64,000 nucleotides of DNA from Pseudomonas cannabina. GTDB lineage: Bacteria; Pseudomonadota; Gammaproteobacteria; Pseudomonadales; Pseudomonadaceae. The notes under the pieces were generated by a model. The model made no database searches. It worked only from the letters and a program-made list of their open reading frames with translations, and was not told the origin of the DNA. This document shows, piece after piece, positions 1 through 64,000 of this stretch; within the stretch, counting starts at the first letter, position 1, and each line of letters begins with the position of its first letter. Location: the NCBI RefSeq assembly GCF_900100365.1, contig NZ_FNKU01000001.1, positions 62,001-126,000 of the forward strand, given 5' to 3'. The position numbers and the translations under genes are program-made.

Positions 1-702
1 ATAACCCCTATAGGATCGCAGCGCTTGATAAAACTGCTTGATCTGGCTTGTGGTCAACACGGCCTTGCTTTGGCAGGTTGGTATCCTGAGGAAGCCTTCC
101 AAACTGGGTACTGGATTGAAATCTGCCAACCCACGCACTACCGCATATTTGAAAATTGCGGATAGGTCGCCTTTGACATGAATAGCCGCCCATGCACCGG
201 AGCTTTTACAAGCTTCCAGTACAGGACGAATTTCTTTTGCAGTGATCTCTGCAATTGGGAGCCCATCGAGCTTGGGGCTGAGATGACGCCTGATCCGTGA
301 CTCTTTGCCACGGTAGGAGCCAGGTGTGTATCTCGACTTGACATGCTCAAGGTAAGCAGCCGAAACCTTTGCAAACGAGCTTTCCATGGCTCTTTTACGC
401 TCCGCAGCTGCGTCGATATTGCGCTTCTTGCCGTCTTTTCTGTGTTGCGCTGGGTTGATTCCCAGCTTTGTCAGTTTGCGTGCTGCGTCACGTTCTGAGC
501 GGGCCTCGGCAAGCCCAATCTCTGGGTAAGAACCGATAGCAAAGACATTTTCCTTGCCATCGAGTCGAAATTTCCATCGCCACAGCTTACTACCACTAGG
601 CTGAACCAAAAGAAAAAGCCCGCCGCCATCCCCAAGCTTGTAAGGGGTAGCTGCGGGCTTTGCCGTGCGTACTTTAGCGTCTGTGATTAGGTCTTTAGGC
701 AT
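1..702 (-). CDS. Tyrosine recombinase / P4-type integrase, 5' part only (runs off window)
   Basis: The minus frame opens with ATG at 702 and stays open to position 1, giving 234 residues. The N-terminus (MPKDLITDAKVRTAKP, then YKLGDGGGLFLLVQPSGSK and a WRWKFRLDGKE stretch) is the DUF4102 arm-type DNA-binding domain of P4-like integrases. A SAM-like core-binding region follows from about residue 115. The catalytic R-H-R-Y residues would lie beyond the window, so activity cannot be judged. The gene is transcribed away from ychF, which suggests that a genomic island lies to the left and that its attachment end is near 703-900. No good ribosome-binding site is visible before 702. Confidence 0.88.
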   Translation of the reverse strand, partial: MPKDLITDAKVRTAKPAATPYKLGDGGGLFLLVQPSGSKLWRWKFRLDGKENVFAIGSYPEIGLAEARSERDAARKLTKLGINPAQHRKDGKKRNIDAAAERKRAMESSFAKVSAAYLEHVKSRYTPGSYRGKESRIRRHLSPKLDGLPIAEITAKEIRPVLEACKSSGAWAAIHVKGDLSAIFKYAVVRGLADFNPVPSLEGFLRIPTCQSKAVLTTSQIKQFYQALRSYRGY

Positions 703-797
703 TTGGGTATCCGTGCTGGATGAGGTAAATACCCCCATCCTAAAATCGTGATACCCCTGATGCTACCCCGCTTTTCTCTAGAACACTATCACCCTCG

Positions 798-880
798 GTG
801 AACCGCACTGAGCTCTTTTAATTTGGCTTCCCCTTGTAAATAGAGGGTTACAGATCAAATTAAGGTGCGGTACGGTTCAC
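798..880. repeat. Interrupted inverted repeat between integrase and ychF
   Basis: The left arm contains GTGAACCG, GCAC and TTTTAATTTG. The right arm contains CAAATTAA, GTGCGG and CGGTTCAC as their inverse complement, with small insertions. The arms enclose about 30 bases. The position, immediately upstream of an integrase start and outside the end of the core gene ychF, suits an island end, a recombinase arm-binding site or the integrase operator. No attachment core can be proved without the other end of the element. Confidence 0.5.
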
Positions 881-899
881 TAGGGTTCAGCAGGAACAT

Positions 900-2012
900 T
901 CAGACGTTAAACCTGAAATGCATCACATCACCATCCTTGACGATGTATTCCTTGCCTTCCAGACGCCATTTACCGGCTTCCTTGGCACCGGCTTCACCCT
1001 TGAACTGGATGAAATCGTCATAGGCTACGACTTCGGCACGGATGAAGCCTTTTTCGAAGTCGGTATGGATCACGCCAGCGGCCTGAGGGGCGGTAGCACC
1101 AACGCGAACGGTCCAGGCGCGGACTTCTTCGACGCCGGCGGTGAAGTAGGTCTGCAGGTGGAGCATTTCGTAGCCTGCGCGAATCACACGGTTCAGGCCG
1201 GGTTCTTCAAGGCCCAGGGCTTCGAGGAACATGTCTTTTTCTTCGCCGTCGTCCAGCTCGGCGATTTCTGCTTCGATCTTGTTGCAGACCGGTACCAGCA
1301 TCGCGCCTTCTTCTTCGGCGATGGCGCGTACGACGTCCAGCAGCGGGTTGTTCTCGAAGCCGTCTTCGGCGACGTTGGCAATGTACATGACCGGCTTGGT
1401 GGTCAGCAGGTGAAAGCCACGAATGACGACTTTCTCGTCGTTGCTCATGCTCTTCATCAGGCTGCGCGCAGGCTTGCCTTCGCTGAAGTGGGCAATCAGT
1501 TGCTCAAGCAGGCCTTTCTGGACCACTGCGTCCTTGTCGCCGCCCTTGTCGCCGCCCTTGGCGTTGCGTGCGACTTTTTGCAACTGCTTTTCACAGCTGT
1601 CGAGGTCGGCGAAGATCAGCTCGAGGTCGATGATCTCGATGTCGCGCTTGGGGTCGACGCTGTTGGAGACGTGAATCACGTTTTCATCTTCGAAGCAGCG
1701 CACTACGTGGGCGATGGCATCGGTCTCGCGGATGTTGGCGAGGAATTTGTTGCCCAGGCCTTCACCCTTGGAGGCACCTGCCACGAGGCCGGCGATGTCG
1801 ACGAACTCCATAGTGGTCGGCAGGATGCGCTTCGGGTTGACGATGGCTGCCAGAGCCGCGAGGCGTGGATCAGGCATCGGCACGATGCCGCTGTTCGGCT
1901 CGATGGTGCAGAAGGGGAAGTTCTCGGCCGCAATACCGGATTTGGTCAGGGCGTTGAACAGGGTGGACTTGCCGACGTTAGGCAGGCCGACGATGCCGCA
2001 ATTGAATCCCAT
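900..2012 (-). CDS. ychF: Redox-regulated ATPase YchF (Obg-like)
   Basis: The 370-residue protein has the G1 motif GLPNVGKST at residues 9-17, and NKIE in place of the usual NKxD, which is the signature of the ATP-preferring YchF/OLA1 subgroup. A C-terminal TGS domain follows ([13 protein letters not shown] onward), ending in MHFRFNV. YchF binds ribosomes and is linked to oxidative-stress responses. It lies 21 bases downstream of pth on the same strand, the usual pth-ychF pair. The 3' end is intact, so the neighbouring island did not disrupt it. Confidence 0.97.
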
Positions 2013-2033
2013 GGTGTTTCCCCTCGAGTGATG

Positions 2034-2618
2034 TCAGGCCTTCTGGCTGTGCAGGTTTTTCATCGCCCGGTTCCATTCACCGGCGAAGATATCCGGCAGC
2101 ACGCCGAGGGCAAAATCGATACTGGCGTCCAGTTTTTCCTGTTCGGCGCGTGGCGCTCGACCCAGAACAAAACCGGATACCTTGCTGGCATCGCCCGGAT
2201 GGCCGATGCCAAGCCGCAAGCGATGAAATGTGTTCTGATTGCCGAGCTGCGCAATGATGTCGCGCAGCCCGTTATGACCGCCGTGGCCGCCGCCCGTTTT
2301 GAGTTTGGCAACGCCCGGAGGCAGATCGAGTTCGTCATGTGCCACCAGAATCGACTCCACCGGAATCCGGTAGAAACCGGCGAGTGCCGCGACGGCCTGG
2401 CCGCTGCGGTTCATATAGGTGGTGGGGATCAGCAGACGAACATCCTGACCCTGATGCGCGAAGCGTCCGGTCAGGCCAAAGAATTTGCGCTCGGGAACGA
2501 GATTGACTCGTTGCGCCGCAGCAATTCGCTCAACGAAAAGAGCCCCTGCGTTATGCCGGGTCTGTTCGTATTCAGCACCTGGATTTCCCAGGCCCACGAT
2601 CAGTTGTATGGCGGTCAC
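2034..2618 (-). CDS. pth: Peptidyl-tRNA hydrolase
   Basis: The enzyme hydrolyses peptidyl-tRNAs released from stalled ribosomes. I chose the GTG at 2618 because it gives 194 residues starting [14 protein letters not shown], the usual length and start, with an AAGGAA ribosome-binding site upstream. The frame can be extended to an ATG at 2690, but that adds an unlike, low-quality leader. Catalytic His22 (RHNAG), Asn12 (GNPG) and the [10 protein letters not shown] motif are all present. It sits between rplY and ychF in one transcription direction. Confidence 0.95.
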
Positions 2619-2781
2619 GACAGGGGCTCTTCCTTTGGAGTTGGGGTTAGACCGCTGGCGACAGCGGCAATGGAGGCGAAAATTGCTCATTTACCATGAT
2701 GTAAACTCCGCGATTCCGCCCGCTTTGCCTGCTATCGCTCGCGGTGTTTCCTGAGCAACTCCGACGTTGCCAAGTAAATGA

Positions 2782-3393
2782 TTACTCGGCAGCGCCTTCT
2801 TCACCTTCTTCGGTTTCATCAGCAACGATACGCGGTGCGTGGACGTTGGCGATTGCCAGGTCGTTGCCGTGTGCCAGTGCAACGAACTCGACGCCTTTAG
2901 GTGCTTTCAGCTCGGACAGGTGAACGTTGTCACCAACTTCCAGCGCGCCCAGGTCAACTTCAATGAACTCAGGCAGGTCTTTCGGCAGGCAGGTCACTTC
3001 CAGTTCAGTGGTAGTGTGCGAAATCTCGCCGCCTTTCTTGACTGGAGCTTCTTCGTTCACGAAGTGGATCGGTACGATTGCGGTCAGTTTCTGACCGGCA
3101 ATAACGCGCACGAAGTCAGCGTGCATCACGTGACCTTTGGCTGGGTGGCGTTGCAGTGCCTTGATGATGACGTTCTGCTTCTGGCCGCCAACGTTCAGCT
3201 CGATGATGTGGCTATAAGCCGCGTCGTTTTCGAGCAGTTTGGCAACTTCTTTGGCCAGCATGCTGATGGACTCAGGGGCTTTGTCGCCACCGTAAACTAC
3301 AGCTGGAACCAGGCTGGCGAGACGACGCAGGCGGCGGCTCGCACCTTTCCCCAGGTCGGAACGCTGTTCTGCATTCAGGGTAAATTCGTTCAT
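2782..3393 (-). CDS. rplY: 50S ribosomal protein L25 (CTC-type, general stress form)
   Basis: The 203-residue protein starts [20 protein letters not shown]. The N-terminal domain binds 5S rRNA, and the longer C-terminal beta domain of the Ctc/TL5 type ends in an acidic Glu-rich tail. The ATG at 3393 has an excellent GGAGATACAAC ribosome-binding site; the in-frame ATG at 3417 does not. It is transcribed after the prs terminator and before pth, so it probably has its own promoter in the 3394-3457 space. Confidence 0.96.
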
Positions 3394-3457
3394 GTTGTAT
3401 CTCCAAATTAACCACATCCGCCGTTGCGTTTGCGACCAGCGCTAGGACGGTATGGGC

Positions 3458-3500
3458 AAAAAAGCCCCGCCCTGACCGAATGTCAGGGCGGGGCGCTTTT
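3458..3500 (-). terminator. Rho-independent terminator of prs
   Basis: On the minus strand the stem GCCCCGCCCTGAC pairs perfectly with GTCAGGGCGGGGC (13 bp) around a 5-base loop and runs into TTTTTT. It lies directly after the prs stop and before rplY, separating the two units. Confidence 0.9.
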
Positions 3501-3531
3501 CGTCAACGGAATGCAGGTCAGGGGCGAACCC

Positions 3532-4473
3532 TTAACGGAACATTGCGCTGATCGATTCTTCGTTGCTGATGCGGCGAACCGCTTCGGCGACTACCGGGGC
3601 AATATCCAGTTGGCGGATACGACCACAGGCTTGAGCTGCGGCGGACAACGGAATGGTGTTGGTCACCACTAGTTCGTCCAGCACGGAATTTTCAATGTTT
3701 TCGATCGCCCGACCCGACAGCACAGGGTGTGTGCAGTAGGCAAAGACCTTGGCAGCGCCATGCTCTTTCAGTGCCTTCGCCGCGTGGCACAGAGTGCCTG
3801 CGGTATCGACCATGTCGTCAACCAGAATGCAGGTACGCCCTTCAACATCACCGATGATGTGCATCACTTCGGAGTGATTGGCTTTTTCGCGGCGCTTGTC
3901 GATGATCCCGAGATCGACGCCCAGAGACTTGGCAACGGCACGTGCACGCACGACGCCACCGATATCCGGGGAAACGATCATCAGGTTTTCAAAGCGCTGG
4001 TCTTCAATGTCGTCCACCAGAACAGGGGAGCCGTAGATGTTATCTACCGGAATATCGAAGAAACCCTGAATCTGGTCAGCATGAAGATCAACCGTGAGCA
4101 CACGGTCGATTCCCACCACGGTCAGCATATCGGCAACGACTTTCGCGCTGATAGCAACACGTGCGGAGCGCGGACGGCGATCCTGGCGGGCATAACCAAA
4201 GTAAGGAATCACAGCAGTGATTCGGGACGCTGAGGAGCGGCGGAAGGCATCAGCCATCACGACGAGTTCCATCAGGTTATCGTTCGTCGGAGCGCAGGTC
4301 GGCTGAATGATGAAGACGTCTTTACCGCGGACGTTTTCATTAATCTCAGTGCTGATTTCGCCGTCGGAGAATTTTCCAACAGAAACATCACCCAGTGGGA
4401 TATGCAGCTGACGTACTACACGCCGAGCGAGATCGGGGTTGGCATTCCCCGTAAAGACCATCATCTTGGACAC
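3532..4473 (-). CDS. prs: Ribose-phosphate pyrophosphokinase (PRPP synthase)
   Basis: The enzyme makes PRPP from ribose 5-phosphate and ATP for nucleotide, His, Trp and NAD synthesis. The 313-residue protein starts with GTG at 4473 ([19 protein letters not shown]). It contains the flexible ATP loop FGYARQDRR, the ribose-phosphate/metal site [11 protein letters not shown] and the PRPP-binding loop [11 protein letters not shown]. It follows the tRNA(Gln) gene in the same direction and ends at a strong terminator. Confidence 0.98.
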
Positions 4474-4518
4474 GCGCAGTACCTAGAGGCTGAGGGTAAC
4501 CTGGATGAGTATAGAAAA

Positions 4519-4593
4519 TGGCAGGGGCGGCTGGATTCGAACCAACGCATGGCAGGATCAAAACCTGCTGCCTTACCGCTTGGCGACGCCCCT
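4519..4593 (-). tRNA. tRNA-Gln (anticodon TTG)
   Basis: The 75-base minus-strand sequence folds as a cloverleaf. Acceptor AGGGGCG pairs with CGCCCCT, followed by discriminator G and an encoded CCA. The D-arm contains GCCAAGCGGTAAGGC, the anticodon stem-loop is GCAGG-TTTTGAT-CCTGC with TTG, and the T-arm is GTTGG-TTCGAAT-CCAGC. It lies between ispE and prs, as in other pseudomonads, and is probably processed from a common transcript. Confidence 0.97.
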
Positions 4594-4631
4594 GTAATTG
4601 AATCAATCGAGTGTTTCGCACTCAATTCCTG

Positions 4632-5486
4632 TTACAGAATTTGCAGCTTGCGATGCAACATCGAAATGTTACTTCCTTTCGCTACGAACCCCGTAAGGGT
4701 CTCTGCAAGAAGGGCCGAGACTTTATCAGCTTTAGCTTTGTTTGGGAAGGCCCCAAACACACAACTTCCAGTTCCGGTTAATTTTGCTTCGGTAAAATTA
4801 CCTAGCAAATTCAAAGCGTTACGTACTTCTGGGTAACGCCTCTCTACAACCGCTTTACAGTCATTTCGACTGTTTCCCTTGGGAACGGGGCGCACTTTAA
4901 TGGGCGGCGTGTCGCGTGTCAACAACGGATCTGAAAAAATTTCTGCTGTACTTACAGCGACTTGCGGAACGAGCACTAAATACCAGTGTTCTTCGGGGTT
5001 TTCCGGTGTGAGTATTTCACCGATACCCTCGGCAAACGCTGCCCGGCCGCGCACGAATACCGGTACATCGGCACCCAGTGTCAGGCCCAGCGCGGCAAGC
5101 CGGTCTTCATCCCAGCCCAGTTGCCACAAATGATTCAGGCCAAGCAGGGTGGTGGCCGCATCCGAACTTCCGCCACCGATGCCGCCACCCATGGGCAGGC
5201 GTTTTTCCAGCCAGATGTCCATGCCCAATGTGCAGCCGGACTGTTGTTGCAGTGCGCGCGCCGCCTTGACGATCATGTTGCTGTCATGCGGAACGCCAGG
5301 AACCTCGGTCTGCAAACGGATGTCGCCATCCTCGCGAACGGCGAAACCCAGCTCATCACCATGGTCGAGAAACTGAAACAGGGTCTGCAGTTCATGGTAG
5401 CCGTCAGGGCGACGACCCAGAATGTGCAGCATCAGGTTCAACTTTGCCGGCGCGGGCAAGACCAGTTGTGGCGTGCGCATGCTCAT
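4632..5486 (-). CDS. ispE: 4-diphosphocytidyl-2-C-methyl-D-erythritol kinase
   Basis: This GHMP kinase phosphorylates CDP-ME in the MEP isoprenoid pathway. The 284-residue protein begins [20 protein letters not shown]. It has the substrate-binding PAKLNL motif, the ATP-binding glycine loop [14 protein letters not shown], and a C-terminal [10 protein letters not shown] loop. The ATG at 5486 overlaps the lolB stop in an ATGA arrangement, indicating translational coupling. Confidence 0.97.
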
Positions 5487-6100
5487 TGCCCTAATTTGCG
5501 AGGCTGCCAGTCCTTGATGACCAGCGTGACGTCGAGGTCCTGGCCGTGCAGCTTGACGCGCTCAGGCAGCCAGTAGCCATTCTGTTCGACGTAGCTGAGG
5601 TATTCCACCTGCCAGCCGTCCTGCTCCAGGCTCGACAGGCGGCTATCGCCATCCAGTGTCACGTTGCTTTTGCTGTCCGGGGCGGGCAGGCCGCGAACCC
5701 ACCACACCAGGTGCGAGACGGGCAGTTTCCAGCCCAATTGCTCCTGCAGCAGCGCTTCCGGCGTCGTGGCTTCGTAACGGCCCTGATTGGCCACTTCAAG
5801 CGCCACGGCACCCGGCCGACCGGTCAGGCGTGCCGCGCCGCGACCCAGTGGCCCGGACAGACGAATATCGTAATAGTCCTGACGTTGCAGCCAGAACAAG
5901 GTGCCGCTGCCGGAATCCTTCGGTGCGCGAATACCGACCTTGCCGTTGATCTGCCAGCCGTCGAGGCTGCTCAACTGCTGTTTGTGTTCGCGCCATTGCG
6001 CGGGGTCACCTTTGCCCTGAACGGCTTCGCGGGAGGTAAGCCCGGCGCAGCCGGTGAGCAGGGCGATAAAGCTAAATACGATTACATGGCGCAAAAACAT
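5483..6100 (-). CDS. lolB: Outer-membrane lipoprotein receptor LolB
   Basis: LolB accepts lipoproteins from periplasmic LolA and inserts them in the outer membrane. The 205-residue protein has a short signal peptide with lipobox LLTGC (Cys18). It continues into the LolB beta fold, including [15 protein letters not shown] and [10 protein letters not shown]. It is 4 bases downstream of the TPR lipoprotein gene and overlaps ispE. Confidence 0.95.
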
Positions 6101-6104
6101 AACG

Positions 6105-7832
6105 TCAAAGGTTCTCTGATCCGGTCAAGCGCTGCAGGGTGCTGCGCAGAATAGGGCTGTCGGGTTGTTGTTCCAGGGCCTTGGCCCAGACTTTACGGGC
6201 TTCGCGCTGCTCGCCTTTGGCCCAGAGCACTTCACCCAGATGCGCGGCGACTTCATGATCGGGAAAGCGCTCGAGGGCCTGGCGCAGATAACGCTCGGCT
6301 GCATCCAGGTTGCCCATGCGATAGTTCACCCAGCCCAAGCTGTCGAGTACCGCCGGGTCATCGGGGTTGATCTTGTGCGCTTTCTCGATCAGTTCCCGGG
6401 CTTCGGCGTAGCGGGTCGTGCGATCCGAAAGGGTATAGCCCAGCGCATTCAGCGCCATGGCGTTTTCCGGTTCGCGCTTGATGATGGTCCGCAGGTCTTT
6501 TTCCATCTGGGTCAGATCGTTGCGCTTTTCCGCCAGCATGGCCCGCGTATAAAGCAGATTGACGTCGTCCGGGTATTGCTTGAGCGCCTGGCTCAGGACC
6601 TGCCAGCCACGATCCAGCTGATCATTGCTGGTCAGCGTTTCGGCTTCGATCAGGTACAGCTGAATTGCGTAATCCGGTTCTTCGGCGCGCGCTTCGGCCA
6701 GCCGTTTGGCGGCTTCTGCGCCGTTGCCATTGCTGACCAGAATATCGGCCTGACGCAACTGGGCGGCGAGAAAGTCAGGGCCAGGGCCAACCTGAGCGTA
6801 CTCGTTGAGCGCGCTTTGCGGGTCGTCGCGCTCTTCGTGAATACGGCCCAGATTCAAATGCGCCGAATCCACATGTGCGCCTCGGGCGATCAGCTCTTCC
6901 AGATAACCCGCCGCTTCATCCCAGGCCTTGGCTTCAAGGCAGACCAGTGCCAGCGAGAAGCGCAGTTCGTCGTCATCCGGATACTGTTGCAGAAGGGCCG
7001 CGAACTGCACTTTGGCGTCTTCCATGCGGTTCTGTTCGACCAGCATGCGCGCATACGTCAGGCGCAGGCGCTTGTCGTCCGGGTATTTCTTGATGCTTTT
7101 TTCCAGCAGCGGCACCGCTTCCTTGCCGCGATTCATGCTTTGCAGCAAGCGTGCGTGCAGCAGGATAGGTGCAACTTCGCCTTCTTTCGGCGGGTTGTCC
7201 TCAAGCAGTTTGAGCGACTGCTCGGCGTCGCCGTTCTGTTGCAGCAGCAGCGCCTTGCCGAAAATCAGCTGGCCGTTGTTGGGGTATTTGCCCAGCAACC
7301 GGTCGAAACTTTTAAGCAAGCCATTGCGGGTGTCCGGGTCGGTTTCCGCTGCGGACAGGGCCAGGAAATCAAAATGGGTGTCGCCCTGGCCTTGCAGAAC
7401 CCGCTCCATGTACACCAGCGAGTCGTCGTAACGCCCGGCACGCGCCAGCTGGATGGCGGCGGCACGCTGCGCTTCCAGATTCTTCGGATCGTTTTTTGCC
7501 CAGATCAGCGCCGTTTGCAGTGCGGACTGATCTGCGCCCATGTACTCGGCGATCCGGTAGGCTCGCTCGGAGACCCCGGGGTCCTGAGTCTTGATCGCCT
7601 GGGTCACGTAGTTGTCCAAGGCGATGTCGAAACGGTTGCGCTGGCCGGCCAGCTCCGCGCTCAGCAGGCTGACCAGCGTCTCCTGAGTGAACGAGCCATA
7701 GACCTGAGGCTTGGCCTCAGGTGCGGGAGGTGCATCTTTCTGGGCTGTCACGGGTTGCGACGTGGCGGGGGCCATGGACTGGCAGCCGCCTAGAAAGGCA
7801 AGAGCAAGGAACAACGCGGAGGATCTATTCAT
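6105..7832 (-). CDS. Tetratricopeptide-repeat lipoprotein
   Basis: The 575-residue protein starts [17 protein letters not shown], a lipoprotein signal with Cys17 as the modified residue, so it should sit at the outer membrane facing the periplasm. Most of the chain is tandem TPR units, for example [19 protein letters not shown] and [19 protein letters not shown] near the C-terminus, which act as a protein-binding scaffold. An upstream in-frame ATG at 7919 would hide the lipobox and is rejected. It forms an operon with lolB and ispE. The specific partner is unknown. Confidence 0.9.
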
Positions 7833-8058
7833 ATATAAGAAGGGCGGCTTACCTGCGGTGAGAGCATCATGACACAAGGCTGTCGGCAAAACCCACAGCC
7901 GTCGGAAAAACTGATGCAATGCTGATGTTTGCTGCGTTGTCGGCTTCGAAACGCTGCCGATAACGCGCGACTGTAGTGGGACAATAATATGCGGTGGTTG
8001 TTCTGAACCTATCGAAGTAGGACAATTACCGGCTTCACGTCACCACCTGCGACCCTGA

Positions 8059-9336
8059 ATGGCCTTCCTTGCACTCGGTATCAACCATAAGACCGCCTCG
8101 GTCGACGTTCGCGAGCGTGTGGCATTTACCCCGGAACAGCTGGTCGAGGCGCTGCAACAGCTCTGTCATCTGACCGAAAGTCGCGAAGCTGCGATTCTTT
8201 CGACGTGCAACCGCAGCGAACTGTACATCGAACACGACCACCTTGCGGCTGACAGCATTCTGGCCTGGCTTGCAGATTACCATCACCTCAGCCTGGAAGA
8301 ATTGCGCGCCAGCGCCTATGTCCATGAGGATGATGCGGCCGTGCGTCACATGATGCGCGTGGCCTCGGGGCTCGACTCGCTGGTATTGGGCGAGCCACAG
8401 ATTCTCGGGCAGATGAAGTCCGCGTATGCCGTTGCCCGCGAAGCCGGAACGGTCGGGCCGTTGCTCGGTCGCCTGTTTCAGGCCACCTTCAGTGCCGCAA
8501 AACAGGTGCGCACCGACACCGCCATCGGCGAAAACCCGGTGTCCGTTGCGTTTGCCGCAGTCAGCCTGGCGAAACAGATTTTCAGCGACCTGCAGCGCAG
8601 TCAGGCCTTGTTGATCGGTGCGGGCGAGACCATTACGCTGGTCGCCCGGCATCTGCACGACCTGGGCGTGAAACGCATCGTGGTGGCCAATCGAACGCTG
8701 GAGCGCGCCAGCATGCTCGCCGCCGAGTTTGGTGCGCATGCGGTGCTGCTCTCGGATATTCCGGCCGAGCTGGTCAACAGCGACATTGTGATCAGTTCCA
8801 CCGCCAGTCAGCTGCCGATTCTGGGCAAGGGCGCAGTGGAAAGTGCGCTGAAACTGCGCAAACACAAACCGATTTTCATGGTCGACATCGCTCTACCGCG
8901 CGACATCGAGCCGGAAGTCGGCGAGCTGGACGACGTTTACCTGTACAGCGTCGATGATCTGCATGAAGTGGTGGCAGAAAATCTCAAGAGCCGTCAGGGT
9001 GCGGCACTGGCCGCCGAACAATTGGTCAGCGTCGGTGCCGAAGATTTCATGTCGCGCCTGCGCGAGCTGGCAGCGGTCGACGTATTACGCGCTTACCGTC
9101 AGCAAAGCGAGCGGTTGCGCGACGAAGAACTGAGCAAGGCGCAGCGCATGCTGGCCAACGGCAGCAACGCCGAAGACGTGCTGGTTCAACTGGCGCGTGG
9201 CCTGACTAACAAATTGCTGCACGCGCCCAGCGTGCAACTCAAGAAGCTGTCTGCCGAAGGTCGCGTCGACGCGCTGGCCATGGCCCAGGAACTTTTTGCC
9301 CTCGGTGAGGGCTCGACGGATAAACCCCCGCAATGA
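8059..9336 (+). CDS. hemA: Glutamyl-tRNA reductase
   Basis: HemA makes glutamate-1-semialdehyde from Glu-tRNA(Glu), the first step of the C5 haem pathway. The 425-residue protein begins [20 protein letters not shown]. The catalytic Cys50 lies in ILSTCNRSE, and the NADPH domain has [15 protein letters not shown]. It is divergent from the TPR gene across a 226-base promoter region. Its stop overlaps the prfA start (ATGA). No strong ribosome-binding site is seen, which may matter because HemA levels are often controlled. Confidence 0.98.
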
Positions 9337-10415
9337 AAGCTTCACTGCTCAATAAGCTGGATGTACTCAGCGACCGTTTCGAGGAACTGACCGCGTTGCT
9401 AGGCGACGCGGAAGTCATCAGCGATCAGACACGCTTTCGCGCCTATTCCCGTGAGTACGCCGAGGTGGAGCCGGTTGTCGCGCTCTATAAACAGCTGCTC
9501 AAGGTGCAAGCCGATCTCGAGGGCGCACAGGCGCTGTTGAAGGACAGCGATCCGGACATGCGCGAGATGGCGGTCGAGGAAGTCCGCGAAACCAAAGAGC
9601 AGTTGGTCGATCTGGAAGCTCAGCTGCAACGCATGCTGCTGCCCAAGGACCCGAACGACGGCCGCAACGTGTTTCTGGAAATTCGCGCCGGCACCGGCGG
9701 TGACGAAGCGGCGATCTTCTCCGGCGACCTGTTCCGCATGTACTCGCGGTATGCCGAGCGACGTGGCTGGCGGGTGGAAATACTCTCCGAAAACGAAGGC
9801 GAGCATGGCGGTTACAAGGAAGTCATCGCGCGAGTCGAAGGTGACAGTGTTTACGGCAAACTGAAATTCGAGTCCGGCGCGCACCGTGTGCAGCGTGTGC
9901 CCGAGACCGAATCCCAGGGGCGTATTCACACCTCCGCCTGTACGGTGGCGGTGCTGCCCGAGCCTGATGAGCAGCAAGCCATCGAGATCAACCCGGCCGA
10001 CCTGCGCGTCGACACCTATCGTTCGTCGGGGGCCGGTGGTCAGCACGTCAACAAGACCGACTCTGCCATTCGCATTACCCACTTGCCATCGGGTATCGTT
10101 GTCGAGTGTCAGGAAGAGCGTTCGCAACACAAGAACAGAGCCCGGGCAATGTCCTGGTTATCTGCCAAACTGAATGATCAGCAGACCAGCGCCGCGGCCA
10201 GTGCCATCGCCAGCGAGCGCAAATTGCTTGTCGGGTCTGGTGATCGTTCGGAGCGTATCCGCACCTACAACTTTCCTCAGGGGCGAGTGACGGATCACCG
10301 CGTCAATCTGACCCTGTACTCGCTGGATGAAGTTCTGGCGGGCGGAGTCGATGCAGTGATAGAGCCGCTACTCGCTGAATATCAGGCTGATCAACTTGCG
10401 GCACTGGGTGATTAA
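9333..10415 (+). CDS. prfA: Peptide chain release factor 1
   Basis: RF1 reads UAA and UAG stop codons. The 360-residue protein has the PxT codon-recognition tripeptide as PET ([10 protein letters not shown]) and the GGQ motif ([10 protein letters not shown]) near residues 233-236, whose Gln is methylated by PrmC. The gene overlaps hemA by 4 bases and directly abuts prmC, the enzyme that modifies it. Confidence 0.98.
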
Positions 10416-11249
10416 ATGACCATCATCGCAAGTGTATTAAGAAGCGCCGAGCTTCCCGATTCACCGACCGCGCGGCTCGATGTCGAGCTGCTGCTTGCCG
10501 CAGCGCTGGGCAAGCCGCGCAGTTTTCTGCACACCTGGCCCGAACGGATCGTCAGCACTGAAGCCGCCGTGGCCTTTGCGGGCTATCTGGAGCGACGACG
10601 CAAAGGCGAGCCAGTGGCTTACATTCTCGGCCAGCAAGGCTTCTGGAAGCTGGTCCTTGAAGTCGCGCCGCACACTTTGATCCCACGCCCCGAGACTGAA
10701 ATGCTGGTCGAGGCGGCGCTGGAACTGGTGCCCGCGTTTGCTTCGGCTCAGGTCCTGGATCTGGGTACCGGAACCGGGGCCATCGGTCTGGCCCTGGCCA
10801 ACGAGCGCAAGCAGTGGAAAGTGACTGCGGTCGACCGCGTAGCGGAAGCCGTTGCGCTGGCCGAGCGCAACCGACAGCGCTTGCACCTGAACAACGCCGA
10901 AATCTTCGAAAGCCACTGGTTCAATGGCCTGCAAGGTCGTCAGTTCGATCTGATCATCAGCAACCCGCCTTATATCTCGGACGACGATCCGCATCTGTCG
11001 GCCGGTGACGTGCGTTTCGAGCCGAGCAGCGCACTGATTGCCGGTGCCGATGGGCTGGATGATTTGCGGGCGATCATCGAACAGGCACCGGCACACCTGA
11101 ATACCGAAGGCTGGCTGCTGTTGGAACATGGCTACGATCAGGGCGCCGCAGTACGCGAATTATTGATTCGCCAGGGCTTCGAGCGCATTCAGACCCGCCG
11201 CGATCTGGGCGAGCACGAGCGCATCACGTTCGGCTGCAAGCCGTGCTGA
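10416..11249 (+). CDS. prmC: Release-factor glutamine N5-methyltransferase
   Basis: PrmC methylates the Gln of the GGQ motif in RF1 and RF2. The 277-residue protein has the SAM-binding motif LDLGTGTGAIGLAL and the NPPY catalytic motif (ISNPPYISDDDP). It starts on the base after the prfA stop and overlaps moeB by 7 bases. Confidence 0.97.
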   Translation: MTIIASVLRSAELPDSPTARLDVELLLAAALGKPRSFLHTWPERIVSTEAAVAFAGYLERRRKGEPVAYILGQQGFWKLVLEVAPHTLIPRPETEMLVEAALELVPAFASAQVLDLGTGTGAIGLALANERKQWKVTAVDRVAEAVALAERNRQRLHLNNAEIFESHWFNGLQGRQFDLIISNPPYISDDDPHLSAGDVRFEPSSALIAGADGLDDLRAIIEQAPAHLNTEGWLLLEHGYDQGAAVRELLIRQGFERIQTRRDLGEHERITFGCKPC

Positions 11250-12013
11250 GTGATGAGGAGCTGCTGCGTTACAGCCGGCAGATTCTGTTGCAACACGTCG
11301 ACATCGACGGCCAGCTACGACTCAAACAGAGCCGGGCGCTGGTCGTGGGGGTCGGCGGGCTTGGATCGCCAGTGGCGCTGTATCTGGCGGCTGCCGGGGT
11401 GGGCGAGCTGCATCTGGCGGACTTTGATCATGTCGACCTGACCAACCTGCAGCGTCAGATCATCCACGACACGCACAGCATCGGGCTCTCCAAGGTCGAT
11501 TCGGCCATGGTTCGGCTCAGTGCGATCAATCCCGAAATCACCCTGATTGCCCACCGTACGGCGCTGGATGCCGATTCGCTGAACGCCGCCGTAAGCGCGG
11601 TGGATCTGGTGCTCGATTGCTCCGACAACTTTGCCACGCGTGAGGCGGTCAATGCCGCCTGCGTCGCGTCGGACAAACCTTTGGTCAGCGGCGCAGCGAT
11701 CCGGCTTGAAGGACAGCTTTCAGTCTTCGATCCGCGTCGTGACGACAGCCCTTGCTATCACTGTCTGTACGGCCATGGCAGCGAGGCCGAACTGACCTGC
11801 AGTGAAGCTGGCGTGATCGGGCCGCTGGTGGGGCTGGTCGGCAGTCTGCAAGCGCTGGAAGCCTTGAAAATGTTGGCCGGTTTTGGTGAGCCGATGGTCG
11901 GCCGCCTGTTATTGATCGATGCACTGACCTCCCGTTTCCGTGAGTTGAAAGTCAAACGCGATCCGGCGTGCAGCGTGTGTGGGGCGGCAAGCGGGCAGGC
12001 CGGGCATGCCTGA
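11243..12013 (+). CDS. moeB: Molybdopterin-synthase adenylyltransferase MoeB (ThiF/E1-like)
   Basis: MoeB adenylates the C-terminal glycine of MoaD for molybdopterin synthesis. The 256-residue protein starts with GTG at 11243 inside the prmC end. It has the nucleotide loop [14 protein letters not shown], the [11 protein letters not shown] motif of E1-like enzymes, and two CxxC zinc pairs (CYHC, CSVC). It is the usual member of the prfA-prmC-moeB-murI cluster. A role in thiamine or other thiotransfer (ThiF-like) cannot be excluded from sequence alone. Confidence 0.93.
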
Positions 12014-12821
12014 TGTCCACATGACCCATAGCAGCGATGCGCCGGTCGGGGTTTTTGATTCCGGCGTCGGCGGGCTTTCGGTGCTGAATGAAATTCGCCA
12101 GTTACTGCCCAACGAGTCGCTGCTGTATCTGGCGGACTGCGGGCATATTCCCTATGGCGAGAAAACGCCCGAATTCATCATCGAGCGCTGCCTGACGATT
12201 GCCGGATTTTTCCATGAGCAAGGTGCCAAGGCGCTGGTTGTCGCCTGCAATACCGCCACGGCGGCGGGTGTGGCGCATATCCGTCAGCGCTATCCGGACT
12301 GGCCGATCGTGGGCATGGAGCCTGCGGTAAAACCTGCCGCCGAGGCCACGCGCAGTGGGGTGGTCGGCGTACTGGCGACTACCGGGACTTTACAGAGCGC
12401 CAGATTCGCTGCGCTGCTGGATCGTTTTGCCAGCGACGTGCGCGTGGTCACTCAGCCATGTCCCGGGTTGGTCGAGCTGATCGAAAGCGGCGATCTGGTC
12501 AGCCCGCAGATTCGTGCGCTGTTGTCGCGCTATGTCGAACCCTTGCTGGCGGCGCGCTGCGACACAGTCATTCTGGGGTGCACCCACTATCCGTTTCTCA
12601 AACCGCTGCTGCGAGAAATGCTTCCCGAATCGGTCACCCTGATCGATACCGGGGCCGCGGTTGCGCGTCAGTTACAGCGTCTTTTGTCGCGCTCCGGTCT
12701 GCTTGCAAGCGGTCCGGCGCGTGAGACTGTGTACTGGTCCAGTGACATACCGGACAATTTCGGAAAAATCCTACCTTTTCTGTCGCAAAGTGCTGGCAAT
12801 GTGAGAAGCTTCCGTTTGTAA
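12006..12821 (+). CDS. murI: Glutamate racemase
   Basis: MurI makes D-glutamate for peptidoglycan. Key motifs are [13 protein letters not shown], the first catalytic Cys in [10 protein letters not shown] and the second in LGCTHYPFL. Two starts are possible. ATG 12006 overlaps the moeB stop by 8 bases and has a GCAGG element upstream. ATG 12021 ([15 protein letters not shown]) matches typical family length better but lacks a ribosome-binding site. I give the first on signal strength; the difference is five residues. Confidence 0.95.
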
Positions 12822-12938
12822 AAAAAACGTGAAAAAAAGGCGTTTCGAGGCTGAACTTACCTTGTGTCGTCGGCTTCTATAGTTGCAGTTATTGAATTTC
12901 AACTTTCATACAAACTCATACAATTTAGGACGTTTCTC

Positions 12939-13457
12939 ATGAAGAGACTCTTTTGCCTGGCCGTGCTCTCGGCCCTCATGGCAGGCCAGGCTTCACTGGC
13001 GCAGGCCGACGGCGTTGAATTTTCTGTCGGTCAGACCGGCGAGTCCACCATGACGTATCGTCTGGGTGTGCAGTTCGACTGGGATAAAACCTGGCTGCAA
13101 AGCGACATCGGCCGTCTGACCGGTTACTGGGACGGCGCTTATACGTACTGGGATGGTAAGGACTACAAGGACAACCACAGCCTGTCGTTCTCCCCGGTTC
13201 TGGTGTACGAATTCGGTAACAGCAGCGTCAAGCCTTACGTTGAAGCCGGTATCGGTGTTTCCGTGTTCTCCAACACTCAGGTTGAAGATCGCAAGTTCGG
13301 CTCGTCTTTCAACTTCGAAGACCGCATCGGTTTCGGCCTGCGCTTCGCGGGTGGACATGAAGTCGGCATTCGCGCCACTCACTACTCCAACGCCGGCATC
13401 AAGCAACCGAACGACGGTATCGAAAGCTACGCCCTGCATTACAAGATGCCGTTCTGA
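12939..13457 (+). CDS. pagL: Lipid A 3-O-deacylase PagL
   Basis: PagL is an outer-membrane beta-barrel that removes the 3-O acyl chain of lipid A. The 172-residue protein has a signal peptide (MKRLFCLAVLSALMAGQASLAQA) and alternating strands. The His-Ser-Glu triad is visible: HYS and a Glu 14 residues after the His, the same spacing as H126/S128/E140 of P. aeruginosa PagL. ATG 12939 fits the signal peptide; an in-frame GTG/ATG region from 12864 does not. Confidence 0.93.
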   Translation: MKRLFCLAVLSALMAGQASLAQADGVEFSVGQTGESTMTYRLGVQFDWDKTWLQSDIGRLTGYWDGAYTYWDGKDYKDNHSLSFSPVLVYEFGNSSVKPYVEAGIGVSVFSNTQVEDRKFGSSFNFEDRIGFGLRFAGGHEVGIRATHYSNAGIKQPNDGIESYALHYKMPF

Positions 13458-13488
13458 TTCAGTTGACTTTCGTGCCAATGCTCCGTGT

Positions 13489-13640
13489 TAAACACAAGTT
13501 CGCTTTTGATTCTGGCCGAAGGCCGTGAGAGCGAGCTTGTTCGCGAAAGGGCCTGTATGATCGCCGAAAATGCATCGTCTGAAGCAATGTCTTCGCGAAC
13601 ACGTTCGCTCCCACGCCCTACGGGCAGAAGCCTGAAAGCC
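13489..13640. repeat. REPIN-like intergenic repeat, family A, copy 1
   Basis: The segment contains inverted REP arms (GAGCGAGCTTGTTCGCGAA near 13528 and TTCGCGAACACGTTCGCTC near 13592) separated by about 45 bases, with a conserved leader CGCTTTTGATTCTGGCC. The same leader and spacer recur at 26461-26620, and in inverted orientation at 63786-63935. It fills the gap between the convergent pagL and ykgJ-type genes and may also act as a termination structure. Confidence 0.85.
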
Positions 13641-13718
13641 CGGCCTTCGGACTCCTGAGGAGTTGTGTATAACGATGAGCGCGGGAACGAGAGTCATAAG
13701 TCAAGTCAGCAGCATTTA

Positions 13719-14033
13719 TCAAAGATAAGCCGTCGCAATTCCTTTGCGTTCATTCAGGCAATCTTCCGCACCGGCCTCGAACTCACGACAGATCAACGGC
13801 CGTTTCTCGTAGATCGTGCACATCATGGTGTTACGATCCAGCGCCGCGCACCAGCCGTCATCCAGCCGCAGCATCACTTCGCCACCCCACTCGTCGTTAT
13901 CGATATAGCGCTCAGGCACGCCCGTGTCGGTGATGAGCATCACTTCCAGTTGGCAGCAGCAGGCTGCGCAGGTCGAGCAGGTGACTTCCGTTTCGCTGTG
14001 AATCTCGGCGAGCGGAATAAGTGTGGCGTCCAG
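13719..14033 (-). CDS. YkgJ-family cysteine-cluster protein with non-ATG start
   Basis: The protein contains the Cys-cluster CSTCAACCC near residue 20, then CAALDRNTMMC and CREFEAGAEDC, the pattern of the YkgJ/UPF0153 zinc- or iron-binding family. There is no ATG, GTG or TTG between the upstream gene and the first cysteines. TTGGAGA, 7 bases before CTG 14033 (4 before an ATT), makes a CTG (or ATT) start the best choice, giving about 104 residues. It is the last gene of the light-type operon, 16 bases after the DUF2878 gene. Function is unknown. Confidence 0.8.
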   Translation of the reverse strand: MDATLIPLAEIHSETEVTCSTCAACCCQLEVMLITDTGVPERYIDNDEWGGEVMLRLDDGWCAALDRNTMMCTIYEKRPLICREFEAGAEDCLNERKGIATAYL

Positions 14034-14049
14034 AATGGGTCTCCAAGTA

Positions 14050-14550
14050 TCAGGCTGAAGGGCGCGATGTGCGGCGGGCCAGCCATTGCAACAGGGGAAA
14101 AACACCTGCCCAGACCAGCCCCAGCAGCAACATGCTCGGCCACACTCCAAGTGGAAGGTGAACCTGCGCCAGTTGCGAGCCGGCATAGTACGACATCGGG
14201 CCGCCGATAGCGCCAAGAACGGCTGCACGCCATAACGGTCTGGCGGTCCAGGCCAGGCAGTGATTGAGTGTGGTCGCCATCACCGCCCACAACAACGCCA
14301 GCCATAGCGGCAGCACATAGCCGCTGATGCCGAAGTCGAAAACGCCCAGCGTCATCAGCACGCTGTCGAGCACGACGCCGACCAGCGTGACGGTGATCAC
14401 CAGTCTGCCTTCAGCGGCCCACGAACTGATCCACAAAAAGTGTATGACCAGCACGGCCACGGCGATCAACAGCCAATAGCTGTTACCGCCCAGTACGCAG
14501 GCGAACCAGCCGATCTGAAACAGCAGCGCGTTGGCGACAGATTTAAGCAT
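14050..14550 (-). CDS. DUF2878 integral membrane protein
   Basis: The 166-residue protein is almost entirely hydrophobic, with about five to six membrane segments beginning LLFQIGWFACVLGG and including VLVIHFLWIS and YVLPLWLALLWAVMATTL. DUF2878 proteins are regularly encoded beside cyclopropane-synthase-like and DUF1365 genes. The ATG at 14550 overlaps the cfa stop (ATGCTTAA), showing translational coupling. The biochemical role is not known; a part in membrane-lipid modification is inferred from neighbours only. Confidence 0.85.
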   Translation of the reverse strand: MLKSVANALLFQIGWFACVLGGNSYWLLIAVAVLVIHFLWISSWAAEGRLVITVTLVGVVLDSVLMTLGVFDFGISGYVLPLWLALLWAVMATTLNHCLAWTARPLWRAAVLGAIGGPMSYYAGSQLAQVHLPLGVWPSMLLLGLVWAGVFPLLQWLARRTSRPSA

Positions 14551-15811
14551 TGAAGCGCCCGAGCAGTGGTTCGCGCAAAGCGTCCGGCTTGGCCAGCAAC
14601 AGTTGCGCGGTGCCGATGGTTCGCTCCAGAAAGCCACCTTCGCAGTAGCACAGGTAAAACTCCCAGAGCCGCAAGAAATACTCGTCGTAGCCAAGTTCAG
14701 TCAGCTTGCCGTGGGCGTTCCTGAAATTGTCGTACCACAAGCGCAGTGTGCGGGCGTAATGCAGGCCGAAGTCTTCCATGTGCAGCAGATTCATATCCGT
14801 GTCATTGCCGACGATGTCGAGCATTTTCGCCACCGAGGGCAGGGCGCCACCCGGGAAAATATAACGCTGGATGAAATCCACATTGCGCTTGGCCTGGGTA
14901 TAGCGCTGCTCGCGAATGGTGATCGCCTGCAGCAGCATCATGCCGTTGCTCTTCAGTAAATGAGCACATTGCTTGAAATACGTCGGCAGAAAACGATGGC
15001 CCACCGCCTCGATCATTTCGATGGACACCAGCTTGTCGTATTCACTGGTCAGGTCCCGGTAGTCCGTCAGCAGCAAGGTCACGCGGTCCTGCAGGCCGAG
15101 GTCGATGAGCCGTTGCCTGGTGTAAGCGAATTGCTCTTTGGACAGGGTGGTCGTGGTCACCTGGCAGCCGTAATGCTGCGCAGCATAGATGGCCATGCTG
15201 CCCCAGCCGGTGCCGATTTCCAGCAGGTGATCCTCGGGTTTCAACGCCAGCTTCTGGCAGATCCGTTCCAGCTTGTTCAGTTGCGCCTGTTCCAGCGTGT
15301 CGTTTTCATCGAGAAACTGGGCAGCCGAGTACATCATGGTCGGGTCGAGAAACTGTTCGAACAGCGTATTGCCCAGGTCATAGTGGGCCGCAATGTTTTT
15401 CTGCGAGCCCTTGCGGGTGTTGCGGTTGAGCCAGTGCAGGCCATGAATCAACGGCCGGGTCAGGCGCGCCACGCCGCCTTCCATGGCATCAAGCACATCC
15501 AGATTGCTGACAAACACTCGCACCACCGCTGTCAGGTCAGGCGTGGTCCAGTAACCATGGATGAACGCCTCACCCGCGCCGATGGAACCGCTGCTGGCGA
15601 TCATGCCCCAGGCCGCCGAATCCAGAATGTGCACCTCCGCCTGAATCAGCGCGCCGCTCTTGCCGAACACATGGCGTTCGCCTCTTTCGACGACCACCAA
15701 CTGACCATTGCGCAGACCTGCCAACTGCCGCAAAACGCCGCGGCGCAGGATGTCTGCAGTCAGACCATTGGTCCCCAGATTGGCAGAAAAACTACTGCTA
15801 CTGCTTTTCAT
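14543..15811 (-). CDS. cfa: Cyclopropane-fatty-acyl-phospholipid synthase family methyltransferase
   Basis: The 422-residue protein has an N-terminal lipid-binding domain and a SAM methyltransferase domain with LEIGTGWGSMAIYAA, followed by SIEMIEAVGHRF, typical of CFA synthases. Such enzymes add a methylene or methyl group across acyl-chain double bonds in membrane phospholipids. ATG 15811 (MKSSSSSF) has an AAGGA site upstream. Its location downstream of photolyase and a MerR regulator points to the light or singlet-oxygen induced paralogue, not the stationary-phase enzyme. It may act on furan or methylated fatty acids, as UfaM-type enzymes do elsewhere; that is inference. Confidence 0.92.
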   Translation of the reverse strand: MKSSSSSFSANLGTNGLTADILRRGVLRQLAGLRNGQLVVVERGERHVFGKSGALIQAEVHILDSAAWGMIASSGSIGAGEAFIHGYWTTPDLTAVVRVFVSNLDVLDAMEGGVARLTRPLIHGLHWLNRNTRKGSQKNIAAHYDLGNTLFEQFLDPTMMYSAAQFLDENDTLEQAQLNKLERICQKLALKPEDHLLEIGTGWGSMAIYAAQHYGCQVTTTTLSKEQFAYTRQRLIDLGLQDRVTLLLTDYRDLTSEYDKLVSIEMIEAVGHRFLPTYFKQCAHLLKSNGMMLLQAITIREQRYTQAKRNVDFIQRYIFPGGALPSVAKMLDIVGNDTDMNLLHMEDFGLHYARTLRLWYDNFRNAHGKLTELGYDEYFLRLWEFYLCYCEGGFLERTIGTAQLLLAKPDALREPLLGRFNA

Positions 15812-16598
15812 GGTGTGAATCCTTGGGTTGCACGGCGGCGGCACGGTATTCGCCGTCGGCGGCCTGATGGGAAAAAATCGGGATACGTTTGACCAGCAGG
15901 CGCACGGCTTGCCAGTAGATAGCCAGGCAGGTTTTTGCCGTCATCCACGGAAACGCCAGCAGGTGACGGTGCAACGTTTTGCGGTTCAGGTCTTGCCGTT
16001 TCAGGTTGAGCGTGGCGTCGAACATCTTCAGATCGCCTTGCCAGTCGGCCATGTGCACACCGATCCGCTCGGCGGGCTGGCTGAAACTCATGCGGTACTC
16101 GAGATCACGCGGCAGGAACGGTGAAACGTGAAAAGCTTTGGCGACGGCAACGTGTTGATGGCCTTCGCCCGTGGCCGGCAGTACATAAGTGTAACGCTCG
16201 CCCCACGGGGTGTTGGTGACTTCGCAAAGGATGGCTGCCAGCGTGCCGTCTGCCTCATGGCAGTAGAAAAAGCTGACCGGGTTGAATGAAAGACCCCAAC
16301 TGCGTGCCTGGGTCAGCAGGCAGACGCGGCCCAATGGCATGTGCCCCAGCGCTTTGCCGACCCGCTCGCGTGCCGCTTCGATCAGCGGTACGCCGCGTCC
16401 GGTCAGTTCCGGCAGATAATCACGCTCGCGGAACGAAAACGCTGCAAACCGTTGGCTTCCTGCCAGCGGCGAAAGCCCAAAAACACGCTCTTGCTCATCC
16501 AGGTCCAGATAGAGCAGACCGATGCGATAGGTAAACTCATGCGACCGTGGCGAGAATCGACGGTGGCTGATCCAGCCACTGTAGAGCGCGCTGTTCAC
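15798..16598 (-). CDS. DUF1365 family protein
   Basis: The 266-residue protein starts with GTG 16598 (VNSALYSGWISHRRFSPRSHEF). It carries the DUF1365 features FNPVSFFYC, EVTNTPWGERYTYVL and FHVSPFLPRD. It overlaps its upstream neighbour by 4 bases and cfa by 14 bases. DUF1365 proteins co-occur almost invariably with an FAD amine-oxidase-like protein and a CFA-like synthase, and are thought to assist modification of unsaturated fatty acids. No catalytic mechanism can be read from the sequence. Confidence 0.9.
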   Translation of the reverse strand: MNSALYSGWISHRRFSPRSHEFTYRIGLLYLDLDEQERVFGLSPLAGSQRFAAFSFRERDYLPELTGRGVPLIEAARERVGKALGHMPLGRVCLLTQARSWGLSFNPVSFFYCHEADGTLAAILCEVTNTPWGERYTYVLPATGEGHQHVAVAKAFHVSPFLPRDLEYRMSFSQPAERIGVHMADWQGDLKMFDATLNLKRQDLNRKTLHRHLLAFPWMTAKTCLAIYWQAVRLLVKRIPIFSHQAADGEYRAAAVQPKDSHHEKQ

Positions 16599-17842
16599 AG
16601 CGTTTCACCAAACGCCTGAGCCACGCGCAAACCGCTGACGACGCCGTCTTCGTGGAAGCCGTTGGCCCAATAGGCGCCGCAATACCACGTGTTGTCGACG
16701 CCGTTGATTTCCTGCCAGCGCGCTTGTGCTGCGATCGCGTCGAGGCTGTATTGCGGATGCGAATAGCGGTAGCGACCAAGAATCTTCGCCGGGTCGATGG
16801 CTGCAGTCTGATTCAGGCTGACGCAGAACGTGGTATCGCTGTCGATGCCCTGCAGGATGTTCATGTCATAAGTCACGGCCGCCAGCTGCCCGGCATCGCC
16901 GCCAAGGCGATAATTCCAGCTGGCCCAGGCCAGACGGCGGTCGGGCAGCAGACGCGTATCGGTGTGCAACACCACATCGTTTTCGGCATAGCGCAGCGCG
17001 CCGAGAATCGATTGTTCGGCGCTCGACGGCTCGGCCAGCAATGCCAGGGCCTGGTCGCTGTGGCAGGCGAACACCACCTTGTCGAAACGCTCGCTGCCCT
17101 CGGCGCTATGAACGGTCACGCCTTCGCTGTCGCGTTCGACGCGGGTGACCGGGCAGGACAGGCGAATCCGCTCGCGGAACGACGCCGTCAGGGGCTCGAT
17201 GTAGCTTCTCGATCCGCCTTCTATCACGCACCATTGCGGGCGGTTGGTCACCGACAGCAAGCCGTGGTTCTTGAAGAAACGCACGAAGAATTGCAGCGGG
17301 AAGCCGAGCATTTCCGCCAGCGACATCGACCAGATCGCTGCGCCCATCGGCACGATGTAGTGATCGATGAAGCGCTGCCCGTAAGCGCCTTGTTTCAGGT
17401 ACTCGCCAAGCGTGGTGTCTGCCGCGATGCGCTTGTTTTCCAGATCCTCTACGGACTGCCGGTTGAAGCGCAGGATATCGCGCAGCATGCCCCAGAACTT
17501 CGGCGACAGCAGGTTGCTGCGCTGGGCAAACAGGCTGTTGAGGTTGTTGCCGTTGTATTCGACGCCGCTGCGCGGGTCGTGCACCGAAAAACTCATTTCG
17601 GCAGGTTTGAAACCCACGCCCAACTGGCCGAGCAAGCGGATGAAGTTCGGGTAGGTCCAGTCGTTGAAGACGATGAAGCCGGTGTCGATGGCGTAGGCGC
17701 GACCTTCGACCTGCACATCGACGGTGTGCGTGTGCCCGCCGATCCAGTCGGACGACTCGAAGACGGTAATTTCATGTTTGCGGTTGAGCAGCCAGGCGCT
17801 GGTGAGCCCGGCGATACCGCTACCGATGACGGCGATTTTCAT
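16595..17842 (-). CDS. FAD-dependent amine-oxidase-like protein of the CFA/DUF1365 cluster
   Basis: The 415-residue protein opens with a Rossmann FAD loop (VIGSGIAGLTSAWLL) and has the NAD(P)-binding 8 extension ESSDWIGGHTHTV. A C-terminal FAD-closing region includes YCGAYWANGFHEDGVVSGL. It resembles phytoene-desaturase and amine-oxidase folds. In the conserved neighbourhood it is the likely oxidase or desaturase acting on phospholipid acyl chains, but the substrate is unproven. It overlaps the genes on both sides by 4 bases. Confidence 0.9.
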   Translation of the reverse strand: MKIAVIGSGIAGLTSAWLLNRKHEITVFESSDWIGGHTHTVDVQVEGRAYAIDTGFIVFNDWTYPNFIRLLGQLGVGFKPAEMSFSVHDPRSGVEYNGNNLNSLFAQRSNLLSPKFWGMLRDILRFNRQSVEDLENKRIAADTTLGEYLKQGAYGQRFIDHYIVPMGAAIWSMSLAEMLGFPLQFFVRFFKNHGLLSVTNRPQWCVIEGGSRSYIEPLTASFRERIRLSCPVTRVERDSEGVTVHSAEGSERFDKVVFACHSDQALALLAEPSSAEQSILGALRYAENDVVLHTDTRLLPDRRLAWASWNYRLGGDAGQLAAVTYDMNILQGIDSDTTFCVSLNQTAAIDPAKILGRYRYSHPQYSLDAIAAQARWQEINGVDNTWYCGAYWANGFHEDGVVSGLRVAQAFGETL

Positions 17843-18627
17843 TGAGCGTCCTTAGTACTCGTCTCGTTTCGCGCCATGCGTTTGCCGATGGCGAATCGGG
17901 CGCGTACCGGCAGCAGTGCCAGCAAGCGCATGCCGAAAATGAACGCCGCCGGGAAGGCGATTTCCAGTGGGCGTCGGCTACGGTTGAGGTTTTCAGCGAT
18001 GTGCTGCGCCGCTTTTTTCACCGGCCAGCGCATCGGCATCGGGAAATCGTTCTTTTCCGTCAATGGCGTGTCGACAAAGCCGGGGCTAACCACCGTTACA
18101 TCAATGTTTTCGCTGGCCAAGTCCAGGCGCAACGCTTCGAACAGGTAGCGCAGCCCGGCTTTCGAGGCGCCGTAGGCTTCGGCACGCGGCAGCGCCAGAA
18201 AGGTGACCGCGCTGGCTACGCCGACCAGATGCGGCTGTTTTCCCTGACGCAACAACGGCAGCGCTTCCTGAATGCAGTAACTGCTGGCGAGCAGGTTGGT
18301 GCGCACCACGCGTTCGACCATCGCCGCTTCGAAGTTGCGAGCGTCAATGTATTCGCAGGTCCCGGCATTGAGAATCGCGGTATCCAGGGCGCCCCATTCC
18401 TGAGCGATGCGGTCGCCCATGGCTTTCACTTGCAGGCCGTCAGCGATATCGCCGGTGACCAGCAATACCTGTTCCGGGTAGAGGGTCGCCAGATTCTGCA
18501 ACGGTTGCAGGGTTCGGGCGGTCAAGGCCAGCCGATGCCCGGCGTCGAGTAACTCTTTTGCCAAAGCGAGACCGATGCCACTGCTGGCGCCGGTCAACCA
18601 GATACGTCGTGCGCCAGGAGTGCTCAT
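17839..18627 (-). CDS. Short-chain dehydrogenase/reductase
   Basis: The 262-residue protein has the cofactor motif TGASSGIG at residues 12-19, the NAG motif (LNAGTCEY), and the catalytic YxxxK as YGASK. The C-terminal part is hydrophobic (AFIFGMRLLALLP), suggesting membrane association. ATG 18627 is preceded by AGAGG and overlaps the previous gene's stop (ATGA). It belongs to the photolyase-CFA operon. Its substrate is unknown. Confidence 0.9.
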   Translation of the reverse strand: MSTPGARRIWLTGASSGIGLALAKELLDAGHRLALTARTLQPLQNLATLYPEQVLLVTGDIADGLQVKAMGDRIAQEWGALDTAILNAGTCEYIDARNFEAAMVERVVRTNLLASSYCIQEALPLLRQGKQPHLVGVASAVTFLALPRAEAYGASKAGLRYLFEALRLDLASENIDVTVVSPGFVDTPLTEKNDFPMPMRWPVKKAAQHIAENLNRSRRPLEIAFPAAFIFGMRLLALLPVRARFAIGKRMARNETSTKDAQ

Positions 18628-19046
18628 CCCAACCTCTTCTTCAGCCAATTGATGACTCGGCCCATGATGGGCAGATGTTCGTAGAGCAGCGCACCGGCAT
18701 CGAAATAGTCGCGATGCCGGTAAACCTTTTCGTGCCATTTGAGGTGCGAACAGCCCTCGACCCTGATGGTCCGGCCACCGGCCAGGCGCGGGTGCGAGTA
18801 GCTCATGGTCCAGACCAGATAGCCTTCGCCGGGACGAACCTCGTCGAAGGCGTGAAAATCGAAATGCAGATCCCGAACGTTGGCGTACAGCTCGGCAAAA
18901 TAGCGTTGCATGGCGGGCAGGCCATGGATGTCGTGCATCGGGTCGCTGAACGACACGTCTTCGCTGTACAGCTCGGCGACCTGATCAAGGTTGTCCTTGT
19001 TCAGTGCGGCAAAGCGCTGGGCGAAACGATGCAGGAAATCAGCCAT
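18624..19046 (-). CDS. Nuclear transport factor 2-like (SnoaL-type) protein
   Basis: The 140-residue protein has the NTF2-like cone fold pattern (ALNKDNLDQVAELYSEDVSF, FAELYANVRDLHFDFHAF, GCSHLKWHEKVYRHRDYFD). Members are small-molecule binding or isomerase-like proteins. The start overlaps the phrB end by 8 bases, and the stop overlaps the SDR start by 4 bases. Function is inferred only from operon membership. Confidence 0.88.
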   Translation of the reverse strand: MADFLHRFAQRFAALNKDNLDQVAELYSEDVSFSDPMHDIHGLPAMQRYFAELYANVRDLHFDFHAFDEVRPGEGYLVWTMSYSHPRLAGGRTIRVEGCSHLKWHEKVYRHRDYFDAGALLYEHLPIMGRVINWLKKRLG

Positions 19047-20487
19047 TTTCGACCCCGGCGGCGGGTACGCGGGTCGGCAGCGCCTTGAACGCTGCCAGCG
19101 CGCGGGCGCGGCTCTTGCTCAGATCGACGATAGGCTTGGGGTAATCGGCTACGCCAAACAGCCCGCCCATGGAAGAAGGATCGTGAATCTGCTTTTTGTT
19201 CAGGTTCGCCAGCTCCGGCAGCCAGCGCTTGATGAACACGCCCTCGGGGTCGAATCGCTCCGATTGCGATAACGGGTTGAAAATCCGGAAATACGTGGCC
19301 GAGTCGGTGCCTGTGGACGAACTCCACTGCCAGCCGCCGTTGTTGGATGCCAGGTCGCCGTCGATCAGGTGGCGCATGAAAAAGCGCTCGCCTTCCCGCC
19401 AGTCGATCAGCAGGTTTTTAGTGAGAAACATCGCAACGACCATCCTTAGCCGATTGTGCATCCATCCGGTTTCCAGCAATTGCCGCATGGCTGCGTCGAT
19501 GATCGGCAGGCCGGTGCGCGCTTCTTGCCACGCCAGCAACTCGTCAGGGGCGTCGCGCCATTTCAGGGCTTCGGTTTCTGGCCTGAAGGCTCGATGACGC
19601 GATACACGAGGGTAGCCCACCAGCGTGTGTTTGTAGAACTCTCGCCACAACAGTTCGTTGATCCAGGTCACGGTGCCGACGTCGCCGGTCTCGAATTCCC
19701 CATGATTACTGCTCAGGGCGACATGCAGGCACTGGCGCGGCGAAATGACCCCGGCGGCGAGATAGGCCGAAAGCTGGCTGGTGCCGGGTTTGGCCGGGAA
19801 GTCGCGTTCGTCCTTGTAGTAGCTGATCTGCTCATCTGCGAAGGCGTCCATGCGGCGCTTGGCCTCGCCTTCGCCAGCGGGCCACAGGGCGCGCAATGTT
19901 TGCGACGGCGTGGCAAAACCTTTTACCTGGTCCGGAACCGGATCGCTTGTTATCGACAGCGCTTGCTGGGCCGCAGGCATGCGCACGGGATGCGGCATGG
20001 CTTCGTGCAGTCGGGTGTAGCACACCTTTTTGAACTGAGTGAAGACCTGAAAATAGTTGCCGGTCTTGGTCAGGATGCTGCCGGGCTTGAACAGCAACTG
20101 ATCCAGGTAGCTGTTGACCTGCACGCCGGCTTCCTCAAGCATTTTCTGCACGGCCAGGTCACGCCTGGTTTCGTTGATGCCGTATTCCTCATTGAGGTAC
20201 AGACCTTCGACCTTGAACTGTTGGCACAGCGTCGACAGCACTTCAGGTGCCTTGTCCCACGTATCGGCCTCGCGAATCAGCAGCGGCACGTTGAGCTTGC
20301 CAAGCGCCGCTTCCAGCTCCACCAGATTGCGCAGCCAGAAATCGACTTTGCAGTCGGCGTCGTCGTGACTGCGCCATTGCGCAGGGCTGAGCAGATACAC
20401 CGCCAGCGTCGGGCCGCGCTCCATGGCGGCGGTCAGGGCCGTGTTGTCGTGAACGCGCAGGTCGCTACGCAGCCAGATCAGTTGCAT
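19039..20487 (-). CDS. phrB: Deoxyribodipyrimidine photolyase (class I CPD)
   Basis: The 482-residue protein has the N-terminal antenna-binding Rossmann domain (LIWLRSDLRVHDNTAL). The FAD and DNA-binding helical domain carries ELLWREFY, TGWMHNRLRMVVAMFL and GGWQWSSSTGTDSATYFRIFNP. It uses blue light to split cyclobutane pyrimidine dimers. It is third in an operon behind DUF523 and a MerR-type regulator, with a promoter carrying LitR-type boxes, so light induction is expected. Confidence 0.97.
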   Translation of the reverse strand: MQLIWLRSDLRVHDNTALTAAMERGPTLAVYLLSPAQWRSHDDADCKVDFWLRNLVELEAALGKLNVPLLIREADTWDKAPEVLSTLCQQFKVEGLYLNEEYGINETRRDLAVQKMLEEAGVQVNSYLDQLLFKPGSILTKTGNYFQVFTQFKKVCYTRLHEAMPHPVRMPAAQQALSITSDPVPDQVKGFATPSQTLRALWPAGEGEAKRRMDAFADEQISYYKDERDFPAKPGTSQLSAYLAAGVISPRQCLHVALSSNHGEFETGDVGTVTWINELLWREFYKHTLVGYPRVSRHRAFRPETEALKWRDAPDELLAWQEARTGLPIIDAAMRQLLETGWMHNRLRMVVAMFLTKNLLIDWREGERFFMRHLIDGDLASNNGGWQWSSSTGTDSATYFRIFNPLSQSERFDPEGVFIKRWLPELANLNKKQIHDPSSMGGLFGVADYPKPIVDLSKSRARALAAFKALPTRVPAAGVENG

Positions 20488-20501
20488 GAGAAGTCCTTAG
20501 C

Positions 20502-21416
20502 TTAGATAAGTCCGAGCCTGCCGAGCTCGATCTGCGCGCTGAGCGCGTCGTTGGCGAGGGTAAAGCCAGCTATCTCGCTTGCCTGTACGAGCAAATCGGC
20601 TTTATGGATCTGTACCGTTGGTCCTCCGAGCACAACCGGGCAGGTAATATTGGCCAGCAGACGCGGTAACTGGGCGACGTTCAGCGCTTTGCTGGAGTAC
20701 AGCAGGATGCCGCGCGGCTTCAGGTATTCGGCGGCCAGCGCCAGTTCACCGACCGGTAGCGGCCAGTCGAACACTTCCACCGGACAATCAGCGCTGCTGA
20801 CCAGCCACGCCGCGAGCCACAGATGCGGTTCGAGCGGCAGATCGGACTGATTGACCAGCAGCAACGGGCTGCCACTGAGCTGGCGATTGTTGTGATAGAT
20901 CCGCGCGCCGAACTTGCTGCGCAGCCAGGAATAGAAAAACGTGCGCTCCAGTTGTGCGCCGAACTTGCCTTGCCAGCGTTGTTCCAGCTCGGCCAGCAGG
21001 GGCAGCAACAGTTGTTCACAGAGCGTGCGCGGCGGGTACAGCGCCATGGCCTGATTGAATACGTCATCCACACGACGTTCGGCCAGTTCGCCAATGGCCA
21101 CCAGCAAGGTCTGACGCAGGGCGTCCCAGTCGTTGGTCGGGGGCAGGGCGTCTGCACGGTTGTCGTCAATCAGGGTTTTGACCTGGCTAACGGACACGCC
21201 ACGGTTGAGCCAGGTGAGGATCTTCATGACCCGCTGGACGTGTTCGTCCGAGTACAGCCGGTGCCCCTTGGCTGTGCGGTGCGGGACGATCAGGCCATAA
21301 CGGCGCTCCCAGGCGCGCAGGGTGACGGCGTTGACGCCGGTCTGCCGTGCCACTTCCCGGATCGGCAGCCAGTCGCCTGGCAGCTCAGGATCGGTGTCTG
21401 TTTCTGCTTCATTCAT
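20502..21416 (-). CDS. MerR-family regulator of the LitR/CarH class with degenerate B12-site
   Basis: The 304-residue protein has an N-terminal MerR helix-turn-helix (LPIREVARQTGVNAVTLRAWERRYG). It also has a C-terminal region of the cobalamin-binding architecture seen in CarH and LitR. The W-x9-EH motif that contacts adenosylcobalamin in CarH is not preserved (W...LERTF). A histidine in LEPH lines up with the axial-ligand region, but the following EIG is LWL. That fits the B12-independent class II LitR proteins of pseudomonads (PplR type, from memory). It probably represses its own operon in the dark through the boxes at 22406-22479. Confidence 0.88.
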   Translation of the reverse strand: MNEAETDTDPELPGDWLPIREVARQTGVNAVTLRAWERRYGLIVPHRTAKGHRLYSDEHVQRVMKILTWLNRGVSVSQVKTLIDDNRADALPPTNDWDALRQTLLVAIGELAERRVDDVFNQAMALYPPRTLCEQLLLPLLAELEQRWQGKFGAQLERTFFYSWLRSKFGARIYHNNRQLSGSPLLLVNQSDLPLEPHLWLAAWLVSSADCPVEVFDWPLPVGELALAAEYLKPRGILLYSSKALNVAQLPRLLANITCPVVLGGPTVQIHKADLLVQASEIAGFTLANDALSAQIELGRLGLI

Positions 21417-21421
21417 GAGTA

Positions 21422-22384
21422 TCAAATCGCATTTCGCAGGCTGAGATTTTCTGGATGGGGTTGCATGTACACCTGAAGCGCCACATACGGGTCCGGGTGT
21501 TGGCGAAAATGATGCTTGAGCAAGGTCAGCGGCACGATCAGCGGCACGATGCCTTGATGGTACTGGCTGATCACTTGCTGGATTTCCTGTTTGTCTTCGC
21601 TGCTGATGGTCTGCTTGAGGTAACCGCACAGGTGCTGCAAGACATTGGTGTGGGTGCTGCGCGTGGCGCATTTTTTCAGCGCCGCCATCAGCTCGCTGAA
21701 ATACTGCGGGGCGATCTCGTTCGGATCGCTGCGCCCCATGCTGCCGAGCATTTTGCCCAGTGCCTTGTACTGCACCGGATCGTTGGCCATCAGCTGGTAT
21801 TTGTAACGCGAATGGAATTCGGTCAGGGCGCGGCGTGTGATGCCGTCTTTCAACAGTTGTTGCCAGGCGGCATAAGCGAACACGCGGGTCACGAAGTTTT
21901 CGCGCAACACCGCGTCATTGAGACGGCCGTCCTCCTCGACAGGCAGGTTCGGATGACGCTCGCAAAACGCCTGCGCGTAGATACCGCGCCCGCCGCCATC
22001 GACTGGCGCACCGTTTTCACGGTAGACCTTGACCCGCTCAAGACCGCACGATGGGGATTTCTGCATGAAGATATAGCCACAGATATCGCCCAGCTCATCG
22101 GCCATCTGTGCGCCGTATTCCGCCAGGGCTTCGGTCACATCCAGGTCGCGATTGACCGTGCCCAGCGCTTTAGGATTCTCGGCATCACCGACCAGCCTGA
22201 TTGGCTCCCGCGGGATGCCCATGCCGATGGCGACTTCCGGGCACGCCTGGACGAAATCGAAATACTTGCTCAATGCCTGCGTACACAAATGAGATTCCTT
22301 GTGTCCGCCATTGAAACGAACTTCGGCACCCATCAGACAGGCACTGATACCGAGTTTGAGTTTTTCGCTTGCAGGCATTGGCAT
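21422..22384 (-). CDS. DUF523 and DUF1722 (YbgA-like) fusion protein
   Basis: The 320-residue protein combines DUF523 (Cys16 in ISACLMG, then CPEVAIGMGIPREPI and KSPSCGLERVKVY) with a C-terminal DUF1722/YbgA domain (FHSRYKYQLMANDPVQYKALG). The conserved Cys pair of DUF523 suggests metal or redox chemistry. YbgA-like genes sit next to photolyase genes in many bacteria, which hints at a link to light damage, but the activity is unknown. It is the first gene of the operon. Confidence 0.9.
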   Translation of the reverse strand: MPMPASEKLKLGISACLMGAEVRFNGGHKESHLCTQALSKYFDFVQACPEVAIGMGIPREPIRLVGDAENPKALGTVNRDLDVTEALAEYGAQMADELGDICGYIFMQKSPSCGLERVKVYRENGAPVDGGGRGIYAQAFCERHPNLPVEEDGRLNDAVLRENFVTRVFAYAAWQQLLKDGITRRALTEFHSRYKYQLMANDPVQYKALGKMLGSMGRSDPNEIAPQYFSELMAALKKCATRSTHTNVLQHLCGYLKQTISSEDKQEIQQVISQYHQGIVPLIVPLTLLKHHFRQHPDPYVALQVYMQPHPENLSLRNAI

Positions 22385-22405
22385 CCGTTACCTCTACAGA
22401 AGACT

Positions 22406-22429
22406 TGTACAGATTAACTGTGCTGTACA
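22406..22429. promoter_or_regulatory. LitR/CarH-type operator box 1
   Basis: The sequence is TGTACA, exactly 12 bases, then TGTACA. It matches the T(G/A)TACA-N12-TGTACA consensus I recall for LitR-class regulators. It lies just downstream of the -10 element of the DUF523 promoter, where bound repressor would block transcription. Confidence 0.85.
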
Positions 22430-22439
22430 ACTTGTCCTC

Positions 22440-22467
22440 ATCATAGGGGGATAGGTGTACAAGTCAA
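22440..22467 (-). promoter_or_regulatory. Predicted sigma-70 promoter of the DUF523-merR-phrB operon
   Basis: On the minus strand TTGACT (22467-22462) and TATGAT (22445-22440) are separated by 16 bases. The -35 element lies inside LitR-type box 2, and box 1 begins about 10 bases after the -10. This is a classic repressor layout. Confidence 0.7.
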
Positions 22468-22479
22468 ATTCTTTGTAGA
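22456..22479. promoter_or_regulatory. LitR/CarH-type operator box 2
   Basis: The sequence is TGTACA, 12 bases, then TGTAGA, one mismatch to the perfect box. It covers the -35 of the operon promoter. Two boxes flanking one promoter suggest cooperative repression by a multimeric MerR-type protein. Confidence 0.78.
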
Positions 22480-22698
22480 GGGTTTTAAAGGCTGCTCCCA
22501 ACGATTCTCATGTCAATGCCAATGCGTTGGCATTATCTGGAATGGGTTGGATAGGTTCCGCATCACATCTGTGCTGCAACACAACGTCATGCCTTGTCCG
22601 CAGTCACTGCACATAAAAGAAAGCGCTTTTTTATCACGATGATCACGATGATACTGACGACGCAGAGTGTGACGTAAGTGACGGCTGAGCTCTGGCGC

Positions 22699-22858
22699 TG
22701 ATCCGGGGGATGCGAGGCAGGACGCCGAGCAAGCCGCACCGGGCCAAGGATGGCCCGTTGCGGCGGCCCCCGGATCAGTGACAGGGCGAAGGAACCCGAC
22801 GAAGTCGGGCCGGAAACGGAGCCAGGGGGTTTGGTTACTTTGGCCCCATCAAAGTAAC
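22699..22858. other. Structured non-coding block with four perfect or near-perfect hairpins
   Basis: In order I see TGATCCGGGGG pairing with CCCCCGGATCA (22699-22709 with 22767-22777), GGGCC/GGCCC nested inside it (22741-22756), CCCGAC-GAA-GTCGGG (22796-22810), and GTTACTTTG/CAAAGTAAC (22834-22858). No credible open reading frame with a ribosome-binding site is present in 22480-23010. I recall comparable blocks recurring between genes in pseudomonads and being annotated as tiny hypothetical proteins. Here it separates the operon promoter from the TIGR02450 gene. Confidence 0.6.
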
Positions 22859-22920
22859 TCGCCGAGGGGCGAAAAGGTGACTCAAGTCGAGCCGGAATCT
22901 CACTGATTCGCAGAACTGTG

Positions 22921-22966
22921 TGACGCAGAGCGTCACGAACTGCGTGCCGACGCGGAGCGTCGGCAC
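22921..22966 (+). repeat. Two-stem repeat, family B, copy 1
   Basis: Stem 1 is TGACGCAGAGCGTCA, then the 8-base spacer CGAACTGC. Stem 2 has arms GTGCCGACGC and GCGTCGGCAC around GGA, followed by GATAG. The same layout and spacing recur at 30460, 30536 (inverted), 37201 and 63717 (inverted). Confidence 0.85.
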
Positions 22967-23021
22967 GATAGTCACGGGCAGAAGCCGCATTTTTCGGCTC
23001 ATCCGTCCGTGTGGGTAGCGC

Positions 23022-24291
<1,270 letters not shown>

Positions 24292-24497
24292 AGTTGCAGA
24301 GGATTTAGCGTCTGTGCAGTGAGTCACATTGCTACCCACAGGGTCGAACCGATCAGTCATTCGGTCGGCACCGCCAAAAGCGGCGACCTGTTCAGGTCTG
24401 GCCTATGGTTCAGCGAACAGTTTCTTTTTCCTGACTGGCAAACTGTTTAAAAATAAGACTACCCAATTGTCATGCACGCCACGCGAGGTTACCTGCC

Positions 24498-25400
24498 ATG
24501 CACATATTGCTGACCGGTGGTACTGGTTTGATCGGAAGAGCGCTTTGTCGTCTGTGGTCGGCCCAGGGTCATGAGCTGACCGTGTGGAGTCGTCAGCCCG
24601 CTGATGTGGCCGAACTGTGCGGCCCGACTGTGCGCGGCATTGCCCGTCTCGACGAGTTGGGCGAGCAGCCGGTGGATGCCATCATCAACTTGGCCGGTGC
24701 GCCGATTGCGGACCGACCATGGACGCGCAAGCGCCGACTGTTGTTGTGGGAAAGCCGTATCGGTCTGACCGAGCAAGTGCTGACCTGGTTGAGCAATCGT
24801 GCGCAAAAGCCCGCGCTGATGATTTCCGGCTCTGCGGTCGGTTGGTACGGCGACAGCAGCGAGCGCGAGATCGACGAGACTTCGCCGCCCGCCAAGGAAG
24901 ACTTCGCCAGCCAGCTGTGCAACGCCTGGGAAGAAACCGCGCAACGTGCCGAAGCCCAAGGCGTGCGTGTCGTGTTGCTGCGCACCGGTCTGGTGTTGTC
25001 GGACCGTGGCGGTTTTTTGCAACGCCTGCTACCGCCTTTCAAGTTCGGTATGGGCGGCCCGATTGGCAGTGGTCGGCAGTGGATGCCGTGGATTCACATT
25101 CAGGATCAAATCGCCGCGATTGATTTTCTGTTGAATCTGAATGAAGCAAAGGGTCCTTATAATGTCTGTGCGCCGTCACCCGTGCGCAATCGCCAGTTTG
25201 CCAAGACACTGGCAGGCATTTTGCGTCGGCCTGCCTTCATGCCCATGCCTGCGCTGGCACTGAAAGCGCTGCTGGGCGAATTGTCGGTCTTGCTGTTGGG
25301 CGGCCAGCGCGCCCGGCCGGCACGTTTGCAGCAGGCCGGTTTCACCTTTAAATACACCGAACTCGATACCGCCCTGCAGGATTTGCTGGGTCGCCACTGA
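24498..25400 (+). CDS. TIGR01777-family NAD-dependent epimerase (YfcH/SDR39U1-like)
   Basis: The 300-residue protein opens [17 protein letters not shown], an extended-SDR nucleotide motif, and has [22 protein letters not shown] and VLLRTGLVL, typical of the YfcH family. A C-terminal DUF1731 region follows. A GAGG site precedes ATG 24498. It is 23 bases upstream of hemH. The substrate is unknown. Confidence 0.9.
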
Positions 25401-25423
25401 AAGCCATTGAAATAGGATGTTGC

Positions 25424-26446
25424 ATGACCGATCACGCTTTGTTGCTGGTCAATCTGGGTTCACCTGCTTCTACTCAAGTGGCAGATGTGCGCAGTTACCT
25501 GAACCAGTTCCTGATGGACCCGTATGTGATCGACCTGCCATGGCCCGTGCGCAGGCTGCTGGTGTCGTTGATTCTGATCAAACGGCCCGAACAGTCTGCC
25601 CATGCCTATGCGTCTATCTGGTGGGACGAAGGTTCGCCGCTGGTGGTGCTGAGCAAGCGTCTTCAGGCTGCGGTGAAAAAGGAGTGGTTGTTCGGGCCGG
25701 TAGAGCTGGCGATGCGTTATGGCGAGCCGTCTATTGAAACCGTGCTTACGCGTCTGGCGGAGCAGGGCTTCAAGAAAGTCACCCTGGCCCCTTTGTATCC
25801 GCAGTTTGCCGACAGCACGGTGACCACCGTCATCGAGGAAGCCAAGCGCGTCGTGCGCGCCAAATCGCTGAAGATGCAGTTCTCGGTTCTACAGCCCTTC
25901 TACGATCAGCCTGAGTATTTGAGTGCACTGGTCGAAAGCGTGCGCCCGCATCTGGAGCAACCTTACGATCACCTCCTGCTGAGTTTTCACGGCTTGCCCG
26001 AGCGGCATTTGCACAAGCTCGACCCGACCGGCAAGCACTGCCTCAAGGACGACTGCTGCATGACCGCGCCGGCCGAAGTGCTCGCCACCTGCTACCGCGC
26101 GCAGTGCATACAGTCGGCTGCGGCGTTCGCCAAACGCATGGGCATTCCAGATGGCAAATGGTCGGTGTCGTTCCAGTCGCGTCTGGGACGTGCCAAGTGG
26201 ATCGAACCGTATACCGAAGCGCGCCTGGACGAACTGGCAGCGCAGGGCGTGAAAAAGCTGTTGGTCATGTGCCCTGCGTTCGTGGCGGACTGCATCGAAA
26301 CGCTGGAAGAAATCGGCGACCGCGGTGCCGAACAGTTCAAGGAAGCGGGCGGCGAGGAGCTGATACTGGTGCCGTGCCTGAACGATGATCCGAACTGGGC
26401 AAAAGAACTGAGCCGACTGTGCGAGCGAGCGCCGTTGATGCTGTAA
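25424..26446 (+). CDS. hemH: Ferrochelatase
   Basis: HemH inserts Fe2+ into protoporphyrin IX. The 340-residue protein starts [16 protein letters not shown]. It has the conserved [12 protein letters not shown] with the metal-binding His, and [16 protein letters not shown] near the C-terminus with the acidic partner. The KHCLKDDCC stretch carries several Cys residues, but a 2Fe-2S cluster cannot be assigned. It is tandem with the TIGR01777 gene and probably co-transcribed. Confidence 0.97.
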
Positions 26447-26460
26447 CACGCTGCACAGCG

Positions 26461-26620
26461 TTATACACAAGTGCGCTTTTGATTCTGGCCTGAGGCCGTG
26501 GGAGCGACCGGGGTGGCGATCGCATTGTTCGCGAAAGGGCCGGTATAATCGCTGAAAATGTGTCGTCTGAAATATTGTTTTCGCGAGCGAAGCGTCGCCC
26601 GGTCCGCTGCCACACAACGC
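26461..26620. repeat. REPIN-like intergenic repeat, family A, copy 2
   Basis: It shares the leader CGCTTTTGATTCTGGCC, GGGAGCGA, TTCGCGAAAGGGCC and the TCGTCTGAA spacer end with copy 1 at 13489, and reads in inverted form at 63786-63935. It lies between the convergent hemH and uraA genes. Confidence 0.85.
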
Positions 26621-26640
26621 GTTTCTGCCCGGAGGGCGTA

Positions 26641-26764
26641 GGAGCGGACTTGTCCGCGAAGGGTTGCGAAGCGGCCCTGAAACTGGTCACCTTGGCTGTA
26701 TCTGGTACACCGAGGCGGCTGGTTTTGCTGCCGGTTCCCGGCAGATCGCGGACAAGTCCGCTCC
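26641..26764. repeat. REPIN with perfect 19-base inverted arms
   Basis: GGAGCGGACTTGTCCGCGA at 26641-26659 is the exact inverse complement of 26746-26764, with 86 bases between. Each arm is itself a hairpin. This is the typical Pseudomonas REP doublet. Together with copy 2 of family A it fills the 371-base hemH-uraA gap; no gene is seen there. Confidence 0.88.
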
Positions 26765-26817
26765 CACAAAGGCTTGTGTATGACGGCGAGCACGGGGCGC
26801 TATCACTGCGCGACGCA

Positions 26818-28095
26818 TCAAGGCAACTGATCATCCGGCTTGTTGTTCTTCCAGCTGTCGTGCCCCGGCAAAATCAGGTTCAGGATGATCGCGGTGACGG
26901 CGCACAGGGCGATGCCTTTCAGGCCGAAGTCGTTCGGGCCGTTGCCGGTGCCGATCAGTACGCCGCCAATGCCGAACACCAGCGTTACCGAGACGATTAC
27001 CAGATTGCGTGCTTCGGCCAGATCGATCTTGTGGCGGATCAGCGTGTTCATGCCCACTGCTGCAATCGAGCCGAACAACAGGCACAGAATCCCGCCCATT
27101 ACCGGCACGGGAATGCTTTGCAGCAGCGCGCCGAACTTGCCGATGAATGCCAGGGTGATCGCAAAAAACGACGCCCAGATCATGATTTGCGGGTTGTAGT
27201 TCTTGGTCAGCATCACCGCGCCAGTGACTTCGGCGTAGGTGGTGTTCGGTGGGCCACCAAACAGGCCGGCGGCTGTGGTGGCAATGCCATCGCCAAACAG
27301 CGTGCGGTGCAGGCCAGGCTTTTTCAGGTAGTCGCGTCCGGTCACGCTGCCGACCGCAATTACGCCACCAATGTGCTCGATGGCCGGTGCCAGTGCCACC
27401 GGGACGATGAACAGAATCGCCTGCCAGTTGAATTCCGGTGCGGTGAAATGCGGAATGGCCAGCCAGGCCGCGTCGGCGATCTTCTGGGTATCAACCACGC
27501 CGAAGTAGAATAACAAAGCAAACCCCACCAGCACACCCGAGATGATCGGCACCAGACGGAAAATGCCTTTACCGAACACCGCCACGATCAAGGTCGTCAG
27601 CAATGCAGGCATCGAGATCAGCATGGCGGTCTGATAAGGAATCAGCTGCGCGCCATCCCCTGTCTTGCCCATCGCCATGTTGGCCGCAATCGGCGCCATG
27701 GCCAGACCGATCGAGATGATCACCGGCCCGATCACCACCGGCGGCAGCAAACGGTCGATAAACCCTGTGCCTTTGATCTTCACGGCCAGGCCAAGAAAAG
27801 TGTAAACGAAGCCCGCTGCCATCACGCCGCCCATGGTCGCGGCGAGGCCGAACTGGCCCTTTGCGAGAATGATCGGGGTGATGAATGCGAAGCTCGAAGC
27901 CAGAAACACCGGCACCTGACGGCCCGTGACAATCTGGAACAACAGCGTGCCGAGGCCTGCGGTAAACAGCGCGACGTTAGGATCGAGCCCGGTAATCAAC
28001 GGCATCAGCACCAGTGCGCCGAACGCCACGAAGAGCATTTGTGCACCGGAAAGGATCGTGCGCCACAGTGGATCGTTGAACTCCTGCTGCGTCAT
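26818..28095 (-). CDS. uraA: Uracil permease (NCS2 family)
   Basis: The 425-residue inner-membrane protein starts MTQQEFNDPLWRTILSGAQM. It carries the family signature around GGPPNTTYAEVTGAVMLTK and IEHIGGVIAVGSVTGRDY, with 12-14 hydrophobic segments. ATG 28095 lies 4 bases after the upp stop with AGGA upstream; the in-frame ATG at 28143 overlaps upp and is rejected. It imports uracil for the adjacent salvage enzyme. Confidence 0.95.
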   Translation of the reverse strand: MTQQEFNDPLWRTILSGAQMLFVAFGALVLMPLITGLDPNVALFTAGLGTLLFQIVTGRQVPVFLASSFAFITPIILAKGQFGLAATMGGVMAAGFVYTFLGLAVKIKGTGFIDRLLPPVVIGPVIISIGLAMAPIAANMAMGKTGDGAQLIPYQTAMLISMPALLTTLIVAVFGKGIFRLVPIISGVLVGFALLFYFGVVDTQKIADAAWLAIPHFTAPEFNWQAILFIVPVALAPAIEHIGGVIAVGSVTGRDYLKKPGLHRTLFGDGIATTAAGLFGGPPNTTYAEVTGAVMLTKNYNPQIMIWASFFAITLAFIGKFGALLQSIPVPVMGGILCLLFGSIAAVGMNTLIRHKIDLAEARNLVIVSVTLVFGIGGVLIGTGNGPNDFGLKGIALCAVTAIILNLILPGHDSWKNNKPDDQLP

Positions 28096-28099
28096 CGGG

Positions 28100-28738
28100 T
28101 TACGCGTCCTTCTGCTTGGTGCCGAAAATCTTGTCACCGGCATCGCCCAGGCCCGGAATGATGTAGCCGTGTTCGTTCAGACGCTCGTCGATGGAGGCGG
28201 TGTAGATCATCACATCCGGGTGGGCCTTTTCCACCGCAGCGATACCTTCCGGTGCCGCGACCAGCACCATGGCGCGGATTTCCTTGCAGCCTGCTTTCTT
28301 GAGCAGGTCGATGGTCGCAACCATAGAGCTGCCGGTGGCCAGCATCGGGTCAATGATCATGGCCAGACGCTCGTCGATCTCTGGAACCAGCTTCTCCAGA
28401 TACGTGTGCGCTTGCAGGGTTTCTTCATTGCGGGCCACGCCCACGGCACTGACCTTGGCGCCTGGAATCAGGCTGAGCACGCCGTCGAGCATGCCGATAC
28501 CGGCGCGCAGGATCGGCACAACGGTAATTTTCTTGCCGGCAATTTTCTCGACCGACACCGTACCGGCCCACCCCTGAATATCGTAGTTTTCCAGGGTAAG
28601 GTCAGCCGTCGCTTCATAAGTCAGCAGCGCACCAACTTCCTGAGCCAGCTCACGGAAATTCTTGGTGCTGATGTCGGCGCGGCGCATCAGACCGAGCTTG
28701 TGGCGGATCAGCGGGTGACGGATTTCACGAATGGGCAT
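28100..28738 (-). CDS. upp: Uracil phosphoribosyltransferase
   Basis: Upp makes UMP from uracil and PRPP. The 212-residue protein has the PRPP-binding motif [20 protein letters not shown], and the uracil-binding [12 protein letters not shown] end. It is the promoter-proximal gene of a upp-uraA operon. Confidence 0.97.
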
Positions 28739-28945
28739 GGGGGAAAGCTCCAGCGGGGCAAAAAATCGGCCTAGGTTAATCTATTCAGCTGTTACTGTCT
28801 TAAAGCGCGTGCAGAATTGTCCTGAAGTGTCGACGTTCGCAGCTTTTAGAAGACACTCGCAACGTTAGTCCAGAATCGCTTGCTCTGGCTGGAACGGATG
28901 CGTACCTTTGCCCGCTTTTCTTGAACTGCCTTACTGGAGAGCGCC

Positions 28946-29503
28946 ATGTCCGCTGATCTCGAGCATATCCGTCAAATCATGCGCGAAGCTGACTGCCTGT
29001 ACACCGAGGCGGAAGTCGATGCAGCCATCGCCCGCGTGGGTGCGCAGATCAATGCCGAACTGGCCGATCGCAACCCTGTCGTGTTCTGCGTGATGAACGG
29101 TGGCCTGATTTTTTCGGGCAAACTGCTGACTCATCTGAACTTCCCGCTGGAAGCGTCGTACCTGCATGCAACGCGCTATCGCAATGAAACCACGGGCGGC
29201 GATCTGTTCTGGAAAGCCAAGCCTGAAGTCTCGTTCATCGACCGCGACGTGCTGATCATCGATGACATCCTCGATGAAGGCCACACCCTGGGCGCGATCA
29301 TCGACTTCTGCAAACACGCCGGTGCCCGCGCTGTGCACACCGCCGTGCTGATCGATAAAGACCACGACCGCAAGGCCCGCCCGGACCTGAAAGCCAACTA
29401 CGTAGGCCTGCCGTGCATCGACCGTTACATCTTCGGTTTCGGCATGGACTACAAAGGCTACTGGCGCAATGCTGCTGGCATCTATGCGGTCAAAGGGATG
29501 TAA
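28946..29503 (+). CDS. hpt: Hypoxanthine-guanine phosphoribosyltransferase
   Basis: The 185-residue protein salvages hypoxanthine and guanine to IMP and GMP. It has the PRPP loop VLIIDDILDEGHT near residue 105 and MNGGLIFSGKL in the N-terminal half. A GGAGAGCGCC site precedes the ATG. It is divergent from upp, so pyrimidine and purine salvage genes flank one 207-base promoter region. Confidence 0.95.
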   Translation: MSADLEHIRQIMREADCLYTEAEVDAAIARVGAQINAELADRNPVVFCVMNGGLIFSGKLLTHLNFPLEASYLHATRYRNETTGGDLFWKAKPEVSFIDRDVLIIDDILDEGHTLGAIIDFCKHAGARAVHTAVLIDKDHDRKARPDLKANYVGLPCIDRYIFGFGMDYKGYWRNAAGIYAVKGM

Positions 29504-29511
29504 GGCATTCT

Positions 29512-29544
29512 GACGGCCGCCTCCTGGAAAAGAGCGCGGCCGTC
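29512..29544 (+). terminator. Hairpin after hpt (terminator-like, no U-tract)
   Basis: GACGGCCGC pairs perfectly with GCGGCCGTC around a 15-base loop, 9 bases after the hpt stop. No run of T follows, so intrinsic termination would be weak. It may instead protect the 3' end. Confidence 0.5.
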
Positions 29545-29569
29545 AACTCGCCATTATCTGGAAAACCCA

Positions 29570-30073
29570 ATGAAATTATCGATTCCCGGCGCTCTGGCGT
29601 TGGTGCTGTTGTCTGGTCAGGCATTTGCGGCACCGACCGCGCCGGTGTCGGTCAGCCCGATGCACGATCAATACCTGCCACCCGACGACCTGAGCCTGCG
29701 TGAAGGTGCGCCGGAGCAGCAACAACTGATGCAGGTCACCGAATACACCATCGTTGCAGGGAATCAGCGGCAGTCCAGCCAGCAGCCGATCCCGGTCACT
29801 TCGCCGTTGTCGCTGCGACTCAAGGGCAAGTCGTTGAACAAAGGCGCGTCGATTTCGCAGGTGCTGGTGCATTTTGATGGCGGCGAAAGCAAAAGCCTGA
29901 AAAAGCCGACCTACGACGAGGCATCACGCACCCTGACGCTTTATTACCCGCTGTCCCAGTATCGGGTGCTGGTCGACCTGTTGCGCAATGAGAGGGTGTA
30001 TTGCCAGTACCTGAGCTACGCCAACGGTCACATCTGGGCCGATCTGCATGCCACCTCTGCACATGCGCGTTGA
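29570..30073 (+). CDS. Conserved hypothetical secreted protein
   Basis: The 167-residue protein has a clear signal peptide (MKLSIPGALALVLLSGQAFAAP) and no lipobox. The mature part begins with a Pro- and Gln-rich stretch and continues into a beta-rich region with VLVHFDGGESKSL and LTLYYPLSQYRVLVDLL. An equivalent gene lies between hpt and the PA4642-like gene in other pseudomonads, as far as I recall. I cannot assign a function. Confidence 0.8.
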   Translation: MKLSIPGALALVLLSGQAFAAPTAPVSVSPMHDQYLPPDDLSLREGAPEQQQLMQVTEYTIVAGNQRQSSQQPIPVTSPLSLRLKGKSLNKGASISQVLVHFDGGESKSLKKPTYDEASRTLTLYYPLSQYRVLVDLLRNERVYCQYLSYANGHIWADLHATSAHAR

Positions 30074-30139
30074 GCCCTGCGCTCGCTGAGGGTTAAACTG
30101 CCCGCCCGTGAAAGTGTCTGCGACAAGCTGGAGCCTGTA

Positions 30140-30427
30140 ATGCGTAAAGACAAGAAGCAGTTGATTGGGGATGAGATCGGCGACGAGCAGATCAAGTTGT
30201 TCCTCAACTTCGAGCCGTATGATGCTACCTCGCCGTCGCTACACAAACTGATCAAGGCCTACCGTGGCCTGCGCATCAACGATTTCGAGCGCTTTCTGGT
30301 GTTCTTCAAGGAAGCCGGCCACGACTTCGATGGCAAAGACGAGCACGGCAACGACTTCATCGCCCTGATCAAGGATCAGCGCAACGCCGATGAATACATC
30401 GAACTGATTGAAAAAGCCCGTACGTAA
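30140..30427 (+). CDS. PA4642-family small acidic protein
   Basis: The 95-residue soluble protein starts MRKDKKQLIGDEIGDEQIKLF and is rich in Asp, Glu and Lys. It has FLVFFKEAGHDFDGKDEHGND in the middle and a helical end ADEYIELIEKART. It is conserved next to hpt in pseudomonads and is uncharacterised. It has neither a signal peptide nor membrane segments. Confidence 0.85.
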   Translation: MRKDKKQLIGDEIGDEQIKLFLNFEPYDATSPSLHKLIKAYRGLRINDFERFLVFFKEAGHDFDGKDEHGNDFIALIKDQRNADEYIELIEKART

Positions 30428-30459
30428 TTATCGTGTCAATGCATCGCATTGCCAGAGCT

Positions 30460-30581
30460 GGACGCAGAGCGTCCGGAACTGCATTCCCACGCGAGCGTGA
30501 GGAACGAACGATAGGCGCACCAGAGAACATCTATCGTGCCAATGCTCCGCGTTGGCATGCATTTCGTGACGCTCTGCGTCA
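30460..30581. repeat. Two-stem repeat, family B, copies 2 (+) and 3 (inverted)
   Basis: Copy 2 has stem 1 GGACGCAGAGCGTCC at 30460-30474, spacer GGAACTGC and stem 2 TTCCCACGC/GCGTGAGGAA. Copy 3 is reversed: stem 2 GTGCCAATGC/GCGTTGGCAT at 30536-30558, spacer GCATTTCG, stem 1 TGACGCTCTGCGTCA at 30567-30581. Between the PA4642-like gene and the ABC permease no gene is visible in 30428-30642. Confidence 0.85.
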
Positions 30582-30642
30582 CACATCTACGCTGCACCGC
30601 ATGTCCGGGGTTGGACGCAGAGCGTGAGGACGAAAGCTGCAG

Positions 30643-31476
30643 TCATTTCCGCGCCTGATACGCCTTGCCGTAGTGTTTTTCCAGCCTGGACTGCAACAGC
30701 TCCAGCCCGATCGACATGATCCAGTACAGCACTGCCGCAGTGGTCAGCATTTCGATGTAGCGATAGCTGGACCGGCCATACGACTGCGCCAGAAACATCA
30801 CTTCCCAGACGCCCATCACCGAAATCAGTGACGAGTCCTTGAGCATGGAGATGAACTGGTTGGTGGTCGGCGGAATGATGGTGCGCATGGCTTGGGGCAG
30901 GGTGACACGCCAGAAAATCTGCGCCGGGCGCAGCGCCAGGGCCAGCGCGGCTTCCCGTTGGCCGGCCGCAACACCGATGATCCCGGCACGGAAGATCTCG
31001 CTCAGGTAAGCCCCGTAGTTGAGCGACAAAGCAATGACTCCTGCCATGATCGCGCCCGGCACGATTCCCACCTGCGGCAAGCCCAGATAGATCAGCAGAA
31101 TCTGGATCAGCAACGGCGTACCGCGAAAGAACGACGCATAGAAGCTGGCAATGCCAAACGCCACGGCGCTACTGGACAGCCTCGCCAGCGCAGTGACAAA
31201 GCCCAGCACCACCGAGACCACAATTGAGCACACCGACACGAACAGCGTCAGTGCCGCGCCTTGCAGGAAACCGTTGGGTGCCAGGTGCAGGCCGATCAGA
31301 TTGGGCAGTTTGTCGAGAATGATCGACAGCTTCAGGTCGAAACTCAGGAAGAACCCGGCGAACAGCGCAAACATTACCAGCCAGGTCAGGTAAAGCCGCG
31401 TGCGGAAGCCGAAGACTCGCTTGAGCAGGCCTTGATTGGCCTGCTGGGGTGGGCTTTGGGGCTCGAAAGAAGTCAT
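30643..31476 (-). CDS. Polar amino-acid-type ABC transporter permease
   Basis: The 277-residue inner-membrane protein has the HisM-type permease domain with about five or six membrane segments. The ATPase-coupling EAA loop is visible as AAGQREAALALALRPAQIFWRVTLPQA. ATG 31476 overlaps the stop of the binding-protein gene (ATGA). No ATP-binding subunit gene is adjacent: downstream there are only repeats. It must therefore borrow an ATPase from elsewhere, or the operon has lost it. Confidence 0.92.
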   Translation of the reverse strand: MTSFEPQSPPQQANQGLLKRVFGFRTRLYLTWLVMFALFAGFFLSFDLKLSIILDKLPNLIGLHLAPNGFLQGAALTLFVSVCSIVVSVVLGFVTALARLSSSAVAFGIASFYASFFRGTPLLIQILLIYLGLPQVGIVPGAIMAGVIALSLNYGAYLSEIFRAGIIGVAAGQREAALALALRPAQIFWRVTLPQAMRTIIPPTTNQFISMLKDSSLISVMGVWEVMFLAQSYGRSSYRYIEMLTTAAVLYWIMSIGLELLQSRLEKHYGKAYQARK

Positions 31477-32294
31477 TTGCTGATGTCGGCACCGATCCAC
31501 TTTTCAGACAACTTGCTCAAGGTGCCGTCTTTCTTCAGTTCAGCGAATACTTCACGCACCTTGGCGTCCCATTCCGGATCGTCTTTTTCGATGGCAACGG
31601 AGTTGGGTTCTTCATACAGCGTCTCGCCCGCCAGCTTGAAGCGCTTGTCCTGATCCAGACGCGGTTTTGCGGTCACCAGATTGGTGAGGATCGCGTCCAG
31701 CCGTTTGCCAGCGCCAAGCCCGAGGTCCTGAAAGGCCACGTTATCGTTATCATAGGGCGCGATCTGCACGTCTTCGAACGGGTACTGCAACGGCTTGTCT
31801 TCCGCGCCGTCAATGACCAGGTTCTTGTTCAGGTAACTTTCGTAACTGGAGGCGCTGGTCAGGCCGACTTTCTTGCCGCTCAGGTCCTTGGCCGAATGGA
31901 TACGGTCGTCCGCTGCGTTGACCACAATCACCGCAGGCGACGCGTAATACTCGACCGGGAAGTTGAAGACTTCGGCGCGGGCTTTGCTCGGGGTCATCGA
32001 GCAGACGCAGATGTCGTAACGGCCACTCCAGTGGCCTGCGGCGATCACGTCCCAGGAAGGCGTTTCGAGGCGCAACTTGACCCCGAGCTTCTGCGCCACG
32101 ACCTTGGCCACGTCCACATCGAAGCCGTCCAGTTCGTTCTTGTCGTTCAGGAAAGAGAAGGGCGGGTAACTTTCCATCAGGACGTTGACCAACTCTTTGT
32201 TTTTCTGCACGCGATCCAGCGTGGCGCCGGCCAGAGCTTGAGTGGAGGCAGCCAGAGTGACCAGGCCAATGCCCAGCAGAGCGCGATAATTCAC
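31473..32294 (-). CDS. ABC transporter substrate-binding protein, family 3
   Basis: The 273-residue periplasmic protein starts with GTG 32294, which has AGGGG 6 bases upstream, and a signal peptide ending around TQALAG. It has the SBP_bac_3 features YPPFSFLNDKNELDGFDVDVA and DICVCSMTPSKARAEVFNF. Its divergence from a homocysteine S-methyltransferase suggests a methionine-related ligand such as S-methylmethionine, which is inference. Confidence 0.92.
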   Translation of the reverse strand: MNYRALLGIGLVTLAASTQALAGATLDRVQKNKELVNVLMESYPPFSFLNDKNELDGFDVDVAKVVAQKLGVKLRLETPSWDVIAAGHWSGRYDICVCSMTPSKARAEVFNFPVEYYASPAVIVVNAADDRIHSAKDLSGKKVGLTSASSYESYLNKNLVIDGAEDKPLQYPFEDVQIAPYDNDNVAFQDLGLGAGKRLDAILTNLVTAKPRLDQDKRFKLAGETLYEEPNSVAIEKDDPEWDAKVREVFAELKKDGTLSKLSEKWIGADISK

Positions 32295-32334
32295 AGATAT
32301 CCCCTGAAAAAGTGTTTGTAGTTTGATTAAAGGG

Positions 32335-32349
32335 ACGTATTAAATACGT
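32335..32349. promoter_or_regulatory. Perfect 15-base palindrome in the divergent promoter region
   Basis: ACGTATT-A-AATACGT lies between the start of the binding-protein gene (32294, minus) and the methyltransferase gene (32405, plus). A perfect 7-bp dyad at this place is a good candidate operator for a shared regulator. I do not recognise the regulator. It is not the MetJ box. Confidence 0.55.
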
Positions 32350-32404
32350 TATACAAGACTGACTCATAATGAGTTTTTTTCATATACATATAAGCAGATC
32401 ACAT

Positions 32405-33301
32405 ATGACCCAAGGCACAACTGTAATTCTCGATGGCGGCATGGGCCGCGAACTACAGCGTCGCGGCGCACCGTTTCGTCAGCCGGAATGGTCGGCGCTG
32501 GCGTTGAGTGAAGCGCCCGAGGCGGTCAGTGCGGTACATGCCGCTTACATCGAAAGTGGCGCTCAGGTCATTACCAGCAACAGTTATGCGGTTGTCCCTT
32601 TTCATATCGGCGAAGAGCGATTTGCCCGCGAAGGCCAGGCGCTTGCGGCGCTGGCCGGGCGGCTGGCGCGCGAGTCGGCCGATGCGTCGGGCGGTCGCGC
32701 GCGCGTAGCCGGTTCAATCCCGCCGCTGTTCGGCTCCTACCGTCCGGACCTGTACAAGCCGGAGCTGGCCGCCAACGTGCTGAAGCCGCTGGTTGCCGGT
32801 CTGGCGCCTTATGTCGACCTGTGGCTGGCCGAGACGCAGAGCTGCATCCTCGAAGCACAGACCATCCGCGCCGGTCTGCCTGCTGACGGCAAGCCGTTCT
32901 GGCTGTCGTTCACCTTGCAGGACGAAGACACTGACGAGGTTCCGCGCCTGCGTTCCGGCGAACCGGTGGCTGACGCGGCGAAGGCTGCAGCTGCCATGGG
33001 CGTTGCGACCCTGCTGTTCAATTGCAGCCAGCCGGAAGTGATCGGCGGTGCGATCGATGCGGCGCGTGATGTGTTCGAATCGTTGGGCGTCGCTATCGCC
33101 ATCGGTGCCTACGCCAACGCCTTCCCGCCGCAGCCCAAGGATGCCAAGGCCAACGACGGTCTGGACGAATTGCGCGAAGATCTCGACCCGCAGGGTTACC
33201 AGCAGTGGGCGGCGGACTGGGTCAAGCGCGGCGCCACGCACATTGGCGGTTGCTGCGGGATTGGCCCGGAACATATCGCAGTGCTGTCCAGAAGTCTCTG
33301 A
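32405..33301 (+). CDS. mmuM: Homocysteine S-methyltransferase (MmuM-type)
   Basis: The 298-residue protein transfers a methyl group, probably from S-methylmethionine, to homocysteine. The zinc ligands are present as Cys in LLFNCSQPE and the paired Cys of GGCCGIGPEHI. The N-terminal LDGGMGRELQRRG is typical. ATG 32405 is chosen over ATG 32369 because it begins at the family's usual position; neither has a strong ribosome-binding site. The gene symbol is by family resemblance. Confidence 0.88.
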   Translation: MTQGTTVILDGGMGRELQRRGAPFRQPEWSALALSEAPEAVSAVHAAYIESGAQVITSNSYAVVPFHIGEERFAREGQALAALAGRLARESADASGGRARVAGSIPPLFGSYRPDLYKPELAANVLKPLVAGLAPYVDLWLAETQSCILEAQTIRAGLPADGKPFWLSFTLQDEDTDEVPRLRSGEPVADAAKAAAAMGVATLLFNCSQPEVIGGAIDAARDVFESLGVAIAIGAYANAFPPQPKDAKANDGLDELREDLDPQGYQQWAADWVKRGATHIGGCCGIGPEHIAVLSRSL

Positions 33302-33329
33302 CTGACGCGGGCAACAAACGCAGGCAACA

Positions 33330-33366
33330 AAAAGCCCCGTGACTCAAAAGAGTTCACGGGGCTTTT
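33330..33366. terminator. Bidirectional terminator between mmuM and mqo
   Basis: The stem AAAAGCCCCGTGA pairs with TCACGGGGCTTTT, extended by ACTC and GAGT, so both strands read into T-rich ends. It serves the convergent mmuM and mqo genes. Confidence 0.9.
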
Positions 33367-33415
33367 CAGGAGCAGCGTGTCAGTGGTGCAGCGTTTTCAT
33401 GCAGCAGGTGTCAGG

Positions 33416-34924
33416 TCAGGCGAAGGTCTGTTCCTGATTGCTTTTTTCGATCAGTTCCAAAGCCTCGTCGTTCTGGGCGCTGATGCGTTGGTACAGCTGC
33501 GCATCGGTCTCCAGAATCTTTTCGCGAGCAGGGAAAATCTCGTTGAGTTTGCCCGCCCATTCAGTGCGGGTTTTTTCCGGGAAACAGCGCTCGAGCAATT
33601 CCAGCATGATCGACACCGTCACTGAAGCACCGGGCGAAGCACCCAGCAGCGCGGCCAGCGAGCCATCCTGTGCCGAAACCAACTCGGTGCCGAATTGCAG
33701 AACGCCGCCTTTTTTCGCGTCTTTCTTGATGATCTGTACCCGCTGACCGGCAATTTCCAGACGCCAGTCTTCGGCCTTGGCCTGCGGATAGAAGCGACGC
33801 AGCGATTCCAGACGTTGCTCCATCGACTGCATTACTTCGCTGACCAGGTACTTGGTCAGGTCCATATTGTCGCGGGCCACGGCGAGCATTGGCTTGATGT
33901 TGGCCAGACGCACCGAGAGCGGCAGGTCGAGAAACGAGCCGTGCTTGAGGAACTTGGTGGTGAAACCGGCATAAGGCCCGAACAGCAGGGATTTCTTGCC
34001 GTCGACCACGCGCGTGTCGAGGTGCGGCACCGACATCGGCGGCGAACCCACCGCTGCCTGGCTGTAGACCTTGGCCTGGTGGTGCTTGACCACGTCGGGA
34101 TTGTCGCAACGCAGCCACTGACCACTGACCGGGAAGCCGCCAAAGCCTTTGCTTTCTTCGATGCCCGACATCTGCAGCAGCGGCAATGCCGCGCCACCTG
34201 CGCCGAGGAACACGAATTTTGCGTCGATCTCACGCGTGCCGCCGCCGTTCACGTCCTTGACCGCCACGGTCCAGCCAGCACCGTTGCGGGTCAGGCCGGT
34301 CACGCGGCTGCGGTACTTGATCTGTGCGTCCGGAGAGCTGGAGAGGTGATTGAGCAATTGATTGGTAAGCGCGCCGAAGTTGACGTCCGTACCGTTCAGC
34401 ATGCGCGTAGCCGCGATTTTTTCGTCGGCCGGGCGGCCGGGCATCATCAGTGGCATCCACTCAGCCAGCCTAGCCTTGTCTTCGGTGTATTCCATCGAAG
34501 AAAACGCGTGATGCTTGCTCATCGCCTCGAAACGGGTCTTCAGGAACGCAATGCCGTTTTCGCCCTGCACGAAGCTCAGGTGCGGGACCGGATTGATGAA
34601 CGACTTTGCCGAGCCGAACGTGCCCTTGCGCGCCAGATGAGCCCAGAATTGCTTCGAGACTTCGAACTGGGTGTTGATGTGCACGGCTTTCTTGATATCG
34701 ATGGAGCCATCGGCGGCGGGCGGTGTGTAGTTCAGCTCGCACAGACCGGCGTGACCGGTGCCGGCGTTGTTCCACGGGTTGGAACTCTCCGCAGCGCCGG
34801 AATCCATCAGCTCAACGACTTCCAGCTTGAGGCCTGGGTCGAGCTCTTTGAGCAGTACGGCCAGCGTGGCACTCATGATGCCCGCTCCGACCAGTACTAC
34901 GTCGACTGCTTCGTTATGCGCCAT
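33416..34924 (-). CDS. mqo: Malate:quinone oxidoreductase
   Basis: This FAD-dependent peripheral membrane enzyme oxidises malate to oxaloacetate and reduces ubiquinone. The 502-residue protein starts [21 protein letters not shown] with a GGAGA site 8 bases upstream. It has [22 protein letters not shown] and the C-terminal [11 protein letters not shown]. In P. aeruginosa mqoB (PA4640) lies near the PA4642-type gene; here the ABC/mmuM genes are inserted between them. Confidence 0.97.
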
Positions 34925-35644
34925 TAACGCGTCTCCAAAATCTGCAGCACCCAATTGACGGCATACGATCCTGAGGCTGATTGCCGGGGGAGCGGGGCGT
35001 GGATCAAGGTTGTGCCCTCATTTCCCGGCCAGGATCGCCTGTCCGATTCTTCGCAATTCTTCGCTTCCAACGCGCAGGTCCCGGTCAGGCTCATTCATGG
35101 TTCATCAGGCCAGCATAAACGCATTTTCAAGCCCGCACGGCCATTCGACCATCGTCAGGGAGCCCTGTGAGTCACAGGCTCCTGTCGACGGTGTCAGGCT
35201 CCGGTGCTGGAGGCGCAGTTGCGATCAGTCCTGTGCAAAAGGGCCGGTTCAGACGCTGATGGTGCATTTACAAACGCGTACCTATTCATTTGCTCGCCAC
35301 ACTCTTGTGAAGTAGTGAAACCCGTTTTTCACGTCCTTTTGGGAACGTGAACTAAACCTCAAAATGGCTGCGATGACAGCGCTGGCAGGTCAGGTGCATA
35401 AAGAGTGAGGCGCTGTCAGGCGAGAAAGGTTCGATACGATTCGAGCATTCTGCACCGTTCATCGAGCACACCCGTGCGCAAATGACCTGTGTGGGCGGCT
35501 CTCTGTGGGCAGTACGGAGGAGCTAATCCGGGGATTAGCGATGCTGCGAGGCCCGATCAGGAGACGTCCTTATAATCGGGGGAAGATTATAGCGATGAAA
35601 TGACAGGAATTGATCGGTTTAAATGACTTTTATTCGCCATCGGG
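34925..35644. other. 720-base region without a recognisable gene, upstream of mqo
   Basis: I find no open frame with a good ribosome-binding site. It should hold the mqo promoter and a long leader. Two inverted repeats stand out: TTCACGTCC and GGAACGTGAA, with one bulge, at 35328-35352; and GCTAATCC-GG-GGATTAGC near 35522-35540. A small RNA cannot be excluded. Confidence 0.5.
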
Positions 35645-35878
35645 TCAGGCGGTGAGCAACGGGCCGCGAGTTGAACGCACGCTATGTTGCGTAACCCGTG
35701 CGCTGAAGGGCAGAGGCTGGTTCAGCCAGGTCAGACGTTGCTCGCTCACTTCAACCCACTCGGCGCCGTCCGGACGTTGCGCGCAATGCTTGAACGCACG
35801 GCAGATGCCTGCCTGATCAACACGCGCGTAATGGCGAAATTGGCGGCGAGCAGAGAACAAGGACCGGAACAGATTCAT
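35645..35878 (-). CDS. Small basic conserved hypothetical protein
   Basis: ATG 35878 has a strong AGGAG site about 8 bases upstream and yields a 77-residue Arg-rich protein (MNLFRSLFSARRQFRHYARV...). It has a middle section RAFKHCAQRPDGAEWVEVSE and ends PLLTA. There are no membrane segments beyond the N-terminus. I believe similar short proteins occur in other pseudomonads, but I cannot name a family. It is transcribed alone. Confidence 0.65.
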   Translation of the reverse strand: MNLFRSLFSARRQFRHYARVDQAGICRAFKHCAQRPDGAEWVEVSEQRLTWLNQPLPFSARVTQHSVRSTRGPLLTA

Positions 35879-36082
35879 GGCGCAGCTCCTGTGACGTGGA
35901 AGGCGTCTGGGCAATGTGGGCAAGTCTGCCGCGCCGATGTTACGTCCTGATTACATGGCACTGCTCGAACTACAGGCGGCTTTCGGCAATCCCGCGCTTA
36001 CCGGTCAGCGGCTACTGGTGGGCGGGTAACGCGCGCCGCTATACTGCTGCACATTCAGTGTCTGGCCCATGGAGAAATGAGC

Positions 36083-36664
36083 ATGCTGCGTCGCATTTTG
36101 TTCGGTTTGCTTGCTGTAAGCAGTTTGACGTTGGTGGGCTGCGCCCACAGCCCGCAACAATTGAGCCCCACCCCGAAAATCAATGCTCAGCTCGCGCCGA
36201 TAGGTCGTGGGCAGCCGGTCGTCGTGCGCGTAGTTGACGGCCGACCAGGCCCAACGCTGGGCACCCGCGGCGGTATGTACCCGGAAACCAGCGCCATCAG
36301 CGTCAACGGTGCTGACATCGTTCCGAAATTGCAGGCTCAGGCCGAAGCGGCAGTGCGTCTGCTGGGCTTCACGCCGACCCAGGGCGGCAATGCCCCGCAG
36401 TTGACGGTGACTCTTGCGGACTTGAAGTATCAGTCGCCAAAAGAAGGCCTGTACGTGACCGAAGCGACCATCAGCTCGACATTCCGCGCTGATGTGCGCA
36501 ATAACGGTCGCACCTACAGCGGTCGTTACGCAGCCTCGCTGGACCAGCGTTTCGGCATGGCTCCGAACCAGGAAACCAACACCAAGCTGGTGAGTGACGT
36601 GTTGAGCGACGCACTGACTCGCGTCTTCCAGGATGCGACCATCGGTTCGACCCTGTCGCAGTAA
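36083..36664 (+). CDS. YajG-family lipoprotein
   Basis: The 193-residue lipoprotein has the lipobox TLVGC (Cys20), then a YajG-type domain with VVVRVVDGRPG and LTVTLADLKYQSPKEGLY. ATG 36083 has GGAG at the optimal 8-base spacing; ATG 36077 is only 2 bases from the same site. It is probably an outer-membrane lipoprotein of unknown role. A terminator follows. Confidence 0.9.
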   Translation: MLRRILFGLLAVSSLTLVGCAHSPQQLSPTPKINAQLAPIGRGQPVVVRVVDGRPGPTLGTRGGMYPETSAISVNGADIVPKLQAQAEAAVRLLGFTPTQGGNAPQLTVTLADLKYQSPKEGLYVTEATISSTFRADVRNNGRTYSGRYAASLDQRFGMAPNQETNTKLVSDVLSDALTRVFQDATIGSTLSQ

Positions 36665-36680
36665 GCTTCATCGCCAAATA

Positions 36681-36717
36681 AAAAAGCCCGGCCCTTGTTG
36701 AAGGGGCTGGGCTTTTT
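36681..36717. terminator. Bidirectional terminator after the YajG-like gene
   Basis: AAAAAGCCCGGCCCTT pairs with AAGGGGCTGGGCTTTTT with a single bulge. It lies between the convergent YajG-like gene and the 68-residue hypothetical gene at 36756. Confidence 0.88.
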
Positions 36718-36755
36718 GCTTTCTGATGGCCGGCTGGTTGACGGCCGCAGCGGAC

Positions 36756-36962
36756 TCAGGCCGCCTGCTGGTAGAAGTCCAGAAAGCTGAAGCCGGTGTC
36801 CTGATCCAGATCCGGCAGATCATGGTGAACATGCCCGCCCAGTGCGCAATAGACCAGCCAGTGGCGGTCCTGAACGTTAAAGGCCAGGCCATCGATCAAC
36901 TCCTGCTGCTCATCGCTCTGGGCCATGAGATAGAGGCGATCCTGATTTTTTGCATGCAGCAT
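36756..36962 (-). CDS. Small acidic conserved hypothetical protein
   Basis: ATG 36962 has TGGAG 7 bases upstream and gives a 68-residue acidic protein (MLHAKNQDRLYLMAQSDEQQ...). It contains GLAFNVQDRHWLVYCALGGHVHHDL and ends DLDQDTGFSFLDFYQQAA. A longer frame to 37079 has no start signal. It is soluble, and I cannot assign a function. Confidence 0.75.
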   Translation of the reverse strand: MLHAKNQDRLYLMAQSDEQQELIDGLAFNVQDRHWLVYCALGGHVHHDLPDLDQDTGFSFLDFYQQAA

Positions 36963-37120
36963 GACAAGCTCCAAAAAGAGTGAAGTCCGTTTTCTTGAGA
37001 AGCCACACAATGCAGGCGCTGCGTTACGCTTAGGTGACAGCGGCAGGGTATTTTTTGTGCAGGATGTTTCCGGAAGCATGCATCTTGCGCATCTTGTGGC
37101 AGCGAGCCGGGCGACGCTTC

Positions 37121-37158
37121 GCTTGCTTGCGAAGGCGGTGTTTCAGTCAATGCATTTT
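37121..37158. repeat. Partial family A repeat
   Basis: GCGAAGGCGGTGTTTCAG, followed by a TGCATTTT end, matches the spacer part of the family A copy at 63815-63840 (CGAAGACGGTGTTTCAG, then CGCATTTT). The REP arm CGCTTGCTTGCGAA precedes it. The 306-base gap 36963-37268 therefore holds a partial family A copy and a family B copy, and no gene. Confidence 0.6.
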
Positions 37159-37200
37159 GGATGAAGCTCTGCGTCACCGCGCGTTGAGGCGCTCAAGACC

Positions 37201-37246
37201 GGACGCAGAGCGTCCAGAACGGCGTACCCATGCGGAGCATGGGTAC
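37201..37246 (+). repeat. Two-stem repeat, family B, copy 4
   Basis: Stem 1 is GGACGCAGAGCGTCC, the spacer AGAACGGC, and stem 2 has arms GTACCCATGC and GCATGGGTAC around GGA, then GATAG. Stem 2 differs from copy 1 at several positions on both arms, yet pairing is complete. Confidence 0.85.
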
Positions 37247-37268
37247 GATAGACATTCTGGCGCAGTTC

Positions 37269-38435
37269 TTAAAGCGCCAACCCCGCCTTGACGCGGTACT
37301 GGTTGCGAACCGGCGTTGCGTATTGCTGGATCAGGAACGGGCGATGCTCGACCGGGACGCCTGCCAAGCGGCTTTCCCATTCGTCTTTAGCGCGCTCCAG
37401 TTCGTCGGCCGGGAACAGCGCCTCGGCCTTTGGCACCTCTATCTCAGGATCGGCATCGCTCCATTGCGCGTAAGCCAGGTAATGCACCGGAAACAGGCGA
37501 TAGCCACCGAGAATCTGCCGGTCCATTTCGATTGCCAGTTGCTTGGTGTCTTCGAAATATTCGGTAATCGGCGGCGCGAAGTTCACGTGTACGCGGCCTT
37601 TGTAGCCGGTGATGCCCAGCGCAATGCTGACGTCATCTTCGCCCGGCGTCTTGGCGTAAGAACCTGTGGTGGCGCGGATATACAGCTCACGGGCCTTGGC
37701 GCTGTCGCACGGGTCGTATTCATAACTGATCGACACCGGAATCAGGTTCAGCGAGCGAATAACGTCACCAAACGGTTCGTCCTTGCGGCTCATGTGGAAC
37801 ATCTTGAGGATCGCCGACTCGGTACGGTCATCGCCGTCTTTGGCGCGACCCTCGGCCTGGGCGATCCAGATCGACTGGCAGTCTTTGGTGATCGAGTGAT
37901 TGATGTACGCCGACAGCAGCTGATAAGCCGCCATCTTCTCGCGCCGCCCGGTGATCGAGCGGTGCACGATGAAGCTCTTGTTCAGGCGCATCAGGTCGCT
38001 GACAAACGGCTTTTGCAGCAGGTTGTCGCCAATCGCGATGCGCGGTGTAGGCAGGCCGGCGTGGTACACGGCATAGTTGACGAACGCCGGGTCCATCACG
38101 ATATCGCGATGGTTGGCCAGGAACAGGTAGGCGCAACCGGACTTCAACTGTTCGACGCCGGTGTAGGTCACCCCGTCCGTGGCGCGCTCGATGGTGTGGT
38201 CGACGTAATATTCGACCTTGTCCTGCAGGCTCGCGACCGAGTCGATACCGGCGAACTCGCGGCGCAGCTTGCGCGCCAGGGTAGGCTGTAAAACCCAGCC
38301 GAAGGCGCTCGCCAGGCGCGGAAAGCGGAATTTGGTCAGAATGGCGAGAAAGGCTTTGTCGCTCAGCAGACGTGCCAGAACGGCCTGGACTTCTGCGTCG
38401 TTGTAAGGTCGGATGGCATCGAATTCGCCCATCAT
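37269..38435 (-). CDS. PlsC-family 1-acyl-glycerol-3-phosphate-type acyltransferase (atypical, large)
   Basis: The 388-residue protein contains the acyltransferase block LFLANHRDIVMDPAFVN, where NHRDxxxD replaces the usual NHxxxxD. It also has SFIVHRSITGRRE and the substrate-pocket IWIAQAEGRAKDG (EG-R motif). There is no clear membrane segment, so it is probably peripheral. The long C-terminal region distinguishes it from ordinary PlsC. It may acylate phospholipid precursors or other lipids. Confidence 0.85.
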   Translation of the reverse strand: MMGEFDAIRPYNDAEVQAVLARLLSDKAFLAILTKFRFPRLASAFGWVLQPTLARKLRREFAGIDSVASLQDKVEYYVDHTIERATDGVTYTGVEQLKSGCAYLFLANHRDIVMDPAFVNYAVYHAGLPTPRIAIGDNLLQKPFVSDLMRLNKSFIVHRSITGRREKMAAYQLLSAYINHSITKDCQSIWIAQAEGRAKDGDDRTESAILKMFHMSRKDEPFGDVIRSLNLIPVSISYEYDPCDSAKARELYIRATTGSYAKTPGEDDVSIALGITGYKGRVHVNFAPPITEYFEDTKQLAIEMDRQILGGYRLFPVHYLAYAQWSDADPEIEVPKAEALFPADELERAKDEWESRLAGVPVEHRPFLIQQYATPVRNQYRVKAGLAL

Positions 38436-38538
38436 GCTCTCTTGTCGGAAACGGATAGGGTAAAAAGAAGACGGATTTGTTAAAACAGCCTTCTGAAGAA
38501 TGCGGCAATTATACGCATAACTGATCCCGGAGACCGTG

Positions 38539-38721
38539 ATGCAGGAATTAGAGAGTTACGACTGCCCTTATTGCGGCGAACCCGTCGAAGCGGTACTGGA
38601 CCTTTCCGGAGGCGATCAACAGTACATTGAAGACTGTCCGGTCTGCTGTCGCCCGATTGTTTTCGAGCTGCAGACCGACGGCGACGAGTGGCACCTGGAC
38701 GTGCGCAGCGAGAACGAGTGA
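38539..38721 (+). CDS. CPXCG-motif cysteine-rich zinc-ribbon protein
   Basis: The 60-residue protein has two zinc-knuckle pairs, CPYCGEP and CPVCCRP, about 26 residues apart, fitting a single zinc ribbon. ATG 38539 is 6 bases after GGAG; the GTG just before it is too close. It overlaps the next gene by one base (TGATG), indicating coupling. The function is unknown. Confidence 0.9.
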   Translation: MQELESYDCPYCGEPVEAVLDLSGGDQQYIEDCPVCCRPIVFELQTDGDEWHLDVRSENE

Positions 38722-38981
38722 TGCAGAAAGTCTACGAGCCGGAAAACCTGCTGGAGGCCGAGCTGCTGCAAGCGATGCTCGCCAGTGAAGGCATCGAGGC
38801 GCATCTGGCCGGTCGTGACCTGCTCGGGGCCATGGGCGAGCTGCCGGGGCTGGGGTTGCTGGCGCTCAAGGTAAACGATGCGCAGGTGGTGCGGGCGCGA
38901 GAACTGATCACTGCGTACAATAGCGCCTCGCCCGTGTCCGGCGATGAGCCGGATGATTTTCCCGATGTACTTGTGTGCTGA
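38721..38981 (+). CDS. DUF2007-family putative signal-transducing protein
   Basis: The 86-residue protein (MQKVYEPENLLEAELLQAML..., LAGRDLLGAMGELPGLG...) has the ferredoxin-like DUF2007 pattern, where LEAxLLxxxLExxGI precedes a Val/Leu-rich strand. It is translated by coupling to the CPXCG gene. The family name is a prediction and no ligand is established. Confidence 0.88.
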   Translation: MQKVYEPENLLEAELLQAMLASEGIEAHLAGRDLLGAMGELPGLGLLALKVNDAQVVRARELITAYNSASPVSGDEPDDFPDVLVC

Positions 38982-39015
38982 ATCAGCACCTTTCGAAAGA
39001 GTCTGATCAACCCCC

Positions 39016-39645
39016 ATGTGTGGACGCTACGCCCTGTTTCGCTGGACCCCTGCCTTTGCAGCCTTGCCCGGTTTTCCGGCTGATCAACAGGCGCAATGGA
39101 ACATCTCGCCAGCCGACTGGGTGTTGATCATGCGCGCCGCTGAAAACGATCAAGGTATCGAGCTGGTGCGCGCCCGCTGGGGGTTGACGCCCGCCTGGCT
39201 CACCGACCTGTCGAAAACCCCCGCTCATGCGCGTGCCGAGACCGTGGTCGAACAGCCGATGTTCCGCGATGCGTTCGCCCATCGGCGCTGCCTGCTGCCC
39301 GCCAATGGCTTTTATGAGTGGCGCGGCACGGTGCGCAAACGCCCGTTCTGGCTGACGCCGGGCGAGGGCGCGGCACTGTTTTTTGCCGCCATCTGGGAAG
39401 CTTACCCGGTGCAGGGGCACACTTACCTGAGCGTGGCCGTTGTCACCCAGGCCGCTGCGACCCAGCGTCGACCGTTGATTCTGGACGCCCAGGGCCAGAA
39501 AGACTGGCTGGCTGCCGACACGCCGCTGTCCACGCTGCAGGCCTTGCTCGCCGCCCCGCAAACCACCTTGAGAGAGCGCCCGCTGGCCAATCTGGTCAAC
39601 GACCCGAAACTTAATGCGCCGGAGTGCCTGACGCCATTGAGTTAA
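39016..39645 (+). CDS. SRAP-domain protein (YedK/HMCES family) with altered active-site residues
   Basis: SRAP proteins crosslink through Cys2 to abasic sites in single-stranded DNA. The 209-residue protein keeps Cys2 (MCGRYALF), the Arg of the xARxET motif and the Glu of GFYEW. Compared with E. coli YedK as I remember it, Asn75 is His (AHARAET) and the His160 position (xHDRRPLVL) is Thr (ATQRRPLIL). Crosslinking may remain while its reversal is changed. It stands alone after the DUF2007 gene. Confidence 0.92.
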   Translation: MCGRYALFRWTPAFAALPGFPADQQAQWNISPADWVLIMRAAENDQGIELVRARWGLTPAWLTDLSKTPAHARAETVVEQPMFRDAFAHRRCLLPANGFYEWRGTVRKRPFWLTPGEGAALFFAAIWEAYPVQGHTYLSVAVVTQAAATQRRPLILDAQGQKDWLAADTPLSTLQALLAAPQTTLRERPLANLVNDPKLNAPECLTPLS

Positions 39646-39832
39646 GCGGGCAGACCGGATAAAAATGCCGCCCTGAGCAAATCCGATATCCGGTCTGAAG
39701 TACTTCTGATACAAACTGGACATACCTTTGGCAGCCCGTTGCCTCTTGCCCGCCCGCGATAATGATCGGCGGGAGGGCTGGCACAGAAGTCCGCCCCGAC
39801 AAAGACCGTCTTTATCCACAAGGAGATCCACC

Positions 39833-40651
39833 ATGCGTCAGTCATTTGCCCTCTGTGCCTTGAGCGCTGCATTACTGCTCGGCGGGTGTCAGGCCGTCAA
39901 CACCACGAGCGGTGATTCAGTGGGCGTTGAGCGCAAGCAGTACATGTTCAGCATGCTCTCTACGGATGAAGTCAACAAAATGTACGCCCAGTCCTATCAG
40001 CAGACGGTAGGAGAAGCGACCAGCAAAGGTATGCTCGACACCACCAGTGCAAACGCCAAACGTGTCCACGCAATCGCCGACCGACTGATTGCCCAGGCAC
40101 CGAAACTGCGGCCTGACTCGGCTCAATGGCAGTGGGAAGTCAATCTGATCAAGAGCGATGAACTGAACGCCAACTGTGGTCCCGGTGGCAAGATCTTCGT
40201 GTTTTCCGGTTTGATCGACACCCTCAAACTGACCGACGATGAACTCGCTGCGGTCATGGGCCATGAAATCGCCCATGCCCTGCGCGAGCATGGCCGTGAA
40301 GCGATGTCCAAGGCTTATGGCGTCGCGATGGCCAAGCAGGGGGCTGGCGCCTTGTTGGGCTTAGGGCAGGACAGTCTGGCGCTGGCCGATACCGTGGTGA
40401 ACTACAGCCTGACGCTGCCCATCAGCCGCAGCAACGAAAATGAAGCGGACCTGTTAGGTCTGGAACTTGCTGCACGCGCCGGATACAACCCTAACGCAGC
40501 GATCAGCCTGTGGCAGAAAATGAGCCAGAACGCCGGTGGTTCGCAGCCCGAATTCATGAGCACTCACCCCGCTTCGGAAAGTCGCATCTCCTCGTTGCAG
40601 GCTGCGATTCCCAAAGTCATGCCGCTGTACCAGAAAGCCGCCAAATCCTGA
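39833..40651 (+). CDS. M48-family zinc metalloprotease, lipoprotein
   Basis: The 272-residue protein has a lipoprotein signal (LLLGGC, Cys19), the HEIAH zinc motif near residues 144-148, and the downstream Glu ligand in NENEADLLGLELAARAGY. It resembles LoiP/YcaL-type periplasmic proteases involved in outer-membrane protein quality control. An AGGAGATCC site precedes ATG 39833. Confidence 0.93.
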   Translation: MRQSFALCALSAALLLGGCQAVNTTSGDSVGVERKQYMFSMLSTDEVNKMYAQSYQQTVGEATSKGMLDTTSANAKRVHAIADRLIAQAPKLRPDSAQWQWEVNLIKSDELNANCGPGGKIFVFSGLIDTLKLTDDELAAVMGHEIAHALREHGREAMSKAYGVAMAKQGAGALLGLGQDSLALADTVVNYSLTLPISRSNENEADLLGLELAARAGYNPNAAISLWQKMSQNAGGSQPEFMSTHPASESRISSLQAAIPKVMPLYQKAAKS

Positions 40652-40707
40652 TTGGCTGAAAAGTCCCTGTAGCGCCGCGGCATTGACCGCATCGCTACAG
40701 GGCATCA

Positions 40708-41292
40708 TCACACCCAGCCGCTGACCTGCATTGCCTTGTAAACTGCCACCAGCGCCAGCACGAAAAACGCGCAGGCCGCCAGGCGACGGATCAGCGTCAG
40801 CGGCAACTTGTCCGCCGCGAAATTACCCGCCAGCACCACTGGCACATTGGCCAGCAACATGCCCAGTGTGGTGCCGATAATGACCAGCCACAGATGAGAA
40901 TACTGCGCTGCCAGCATCACCGTGGCGATCTGCGTCTTGTCGCCGATCTCAGCAATGAAAAACGTGATCAGAGTGGTCATGAACGGGCCGAACTTACGCG
41001 TGGTGCTGGCTTCGTCGTCGTCCATCTTGTCAGGCACCAGCGTCCACAGCGCCGTGGCCGTGAAGCTGGCGGCGAGAATCCAGTGCAGAACGGCATCGGA
41101 CAGGAAGGTGCTGAACCACGCACCAACCGCGCCGGCCGCCGCATGGTTGGCCAGGGTTGCGGCGACAATGCCGGCGATGATCGGCCAGGGCTTGCGAAAA
41201 CGGGCGGCGAGAATGAGCGCGAGCAACTGCGTCTTGTCACCGATTTCGGCGAGCGCAACGACAGCGGTAGGGACGAGGAATGATTCCAGCAT
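40708..41292 (-). CDS. GDT1/TMEM165 (UPF0016) family Mn2+ exporter
   Basis: The 194-residue inner-membrane protein has six hydrophobic segments and the duplicated family signature AEIGDKTQ (in VALAEIGDKTQLLAL and FIAEIGDKTQIATVM). Family members such as V. cholerae MneA export manganese. ATG 41292 follows AGGA at 6 bases. A yybP-ykoY Mn2+ riboswitch precedes the gene on the same transcript, which strongly supports manganese as substrate. Confidence 0.94.
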   Translation of the reverse strand: MLESFLVPTAVVALAEIGDKTQLLALILAARFRKPWPIIAGIVAATLANHAAAGAVGAWFSTFLSDAVLHWILAASFTATALWTLVPDKMDDDEASTTRKFGPFMTTLITFFIAEIGDKTQIATVMLAAQYSHLWLVIIGTTLGMLLANVPVVLAGNFAADKLPLTLIRRLAACAFFVLALVAVYKAMQVSGWV

Positions 41293-41304
41293 CAGGGTTC
41301 CTGA

Positions 41305-41370
41305 GGGGCGGGTCGACACGGCTATGACACGTACAGCCTTCCCGCCCCGGGTAAGGTGTTCGTGTCATAG
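41305..41370 (-). promoter_or_regulatory. Expression platform with two incompatible hairpins
   Basis: On the minus strand CTATGACACG (41370-41361) pairs perfectly with CGTGTCATAG (41331-41322). Alternatively GGGGCGGG (41348-41341) pairs with CCCGCCCC (41312-41305), ending a few bases before the AGGA of the exporter gene. The first hairpin uses the 3' strand of the aptamer's P1 stem, so Mn2+ binding should decide between the structures. Confidence 0.7.
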
Positions 41371-41493
41371 GTCTTGTCAAACCACTGATCCGTCTGAGCG
41401 GATTCCGGGTCGCACGTACCATGGTCTGAGGACCAAGTATGTTGATACGTGCCGGACGAGCATGGCGCTCGTGGGAGACTACTCCCCTAGGAC
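41364..41493 (-). ncRNA. yybP-ykoY (manganese) riboswitch aptamer
   Basis: The RNA begins GTCCTAGGGGAGTAG and ends CAAGACCTATGAC, the hallmark conserved segments of the class (GGGGAGUAG and a CAAGACC-type 3' element). P1 forms between GTCCTAGG and CCTATGAC with one mismatch. Internal stems lie between, for example GTATC...GGTAC. It starts 47 bases after rsmC and precedes a UPF0016 Mn2+ exporter. The class senses Mn2+ and turns expression on. Confidence 0.88.
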
Positions 41494-41539
41494 GGAGCGG
41501 ATTCTGCCTCCGCAAAAACGTTTCGGCAAGCGCTTATTT

Positions 41540-42538
41540 TCAAGAGCGTTTGGCACTGTAAATCTTGAAACCGTTGCCCTGAGCTTTGACGTGGCAGTAG
41601 CCCACATGCTCTTCGATGAGTGGCTGATAACGCAGAAAATTGTTCGCCACAAGGCGCAGTTCGCCGCCTGATTTCAGATGTTGGCGGGCTTTTTTCAGCA
41701 GGTTTTCTGTTGCCATGTAGTCGGTGTGCACCCCGACATGGAAGGGTGGATTACTCAGAATCGTGTTCAGCCCCATGGGCGCAGCGTCGATGCCGTCGCC
41801 GGTCATGACCTGAGCGTCTAGGCCATTGGCTGCCAGCGTCAGGCGTGAGCTGGCGGTGGCGAAAGCATCCACGTCCAGCAGGATGACCTCGTTGTGCGGG
41901 TAGCGACGTTTGACCGCCGCGCCGAGCACACCGGCACCGCAACCGAAGTCGAGCAGATTGCCGCTTGGCAGCTTGTCGAGGTTTTCCAGCAGCAGCGCCG
42001 AACCGCGATCAAGACGTCCGTGGCTGAATACCCCCGGCAAGCTGACCACCGTGAGCGGGCCGTCCTGCAATTCGATCTGGTACGGTTTGGCGAGGCTTTC
42101 CAGTGTGACGGCCTGCGGGGCGTTTTCGACGGTGACCTGCCATAACTGGCAATGCCGAGCGCTGTCGAGTTTGCGTGCGCGGCCAAACGGGCTCAGCTGT
42201 TTGGCTGCGGCTTCAACGCCGCCGCGTTTTTCGCCGACCAGAAACAACTCGCGCCCGGCGAGTCGAGAGGCCAGCGCATTGAGCAGGTAATCGGTCAGGT
42301 CACGGGCCTTGGGCAGGAACAGCACGGCCGCATCGAAGGCAGTCTGTGGCGCCTCGACGCCGAAATCCACGCGCCCTTCAAAGCGCGCATCCAGCGCCGC
42401 CTGATCGCCCGCATGCCAGCACCAGCCGCGCGCATTCGGCAGTTTTCCGAGCAGGTCATCGGCGGGCAGCCCGACCAACAACAGCGAGCCTTGAAACAAC
42501 TCAGGCTGACGGAGTAACACTTCACTGCGCGGGTCCAT
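41540..42538 (-). CDS. rsmC: 16S rRNA m2G1207 methyltransferase RsmC
   Basis: The 332-residue protein has an N-terminal degenerate methyltransferase-like domain and a C-terminal active domain. The latter has [15 protein letters not shown] for SAM binding and the catalytic [15 protein letters not shown]. The length equals that of pseudomonad RsmC. It is transcribed toward the riboswitch; the promoter of the riboswitch probably lies in its 3' end. Confidence 0.93.
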
Positions 42539-42580
42539 GGATGGGCTCCTGAAAAAGCGCGGAGTCTAACATGGCCTCCT

Positions 42581-42668
42581 TGGGAGCGAGCTTGCTCGCG
42601 AAGGAGTCAGTACAGCTCTGGAAAAAGGAGCGTCTGGACCAACGTCTTCGTGAGCAAGCTCACTCCCA
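42581..42668. repeat. REPIN between rsmC and LysE-type gene
   Basis: GGGAGCGAGCTTGCTCGCGA at 42582-42601 and its inverse near 42647-42667 (TTCGTGAGCAAGCTCACTCC) match with two differences. It is the classic REP doublet of fluorescent pseudomonads. The 284-base gap contains nothing else that I recognise. Confidence 0.9.
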
Positions 42669-42822
42669 CAGTGATCTTTATGCACGCCGTGACTGCGGTT
42701 TAAGCCCCTTGGAACGTAGGTATGACGCTGTACGCTCCAGCGTCGGAATGCCGGCATCTGTTACGAAGGCATCAGACAGCGTAATCTGCCAGGTCCGTCA
42801 TCACCCGTTCAGGAGGCCCCAC

Positions 42823-43455
42823 ATGTACTGGGCAGAATTTCTTACCGTTGCACTGATCCACCTGCTGGCCGTTGCCAGTCCCGGGCCGGACTTTGCGGTG
42901 GTGGTGCGCGAAAGCGTCACCCACGGGCGCAAGGCAGGTACCTGGGCGGCGCTAGGCGTTGGCTCTGCCATTTTCCTGCATGTGGGCTATTCGCTGCTGG
43001 GGATCGGGATCATCGTTTCCCAGTCGATCGTGCTGTTCAACGCATTGAAATGGGCGGCGGCCGCGTACTTGCTGTACATCGGCATCAAGGCCTTGCTCGC
43101 CAGACCGGCTGCGGCGAGCGACGAAGCGGCGACCACGAAGTTGGTTGGTGAGCACACCGCAAAGGGCGCTTACATCAGTGGCTTCGTCACCAACGGCCTG
43201 AACCCCAAAGCGACGCTGTTTTTCCTCTCGCTGTTCACCGTGGTGATCAACCCGCATACGCCATTGCTGGTGCAGGCCGGTTATGGCGTGTATCTGGCGT
43301 TGGCCACGGCGGCATGGTTTTGTCTGGTGGCGCGCTTGTTCAGCCAGGCACGGGTTCGTGCCGGTTTTGCGCGCATGGGCCATTGGTTCGATCGAGCCAT
43401 GGGCGGCGTGTTGGTCGCATTAGGTATCAAACTCGCATTGACCGAAGTTCGCTGA
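42823..43455 (+). CDS. LysE/RhtB-family amino-acid exporter
   Basis: The 210-residue membrane protein starts MYWAEFLTVALIHLLAVASPGPDFAVVV. It carries the LysE signature ASPGPDF and GFVTNGLNPKATLFFLSLF, with about six segments. ATG 42823 is preceded by AGGAGG. The substrate could be threonine, homoserine or other amino acids. Confidence 0.92.
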   Translation: MYWAEFLTVALIHLLAVASPGPDFAVVVRESVTHGRKAGTWAALGVGSAIFLHVGYSLLGIGIIVSQSIVLFNALKWAAAAYLLYIGIKALLARPAAASDEAATTKLVGEHTAKGAYISGFVTNGLNPKATLFFLSLFTVVINPHTPLLVQAGYGVYLALATAAWFCLVARLFSQARVRAGFARMGHWFDRAMGGVLVALGIKLALTEVR

Positions 43456-43613
43456 AATTAGTGGGTAGAACGAGGGTTTTACCCACCTGTTTGTCCGCCG
43501 ACCGTGTCGCGAGGCGCCATTTCTAACGCCGATTTCACGGTATTTGACTGGCAGAGCAGGGCTCTAGCGTCCATATTTCCAGCCTCGCCTGTGGACTTTG
43601 AAAAGGGACCCCT

Positions 43614-45296
43614 ATGTTACAGACTCGTGTTCTGCCGCCTGCCGAGGGCGCTCACCGGTACCCTCTGCTGATCAAAAGCCTGCTGTTATCCGGCCGTCGT
43701 TATGAAAGGACGCGCGAAATCGTCTACCGGGATGCTGTCCGTTTCACCTACGCGACGCTCAACGAACGCATCTGTCGCTTGGCCAATGCACTGACGGCCG
43801 CCGGCGTGAAAGCCGGGGATACCGTGGCGGTGATGGACTGGGACAGCCACCGCTACCTGGAATGCATGTTTGCGATTCCGATGATTGGTGCGGTGATCCA
43901 TACCGTCAACGTCCGGCTGTCTCCGGAGCAGATCGCCTTCACCATCAATCATGCGGATGACCGCCTGGTGTTGGTGAACAGCGAGTTCGTCGGCTTGTAT
44001 CAGGCCATGTCCGGACACCTGACCACGGTCGAAAAGACTCTTTTGCTGACCGATCAGCCAGAAAAGACCGCGGAGTTGCCCAATCTGATCGGCGAATACG
44101 AAGAATTGCTGGCGGCTGCCAGCCCCGATTACACGTTCGAGGACTTCGACGAAAATTCGGTCGCGACCACTTTTTACACCACGGGCACCACCGGTAACCC
44201 CAAGGGTGTCTATTTCACCCATCGGCAACTGGTTCTGCACACCCTGGGCCTGGCGACCATCATAGGTTCCATCGACAGCACCCGGCTGCTGGGCACCGAA
44301 GACGTCTACATGCCCATCACGCCGATGTTCCACGTGCATGCCTGGGGCATTCCGTATGCTGCGACCATGCTCGGGCTCAAACAGGTCTATCCCGGCCGCT
44401 ACGAACCCGAATTGCTGGTCGAATTGTGGCGCAGAGAAAAAGTGACCTTCTCGCATTGCGTGCCGACCATTCTACAAATGCTGCTCAACGCCAAAGGCGC
44501 GCAGGGTACCGATTTCGGCGGCTGGAAGATCATCATCGGTGGCAGCGCCCTGACCCGCAGCCTCTATCAGGCGGCCAAGGCCAGGGGCATCCAGCTCACC
44601 GCCGCCTACGGCATGTCGGAAACCGGGCCGCTGATTTCTGTGGCGCACATCAACGAAGAACTGAAAGCCGGCAGCGAAGACGAGCGCATTACCTACCGGA
44701 TCAAGGCCGGTGTTCCCGGCATGCTGGTCGAGGCGGCGATCATCGACCAGCAGGGCAACTTCCTGCCCGCTGACGGCGAAACCCAGGGCGAACTGGTGCT
44801 GCGCGCGCCGTGGCTGACCGAAAGCTATGTCGGCGAGCCCGAGAAAGGTGCCGAACTGTGGGCCGGTGGCTGGCTGCACACCGGTGATGTGGCCACGCTG
44901 GACAACATGGGCTTCATCGACATTCGTGACCGCATCAAGGATGTGATCAAGACCGGCGGCGAGTGGATTTCGTCACTGGAGCTCGAAGACTTGTGCAGCC
45001 GCCATCCGGCTGTGCGCGAAGTGGCGGTGGTCGGTATTGCCGATCCGCAATGGGGCGAGCGGCCGTTTGCCTTGCTGGTGATTCGCGACGGTCATCAGTT
45101 CGACGCGCAGCAATTGAAGGAACACCTCAAGCCTTTTGTCGAGCAAGGTCAGATCAACAAGTGGGCGATTCCCAGCCAGATCGCGCTTGTTACTGAAATT
45201 CCCAAGACCAGTGTCGGCAAGCTCGATAAAAAACGCATGCGCCTGGACATCGTCGAGTGGCAAAACAGCAACAGCGCGTTTCTCTCCACACTTTGA
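43614..45296 (+). CDS. Medium-chain fatty acid-CoA ligase (AlkK-like)
   Basis: The 560-residue AMP-forming ligase has the P-loop-like motif TTFYTTGTTGNPKGVYFTH, the A5 region AAYGMSETGPL and the A8 motif TGDVATLDNMGFIDIRDR. The catalytic Lys lies in PKTSVGKLDKKRMR. The overall resemblance is to AlkK of P. putida. From memory, P. putida has the same order (acyl-CoA ligase, DUF1302, DUF1329, LuxR regulator) and the ligase supports growth on medium-chain acids. No ribosome-binding site stronger than AAAAGGGA is seen. Confidence 0.9.
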   Translation: MLQTRVLPPAEGAHRYPLLIKSLLLSGRRYERTREIVYRDAVRFTYATLNERICRLANALTAAGVKAGDTVAVMDWDSHRYLECMFAIPMIGAVIHTVNVRLSPEQIAFTINHADDRLVLVNSEFVGLYQAMSGHLTTVEKTLLLTDQPEKTAELPNLIGEYEELLAAASPDYTFEDFDENSVATTFYTTGTTGNPKGVYFTHRQLVLHTLGLATIIGSIDSTRLLGTEDVYMPITPMFHVHAWGIPYAATMLGLKQVYPGRYEPELLVELWRREKVTFSHCVPTILQMLLNAKGAQGTDFGGWKIIIGGSALTRSLYQAAKARGIQLTAAYGMSETGPLISVAHINEELKAGSEDERITYRIKAGVPGMLVEAAIIDQQGNFLPADGETQGELVLRAPWLTESYVGEPEKGAELWAGGWLHTGDVATLDNMGFIDIRDRIKDVIKTGGEWISSLELEDLCSRHPAVREVAVVGIADPQWGERPFALLVIRDGHQFDAQQLKEHLKPFVEQGQINKWAIPSQIALVTEIPKTSVGKLDKKRMRLDIVEWQNSNSAFLSTL

Positions 45297-45301
45297 AGAT
45301 C

Positions 45302-45336
45302 GACGCTCGCCGTACCCGTCGGGTACGGCAAGCGTC
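45302..45336 (+). terminator. Long hairpin directly after the acyl-CoA ligase gene
   Basis: GACGCTCGCCGTACCC pairs with GGGTACGGCAAGCGTC (15 of 16 bp) around a 3-base loop, starting 6 bases after the stop. There is no T-run after it. It may stabilise the 3' end or cause Rho-assisted termination. The rest of 45337-45607 holds the DUF1302 promoter region, where I recognise no gene. Confidence 0.55.
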
Positions 45337-45580
45337 TGCGCCGCAGGTCCTGCTCTGCGACTTGCCAAATTTCCAGTTTCAGCCATTCTCCACGCCTGAG
45401 CTTTTTCGCGCAGCCGCTCGAAAACGAGCGGGCCAGAGGCGTTGGTCCTGCAAATCACCCTTTAGAGGGATCAAGTGACGAAGTCTGCTGGCTATAGTCG
45501 CCACAGGGAATGAGACACAGCGGACCTGGCGTGAGCGTTGACCCGATGACTGAAGGTTTTCTGGATCTTCCCACTGCCAT

Positions 45581-45588
45581 AACAATAA
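45581..45588 (+). promoter_or_regulatory. Hfq/Crc CA motif (AAnAAnAA) at the DUF1302 start
   Basis: AACAATAA lies 8 bases before the GGAG ribosome-binding site of the DUF1302 gene. It fits the AAnAAnAA pattern that Hfq and Crc bind to repress translation of catabolic genes in pseudomonads. A second match, AATAACAA at 47579-47586, falls at the start of the DUF1329 gene. Confidence 0.6.
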
Positions 45589-45607
45589 AACACACGGAGT
45601 AGCATCG

Positions 45608-47545
45608 ATGACTACCACAACCCTGTTCTGGCGGCGGGCAAAGCTGCCTCTGGCCGTGAGTCTTGCTTCGTCACTGGCCGGACCGGCCTTCGGCGTGACC
45701 TTTAACGTCGGTGAAATCGAAGGCAGTTTCGATTCTTCGCTGTCGGTGGGCGCCAGCTGGTCGACGGCCAGCCCCAACAAAAACCTGATCGGGGCCAACA
45801 ACGGCGGGCGTGGTCTGTCGCAGACCTCCGATGACGGTCACTTGAACTTCAAACGTGGGGAGACGTTTTCGAAGATTTTCAAGGGCATTCATGATCTGGA
45901 GCTGAAGTACGGCGACTCCGGTGTGTTTCTGCGTGGCAAATACTGGTATGACTTCGAACTCAAGGATGAAAACCGTGAGTTCAAGGACATCAGCGACTCG
46001 GGCCGCAAAGAGGGCGCCAAGTCGTCCGGGTTCCAGTTGCTCGATGCTTTCGTCTATCACAACTACGCCATCGCTGATCAGCCCGGCACCGTGCGCTTCG
46101 GCAAGCAGGTCATCAGTTGGGGCGAAAGTACCTTCATTCAGGGCGGTATCAACAGCGTCAACCCGGTCGATGTGTCGGCCTTCCGGCGTCCCGGCTCGGA
46201 AATCAAGGAAGGTCTGATTCCGGTCAACATGTTCTACGTGTCGCAGAACCTGACCGATAACCTGTCTGCCGAAGGTTTCTACCAGCTGGAATGGGACCAG
46301 ACCGTCGTCGACAACTGCGGCACCTTCTTCTCGCAGCCGGATGTCATCGCTGATGGCTGTAACAGCAACCTGGCGGTGCTGCGCAGTCGCAGCGGCCTGA
46401 ACAGTTCGCTGGCCGCCGCCGGTCTGCCAGCAGGCGCGCGCGGGGCAATTTTCAATTCGCTGTCGCAGCAGGGCGTTGTGTTCGGCAATCCGGACGAGGG
46501 GGCGGTGGTGCGGCGTGGCGGTGATCGCGATGCGCGCGACAGCGGCCAGTTCGGTTTCGCCATGCGCTACAACTACGAGCCGCTGGACACCGAGTTCGGC
46601 GCATACATGATGAACTACCACAGCCGCGCGCCGATTTTCAGCGGACGCGGTGGTTCGGCTGCGTCGTTCAGTCCGCAAGGGCTGGTCGGTTCGCTGGTGC
46701 GCAACGGGATTCCGGTCGCCACCGCGACACGACTGGCGCCGACGCTTTTGCCAGTCGTGGTGGCGGGCAACTCCAGTTACTACGTCGAATACCCCGAAGA
46801 CATCCGCCTGTATGGTCTGAGCTTCTCGACCACCTTGCCTACCGGCACCGCGTGGAGCGGCGAGATCAGCTACCGTCCCAACGCGCCGGTACAGGTCAAC
46901 ACCACCGACATCCTCTACTCGGGCATTTCGCCGCTCAACCCCAACGTGTCGTTGCTGAGCGGACGGCCGAACACCGACCAGCCGGGTTATCGCCGCAAGG
47001 AAATCACCCAGCTGCAAACCACGTTCACCCAGTTTTTCGATCAGGTCATGGGCGCAGAGCGTCTGACTCTGGTGGGCGAGGTGGGCTGGACTCACGTCGG
47101 CGGTCTCGAAAGCACTTCGAAAATCCGCTACGGCCGCGACCCGGTGTATGGCCCGGGTCCATTGCCGGGCGGCCAGTGCGCAACCCTCAACGCCGGTACG
47201 CTGACTGGCGCAGAGCAGAACAACCTGACCCGCTACTGCGAAGACGACGGCTTCACTACCGCCAATTCGTGGGGGTATCGCGGTCGTGCCATCTGGGACT
47301 ACAACAGCGTGTTCGCCGGCATCAACCTGCGGCCGAGCGTGGCCTGGTCGCATGACGTCAAAGGCTATTCACCTGGCCCGGGCGGTAACTTCGAAGAGGG
47401 TCGCAAGGCGGTCAGTCTGGGGGTCGATGCCGAATACCAGAACACCTACACCGCGAACCTTTCCTACACCAACTTCTTCGACGGCAAGTACACCACGGTG
47501 GACGACCGGGATTTCGTAGCGCTCAGCTTCGGCATGAACTTCTAA
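45608..47545 (+). CDS. DUF1302 outer-membrane-type protein
   Basis: The 645-residue protein has a signal peptide (about 30 residues, ending AGPAFG) and many amphipathic beta strands. It includes VRFGKQVISWGEST and a C-terminus ending in aromatic-rich VALSFGMNF, typical of barrel proteins that need the BAM machinery. DUF1302 proteins pair with DUF1329 proteins and are linked to uptake or processing of hydrophobic substrates. GGAG precedes ATG 45608 by 8 bases. Confidence 0.9.
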   Translation: MTTTTLFWRRAKLPLAVSLASSLAGPAFGVTFNVGEIEGSFDSSLSVGASWSTASPNKNLIGANNGGRGLSQTSDDGHLNFKRGETFSKIFKGIHDLELKYGDSGVFLRGKYWYDFELKDENREFKDISDSGRKEGAKSSGFQLLDAFVYHNYAIADQPGTVRFGKQVISWGESTFIQGGINSVNPVDVSAFRRPGSEIKEGLIPVNMFYVSQNLTDNLSAEGFYQLEWDQTVVDNCGTFFSQPDVIADGCNSNLAVLRSRSGLNSSLAAAGLPAGARGAIFNSLSQQGVVFGNPDEGAVVRRGGDRDARDSGQFGFAMRYNYEPLDTEFGAYMMNYHSRAPIFSGRGGSAASFSPQGLVGSLVRNGIPVATATRLAPTLLPVVVAGNSSYYVEYPEDIRLYGLSFSTTLPTGTAWSGEISYRPNAPVQVNTTDILYSGISPLNPNVSLLSGRPNTDQPGYRRKEITQLQTTFTQFFDQVMGAERLTLVGEVGWTHVGGLESTSKIRYGRDPVYGPGPLPGGQCATLNAGTLTGAEQNNLTRYCEDDGFTTANSWGYRGRAIWDYNSVFAGINLRPSVAWSHDVKGYSPGPGGNFEEGRKAVSLGVDAEYQNTYTANLSYTNFFDGKYTTVDDRDFVALSFGMNF

Positions 47546-47567
47546 GAGCATGGTTTTCAGGATGACG

Positions 47568-48938
47568 ATGAACATGAAAATAACAAAAGGTCTGTTGCAA
47601 GCCAGTGTACTGGGGATGTCGTTGCTGGCGACCGGGGTGATGGCGGCGGTTTCCGAATCCGAAGCGGCAAAGCTGGGCACTTCCCTGACTCCGATGGGGG
47701 CAGAAAAGGCCGGTAATGCGGCCAATACGATTTCCGCCTGGAGCCCGATGCCGAAAAATGCCGGCGCGGTCGACAGCAAGGGTTTCCTTGCCAACCCGTA
47801 CGCCAGTGAAAAACCGCTGTTCATCATCACGGCGGCCAATGTCGAGCAGTACAAGGACAAGCTGGCACCGGGCCAATACGCGATGTTCAAGCGTTATCCG
47901 GACAGCTATCGGATTCCGGTGTACCCGACCCATCGCGGTGCCACGGTGCCAGATGCAGTGTTTGCCGCGATCAGGAAAAACGCGACCTCCACCAAACTGG
48001 TCGGTGGCGGCAGCGGCCTGGAGAATTTCGACACAGCCATTCCCTTCCCGATTCCGGCCAGCGGCGTCGAAGTCATCTGGAACCACATCACCCGCTACCG
48101 CGGCGGCAGTGTGAAGCGGCTGGTCACTCAAGCGACGCCGCAGGCCAATGGCTCGTACAGCCTGGTGTATTTCTCCGATCAGTTCGTGTTCCGCGACAAG
48201 ATGAGGGATTTCGATCCAAAGAATCCGGGCAACATATTGTTCTACTTCAAGCAGGAAGTGACCGCTCCGGCGCGGCTGGCCGGTGGCGTGCTGCTGGTGC
48301 ATGAAACCCTGGACCAAGTGGCCGAACCGCGCTCGGCGTGGCTGTATAACGCCGGTCAGCGCCGCGTGCGTCGTGCGCCGCAGGTTTCCTACGACGGCCC
48401 CGGTACGGCTTCTGACGGTCTGCGGACTTCCGACAACCTCGACATGTACAACGGCGCCCCGGATCGCTATGACTGGAAACTGATCGGCAAGCAGGAAATG
48501 TACATCGCGTCCAACAGCCACAAGCTGGACGACCCAACGCTGAAATACGCCGACATCATCAAGGCCGGTCACATCAACCAGGACCTGACCCGTTATGAAC
48601 TGCGCCGCGTCTGGCACGTGACCGCGACACTCAAGGAAGGCCAGCGGCATATCTACGCCAAGCGCGACTTCTTCATTGACGAAGACACCTGGCAGGCGGC
48701 GGTCATCGACCATTACGACGGGCGCGGCCAGCTGTGGCGGGTCGCCGAAGCGCACTCGGAAAACTACTACGACAAACAAGTGCCGTGGTACGCCGTGGAG
48801 ACCCTCTACGACCTGCAATCCGGTCGCTACGTGGCCCTTGGCATGAAAAACGAAGAGAAGAGGGCCTACGAGTTCGGTTTCACTGCGGGCACCAGCGACT
48901 TCTCGCCCAACGCGTTGCGTCAGGAAGGCGTGCGTTGA
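47568..48938 (+). CDS. DUF1329 exported protein (LolA/LolB-like fold family)
   Basis: The 456-residue protein has a signal peptide (ASVLGMSLLATGVMAA). It has DUF1329 features such as FNLITANVEQY-like FIITAANVEQYKDKL, RSAWLYNAGQRRVRRAP and RRVWHVTATLKEGQRHIY. ATG 47568 sits 5 bases after AGGA; ATG 47574 and 47550 are alternatives. It is 22 bases after the DUF1302 gene, so the two are co-translated units of one system, probably a periplasmic lipid-carrying partner of the outer-membrane protein. That role is inferred. Confidence 0.9.
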   Translation: MNMKITKGLLQASVLGMSLLATGVMAAVSESEAAKLGTSLTPMGAEKAGNAANTISAWSPMPKNAGAVDSKGFLANPYASEKPLFIITAANVEQYKDKLAPGQYAMFKRYPDSYRIPVYPTHRGATVPDAVFAAIRKNATSTKLVGGGSGLENFDTAIPFPIPASGVEVIWNHITRYRGGSVKRLVTQATPQANGSYSLVYFSDQFVFRDKMRDFDPKNPGNILFYFKQEVTAPARLAGGVLLVHETLDQVAEPRSAWLYNAGQRRVRRAPQVSYDGPGTASDGLRTSDNLDMYNGAPDRYDWKLIGKQEMYIASNSHKLDDPTLKYADIIKAGHINQDLTRYELRRVWHVTATLKEGQRHIYAKRDFFIDEDTWQAAVIDHYDGRGQLWRVAEAHSENYYDKQVPWYAVETLYDLQSGRYVALGMKNEEKRAYEFGFTAGTSDFSPNALRQEGVR

Positions 48939-49006
48939 AGCCATGAATACACGCGTGTAGCGTCGGTTGATACATACCGCAGACCGATAAGCTGTTGATT
49001 CGCATG

Positions 49007-49032
49007 AAAGCCCCTTGATTGGGGCTTTTTTG
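49007..49032 (+). terminator. Rho-independent terminator after the DUF1329 gene
   Basis: AAAGCCCC-TTGATT-GGGGCTTTTTT is a compact 7-8 bp stem with a six-T run, 70 bases after the stop. Confidence 0.9.
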
Positions 49033-49167
49033 CGTCTGTTCATGGGGCTCATAAGCTGTAGGAATTTTGTTATAGTCTTTTCGGTGATGAGCTTTCAACG
49101 GTAGAGATTTACCCGCTAGTCTCCGAACATCGCGACGCAGAACCAACGATTCCCACACGAGCCGGCC

Positions 49168-51900
49168 ATGACCGATCTGTCCCGTATGCAAGGGTTTGCA
49201 GACAGCGCAACTTCTGCGCTGGAAGGTCGATTCTTTCGTCCACCGCTGCCCGAGGGCTATGTTCCTCGCTTTCGCCTGTGCCAGCGCCTCGACACCGGCC
49301 TGAGCGGTCGTTTGTTGCTGGTCTGCGCCCCGGCCGGGTTTGGCAAAAGCTCGTTGGCGGTGGAGTTTTGTCAGGGTTTGCCAAGCCAGTGGCAGAACGT
49401 CTGGCTGGGCCTGAGTGCTCGGGACAGTGATCCGGGCCGCTTCCTCGAGCGGGTACTCGCCGGCCTTCAGCAGTTCTTTCCGCAACTGGGCGCCCAGGCC
49501 ATGGGCCTGCTGAAGATGCGTCAGCGTCATCAGCCGTTTGCGTTCGAAGAATGGCTCGAAGGTTTACTCGACGAATTGGCCATGCACCTGATGCTGAGCA
49601 AGCCGCTGTTGCTGGTGCTCGATGACTATCATCTGGCGCAAGGGCAGGTGCTCGATCGCTGTCTGCAGTTTTTCCTCAACCGTCTGCCGGTCGGGCTGGT
49701 GGTCATGGTGACCAGCCGGCAGCGGCCGAATTGGCATCTGGCGCGTCTGCGTCTGTCGCGGCAGGTGCTCGAAATCGGCGAGCAGGACCTGCGCCTGACG
49801 CCTGCCGAATCCATTGCAGTATTGGACCAGCCAGGTCGCGCGCTCGACAGCGAGACCTTGCAAAGCCTGATCGTGCGCAGCGAAGGCTGGGTGGCGGGGC
49901 TGCGTTTCTGGCTGCTCGCGGCCGCCGAAGCGGGCGATGGCAATGCCTTGCCGCAGGCGTTGCGCGGCAGCGAAGTGCTGATTCGCGAGTACCTCCTCGA
50001 AGAGGTCATCGACTGTCTGCCCGCCGATGTTCAAGCGTTTCTTTATGACACCGCCTGCCTGGAGCGCTTTTGCGTCGCGCTGTGCGACGCCACCCGTGAC
50101 AGTCACGACAGCGAAGACATGTTGCGTTACCTGAAAGCGCATCAGGTGTTTCTGGTGCCGCTGGACGAGCAGGGTCACTGGTTTCGTTATCACCACCTGT
50201 TTTCCGATCTGTTGCGCGCGCGGCAGGCGTCAGGGCCGCAGCCCACCCGTCTGCACCTCAATGCCTGCCGCTGGTTCAGTGCCCAGGGCCTGCTGGACGA
50301 GGCGGTCGAGCACGCCCTGCGCGCCGGGCATCTGGACGTGGCCGCCAATCTGGTGCAGAACCTCTCCGAAGAGCAATTGCTGGCCGAGCAGAATGTCGGC
50401 ATGTTGCTGCGCTGGAAGATGGACTTGCCGGACGATCTGCTGACCAGCACACCACGCCTGATCGTGCTGTACGCATGGGCGCTGGGGCTGGCCTGTCAGC
50501 TGGACGCCGCTGAAGAGCTGGCCAGTCAGTTGAGCCGATTCCTGCCTGCGCCGTCTGCCACCGCACAGAGATCCATGCTCGCCCAATGGCTGGCGCTGAG
50601 CGGCATCATTGCTCGCGGGCGTGGCGACAGCGAAAAAACTGAGCGCTGTTGCAGTGAGGCGCTGCTCACGCTGCCGGAAAAACGCTATGGCCAGCGGTTG
50701 GTCTGCCTGTCGACGCTGGCCAACCTGGCGATTGCCAACGGGGATCTGTGGCGTGCCAAGGTACTCAACCGGGACGCGCTCGAACTGGCGCAGCGGGTTG
50801 CCAATCCGCTGTTCGAGGCGTTGGCGCATTACGACCGGGCCAGAGCGCTGCAAGCGCGTGGCGAAATCATCCGCGCGATGGAAGAAGTGCGTCAGGGGCA
50901 GCAGCGACTCAAAGGCTTTTCTAGCGGCAGGCTGTACGCCGTTCGCGCGCGTTTGACGCTGTATGAAGGCTACCTGCTGACGTTGCGCCTGCAGGTCGAT
51001 GAAGGTCGGGCACTGGTCCTCGCCGGTCTGGCCGAAGCTCGCGCCTGCCGTGACATCAGCGTGCTGATCGGGCATTGCCTGATTGCCACGATGGAGGGCT
51101 GTGCCGGTCGCTTTGCCGAGGCGTTTGCGCAGCTTGCCGAAGCCGAGAGGTTGATGCACATCTGGGACGTGCCACCGATTTACTACCTGGGCATGCTTAC
51201 CCTGGTGAAATGCGAGTTGTGGCTGGCGCAAGGGCGCATCGACCTGGCCGAAGCCTGGCTGCTGCGTTTGACTCACACCTACAACGGTGGCCTTGGCGCT
51301 GCGGCCCCGGAGTGTCATCCGCAACTGCCGCAACACGTTGAATTGCAGCGGGCCATGCTCGAGCGCCTGAAAGGCGAGGGTCAGGCCAGCGAACAGCGTT
51401 TGCAGGCACTGGAAAAGCGCGCGCAGGAGTTCGGTTCGCAATTGCTGCAACTGATCGCCATGACTCAACAGATCGGATTGTTATTGGGGCAGGCGCGGCA
51501 GGATGAGGCGCGGAACCTGTTGCTGCGTTGTTTGCAGGTCGCCGCCGGAGGCGCGCTGTTGCCCTTCAGGGTTTTGCTGGGCGAGCATGCCCGGTGGTTG
51601 CACGAACAATTGCTCCAGGCACCACCCGGCACGGTGCGCGATGCCTTGCTGGAAAAACTTCCGCCCTGCACTGCGCCCGCCTTGCCGGAGCCTGCGCATG
51701 GCAACGATTGCCTGAGCGTGCGAGAGCTGGGTGTGCTGCAACTGATTGCCCAAGGCTGTTCGAATCAGGAAATCAGCGAGCAACTGTTTATCTCCCTGCA
51801 CACCGTCAAGACCCACGCCAGTCACATCAACAGCAAGCTGGGCGTTGAGCGGCGGACTCAGGCGGTGGCGAGGGCGAAAATCCTCGGTTTGCTGGGCTGA
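49168..51900 (+). CDS. LuxR/MalT-type large ATP-dependent transcriptional regulator (AlkS-like)
   Basis: The 910-residue protein has an N-terminal STAND ATPase domain with Walker A APAGFGKSS and Walker B LLLVLDDYH. A helical TPR-like sensor region follows, and then a C-terminal LuxR helix-turn-helix (LSVRELGVLQLIAQGCSNQEISEQLF, with HTVKTHASHIN). This is the MalT/AlkS architecture, in which a small effector triggers ATP-dependent activation. Its place after the AlkK-like, DUF1302 and DUF1329 genes suggests that it activates them in response to fatty acids or alkyl compounds. Confidence 0.92.
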   Translation: MTDLSRMQGFADSATSALEGRFFRPPLPEGYVPRFRLCQRLDTGLSGRLLLVCAPAGFGKSSLAVEFCQGLPSQWQNVWLGLSARDSDPGRFLERVLAGLQQFFPQLGAQAMGLLKMRQRHQPFAFEEWLEGLLDELAMHLMLSKPLLLVLDDYHLAQGQVLDRCLQFFLNRLPVGLVVMVTSRQRPNWHLARLRLSRQVLEIGEQDLRLTPAESIAVLDQPGRALDSETLQSLIVRSEGWVAGLRFWLLAAAEAGDGNALPQALRGSEVLIREYLLEEVIDCLPADVQAFLYDTACLERFCVALCDATRDSHDSEDMLRYLKAHQVFLVPLDEQGHWFRYHHLFSDLLRARQASGPQPTRLHLNACRWFSAQGLLDEAVEHALRAGHLDVAANLVQNLSEEQLLAEQNVGMLLRWKMDLPDDLLTSTPRLIVLYAWALGLACQLDAAEELASQLSRFLPAPSATAQRSMLAQWLALSGIIARGRGDSEKTERCCSEALLTLPEKRYGQRLVCLSTLANLAIANGDLWRAKVLNRDALELAQRVANPLFEALAHYDRARALQARGEIIRAMEEVRQGQQRLKGFSSGRLYAVRARLTLYEGYLLTLRLQVDEGRALVLAGLAEARACRDISVLIGHCLIATMEGCAGRFAEAFAQLAEAERLMHIWDVPPIYYLGMLTLVKCELWLAQGRIDLAEAWLLRLTHTYNGGLGAAAPECHPQLPQHVELQRAMLERLKGEGQASEQRLQALEKRAQEFGSQLLQLIAMTQQIGLLLGQARQDEARNLLLRCLQVAAGGALLPFRVLLGEHARWLHEQLLQAPPGTVRDALLEKLPPCTAPALPEPAHGNDCLSVRELGVLQLIAQGCSNQEISEQLFISLHTVKTHASHINSKLGVERRTQAVARAKILGLLG

Positions 51901-51914
51901 GAGGGGGCGGGCGA

Positions 51915-53102
51915 TCAGCCTGCCTTGCCTGCCCACAGCGTGTCGATATCGTTCAGACCCCAGTCGGCCGGTAACTCGATTTTCACGATGGCATCACGCT
52001 CTACAGAGCCTTCGAGGTCGATAATCTGCGCCGCAAAGGTTTTGCCGGTGTGTGCCGACATGAATACTTTCACTTTCGGCTTGAGCAGCGACTTCTCACT
52101 CTGCTCGATCACCACGCCCAGCCGTCCGCTTTCCAGCCGTACCAGTGAGCCAATCGGGTAGATGCCCACGGTTTTGACGAAGCTTTGAAACACGACCTCG
52201 TCGAAGTGGCCTTTCCACGAGGCCATTTCGCGAATCGAATGGGCGACGCCCCAGCTTTTTTTGTAGGGCCGGTCGGAGGTAATCGCGTCATACACATCGC
52301 ACACCGCACCCATTCTGGCAAAGAGGCTGATCTGATCGCCTTCCAGGCCGTGCGGGTAGCCCGAGCCATCGACCTTTTCGTGGTGATGCAGGCAAACGTC
52401 CATGACCGCCGGCGCCACCGGCTGGTTTTCCTTGAGGATTTTCAGACCCAGTTCCGGATGGGCTTTCATGACCACAAACTCTTCAGTGGTCAGCCGGCCT
52501 GGTTTGTTGAGCACTTCCGGGTCGATCATCATCTTGCCGACATCGTGCATCAACCCTGCCACACCCGCTTCGCGTATCTGTTCATCCGGCATGCCCATGC
52601 GTCGGGCGAGCGCGACCATCAGCGCACAGACCGCCACTGAATGCATGTAGGTGTATTCGTCCGAGGTCTTCAGGCGTGACAGGCTGATCAGCGCATGGGG
52701 GTGGCGCAGAATCGAGTTGGAGATTTCCTCGACCAGCAGCAGTACATCGTCGACGTCCATGGCCCGTCCCATGCGGGCTTCGGTGAACATGTTCATCACG
52801 GCTTCTCTGGCCCGGCCGCAAATGACCCGGGCGCGGAGGATTTCCTTGTCCAGATTTGCCGGAGCGACGTCATGCGATGCCGGCGCAGGCTCGAGTGCTG
52901 CAGGTGCTGTGACCGCGCGGTATTTGCTGGTCTCGATCCAGACTTCCCGGGTATCCGACTGCTGAATGCGTTTGAGTACGTCAACGTCTTCAAGCACCAC
53001 TTCAACCAGACCGATCCAGAACGGGTCGTTGGTCCACGAGCGGCAGAATTTATGAATATGCATGCCGAGGGCGAGTTGGGCGACAGGGATCTTTTTCAAC
53101 AT
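51915..53102 (-). CDS. HD-GYP cyclic-di-GMP phosphodiesterase with DUF3391 N-terminus
   Basis: The 395-residue protein has an N-terminal DUF3391 region (MLKKIPVAQLALGMHIHKF). The HD-GYP domain has the metal motif HDVGK and HHHEKVDGSGYPHGL, the full GYP signature, so it should hydrolyse c-di-GMP. A C-terminal beta region contains VRLESGRLGVVIEQ. It is a stand-alone cytosolic enzyme with no receiver domain. The 290 bases downstream to rutF contain no gene that I recognise. Confidence 0.95.
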   Translation of the reverse strand: MLKKIPVAQLALGMHIHKFCRSWTNDPFWIGLVEVVLEDVDVLKRIQQSDTREVWIETSKYRAVTAPAALEPAPASHDVAPANLDKEILRARVICGRAREAVMNMFTEARMGRAMDVDDVLLLVEEISNSILRHPHALISLSRLKTSDEYTYMHSVAVCALMVALARRMGMPDEQIREAGVAGLMHDVGKMMIDPEVLNKPGRLTTEEFVVMKAHPELGLKILKENQPVAPAVMDVCLHHHEKVDGSGYPHGLEGDQISLFARMGAVCDVYDAITSDRPYKKSWGVAHSIREMASWKGHFDEVVFQSFVKTVGIYPIGSLVRLESGRLGVVIEQSEKSLLKPKVKVFMSAHTGKTFAAQIIDLEGSVERDAIVKIELPADWGLNDIDTLWAGKAG

Positions 53103-53392
53103 GCTCAGTCACCCATGCATTGACATGAACGCACGCGGGGGAGAGTAACGGGCGTGCGGCAGATTGCCGGCAGGCACCAGCAGCGTGCAGGGTGTACCGA
53201 TCGACATGATTTTACCTCACTGACTACAAGGATCATCCCGATCTCGTTATGCCAGTATACGGGCCTGCCAGCGGAAAAATCATGTCTATTTGTTGCGCGT
53301 CAAAAACCCGTCAGCTGCCTCGTGACAGTGTCCACGAAACGCGGCTCTGAAGGTTTTCTGACACGCTCGTTACACCTGAGCGCCTTGTGTTC

Positions 53393-53947
53393 TCAGACCA
53401 CTGCCGGTGTGCCTGGCAGGCTGTGGTATCGGCGGCCGAAATAAACCAGTGCCTCGGTTTCGCTCTGGTGCCGGATATCCACGACTTCGCAAAACAGAAT
53501 GTCATGCGTGCCGACGCTCACGGACCGGGTCATCTGACAGTCGAGGGCCAGTTTTGCGCCGTCCAGTATGGGCGAGCCGGTGACACCGCTGAGCCACTGG
53601 CCTGCAGCAAAACGCTCCTGCTGTGTGGTCTTGCCGCCGAACAGGTTGGACAGGGCCTGTTGACTGTTATCCAGCGTGTTGACGCACAGCGTGCCATTGC
53701 CGATGAAGGTGTCGTAAACCGACGCCGAGCGGTTGATGCAGACCAGTAAGGTGGGGGGTTGATCCGTCACGCTGCACACGGCGGTGGCGGTAAACCCGGC
53801 GCGTCCGCCGGGGCCATCGGTGGTGATGACGTTGACCGCTGCCGCCAGGCTGGACATCGCATCGCGAAAGGCCAGTTGGCTGACCGCTGCACTGTCGGCG
53901 GGCAAAATGGGGCTGTTCGGGTTTAAGGGTTGAGTCTGGGTGCGCAT
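53393..53947 (-). CDS. rutF: Rut pathway flavin reductase RutF
   Basis: RutF supplies reduced FMN to the RutA monooxygenase, using NADH. The 184-residue protein has the flavin-reductase-domain features [43 protein letters not shown] and a SLPGTP end. ATG 53947 has AAAGGA upstream. It follows rutD after 27 bases. RutE, normally encoded between or beside these genes, is missing. Confidence 0.93.
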
Positions 53948-53974
53948 GGCAAGAGTCCTTTCAGGAATAGGCAT

Positions 53975-54754
53975 TCAGGAGCGAGCGTCGAGAAAATCGA
54001 GCACCGCGCGCCGAAACGGCGGTGGGTCGCTGATGCTGGAGGCATGGCCGCCGTAGTCCAGCAATTCCAGCCTGGCATTCGGCAACGTTTCGGCCAGATG
54101 CAGCGATTGCTGCCAGGGCACCAGCATGTCATCGCGGTTGGCAATCAACAGCGTCGGTGTGTCGATCTGGCTCAGTTGCGCTTCGATGTCGAAGCTTTCC
54201 AGCGCATTGATACGCCGCAGGAGGTTGTCGGTGTCCGGGAAATGCGCCAGCGCATGGGCTTCATCATCGGCCAGGCGGGCGCTGTTGGCGGCGATCCAGT
54301 CAGCGGGATAAAGAAACAGCGCCTGTGCTTGCACATAAGCCTGCGGCCCGCTGTTCAACAGCAGGTGCTTGCGAATGGAAAAACAGCGCGCGCTGTGCGG
54401 GTTCGGGCTGCTCCAGGCGTTAATCAGGATCTGGCGTTGCAGCAAGTCAGGACGCAGCAGCGCCAGCTCCAGGCCGACCAGCCCGCCCAGTGCATGGCCC
54501 ATGAAATCACAACGCTGGATGCCTAGCGTGTCGAGCAGGGTCAGCAGTTCGACGGCCATGTGGCGGATCGAGTAATCCGGCGGCAGCACTGCAGGGCTGC
54601 GCCGGGTCCCTGCGTGATCGTAGACCAGTACGTCATGGTCGCGGGTCAGCACGGCCAGGTCATCGGCCCAGTAACGGCTGGACCCGCCCAACCCGGAACT
54701 GAGCACCAGCAGCGGCGCATCGGCATGCTGACAGCGATGGATTTCATGGAACAT
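53975..54754 (-). CDS. rutD: Putative aminoacrylate hydrolase RutD
   Basis: This alpha/beta hydrolase of 259 residues promotes breakdown of aminoacrylate or carbamate in the Rut pathway. It has LVLSSGLGGSSRYWADDL, the nucleophile-elbow region MGHALGGLVGLELA (GHALGG instead of GxSxG) and a C-terminal His in YGGHASSISDP. ATG 54754 has GGAGAA 7 bases upstream. Replacement of Ser by Ala at the elbow is worth noting and may be normal for RutD. Confidence 0.9.
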   Translation of the reverse strand: MFHEIHRCQHADAPLLVLSSGLGGSSRYWADDLAVLTRDHDVLVYDHAGTRRSPAVLPPDYSIRHMAVELLTLLDTLGIQRCDFMGHALGGLVGLELALLRPDLLQRQILINAWSSPNPHSARCFSIRKHLLLNSGPQAYVQAQALFLYPADWIAANSARLADDEAHALAHFPDTDNLLRRINALESFDIEAQLSQIDTPTLLIANRDDMLVPWQQSLHLAETLPNARLELLDYGGHASSISDPPPFRRAVLDFLDARS

Positions 54755-54786
54755 GCGCGTTCTCCGAAACGGTTTGAGATCAGTGC

Positions 54787-55170
54787 TCAGCCGATATGGG
54801 CGATGCTGGCGATTTCGATCAGGGCTTCGGGTTTCACCAGGCCGCACTGGATGCAATAACGGGCCGGTTTCTCGCCCGCGAAATACTCGGCGTACACCTC
54901 GTTGACCTTGGCGTAGTCAGCCCAGTCGCGAATCATGATCATGTTGAACGTCACATCGTCCAACGTACCGCCAGCGGTTTCGACCACGCTTTTGATGGTC
55001 TCCAGTACGTGGCGGGTCTGTGCGCTGGCGTCACCGACGTGCACCACGTTGTTGTCCTTGTCGAACGGCAGGGTGCCTGAGACGTAGAGCACGCCGTCGG
55101 CCATGGAGCCCGGCACGAACGGGGCGATGGGCTTGGTGGTGCCGGCAGGAATGATCGCTTTCTTGGTCAT
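54787..55170 (-). CDS. rutC: 3-aminoacrylate deaminase RutC (RidA family)
   Basis: The 127-residue protein begins [21 protein letters not shown]. It has the RidA core [43 protein letters not shown] and the Arg-Cys-like [18 protein letters not shown]. It deaminates the aminoacrylate released by RutB. AGGA lies 7 bases before ATG 55170, and the spacing to both neighbours is short, as in an operon. Confidence 0.94.
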
Positions 55171-55180
55171 GCTGATGTCC

Positions 55181-55920
55181 TCACGAAGTGTGCCCGACAG
55201 GGGCGAAAGTGGTGCAGAAGTCATCGACGCTGGAGACCCAGCCGAAGAAGGTTTCGATGTTGAACAACGCGGCTTGCTGCGCGAATTCCGGGCCTGCCTG
55301 ATGGGTGGCATCGGCCAGCACCACGCCGAAATATTCCAGGTGGAAGCCGTCGCGCAAGGTCGACTCGACGCAGACGTTGGTGGCAATGCCGGTGAACACC
55401 AGATTGCGAATGCCGCGGCTGCGCAGCACGCTGTCGAAGCTGGAATTGAAGAAACCGCTGTAGCGTGTTTTCGGTACCACGATGTCGCCGGGCTCGGGCT
55501 TCAGTTCGTCGACCAGTTGATAGTCCCAGCCGCCCTTGGCGAGTAACTGGCCTTCGAGTTCCGGGCGCTTGCGCATGGTTTTCAGGGCGTTGGACTTGTG
55601 CCAGTTAGGCGAGCCGGGGCCACCGGCTTCGACATAGGCCGGGTCCCAGCCGTTCTGGAAAAAATCACCGGAATACCCGCCGCGCGCGCCGCAGCGCAGG
55701 CCTTCTTGATGTTGGCGATGACCGGCCCGGTGCTGCTGACATCGAACCCGGCCAGGTCCAGATAGCCACCCGGCGATGCGTAGGCATTCTGCATGTCGAC
55801 CACCACCAGCGCCGTTTCGCCGAGCTTCATGCGCAGCGCTTCCGGACGCGCAGGCAACTCGCGTGCAGGTTGCTGATCGAGCGGCAGGTCGACGCCTGCA
55901 ACGGTTGTCGGAGCATTCAT
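55181..55920 (-). pseudogene. rutB: rutB (ureidoacrylate amidohydrolase) broken by a one-base deletion
   Basis: Two overlapping frames cover one RutB. The first (from ATG 55920, with GGAGG upstream) contains [13 protein letters not shown] and reads correctly to GIPVIF. It then shifts at the A6 run (T6 on the coding strand) at 55659-55664 and ends near 55582. The second frame resumes [20 protein letters not shown] and runs to 55181 with the catalytic Cys in [11 protein letters not shown]. Adding one T restores a complete isochorismatase-like hydrolase. The defect separates the active-site Asp from the Cys. A sequencing error in the homopolymer, or slippage, are alternatives. Confidence 0.9.
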
Positions 55921-57002
55921 CACACCGCCTCCTTGAGCTGGGTGATGTGCGCGCGGCTGGTCATCAGCGGCTGGATTTTCTGCCCGAAATCTTCGACGCC
56001 TTTCACGAAATCATCGAAGGTCAGCATCACGCCTTGCGTGCCCGGCACGCTGGCGACTTCGTCGAGCATCTTCGCCACGTTGGCCCAGGAGCCCACCAGC
56101 GTGCCCATGTTGATGTTGACCGCCGAGGTCGGGTCGGCCATCTGTCGCAGGTTCGAGCCTGCGCTCTTGTCGGCTGCGCCTTTTTCGCTCAGCCAGGCGA
56201 TGGCCTCCTCGTCGGCGCCTGCCTTGATGTGTTCCCAGCGTGCCCGTGCGGCTTCATCGGTGTCGTCGGCAATGATCATGAACAGTACGCAGGAGGTGAC
56301 GTTGCGCCCGGTCTTTTCGTTGGCTTCGATCAGTTTCTGTGCGGTCGGTGCGAAAGCGATGGGGGTGTTCACGCCCTTGCCGAAGCAGAAGTTGTAATCG
56401 GCATATTGCGCTGAAAACGCCATGCCGGCTTCGCTCTGACCGGCGCAGATCAGTTTCATGTCGGCTTGCGGGCGCGGGCTGACGCGGCAGTCCTGCATGC
56501 TGAAATGCTCGCCCTTGAAGTCACTGCTGCCAGTGGCCCACAGGTCGCGAAGTACCTGCGCGTATTCGGCCAGGTATTCGTAGCGCGTATGGAAAAACTC
56601 GTCGCCGGGCCACAGGCCCATCTGCTCGTATTCGGGCTTCTGCCAGCCGGTCACCAGATTGATCCCGAAGCGTCCGTTGGAGATCGAGTCGATAGTCGAG
56701 GCCATGCGCGCTGCGATGGCGGGCGGGATGGTCAGGGTCGCGACAGTGGCGAACAGCTGGATCTTGCTGGTGACTGCCGCGAGGCCCGCCATCAGCGTGA
56801 AGGATTCCAGGTTGTGCTCCCAGAATTCGGTTTTGCCGCCGAAGCCGCGCAGTTTGATCATCGATAATGCAAAGTCGAAGCCGTAGCCTTCGGCTTTCTG
56901 CACGATCTGCTTGTTCAGCTCGAAAGTCGGCATGTATTGCGGCGCGTTGCTGGAAATCAGCCAGCCGTTATTGCCAATGGGGATGAAGATACCGATGTCC
57001 AT
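55920..57002 (-). CDS. rutA: Pyrimidine monooxygenase RutA
   Basis: RutA opens the uracil or thymine ring with FMNH2 and O2 to give ureidoacrylate peracid. The 360-residue luciferase-like protein starts [17 protein letters not shown]. It has [17 protein letters not shown] [32 protein letters not shown] and [17 protein letters not shown]. It is the first gene of the rut operon; its stop overlaps the rutB start (TGATG). A sigma-54-type promoter and NtrC and RutR-type sites lie upstream. Confidence 0.97.
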
Positions 57003-57078
57003 ATAAGGCCTCTTTGCGTGAGTCGATGCGAGCCAATGCCGCGGGCGGCACGTGAATCCTTACCTGCATCGAATGGAT

Positions 57079-57094
57079 TGCATTTAGCGGGCCA
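57079..57094 (-). promoter_or_regulatory. Predicted sigma-54 promoter of rutA
   Basis: On the minus strand TGGCCCGCTAAATGCA has GG and GC at the strict -24/-12 spacing. It matches TGGCACG-N4-TTGCA except at two positions. It is about 77 bases from the rutA ATG, with an NtrC-type site upstream. Confidence 0.75.
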
Positions 57095-57147
57095 TATTTT
57101 TTTGTTGTTTTTATTCAATGGGTTAAGAGTTTATTCCGTCTGTTCCA

Positions 57148-57159
57148 GACCAATTGGTC
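57148..57159. promoter_or_regulatory. RutR operator
   Basis: GACCAATTGGTC is a perfect 12-base palindrome matching the core of the E. coli RutR consensus TTGACCANNTGGTCAA. It lies between the divergent rutA and rutR genes. Confidence 0.85.
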
Positions 57160-57168
57160 CGAATAAGA

Positions 57169-57183
57169 GCACTTGGTTTGTGC
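57169..57183. promoter_or_regulatory. NtrC-type site upstream of rutA
   Basis: GCAC-TTGGTTT-GTGC keeps the GCAC-N7-GTGC dyad of NtrC enhancers. It is 75 bases upstream of the -24 element and centred 22.5 bp from the RutR palindrome. Confidence 0.75.
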
Positions 57184-57285
57184 AGCGCGCACGCTGATAG
57201 GGCAGGCCGGGCACGGCGCCTGATCCGTATCGACAAAACAGCTGCGCCCGTTAAGATGCCCTCTCATTTCGGCATCACTGGATGG

Positions 57286-58014
57286 ATGTGCGTGAACAAG
57301 AAACTTCCTGCGGCTGAGCCTGCGAGCAAGCGTGTACGCAAGGTCAAACCGGAAACCGTGGCCAAGACCACCCGCGAGCCCAGCGCCGACTCGTTGAAAC
57401 GACGCATGCGTCTGATGGAAGGCAAGCGCACATTGATTCTCGATGCGGCGCTGGAGATATTTTCCCGCTACGGCGTGCATGGCAGCAGTCTGGATCAGGT
57501 GGCGAGCCTGGCGGACGTTTCCAAGACCAACCTGCTGTATTACTTCAGCAGCAAGGACGATCTGTACCTGAATGTGCTGCGTCAACTGCTTGAAGTCTGG
57601 CTAAGCCCGCTGGTGCATTTCACTGCCGACAAAGAGCCGGTGCAGGCCATCGGCGCGTACCTCAAGGCCAAGCTGGAAATGTCCCGCGACCATCCGGCCG
57701 AGTCGCGCCTGTTCTGTATGGAGGTGATGCAGGGCGCGCCGTTGATTCATGGCGAGTTGCAGCATCCGTTGCGCGATACCGTGGAAGCCAAGGTGGCCGT
57801 GATCCAGCACTGGATCGACAGCGGACAGCTGGCGCCGATCAACCCGCACCATCTGATTTTCTCGCTGTGGGCGACCACCCAGCATTACGCGGACTTCCGC
57901 ACCCAGGTCGAGGCCGTCACCGGCAAGACACTGGACGACCCGGCGTTTTTCGAAGAAGTGCTGGCCAGCCTGCGCAGCATGATTCTGGACGGCATCCTGC
58001 CGCGTAATGGCTGA
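57286..58014 (+). CDS. rutR: TetR-family pyrimidine-utilisation regulator RutR
   Basis: The 242-residue protein has a basic, disordered N-terminal tail. The TetR helix-turn-helix follows (LILDAALEIFSRYGVHGSSLDQVA, then SLADVSKTNLLYYFSSKDDLYLNVL) and the RutR ligand domain with PAESRLFCMEVMQGAPLIHGEL. E. coli RutR binds uracil and thymine and releases DNA. ATG 57286 (MCVNKK) is used; ATG 57256 is an in-frame alternative without a better site. Confidence 0.93.
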   Translation: MCVNKKLPAAEPASKRVRKVKPETVAKTTREPSADSLKRRMRLMEGKRTLILDAALEIFSRYGVHGSSLDQVASLADVSKTNLLYYFSSKDDLYLNVLRQLLEVWLSPLVHFTADKEPVQAIGAYLKAKLEMSRDHPAESRLFCMEVMQGAPLIHGELQHPLRDTVEAKVAVIQHWIDSGQLAPINPHHLIFSLWATTQHYADFRTQVEAVTGKTLDDPAFFEEVLASLRSMILDGILPRNG

Positions 58015-58069
58015 ACCCCATGCCTGTTTTTGACTGGCGCACTCAGGAGGCGCAGCGCCGCAGAAGGAT

Positions 58070-58084
58070 GCACAAACCAAGTGC
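58070..58084. promoter_or_regulatory. NtrC-type site upstream of the nucleoside-type ABC operon
   Basis: GCAC-AAACCAA-GTGC is a perfect GCAC-N7-GTGC dyad. A weaker copy, GCAC-TCAGGAG-GCGC at 58039-58053, is centred 31 bp further upstream, the spacing of paired NtrC enhancer sites. Confidence 0.75.
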
Positions 58085-58093
58085 TCTGATTCA

Positions 58094-58105
58094 GACCATT
58101 TGATC
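58094..58105. promoter_or_regulatory. RutR-like operator upstream of the nucleoside-type ABC operon
   Basis: GACCATTTGATC matches GACCA-NN-TGGTC with one difference. It is centred 22.5 bp from the NtrC-type site, exactly as in front of rutA. Confidence 0.7.
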
Positions 58106-58160
58106 TGTTCTCGGCTGTGCTATCGAGTCAGGTCATTGTTCCATAGCGTTTTCCTGCTAG

Positions 58161-58176
58161 TGGCATGGATGCTGCT
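58161..58176 (+). promoter_or_regulatory. Predicted sigma-54 promoter of the nucleoside-type ABC operon
   Basis: TGGCATGGATGCTGCT has GG and GC at the correct -24/-12 spacing, with TGGCAT for TGGCAC and CTGC for TTGC. It lies 60 bases before the ATG of the binding-protein gene. The distance to the RutR-like site is within 2 bp of that at rutA. Confidence 0.7.
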
Positions 58177-58235
58177 AAAGCCGTTGTGTCGGCCAAGCAC
58201 TGTCCTCATCGGCCATTACCCTCAGGAAAACGTCT

Positions 58236-59327
58236 ATGTACAAGAAACTGTTGCCCGGGACATTGTGTGCGGCCGTCGCGTTCGGGACCGTCGGCCTCGC
58301 TCAGGCTGAGGGGTTGACCCTCAAGGGCCCCGCGAAAATCGCCATGGTCTACATCAGCCCGCGCAATGATGGCGGCTGGACTCAGGCGTTCGATGAGGCA
58401 CGGTTGAAGCTGGAAAAGGATCTGGACACCAAAATCCAGTTCGTCGAAAGCGTTCCCGAAAACGCGGCGGCCATCACGCCAGTGGTCGACCGGCTCATCG
58501 CACGCGGCGCCAACGTTATTATCGGCACTGCTTTCGGCTACTCCGACACGTTCCTCACGCTGGCGAAAAAATACCCTGATGTCGCGTTCCTCAACGGTTC
58601 CGGCACCACCAATGCGGCCAACCTCGAATCGTTTTACGGCCGCACCTATGAAAGCCAGTACTTGTGCGGCATGGCGGCGGGTGCTGCTTCGAAGACCGGC
58701 AAACTGGGCTTCGTCGCGGCCAACCCGTTTGGCCAGGTCAACTGGACCATTAACGCCTACGAACTGGGCGCTCGGCAGATCAACCCGAAAGCCACGGTCA
58801 ACGTGATCTACACCGGCGCATGGAATGATCCGGTCAAGGAACGCGCCGCAACCATGGCGCTGATCGACAATGGCGTGGATGTGGTCGGTCAGCATGTCGA
58901 CAGCCCGACGCCGCAAATTGTCGCCCAGGAGCGCGGCATTCACGGCACCGGTCACCACCGCGACCTGAGCGAGTTCGCACCAAAAGCGACCGTCTGTTCT
59001 TCGTTGTGGGTCTGGTACCGTTTCCTCGGGCCGGAGCTCAAGAAAATCATGGCCGGCAACTGGACGCCTCCGGCCAACGGCGCGTTGCTGTCAATGCAGC
59101 AGGGCGGCACCGATATCAAGCTGACCAGCGACCCGATCATCTCCTCCGAAGATCGCCAGAAAATCGAGGCTGAGCGGGCCGAACTGCTGGCCGGCAAGAA
59201 AATTATCTATAGCGGCCCGCTGGCGGACCGCGATGGCAAGGAGCGTATCGCGGCGGGTCAGCAACTGTCTGATCCCGAGCTGTGGAAAATGGACTGGTTC
59301 GTCGAAGGCGTGAAGACTCAGCAATGA
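58236..59327 (+). CDS. BMP-family ABC transporter substrate-binding protein (nucleoside/purine type)
   Basis: The 363-residue protein has a signal peptide (ending AQAEG) and the Bmp/Med domain, with IAMVYISPRNDGGWTQAFDEA, NVIIGTAFGYSDTFL and DVVGQHVDSPTPQIVAQERG. The family binds nucleosides or nucleobases. No lipobox Cys is present, so it is periplasmic. It is the first gene of a four-gene operon next to the rut cluster, so pyrimidine-type ligands are likely. Confidence 0.92.
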   Translation: MYKKLLPGTLCAAVAFGTVGLAQAEGLTLKGPAKIAMVYISPRNDGGWTQAFDEARLKLEKDLDTKIQFVESVPENAAAITPVVDRLIARGANVIIGTAFGYSDTFLTLAKKYPDVAFLNGSGTTNAANLESFYGRTYESQYLCGMAAGAASKTGKLGFVAANPFGQVNWTINAYELGARQINPKATVNVIYTGAWNDPVKERAATMALIDNGVDVVGQHVDSPTPQIVAQERGIHGTGHHRDLSEFAPKATVCSSLWVWYRFLGPELKKIMAGNWTPPANGALLSMQQGGTDIKLTSDPIISSEDRQKIEAERAELLAGKKIIYSGPLADRDGKERIAAGQQLSDPELWKMDWFVEGVKTQQ

Positions 59328-60838
59328 GTCAGGTCAATGCGCTGCAACTCACGGGCATCAGCAAATCGTTCGATGGCTTCAAAGCGCTGATCGACGCCGA
59401 CTTCACTGCGTATTGGGGTGAAGTGCATGCGCTGCTGGGCGAAAACGGCGCGGGCAAGTCTTCACTGATGAACATCGCGGCCGGGCTTTATGCGCCGGAA
59501 ACCGGCACGTTGCTGGTCGATGACAACCCGGTGCAGCTCAGCGGCCCGAAGGACGCCAGCCGCTACCGGATCGGCATGGTTCATCAGCATTTCAAGCTGG
59601 TGAAACCGTTCACGTTGGCGCAGAACATTCTGTTGGCGCTGCCTGAGCAGCCCGGCGAAGGCAGCTACCGCAAACGCCTTCGTGCGCTGGAGCAGGAGAT
59701 CGTCGGCAAGGCCGCTGAACTGGGGTTTGTGCTCGATCCAAGACGGATCGTCGACAGCCTGTCGGTTGCCGAACAGCAGCGTGTCGAAATTCTCAAGGTG
59801 CTGCTGGCCGGTGCACGGATTCTGATTCTCGACGAACCGACCGCCGTGCTCACCGATCAGGAAGCCGAGCGTCTGTTGCTCACGGTGCAAGCCTTTGCCC
59901 GGCAAGGCGCGGCGGTGATCCTGGTGACGCACAAGATGGCTGACGTCAAACGCTATACCGACCGCGTGACTGTTATGCGCGGCGGGCGCACCGTGCAGAC
60001 CCTTGACCCGACCAGCGTCAGCGTCGCACAACTGGTGCAGTTGACTGTCGGTGAGTCGGTGTCGGTCAGTGAGCGTCAGCCCGCAACACCCGGTGAGGTG
60101 CGTTTGCAGGTGCGGGATTTGCGCAGCGTGGCAGGCAGCGGCGCGCTCAGCGGGGTGAATATGACCCTGCGCGCCGGGCAGATTTACGGCATCGCCGGGG
60201 TCGGCGGCAACGGTCAGGCAGAACTGGCCAATGCGCTGATGGGCTTGCCGCAACCGACCGAGGGCGAGATTCATCTGACGCCGTTCGGTGATCTGCGCAC
60301 TGCGTCGGCCGAGCAGCGTCGCCAGTTGCGCATTGCGTCAATCCCCGCAGACCGCTATGGCGCAGCGCTGGCGGGCTCGCTGTCGGTGGCGGAAAACTTC
60401 GCCATCGGCAATATCCACAGCGGCCAGTACGGCTCGTTCTGGCGGCTCGGTTATCAACGTTTGAAGCAGGACGCGCAGCGCGCGGTCGAGGCGTTCGATG
60501 TGCAGGGCGTGCGTTCTCTCGATCAGAAAGCCGCGCTGTTGTCGGGCGGCAACGCGCAAAAGCTGGTGATTGCCCGTGAATTCAGCCGCGACCCGCAACT
60601 GGTGCTGGTTCACAGCCCGAGCCGCGGCCTGGACGTGCGCGCTACACAAGCGGTGCACGGCCGGCTTCGCGCCGCGCGGGACGCAGGCGCTGCGGTGCTG
60701 GTGATCAGCGAAGACCTCGATGAAGTATTGGCCCTGGCTGACCGTATCGGCGTGATGAACGGCGGGCGTATCGTCGCCGAGTTCGATCATCCCGCCGACC
60801 GTCAGGCGATCGGCAAAGCGATGGTGAGCCATGACTGA
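59324..60838 (+). CDS. ABC transporter ATP-binding protein with two nucleotide-binding domains
   Basis: The 504-residue protein fuses two ATPase domains. The first has Walker A GENGAGKSS and Walker B ILILDEPTAVL, with signature SVAEQQRVEIL. The second has a degenerate Walker A (GVGGNGQAELAN, without Lys), signature LSGGNAQKLVIAREF and LVLVHSPSRGLD in place of a canonical DEP. One-sided degeneracy is usual in this carbohydrate/nucleoside importer class. ATG 59324 overlaps the upstream stop by 4 bases. Confidence 0.93.
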   Translation: MSQVNALQLTGISKSFDGFKALIDADFTAYWGEVHALLGENGAGKSSLMNIAAGLYAPETGTLLVDDNPVQLSGPKDASRYRIGMVHQHFKLVKPFTLAQNILLALPEQPGEGSYRKRLRALEQEIVGKAAELGFVLDPRRIVDSLSVAEQQRVEILKVLLAGARILILDEPTAVLTDQEAERLLLTVQAFARQGAAVILVTHKMADVKRYTDRVTVMRGGRTVQTLDPTSVSVAQLVQLTVGESVSVSERQPATPGEVRLQVRDLRSVAGSGALSGVNMTLRAGQIYGIAGVGGNGQAELANALMGLPQPTEGEIHLTPFGDLRTASAEQRRQLRIASIPADRYGAALAGSLSVAENFAIGNIHSGQYGSFWRLGYQRLKQDAQRAVEAFDVQGVRSLDQKAALLSGGNAQKLVIAREFSRDPQLVLVHSPSRGLDVRATQAVHGRLRAARDAGAAVLVISEDLDEVLALADRIGVMNGGRIVAEFDHPADRQAIGKAMVSHD

Positions 60839-61940
60839 ATTACTGCAACACGCTGTTGCTACGCGCCAGCCCTTACTGACGCGGCGCTACACCCTAGAGC
60901 TTCGCCAGCAGACTGGCTGGCCTTTGCAGGCGATGATCATTGCGCTGGCGTTGCTGGTCGGTCTGGCCATCTGCACGGCGATTCTGATTGCCGCAGGTGT
61001 GCCCGCGGGTGAGCTGCTCAACGAGTTCGTCCTGCAGACGGTCTTCGATGCGCAGAACTTCAAGGCGGTGCTGTTTCAAGCCTCGCCGATGATCATGGTC
61101 GGTCTGGCCGGTTGCATGGCGTTTCGTGCGCGTTTCTGGAACCTGGGGCTGGAAGGCCAGATGATCTGGGGCGCGATTGGCGCCACGGCCATTTCGCTGT
61201 TCCAGGTGGGGCCGGAGTTTCTGCGCCTGCCGCTGATGATGGCAGCAGCGATGGTCTGCGGGATGTTGTGGAGCCTGGGGCCGGTGCTGTTGAAGCTCAA
61301 GTGGCAGGTCAACGAAATCATCTCGACCCTGATGCTCAACTACGTCGCCGCCAACTTCCTGCTGCATCTGGTCTACGGAAGCTGGAAGGACCCGCGAGAC
61401 AACTTCCCCTATTCGCCGGCGTTTCAGGCCTTTGAGCGTCTGCCAGACCTGTTTGCCGGTTATAACGCGGCGATTCTGCTGGCACTGCTGGTCACGGCGC
61501 TGACCTTGTGGTTCATCGGGATTTCCCGCGCGGGCCTGTATTTGCGCTTCGTCGATGCCAACCCTCGGGTAGCCGAAGCCGTGTGCGTGCCGGTGCGCAA
61601 GATGATCATCGGCACCGTGCTGCTGTCTGGCGCGCTGGCCGGGCTGGCGGGTTTCGTCGTGACCTCGGGGCAGGAGGGACGGCTGACCCAGTCGTTCTAT
61701 CAGGGCTACGGGTTCTCCGGAATTCTCATTGCCTTTCTGGCCCGCAATAACCCGGTCGCCGCGACCATCGTTGCATTGTTGATTGCCATGCTCTTCGTGG
61801 CAGGGCGCAATTTGCAGGTCTTTTATCAGATTCCGTTTTCGATGGTGCAACTGATCCAGGCGATTCTGGTGATCTGTGTGGCGTCGTCCGACTTTTTCAT
61901 CCGCCATCGCCTGCGACGCATTCAGGCAGGAGAACGTTGA
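60831..61940 (+). CDS. Nucleoside-type ABC transporter permease 1
   Basis: The 369-residue membrane protein has eight to ten hydrophobic segments and the BPD_transp_2 pattern FRARFWNLGLEGQMIWGAI and WQVNEIISTLMLNYVAANFL. It overlaps the ATPase gene by 8 bases and abuts permease 2 with a 1-base overlap (TGATG). Confidence 0.93.
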   Translation: MTELLQHAVATRQPLLTRRYTLELRQQTGWPLQAMIIALALLVGLAICTAILIAAGVPAGELLNEFVLQTVFDAQNFKAVLFQASPMIMVGLAGCMAFRARFWNLGLEGQMIWGAIGATAISLFQVGPEFLRLPLMMAAAMVCGMLWSLGPVLLKLKWQVNEIISTLMLNYVAANFLLHLVYGSWKDPRDNFPYSPAFQAFERLPDLFAGYNAAILLALLVTALTLWFIGISRAGLYLRFVDANPRVAEAVCVPVRKMIIGTVLLSGALAGLAGFVVTSGQEGRLTQSFYQGYGFSGILIAFLARNNPVAATIVALLIAMLFVAGRNLQVFYQIPFSMVQLIQAILVICVASSDFFIRHRLRRIQAGER

Positions 61941-62866
61941 TGGAGCTGATTTCCCACTGGCTGGGCAGTGCGCCGGATTTCGCTGTGCCATTCGCGCTGG
62001 CTGCGCTGGGCCTGATCCTGATCGAGCGCAGCGGTGTGCTGGCGCTGGGGGTGGAAGGGCTGATGCTGGTCGGTGCGCTGGCCGGCATCGGCATGCAGTT
62101 GAGCGTCGGGTCGCCGGGGTTATCCCTGCTGGCGTCGATGGCAGCGGCTGGCGTGGTGTCGTTGTTGTTCGCGCTGATGGTGCTGGTGTTGCGGATCAAT
62201 CAGGTGATTGCCGGGCTGGCGCTGGTGTTCTTTTGTCAGGGGCTGACCGGGCTGCTCGGCACGTTGCTGGGCTGGACCAATCGCCCGGTCAGCGGCCTGT
62301 CGGCGGTCGAGTTGTGGCCGTTGTCCGAGCTGCCAGTGATCGGCAAGGTGTTCGTGCAGAATCCGATTGTGTACCTGACGGTGGTGATCTTCATCGCGGT
62401 GGTCTGGCTGCTGAAGCGCACGCGCACCGGGTTGCGTCTGCGCGCGGTGGGCGAAAATCCGCAGGCCGCAGACGCCGCAGGTATTTCCGTGCCGGGTTAT
62501 CGGCTGGCAGCAATTGTCGCGGGGTCGGCGTTGATGGGGCTGGCAGGTGGTTTCATCGCCGTGCTGAGCACCAAAATGTGGATTGCGGACATGACCGGCG
62601 GACGCGGCTGGATCGCGGTGTCGCTGGTGATCTTTGCGCGCTGGTCACCCTGGCGTGCATTGGCCGGTGCCTTGTTGTTCGGCGGCATCGAAGCGCTGAT
62701 CCCGCAACTGGCGGCGACCGGTGTGCGTCTGCCTCAGTACTTCGTGCTGATGACACCCTATGCCGTCACGCTGTTGGTGATGGTCTGGGTAGCCAGTGGC
62801 AAGCGCCAGTCTACGAGCCAGCCGGGTGCGCTGGGTGAGCCTTATATTCGCGAGGAACGACGCTGA
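61940..62866 (+). CDS. Nucleoside-type ABC transporter permease 2
   Basis: The 308-residue membrane protein starts MELISHWLGSAPDFAVPFALAAL. It carries RSGVLALGVEGLMLVGAL and the conserved RTGLRLRAVGENPQAADAAGI loop that couples to the ATPase. AGGAGAAC precedes ATG 61940. With permease 1 it forms the membrane heterodimer. Confidence 0.93.
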   Translation: MELISHWLGSAPDFAVPFALAALGLILIERSGVLALGVEGLMLVGALAGIGMQLSVGSPGLSLLASMAAAGVVSLLFALMVLVLRINQVIAGLALVFFCQGLTGLLGTLLGWTNRPVSGLSAVELWPLSELPVIGKVFVQNPIVYLTVVIFIAVVWLLKRTRTGLRLRAVGENPQAADAAGISVPGYRLAAIVAGSALMGLAGGFIAVLSTKMWIADMTGGRGWIAVSLVIFARWSPWRALAGALLFGGIEALIPQLAATGVRLPQYFVLMTPYAVTLLVMVWVASGKRQSTSQPGALGEPYIREERR

Positions 62867-62989
62867 GCGGCTGCACGAATGCTATCGAGAGCGCCGTACT
62901 ACGGGCGGTTCAGCCGGGGTTAAGGAATTTTTGACACGGGCCATGCTCTAATCGGCTTATTAGCGTTCGTCCAAGCCAGGAGCTCTTGA

Positions 62990-63679
62990 ATGTTTACCTC
63001 GCGTCGTTTGATCCTTGTCGCCACTGCCGTAGCCATGCTGTCGGGCTGCGCGACTCCCAACCCTTATGACAATCAAGGCCAGGCGCAGAGCTCCGGTGGC
63101 ATGAGCAAAACAGCCAAATACGGCGGGCTCGGCGCATTGGCCGGCGCGGTCGCGGGTGCGGCCATCGACCACAATAACCGGGGCAAGGGCGCATTGATCG
63201 GTGCCGCAGTGGCGGGTGCTGCGTCGGCGGGCTATGGCTACTATGCGGATAAGCAGGAAGCCGCGCTGCGTGCGAGCATGGCCAACACCGGTGTCGAGGT
63301 GCAGCGCCAGGGCGACCAGATCAAACTAATCATGCCGGGCAATATCACCTTCGCCACCGACTCTTCGGCGATTGCCAGCAGCTTCTATTCGCCGCTGAAC
63401 AACCTGGCGAACTCGCTCAAGCAGTTCAACCAGAACAACATTGAAATCGTCGGCTACACCGACAGCACCGGCAGCCGCCAGCACAACATGGACCTGTCGC
63501 AACAACGCGCGCAGAGCGTCGCGACCTACCTGACCTCTCAGGGTGTCGATCAGTCGCACCTGTCAGTCCGTGGCGCAGGCCCTGATCAGCCGATTGCCAG
63601 CAACGCCGACGTCAACGGCCGTGCCCAGAACCGCCGCGTAGAGGTCAACCTCAAGCCGATTCCGGGTCAGCAGTACTGA
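62990..63679 (+). CDS. OmpA-family lipoprotein (YiaD-like) with glycine zipper
   Basis: The 229-residue protein has a lipobox (MLSGC, Cys20) and a glycine-zipper segment (GGLGALAGAVAGAAIDHNNRGKGALIGAAV). The C-terminal OmpA peptidoglycan-binding domain has EIVGYTDSTGSRQHNMDLSQQRAQSV and NGRAQNRRVEV. It anchors the outer membrane to peptidoglycan. An AGGAG site precedes the ATG. Confidence 0.94.
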   Translation: MFTSRRLILVATAVAMLSGCATPNPYDNQGQAQSSGGMSKTAKYGGLGALAGAVAGAAIDHNNRGKGALIGAAVAGAASAGYGYYADKQEAALRASMANTGVEVQRQGDQIKLIMPGNITFATDSSAIASSFYSPLNNLANSLKQFNQNNIEIVGYTDSTGSRQHNMDLSQQRAQSVATYLTSQGVDQSHLSVRGAGPDQPIASNADVNGRAQNRRVEVNLKPIPGQQY

Positions 63680-63686
63680 TCAACAC

Positions 63687-63769
63687 GTCTGCGTCGGCAC
63701 GATAGTCGAGATTATCGTGCCTCACGCTCCTGTGGGAATGCAGTGTGCGACGCTCTGCGTCGCACGATA
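63687..63769. repeat. Two-stem repeat, family B: half copy and an inverted full copy
   Basis: GCGTCGGCACGATAGT at 63691-63706 is identical to the 3' half of copy 1 at 22957-22972. From 63717 an inverted copy follows, with stem 2 (CCTCACGCTCCTGTGGG region) and stem 1 TGCGACGCTCTGCGTCGCA at 63746-63764, then CGATAG. Confidence 0.75.
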
Positions 63770-63785
63770 GTTGAAACAGGACCTT

Positions 63786-63935
63786 TTTTGTGGGAGCGGA
63801 CTCGTCCGCGAAGACGGTGTTTCAGACTACGCATTTTCGGAGAATGTATCGGCCCTTTCGTGGACAAGCGAGGCGTCGCCCGGTCCGCTCCCGCGGCTTC
63901 CGGCCATAATCAAAGCCGGACTTTGCTTCGCACTA
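63786..63935. repeat. REPIN-like intergenic repeat, family A, inverted copy
   Basis: It contains the arm TGGGAGCGGACTCGTCCGCGA, the spacer TTTCAGACTACGCATTTTCGG, then CGGCCCTTTCGTGGAC and GGCCATAATCAAAGCC. In order this is the inverse complement of the copy at 26461-26620. Confidence 0.8.
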
Positions 63936-63954
63936 CAGTTGAGATTATCGTGCC

Positions 63955-64000
63955 TCACGCTCGCCGCGGCGGATACTGCTCATGCATCCTGTCCAGCAGC
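63955..64000 (-). CDS. Possible C-terminus of a gene entering from the right edge
   Basis: On the minus strand the frame from 64000 reads LLDRMHEQYPPRRA then TGA at 63957-63955. The stop and last codons coincide with the end of a family B repeat half (CGTGCCTCACGCTC), so the reading frame may simply be read-through of non-coding DNA. Only 14 codons are in the window and no family can be named. Confidence 0.3.
   Translation of the reverse strand, partial: LLDRMHEQYPPRRA

What the first reader, a model, noticed from the sequence alone, without database searches (positions are those of the whole stretch)
57079..58176. rut operon and neighbouring nucleoside-type ABC operon share an NtrC - RutR - sigma-54 promoter architecture
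In front of rutA (minus) I see GCAC-N7-GTGC, then a RutR palindrome (GACCAATTGGTC), then TGGCCCGCTAAATGCA. In front of the BMP-type transporter (plus) I see GCAC-N7-GTGC, then GACCATTTGATC, then TGGCATGGATGCTGCT. The distance between dyad and palindrome centres is 22.5 bp in both. The distance from palindrome centre to the -24 element is 59.5 and 61.5 bp. Three independent motifs at matching spacing are unlikely by chance. RutR repression, or release by uracil, would be combined with nitrogen-limitation activation to control both uptake and degradation of pyrimidines. The ABC transporter would replace the missing RutG. RutR regulation of this transporter has not, to my knowledge, been described.
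Basis: partly seen in the sequence, partly recalled or inferred. Interest (0 to 1): 0.88.

Follow-up and report, generated by a model that had tools for sequence, protein, structure and literature searches.

The report
Shared promoter for pyrimidine breakdown and uptake
Two neighbouring gene sets in a Pseudomonas, one that breaks down pyrimidine bases and one that looks like a nucleobase importer, carry the same control region built from nitrogen-starvation, uracil-sensing and sigma-54 elements at fixed distances, and it is kept across related bacteria.

Summary
Upstream of rutA and of the BMP-type ABC operon lie an NtrC-type dyad, a RutR box 24 bp further on, and a sigma-54 element 65/67 bp after that. 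Dyad plus box occurs only twice in the 6.39-Mb genome, both here.

Comparison makes it a conserved control region. In 398 family genomes, 91 composites lie in 61 (reversed control: 3). Of 85 distinct non-own ones, 84 sit before rutA (48), BMP (6), or a 2OG-oxygenase gene (30) that is followed by the transporter in 28 of 30.

New details:
- The box differs by operon: TGGTC at 48/48 rutA, TGATC at 36/36 transporter-type sites and at 9/9 Marinobacter transporter promoters.
- The dyad interior holds a second RutR-like site, kept in Marinobacter where the NtrC dyad is lost. This suggests RutR and NtrC compete for the same DNA.
- E. coli rutA has the same 24-bp register.

The binding protein is closest to purine-binding AtzT but its pocket has changed. 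"Replaces RutG" is not established: the window also has a UraA-like permease. RegPrecise may already predict the RutR-transporter link. No experiment was run.

The parts
55920..57002 (-). rutA, pyrimidine monooxygenase, first gene of the rut operon
   Evidence: TIGR03612 RutA 711.9 bits, over cut-off
55181..55923 (-). rutB, split into two frames in this assembly (55582-55923 and 55181-55576)
   Evidence: each piece matches part of TIGR03614 RutB; continuous in 48 of 49 relatives
53393..55170 (-). rutC (ends 54787), rutD (53975-54754), rutF (53393-53974)
   Evidence: TIGR03610, TIGR03611, TIGR03615 over cut-off; rutC and rutD starts inferred from where the model match begins
57079..57094 (-). 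sigma-54 -24/-12 element of rutA, TGGCCCGCTAAATGCA
   Evidence: same kind of element in relatives
57113..57125 (-). candidate IHF site TAACCCATTGAAT (1 mismatch), 31 bp before the -24 T
   Evidence: position kept in relatives, binding untested
57148..57159 (-). RutR box O1 of rutA, GACCAATTGGTC
57167..57178 (-). second RutR-like site O2 (AACCAAGTGCTC, 8 of 10 positions), overlapping the proximal NtrC dyad
57169..57183 (-). proximal NtrC-type dyad of rutA, GCACAAACCAAGTGC
57189..57203 (-). distal NtrC-like dyad of rutA, GCCCTATCAGCGTGC (1 mismatch), 20 bp upstream
   Evidence: same 20-bp offset in 44 of 48 rutA sites of relatives
57286..58014 (+). rutR (ATG 57286 or GTG 57292)
   Evidence: TIGR03613 RutR 384.5 bits, cut-off 368; E. 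coli uracil-pocket residues kept
58039..58053 (+). distal NtrC-like dyad of the transporter operon, GCACTCAGGAGGCGC (1 mismatch), 31 bp upstream
58070..58084 (+). proximal NtrC-type dyad of the transporter operon, GCACAAACCAAGTGC
58075..58086 (+). second RutR-like site O2 of the transporter operon, AACCAAGTGCTC
58094..58105 (+). RutR box O1 of the transporter operon, GACCATTTGATC (transporter class, TGATC)
58161..58176 (+). sigma-54 -24/-12 element of the transporter operon, TGGCATGGATGCTGCT
58236..59327 (+). BMP-type substrate-binding protein, AtzT-like
   Evidence: PF02608; best solved relative 6pi5 AtzT, E 5.5e-64
59324..60838 (+). ABC ATPase
   Evidence: open frame, kept next to BMP in relatives; family named by reading, not scanned; start inferred
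60831..61940 (+). ABC permease 1
   Evidence: PF02653
61937..62866 (+). ABC permease 2
   Evidence: PF02653

Best explanation
Both operons have RutR-gated, NtrC-activated sigma-54 promoters of one conserved design. From far to near: a distal NtrC-like dyad; a proximal NtrC dyad whose interior doubles as a weak RutR site (O2); a strong RutR box (O1) 24 bp from the proximal dyad; often an IHF-like site; then the -24/-12 element 65-69 bp from the start of O1. Taking the -24/-12 element as given, O1 is centred near -86 and the proximal dyad near -109, so RutR should not sit on the polymerase site itself. The likeliest mechanism is anti-activation: RutR bound at O1, and through it at O2, keeps NtrC off the proximal enhancer. 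When uracil (or thymine) is present RutR leaves, and under nitrogen limitation phosphorylated NtrC activates sigma-54 polymerase. The result is an AND gate that turns on pyrimidine breakdown and a probable nucleobase importer together. Shown here: sites, spacing, conservation, gene content. Inferred: binding, the order of events, competition, and the imported base. The confidence is for joint control of both operons; for the competition step alone I would say about 0.55.
For: Unique pair in the genome, control 0. 91 composites in 61 of 398 family genomes, own included, against 3 reversed-pattern hits. The transporter follows the 2OG gene in 28 of 30 (27 complete, one in L039). Box class TGGTC at 48/48 rutA sites and TGATC at 36/36 transporter-type sites, with TGATC and a sigma-54 element at 66-67 bp also at 9/9 Marinobacter transporter promoters. 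Distal dyad at exactly 20 bp in 44/48 rutA and 29/36 transporter-type sites. O2 is the best RutR-like offset in all four sets, and in Marinobacter transporter promoters it persists where the proximal NtrC dyad does not. E. coli rutA has the same 24-bp register; published passages put NtrC sites and a RutR site and RpoN binding at that promoter. RutR pocket residues W77, Y97, W167, Q171, Q179 are all kept.
Against: No binding, transcription-start or mutant data. Sequences are related, so counts are not independent events. O2 is weak (8/10), not seen by eye in the E. coli promoter, and degraded in some Pseudomonadaceae dyads (variants such as GCACAATGCCGGTGC). The 24-bp register fails or is degenerate at 5 of 49 rutA loci outside the window (L048, L050, L054, L056, L057). 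The window's transporter box has one mismatch. One rutA composite (L109) has no acceptable sigma-54 element. The candidate IHF site is weak (2 mismatches) at the window's transporter promoter. Two composites precede no working operon: L137 and the remnant in G152. In this isolate rutB is in two frames and the 2OG gene is interrupted, so the pathway may not work here.
Confidence: 0.8

Rival explanations
1. Same co-control, but RutR represses by hindering DNA looping (or IHF) between enhancer and promoter from O1 alone; the conserved dyad interior is only the NtrC preference of these promoters.
For: O1 sits between enhancer and promoter in every composite. An IHF-like match 31-33 bp before the -24 T, on one strand, is the best match in 67 of 85 promoters, and 50 of 85 have at most 1 mismatch against about 6 in letter shuffles.
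Against: Marinobacter transporter promoters keep AACCAnnCnCTC at -19 after losing GCAC and GTGC, and L048 has a 1-mismatch RutR box exactly there.
Confidence: 0.25
2. Only the rut operon is truly RutR/NtrC controlled; the unit before the transporter is a passive duplicate of the rutA control region (inverted repeat flanking rutR).
For: The two units are a 39-nt inverted repeat, 90% complementary.
Against: Own-genome pairs are no more alike than pairs across genomes (permutation 0.39 and 0.90 in the two groups tested), so recent copying is not seen. The transporter unit has its own class of box, its own sigma-54 element and wide conservation, including genomes where it lies many kilobases from the rutA unit.
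Confidence: 0.05
3. The transporter imports something other than a pyrimidine, for example a purine or an s-triazine-like base, and RutR control reflects general nitrogen scavenging.
For: Closest solved binding protein is AtzT, which binds guanine (0.11 uM) and adenine (2.5 uM) but uracil only at 1600 uM; 3s99 was modelled with adenine.
Against: Of the AtzT side chains that hold guanine, S97, E165, N218 and N220 are A, Q, H and D here; of the nine positions mapped, eight are invariant in 29 of 29 sequences, window included. The operon is RutR-linked, and in relatives it starts with a 2OG enzyme whose best solved match is thymine dioxygenase.
Confidence: 0.3

Closest known systems
E. coli rutA promoter (NtrC / RutR / sigma-54)
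   Same: Divergent rutA-rutR layout; dyad GCAT-N7-GTGC (1 mismatch) 24 bp before a RutR-type box; distal dyad 21 bp further; sigma-54 element TGGCATCCGCTTTGCA. NtrC and RutR sites and RpoN binding at this promoter are in print.
   Different: Box start to -24 T is 78 bp instead of 65-69; no O2 seen; transport gene rutG is inside the operon. Whether E. coli has a second such promoter was not searched.
RutR regulons of RegPrecise (Leyn et al. 2016, PMC5343134)
   Same: Comparative prediction of RutR sites in 68 proteobacterial genomes, 743 target genes (passages seen).
   Different: The passages seen do not mention this transporter, the NtrC-RutR spacing, the box classes or O2; the gene table was not readable here, so overlap is unknown.
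AtzT-type BMP binding proteins (6pi5; 3s99)
   Same: Full-length match; aromatic sandwich of the base kept (Y45 to W, W194 to W).
   Different: Base-edge residues changed; ligand unknown.
Thymine dioxygenase (thymine-7-hydroxylase, 5c3p)
   Same: Best solved match of the 2OG enzyme that heads the operon in relatives, E 9.9e-50.
   Different: An ethylene/succinate-forming enzyme scores almost as well (3.1e-47); activity untested.

Membership tests
RutR | Scores over the curated cut-off of the RutR model | tested here: met
   TIGR03613 384.5 bits, cut-off 368
RutR | Uracil-pocket residues of the E. coli protein | tested here: met
   W77, Y97, W167, Q171, Q179 (named in PMC10891134) all identical
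RutR | Binds GACCANNTGGTC-type boxes, released by uracil | not testable with these tools
   needs protein
NtrC-activated sigma-54 promoter | GG-N10-GC element with TGGC and TGC | tested here: met
   both promoters; 83 of 84 promoters of relatives
NtrC-activated sigma-54 promoter | Tandem NtrC dyads about 100-140 bp upstream | tested here: met
   perfect proximal dyad and 1-mismatch distal dyad in both; the range is recalled
NtrC-activated sigma-54 promoter | ntrC and rpoN in the genome | tested here: met
   TIGR01818 794.6 bits and TIGR02395 514.3 bits, both over cut-off
NtrC-activated sigma-54 promoter | Expression lost without NtrC or RpoN | not testable with these tools
   needs mutants
Rut pathway operon | rutA, B, C, D, F | tested here: inconclusive
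   A, C, D, F over cut-off; rutB in two frames, each a partial match; rutE was not looked for
RutG uracil permease | A PF00860 protein scoring over the RutG model | tested here: not met
   three PF00860 places genome-wide; two score 273.3 and 80.8 bits against 758.65, the third has no match at E <= 1e-20
UraA uracil permease (window 26818-28143) | Scores over the uracil permease equivalog | tested here: not met
   342.6 bits against 477, although the best solved match is UraA, E 3.5e-83, and the frame overlaps a upp-like frame (named by eye)
AtzT-type purine-binding BMP | Guanine-contacting side chains | tested here: not met
   S97, E165, N218, N220 replaced

The most novel reading that the evidence does not exclude
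A bifunctional enhancer element: one 17-bp sequence (GCACAAACCARGTGCTC) is at once an NtrC enhancer and a RutR operator, so a substrate-sensing repressor and the nitrogen activator compete for the same DNA, and a one-base operator code (TGGTC versus TGATC) sets uptake and breakdown at different uracil thresholds. In relatives the transporter operon also carries a bacterial thymine hydroxylase that feeds thymine into the uracil-degrading Rut pathway.
Probability: 0.3. Interest if true: 0.72.

Novelty: new variant of a known kind. Interest (0 to 1): 0.56.

Why it matters
It ties an uncharacterised nucleobase-type ABC importer, and in relatives a possible thymine-type dioxygenase, to pyrimidine catabolism by regulatory logic, which gives a testable substrate and pathway. 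It also offers a natural example of a repressor and an enhancer-binding activator that may share DNA at sigma-54 promoters, with an operator code that separates uptake from breakdown in Pseudomonadaceae and Marinobacter.

Tried and rejected
Concerted evolution of the two units within a genome: tested on 28 genomes holding both, window included; no signal (own mean distance 5.36, cross 5.36 over 18 free positions; permutation 0.39 and 0.90). Other RutR boxes in the genome as further targets: the capped listing shows 13 perfect GACCANNTGGTC places (17 rows, C2 ones on both strands); four on contig C2 share one repeated context, the other eight outside this locus were not followed. RutR composite before the unlinked 2OG gene of syringae-group genomes: none with at most 4 mismatches in the DNA held (L184, L187, L188, L190, L191). 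A sigma-70 promoter for rutR: one 9/12 match at 57230-57257, 0.5 expected, not significant. Alkalilimnicola L050: no RutR box with fewer than 2 mismatches in about 660 bp before its transporter, sigma-54 scanned on one strand only.

My own slips: the first sigma-54 pattern was one base too long and missed both elements, corrected. The first rutB check used too narrow a string and wrongly suggested loss in most relatives, replaced. An earlier count said 66 of 85 for the IHF-like offset; the printed tallies add up to 67.

Literature: 10 searches listed no paper whose title or shown start of abstract links RutR to this transporter. Passages were read only in PMC5343134, PMC8743547, PMC6834077 and PMC10891134; no whole text, no supplement. 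Subscription journals are mostly not in the library.

Full report
What is there. The window lies in a 6,388,314-base genome. Its nearest named relative by RutR is Pseudomonas syringae pv. cilantro, 98% identity. The rut operon runs leftwards from rutA (57002). rutR runs rightwards (57286 or 57292 to 58014). A four-gene ABC operon with a BMP-type binding protein follows at 58236-62866. RutA, C, D, F and R score over their curated cut-offs.

Observation. The dyad-N9-box pattern has two matches in the whole genome, both here, with zero for the reversed pattern. A dyad followed at 62-92 bp by a sigma-54 core has four matches, two of them these, control zero. The two units form a 39-nt, 90% complementary inverted repeat around rutR, 33 of 37 identical over the core.

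Conservation near home. A scan with RutR as query gave 57 loci with names. Upstream of rutA the 24-bp register recurs, with at most 2 mismatches, at 44 of 49 rutA loci outside the window (Pseudomonas, Stutzerimonas, Marinobacter); it fails or is degenerate in L048, L050, L054, L056 and L057. Upstream of BMP all 16 syringae-type loci (L004-L019) and the window carry it; 14 other BMP loci do not carry it directly. In L027, L039 and the nine Marinobacter loci a 2OG-oxygenase gene (a remnant in L046) and a VOC gene precede BMP, and the unit or its RutR box lies before those. L050 showed none. L054 and L055 were not pursued.

Family-wide test. The exact composite GCAC-N7-GTGC-N9-GACCANNTGRTC was sought in 398 genomes of the family: 91 places in 61 genomes, own included, against 3 reversed-pattern hits (91 is the sum of its forward and reverse columns). 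All 89 places outside the own genome lie in loci laid or fetched. Four have the same 220-bp context as another (checked), which leaves 85 distinct. The first recognised gene downstream is rutA in 48, a 2OG-Fe(II) oxygenase in 30, BMP in 6, and none in one (its table shows 87 rows because two places appear a second time, truncated). For the 30 oxygenase places the DNA further on was fetched in 28: 27 have oxygenase, VOC, BMP, ATPase and both permeases in line, and one (G152) has only remnants. Of the two others, G143 (L039) has them as far as its DNA reaches and G251 ends at its contig edge. So the transporter is confirmed in 28 of 30.

In 83 of 84 assigned places the best sigma-54 element has its T 65-69 bp after the box start, although 32-121 was allowed; the exception is L109. 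An order-wide sample of 145 genomes gave the composite in 3, own included; the two others are before rutA.

Two classes of RutR box. Among the distinct family places, rutA sites read GACCAnnTGGTC in 48 of 48 and transporter-type sites (BMP or 2OG first) GACCAnnTGATC in 36 of 36. The search pattern allowed only these two letters, so it could not show others. The scan, which allowed 3 mismatches to the palindrome, agrees: the best rutA box ends in GGTC in 50 of 50, and all 17 BMP boxes that belong to a unit end in TGATC (one, L005, has GACCG on the left). In Marinobacter, outside the family (recalled), all nine transporter-operon promoters have GACCATTTGATC with TGGC-N9-GC at 66-67 bp. A weaker promoter-proximal half at the transporter would release RutR at a lower inducer level, so that uptake starts before breakdown. 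This is inference.

A second RutR-like site inside the NtrC dyad. The proximal dyad interior is nearly fixed (most often GCACAAACC[AG][AG]GTGC) and is usually followed by TC. The 12-mer AACCAAGTGCTC inside it matches the RutR box at 8 of 10 positions, exactly 19 bp before O1. In four sets (44, 35, 8 and 8 distinct sequences) offset 19 is the best RutR-like offset; column-permuted controls reach it at any offset in 0.0005, 0, 0.0015 and 0.0065 of 2000 trials. In three sets a perfect NtrC dyad overlaps (in two of them by construction of the search) and could explain part of this. In the Marinobacter transporter set it cannot: there GCAC and GTGC at the proximal position are not recognisable, the best NtrC-like offset is the distal one (75% of positions), and AACCA..CnCTC stays. 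In Pseudomonas sp. JUb42 (L048) the same position holds CACCAAATGGTC, one mismatch from the palindrome. Against it: the E. coli promoter shows no such site by eye, and several Pseudomonadaceae dyads have lost ACCA.

Other elements. A distal NtrC-like dyad lies exactly 20 bp upstream of the proximal one in 44 of 48 rutA and 29 of 36 transporter-type sites; the window's transporter has it at 31 bp. An IHF-like match (recalled consensus) 31-33 bp before the -24 T, on one strand, is the best match in 67 of 85 promoters; 50 of 85 have at most one mismatch, against about 6 in letter shuffles. One of 86 promoters was dropped there for lack of a sigma-54 element. In the window the match is good at rutA and weak at the transporter.

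Comparison with E. coli. The MG1655 rutA upstream region has GCATGTTTTATGTGC 24 bp before GACCGTTTAGTC, a distal dyad 21 bp further, and TGGCATCCGCTTTGCA 78 bp after the box start. One named position has a chance of 25/65536, with equal bases, of fitting the dyad with at most one mismatch. Published passages put NtrC sites and a RutR site there and call the operon NtrC-dependent under nitrogen limitation (PMC10891134), and list RpoN binding between rutA and rutR (PMC8743547). That the box I mark is the published one is recalled, not read. The rutA half of the finding is therefore a known kind of promoter; the second promoter, the box classes and O2 are the additions.

What the transporter may carry. 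The BMP protein's best solved relative is AtzT (E 5.5e-64), which binds guanine at 0.11 uM, thymine at 620 uM and uracil at 1600 uM (PMC6834077 passages). Mapping its pocket shows the two aromatic residues that sandwich the base as Trp, while S97, E165, N218 and N220 have become A, Q, H and D. Over 29 sequences, window included and fragments left out, eight of nine mapped positions are invariant; the one at E165 varies (Q 23, V 5, P 1). So a flat base is likely and its identity is open. In relatives the operon begins with a 2OG oxygenase whose best solved match is thymine dioxygenase (9.9e-50), closely followed by an ethylene/succinate-forming enzyme (3.1e-47). Thymine to uracil would fit a RutR operon. 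This is a lead, not a test.

This isolate. rutB is in two frames, continuous in 48 of 49 relatives. The 2OG gene is elsewhere on the chromosome and is interrupted by a frame that reads like a transposase (by eye). A sequencing error cannot be excluded for rutB. The conserved control region may serve a pathway that is decaying here. The genome also has three PF00860 permeases, one in the window beside a upp-like frame, so the ABC system need not be the only uracil route.

Verdict. The architecture is real, conserved and very probably functional as joint NtrC/RutR/sigma-54 control of breakdown and uptake. Competition of RutR with NtrC at a shared element is the best mechanism but rests on sequence alone. 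Substrate and experimental proof are missing, and prior prediction in RegPrecise could not be excluded.

Noticed in passing
window 55181-55923: rutB is split into two reading frames in this assembly; relatives have it continuous (48 of 49).
   Followed up: yes
L184 2196-4065 (own genome C1, about 1630695-1632552): The own genome's 2OG-oxygenase gene (first part 81-83% identical to the Stutzerimonas one) is interrupted by a 249-aa frame that reads like a transposase; it lies beside an isochorismatase and a VOC gene, away from rut.
   Followed up: partly
L039 6704-9728; L187, L188, L190: An isochorismatase related to RutB, a thymine-dioxygenase-like 2OG enzyme and a VOC protein occur together, near the RutR-controlled transporter (L039) or unlinked from it (syringae-type genomes); possibly a side pathway for a substituted pyrimidine.
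   Followed up: partly
L197, L199-L202: A second 2OG-oxygenase family (about 37-40% identical) sits next to a second BMP binding protein (about 31-35%) in five loci: the oxygenase-BMP pairing recurs.
   Followed up: no
L072-L075 (own genome contig C2, about 1540, 44769, 103863, 179004): GACCAATTGGTC occurs four times on C2 inside one repeated sequence; apparently not a RutR control site.
   Followed up: partly
window 26818-28738: A upp-like frame and a UraA-like NCS2 permease overlap as a pair, an alternative uracil uptake route in the same window.
   Followed up: yes
L137 1521; L029 5863; L245 51: A Stutzerimonas genome lacking rutA and the 2OG gene near these sites keeps NtrC-RutR units (one degenerate) without sigma-54 elements; in G152 (L245) the unit and its sigma-54 element remain before remnants of the transporter operon.
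   Followed up: partly
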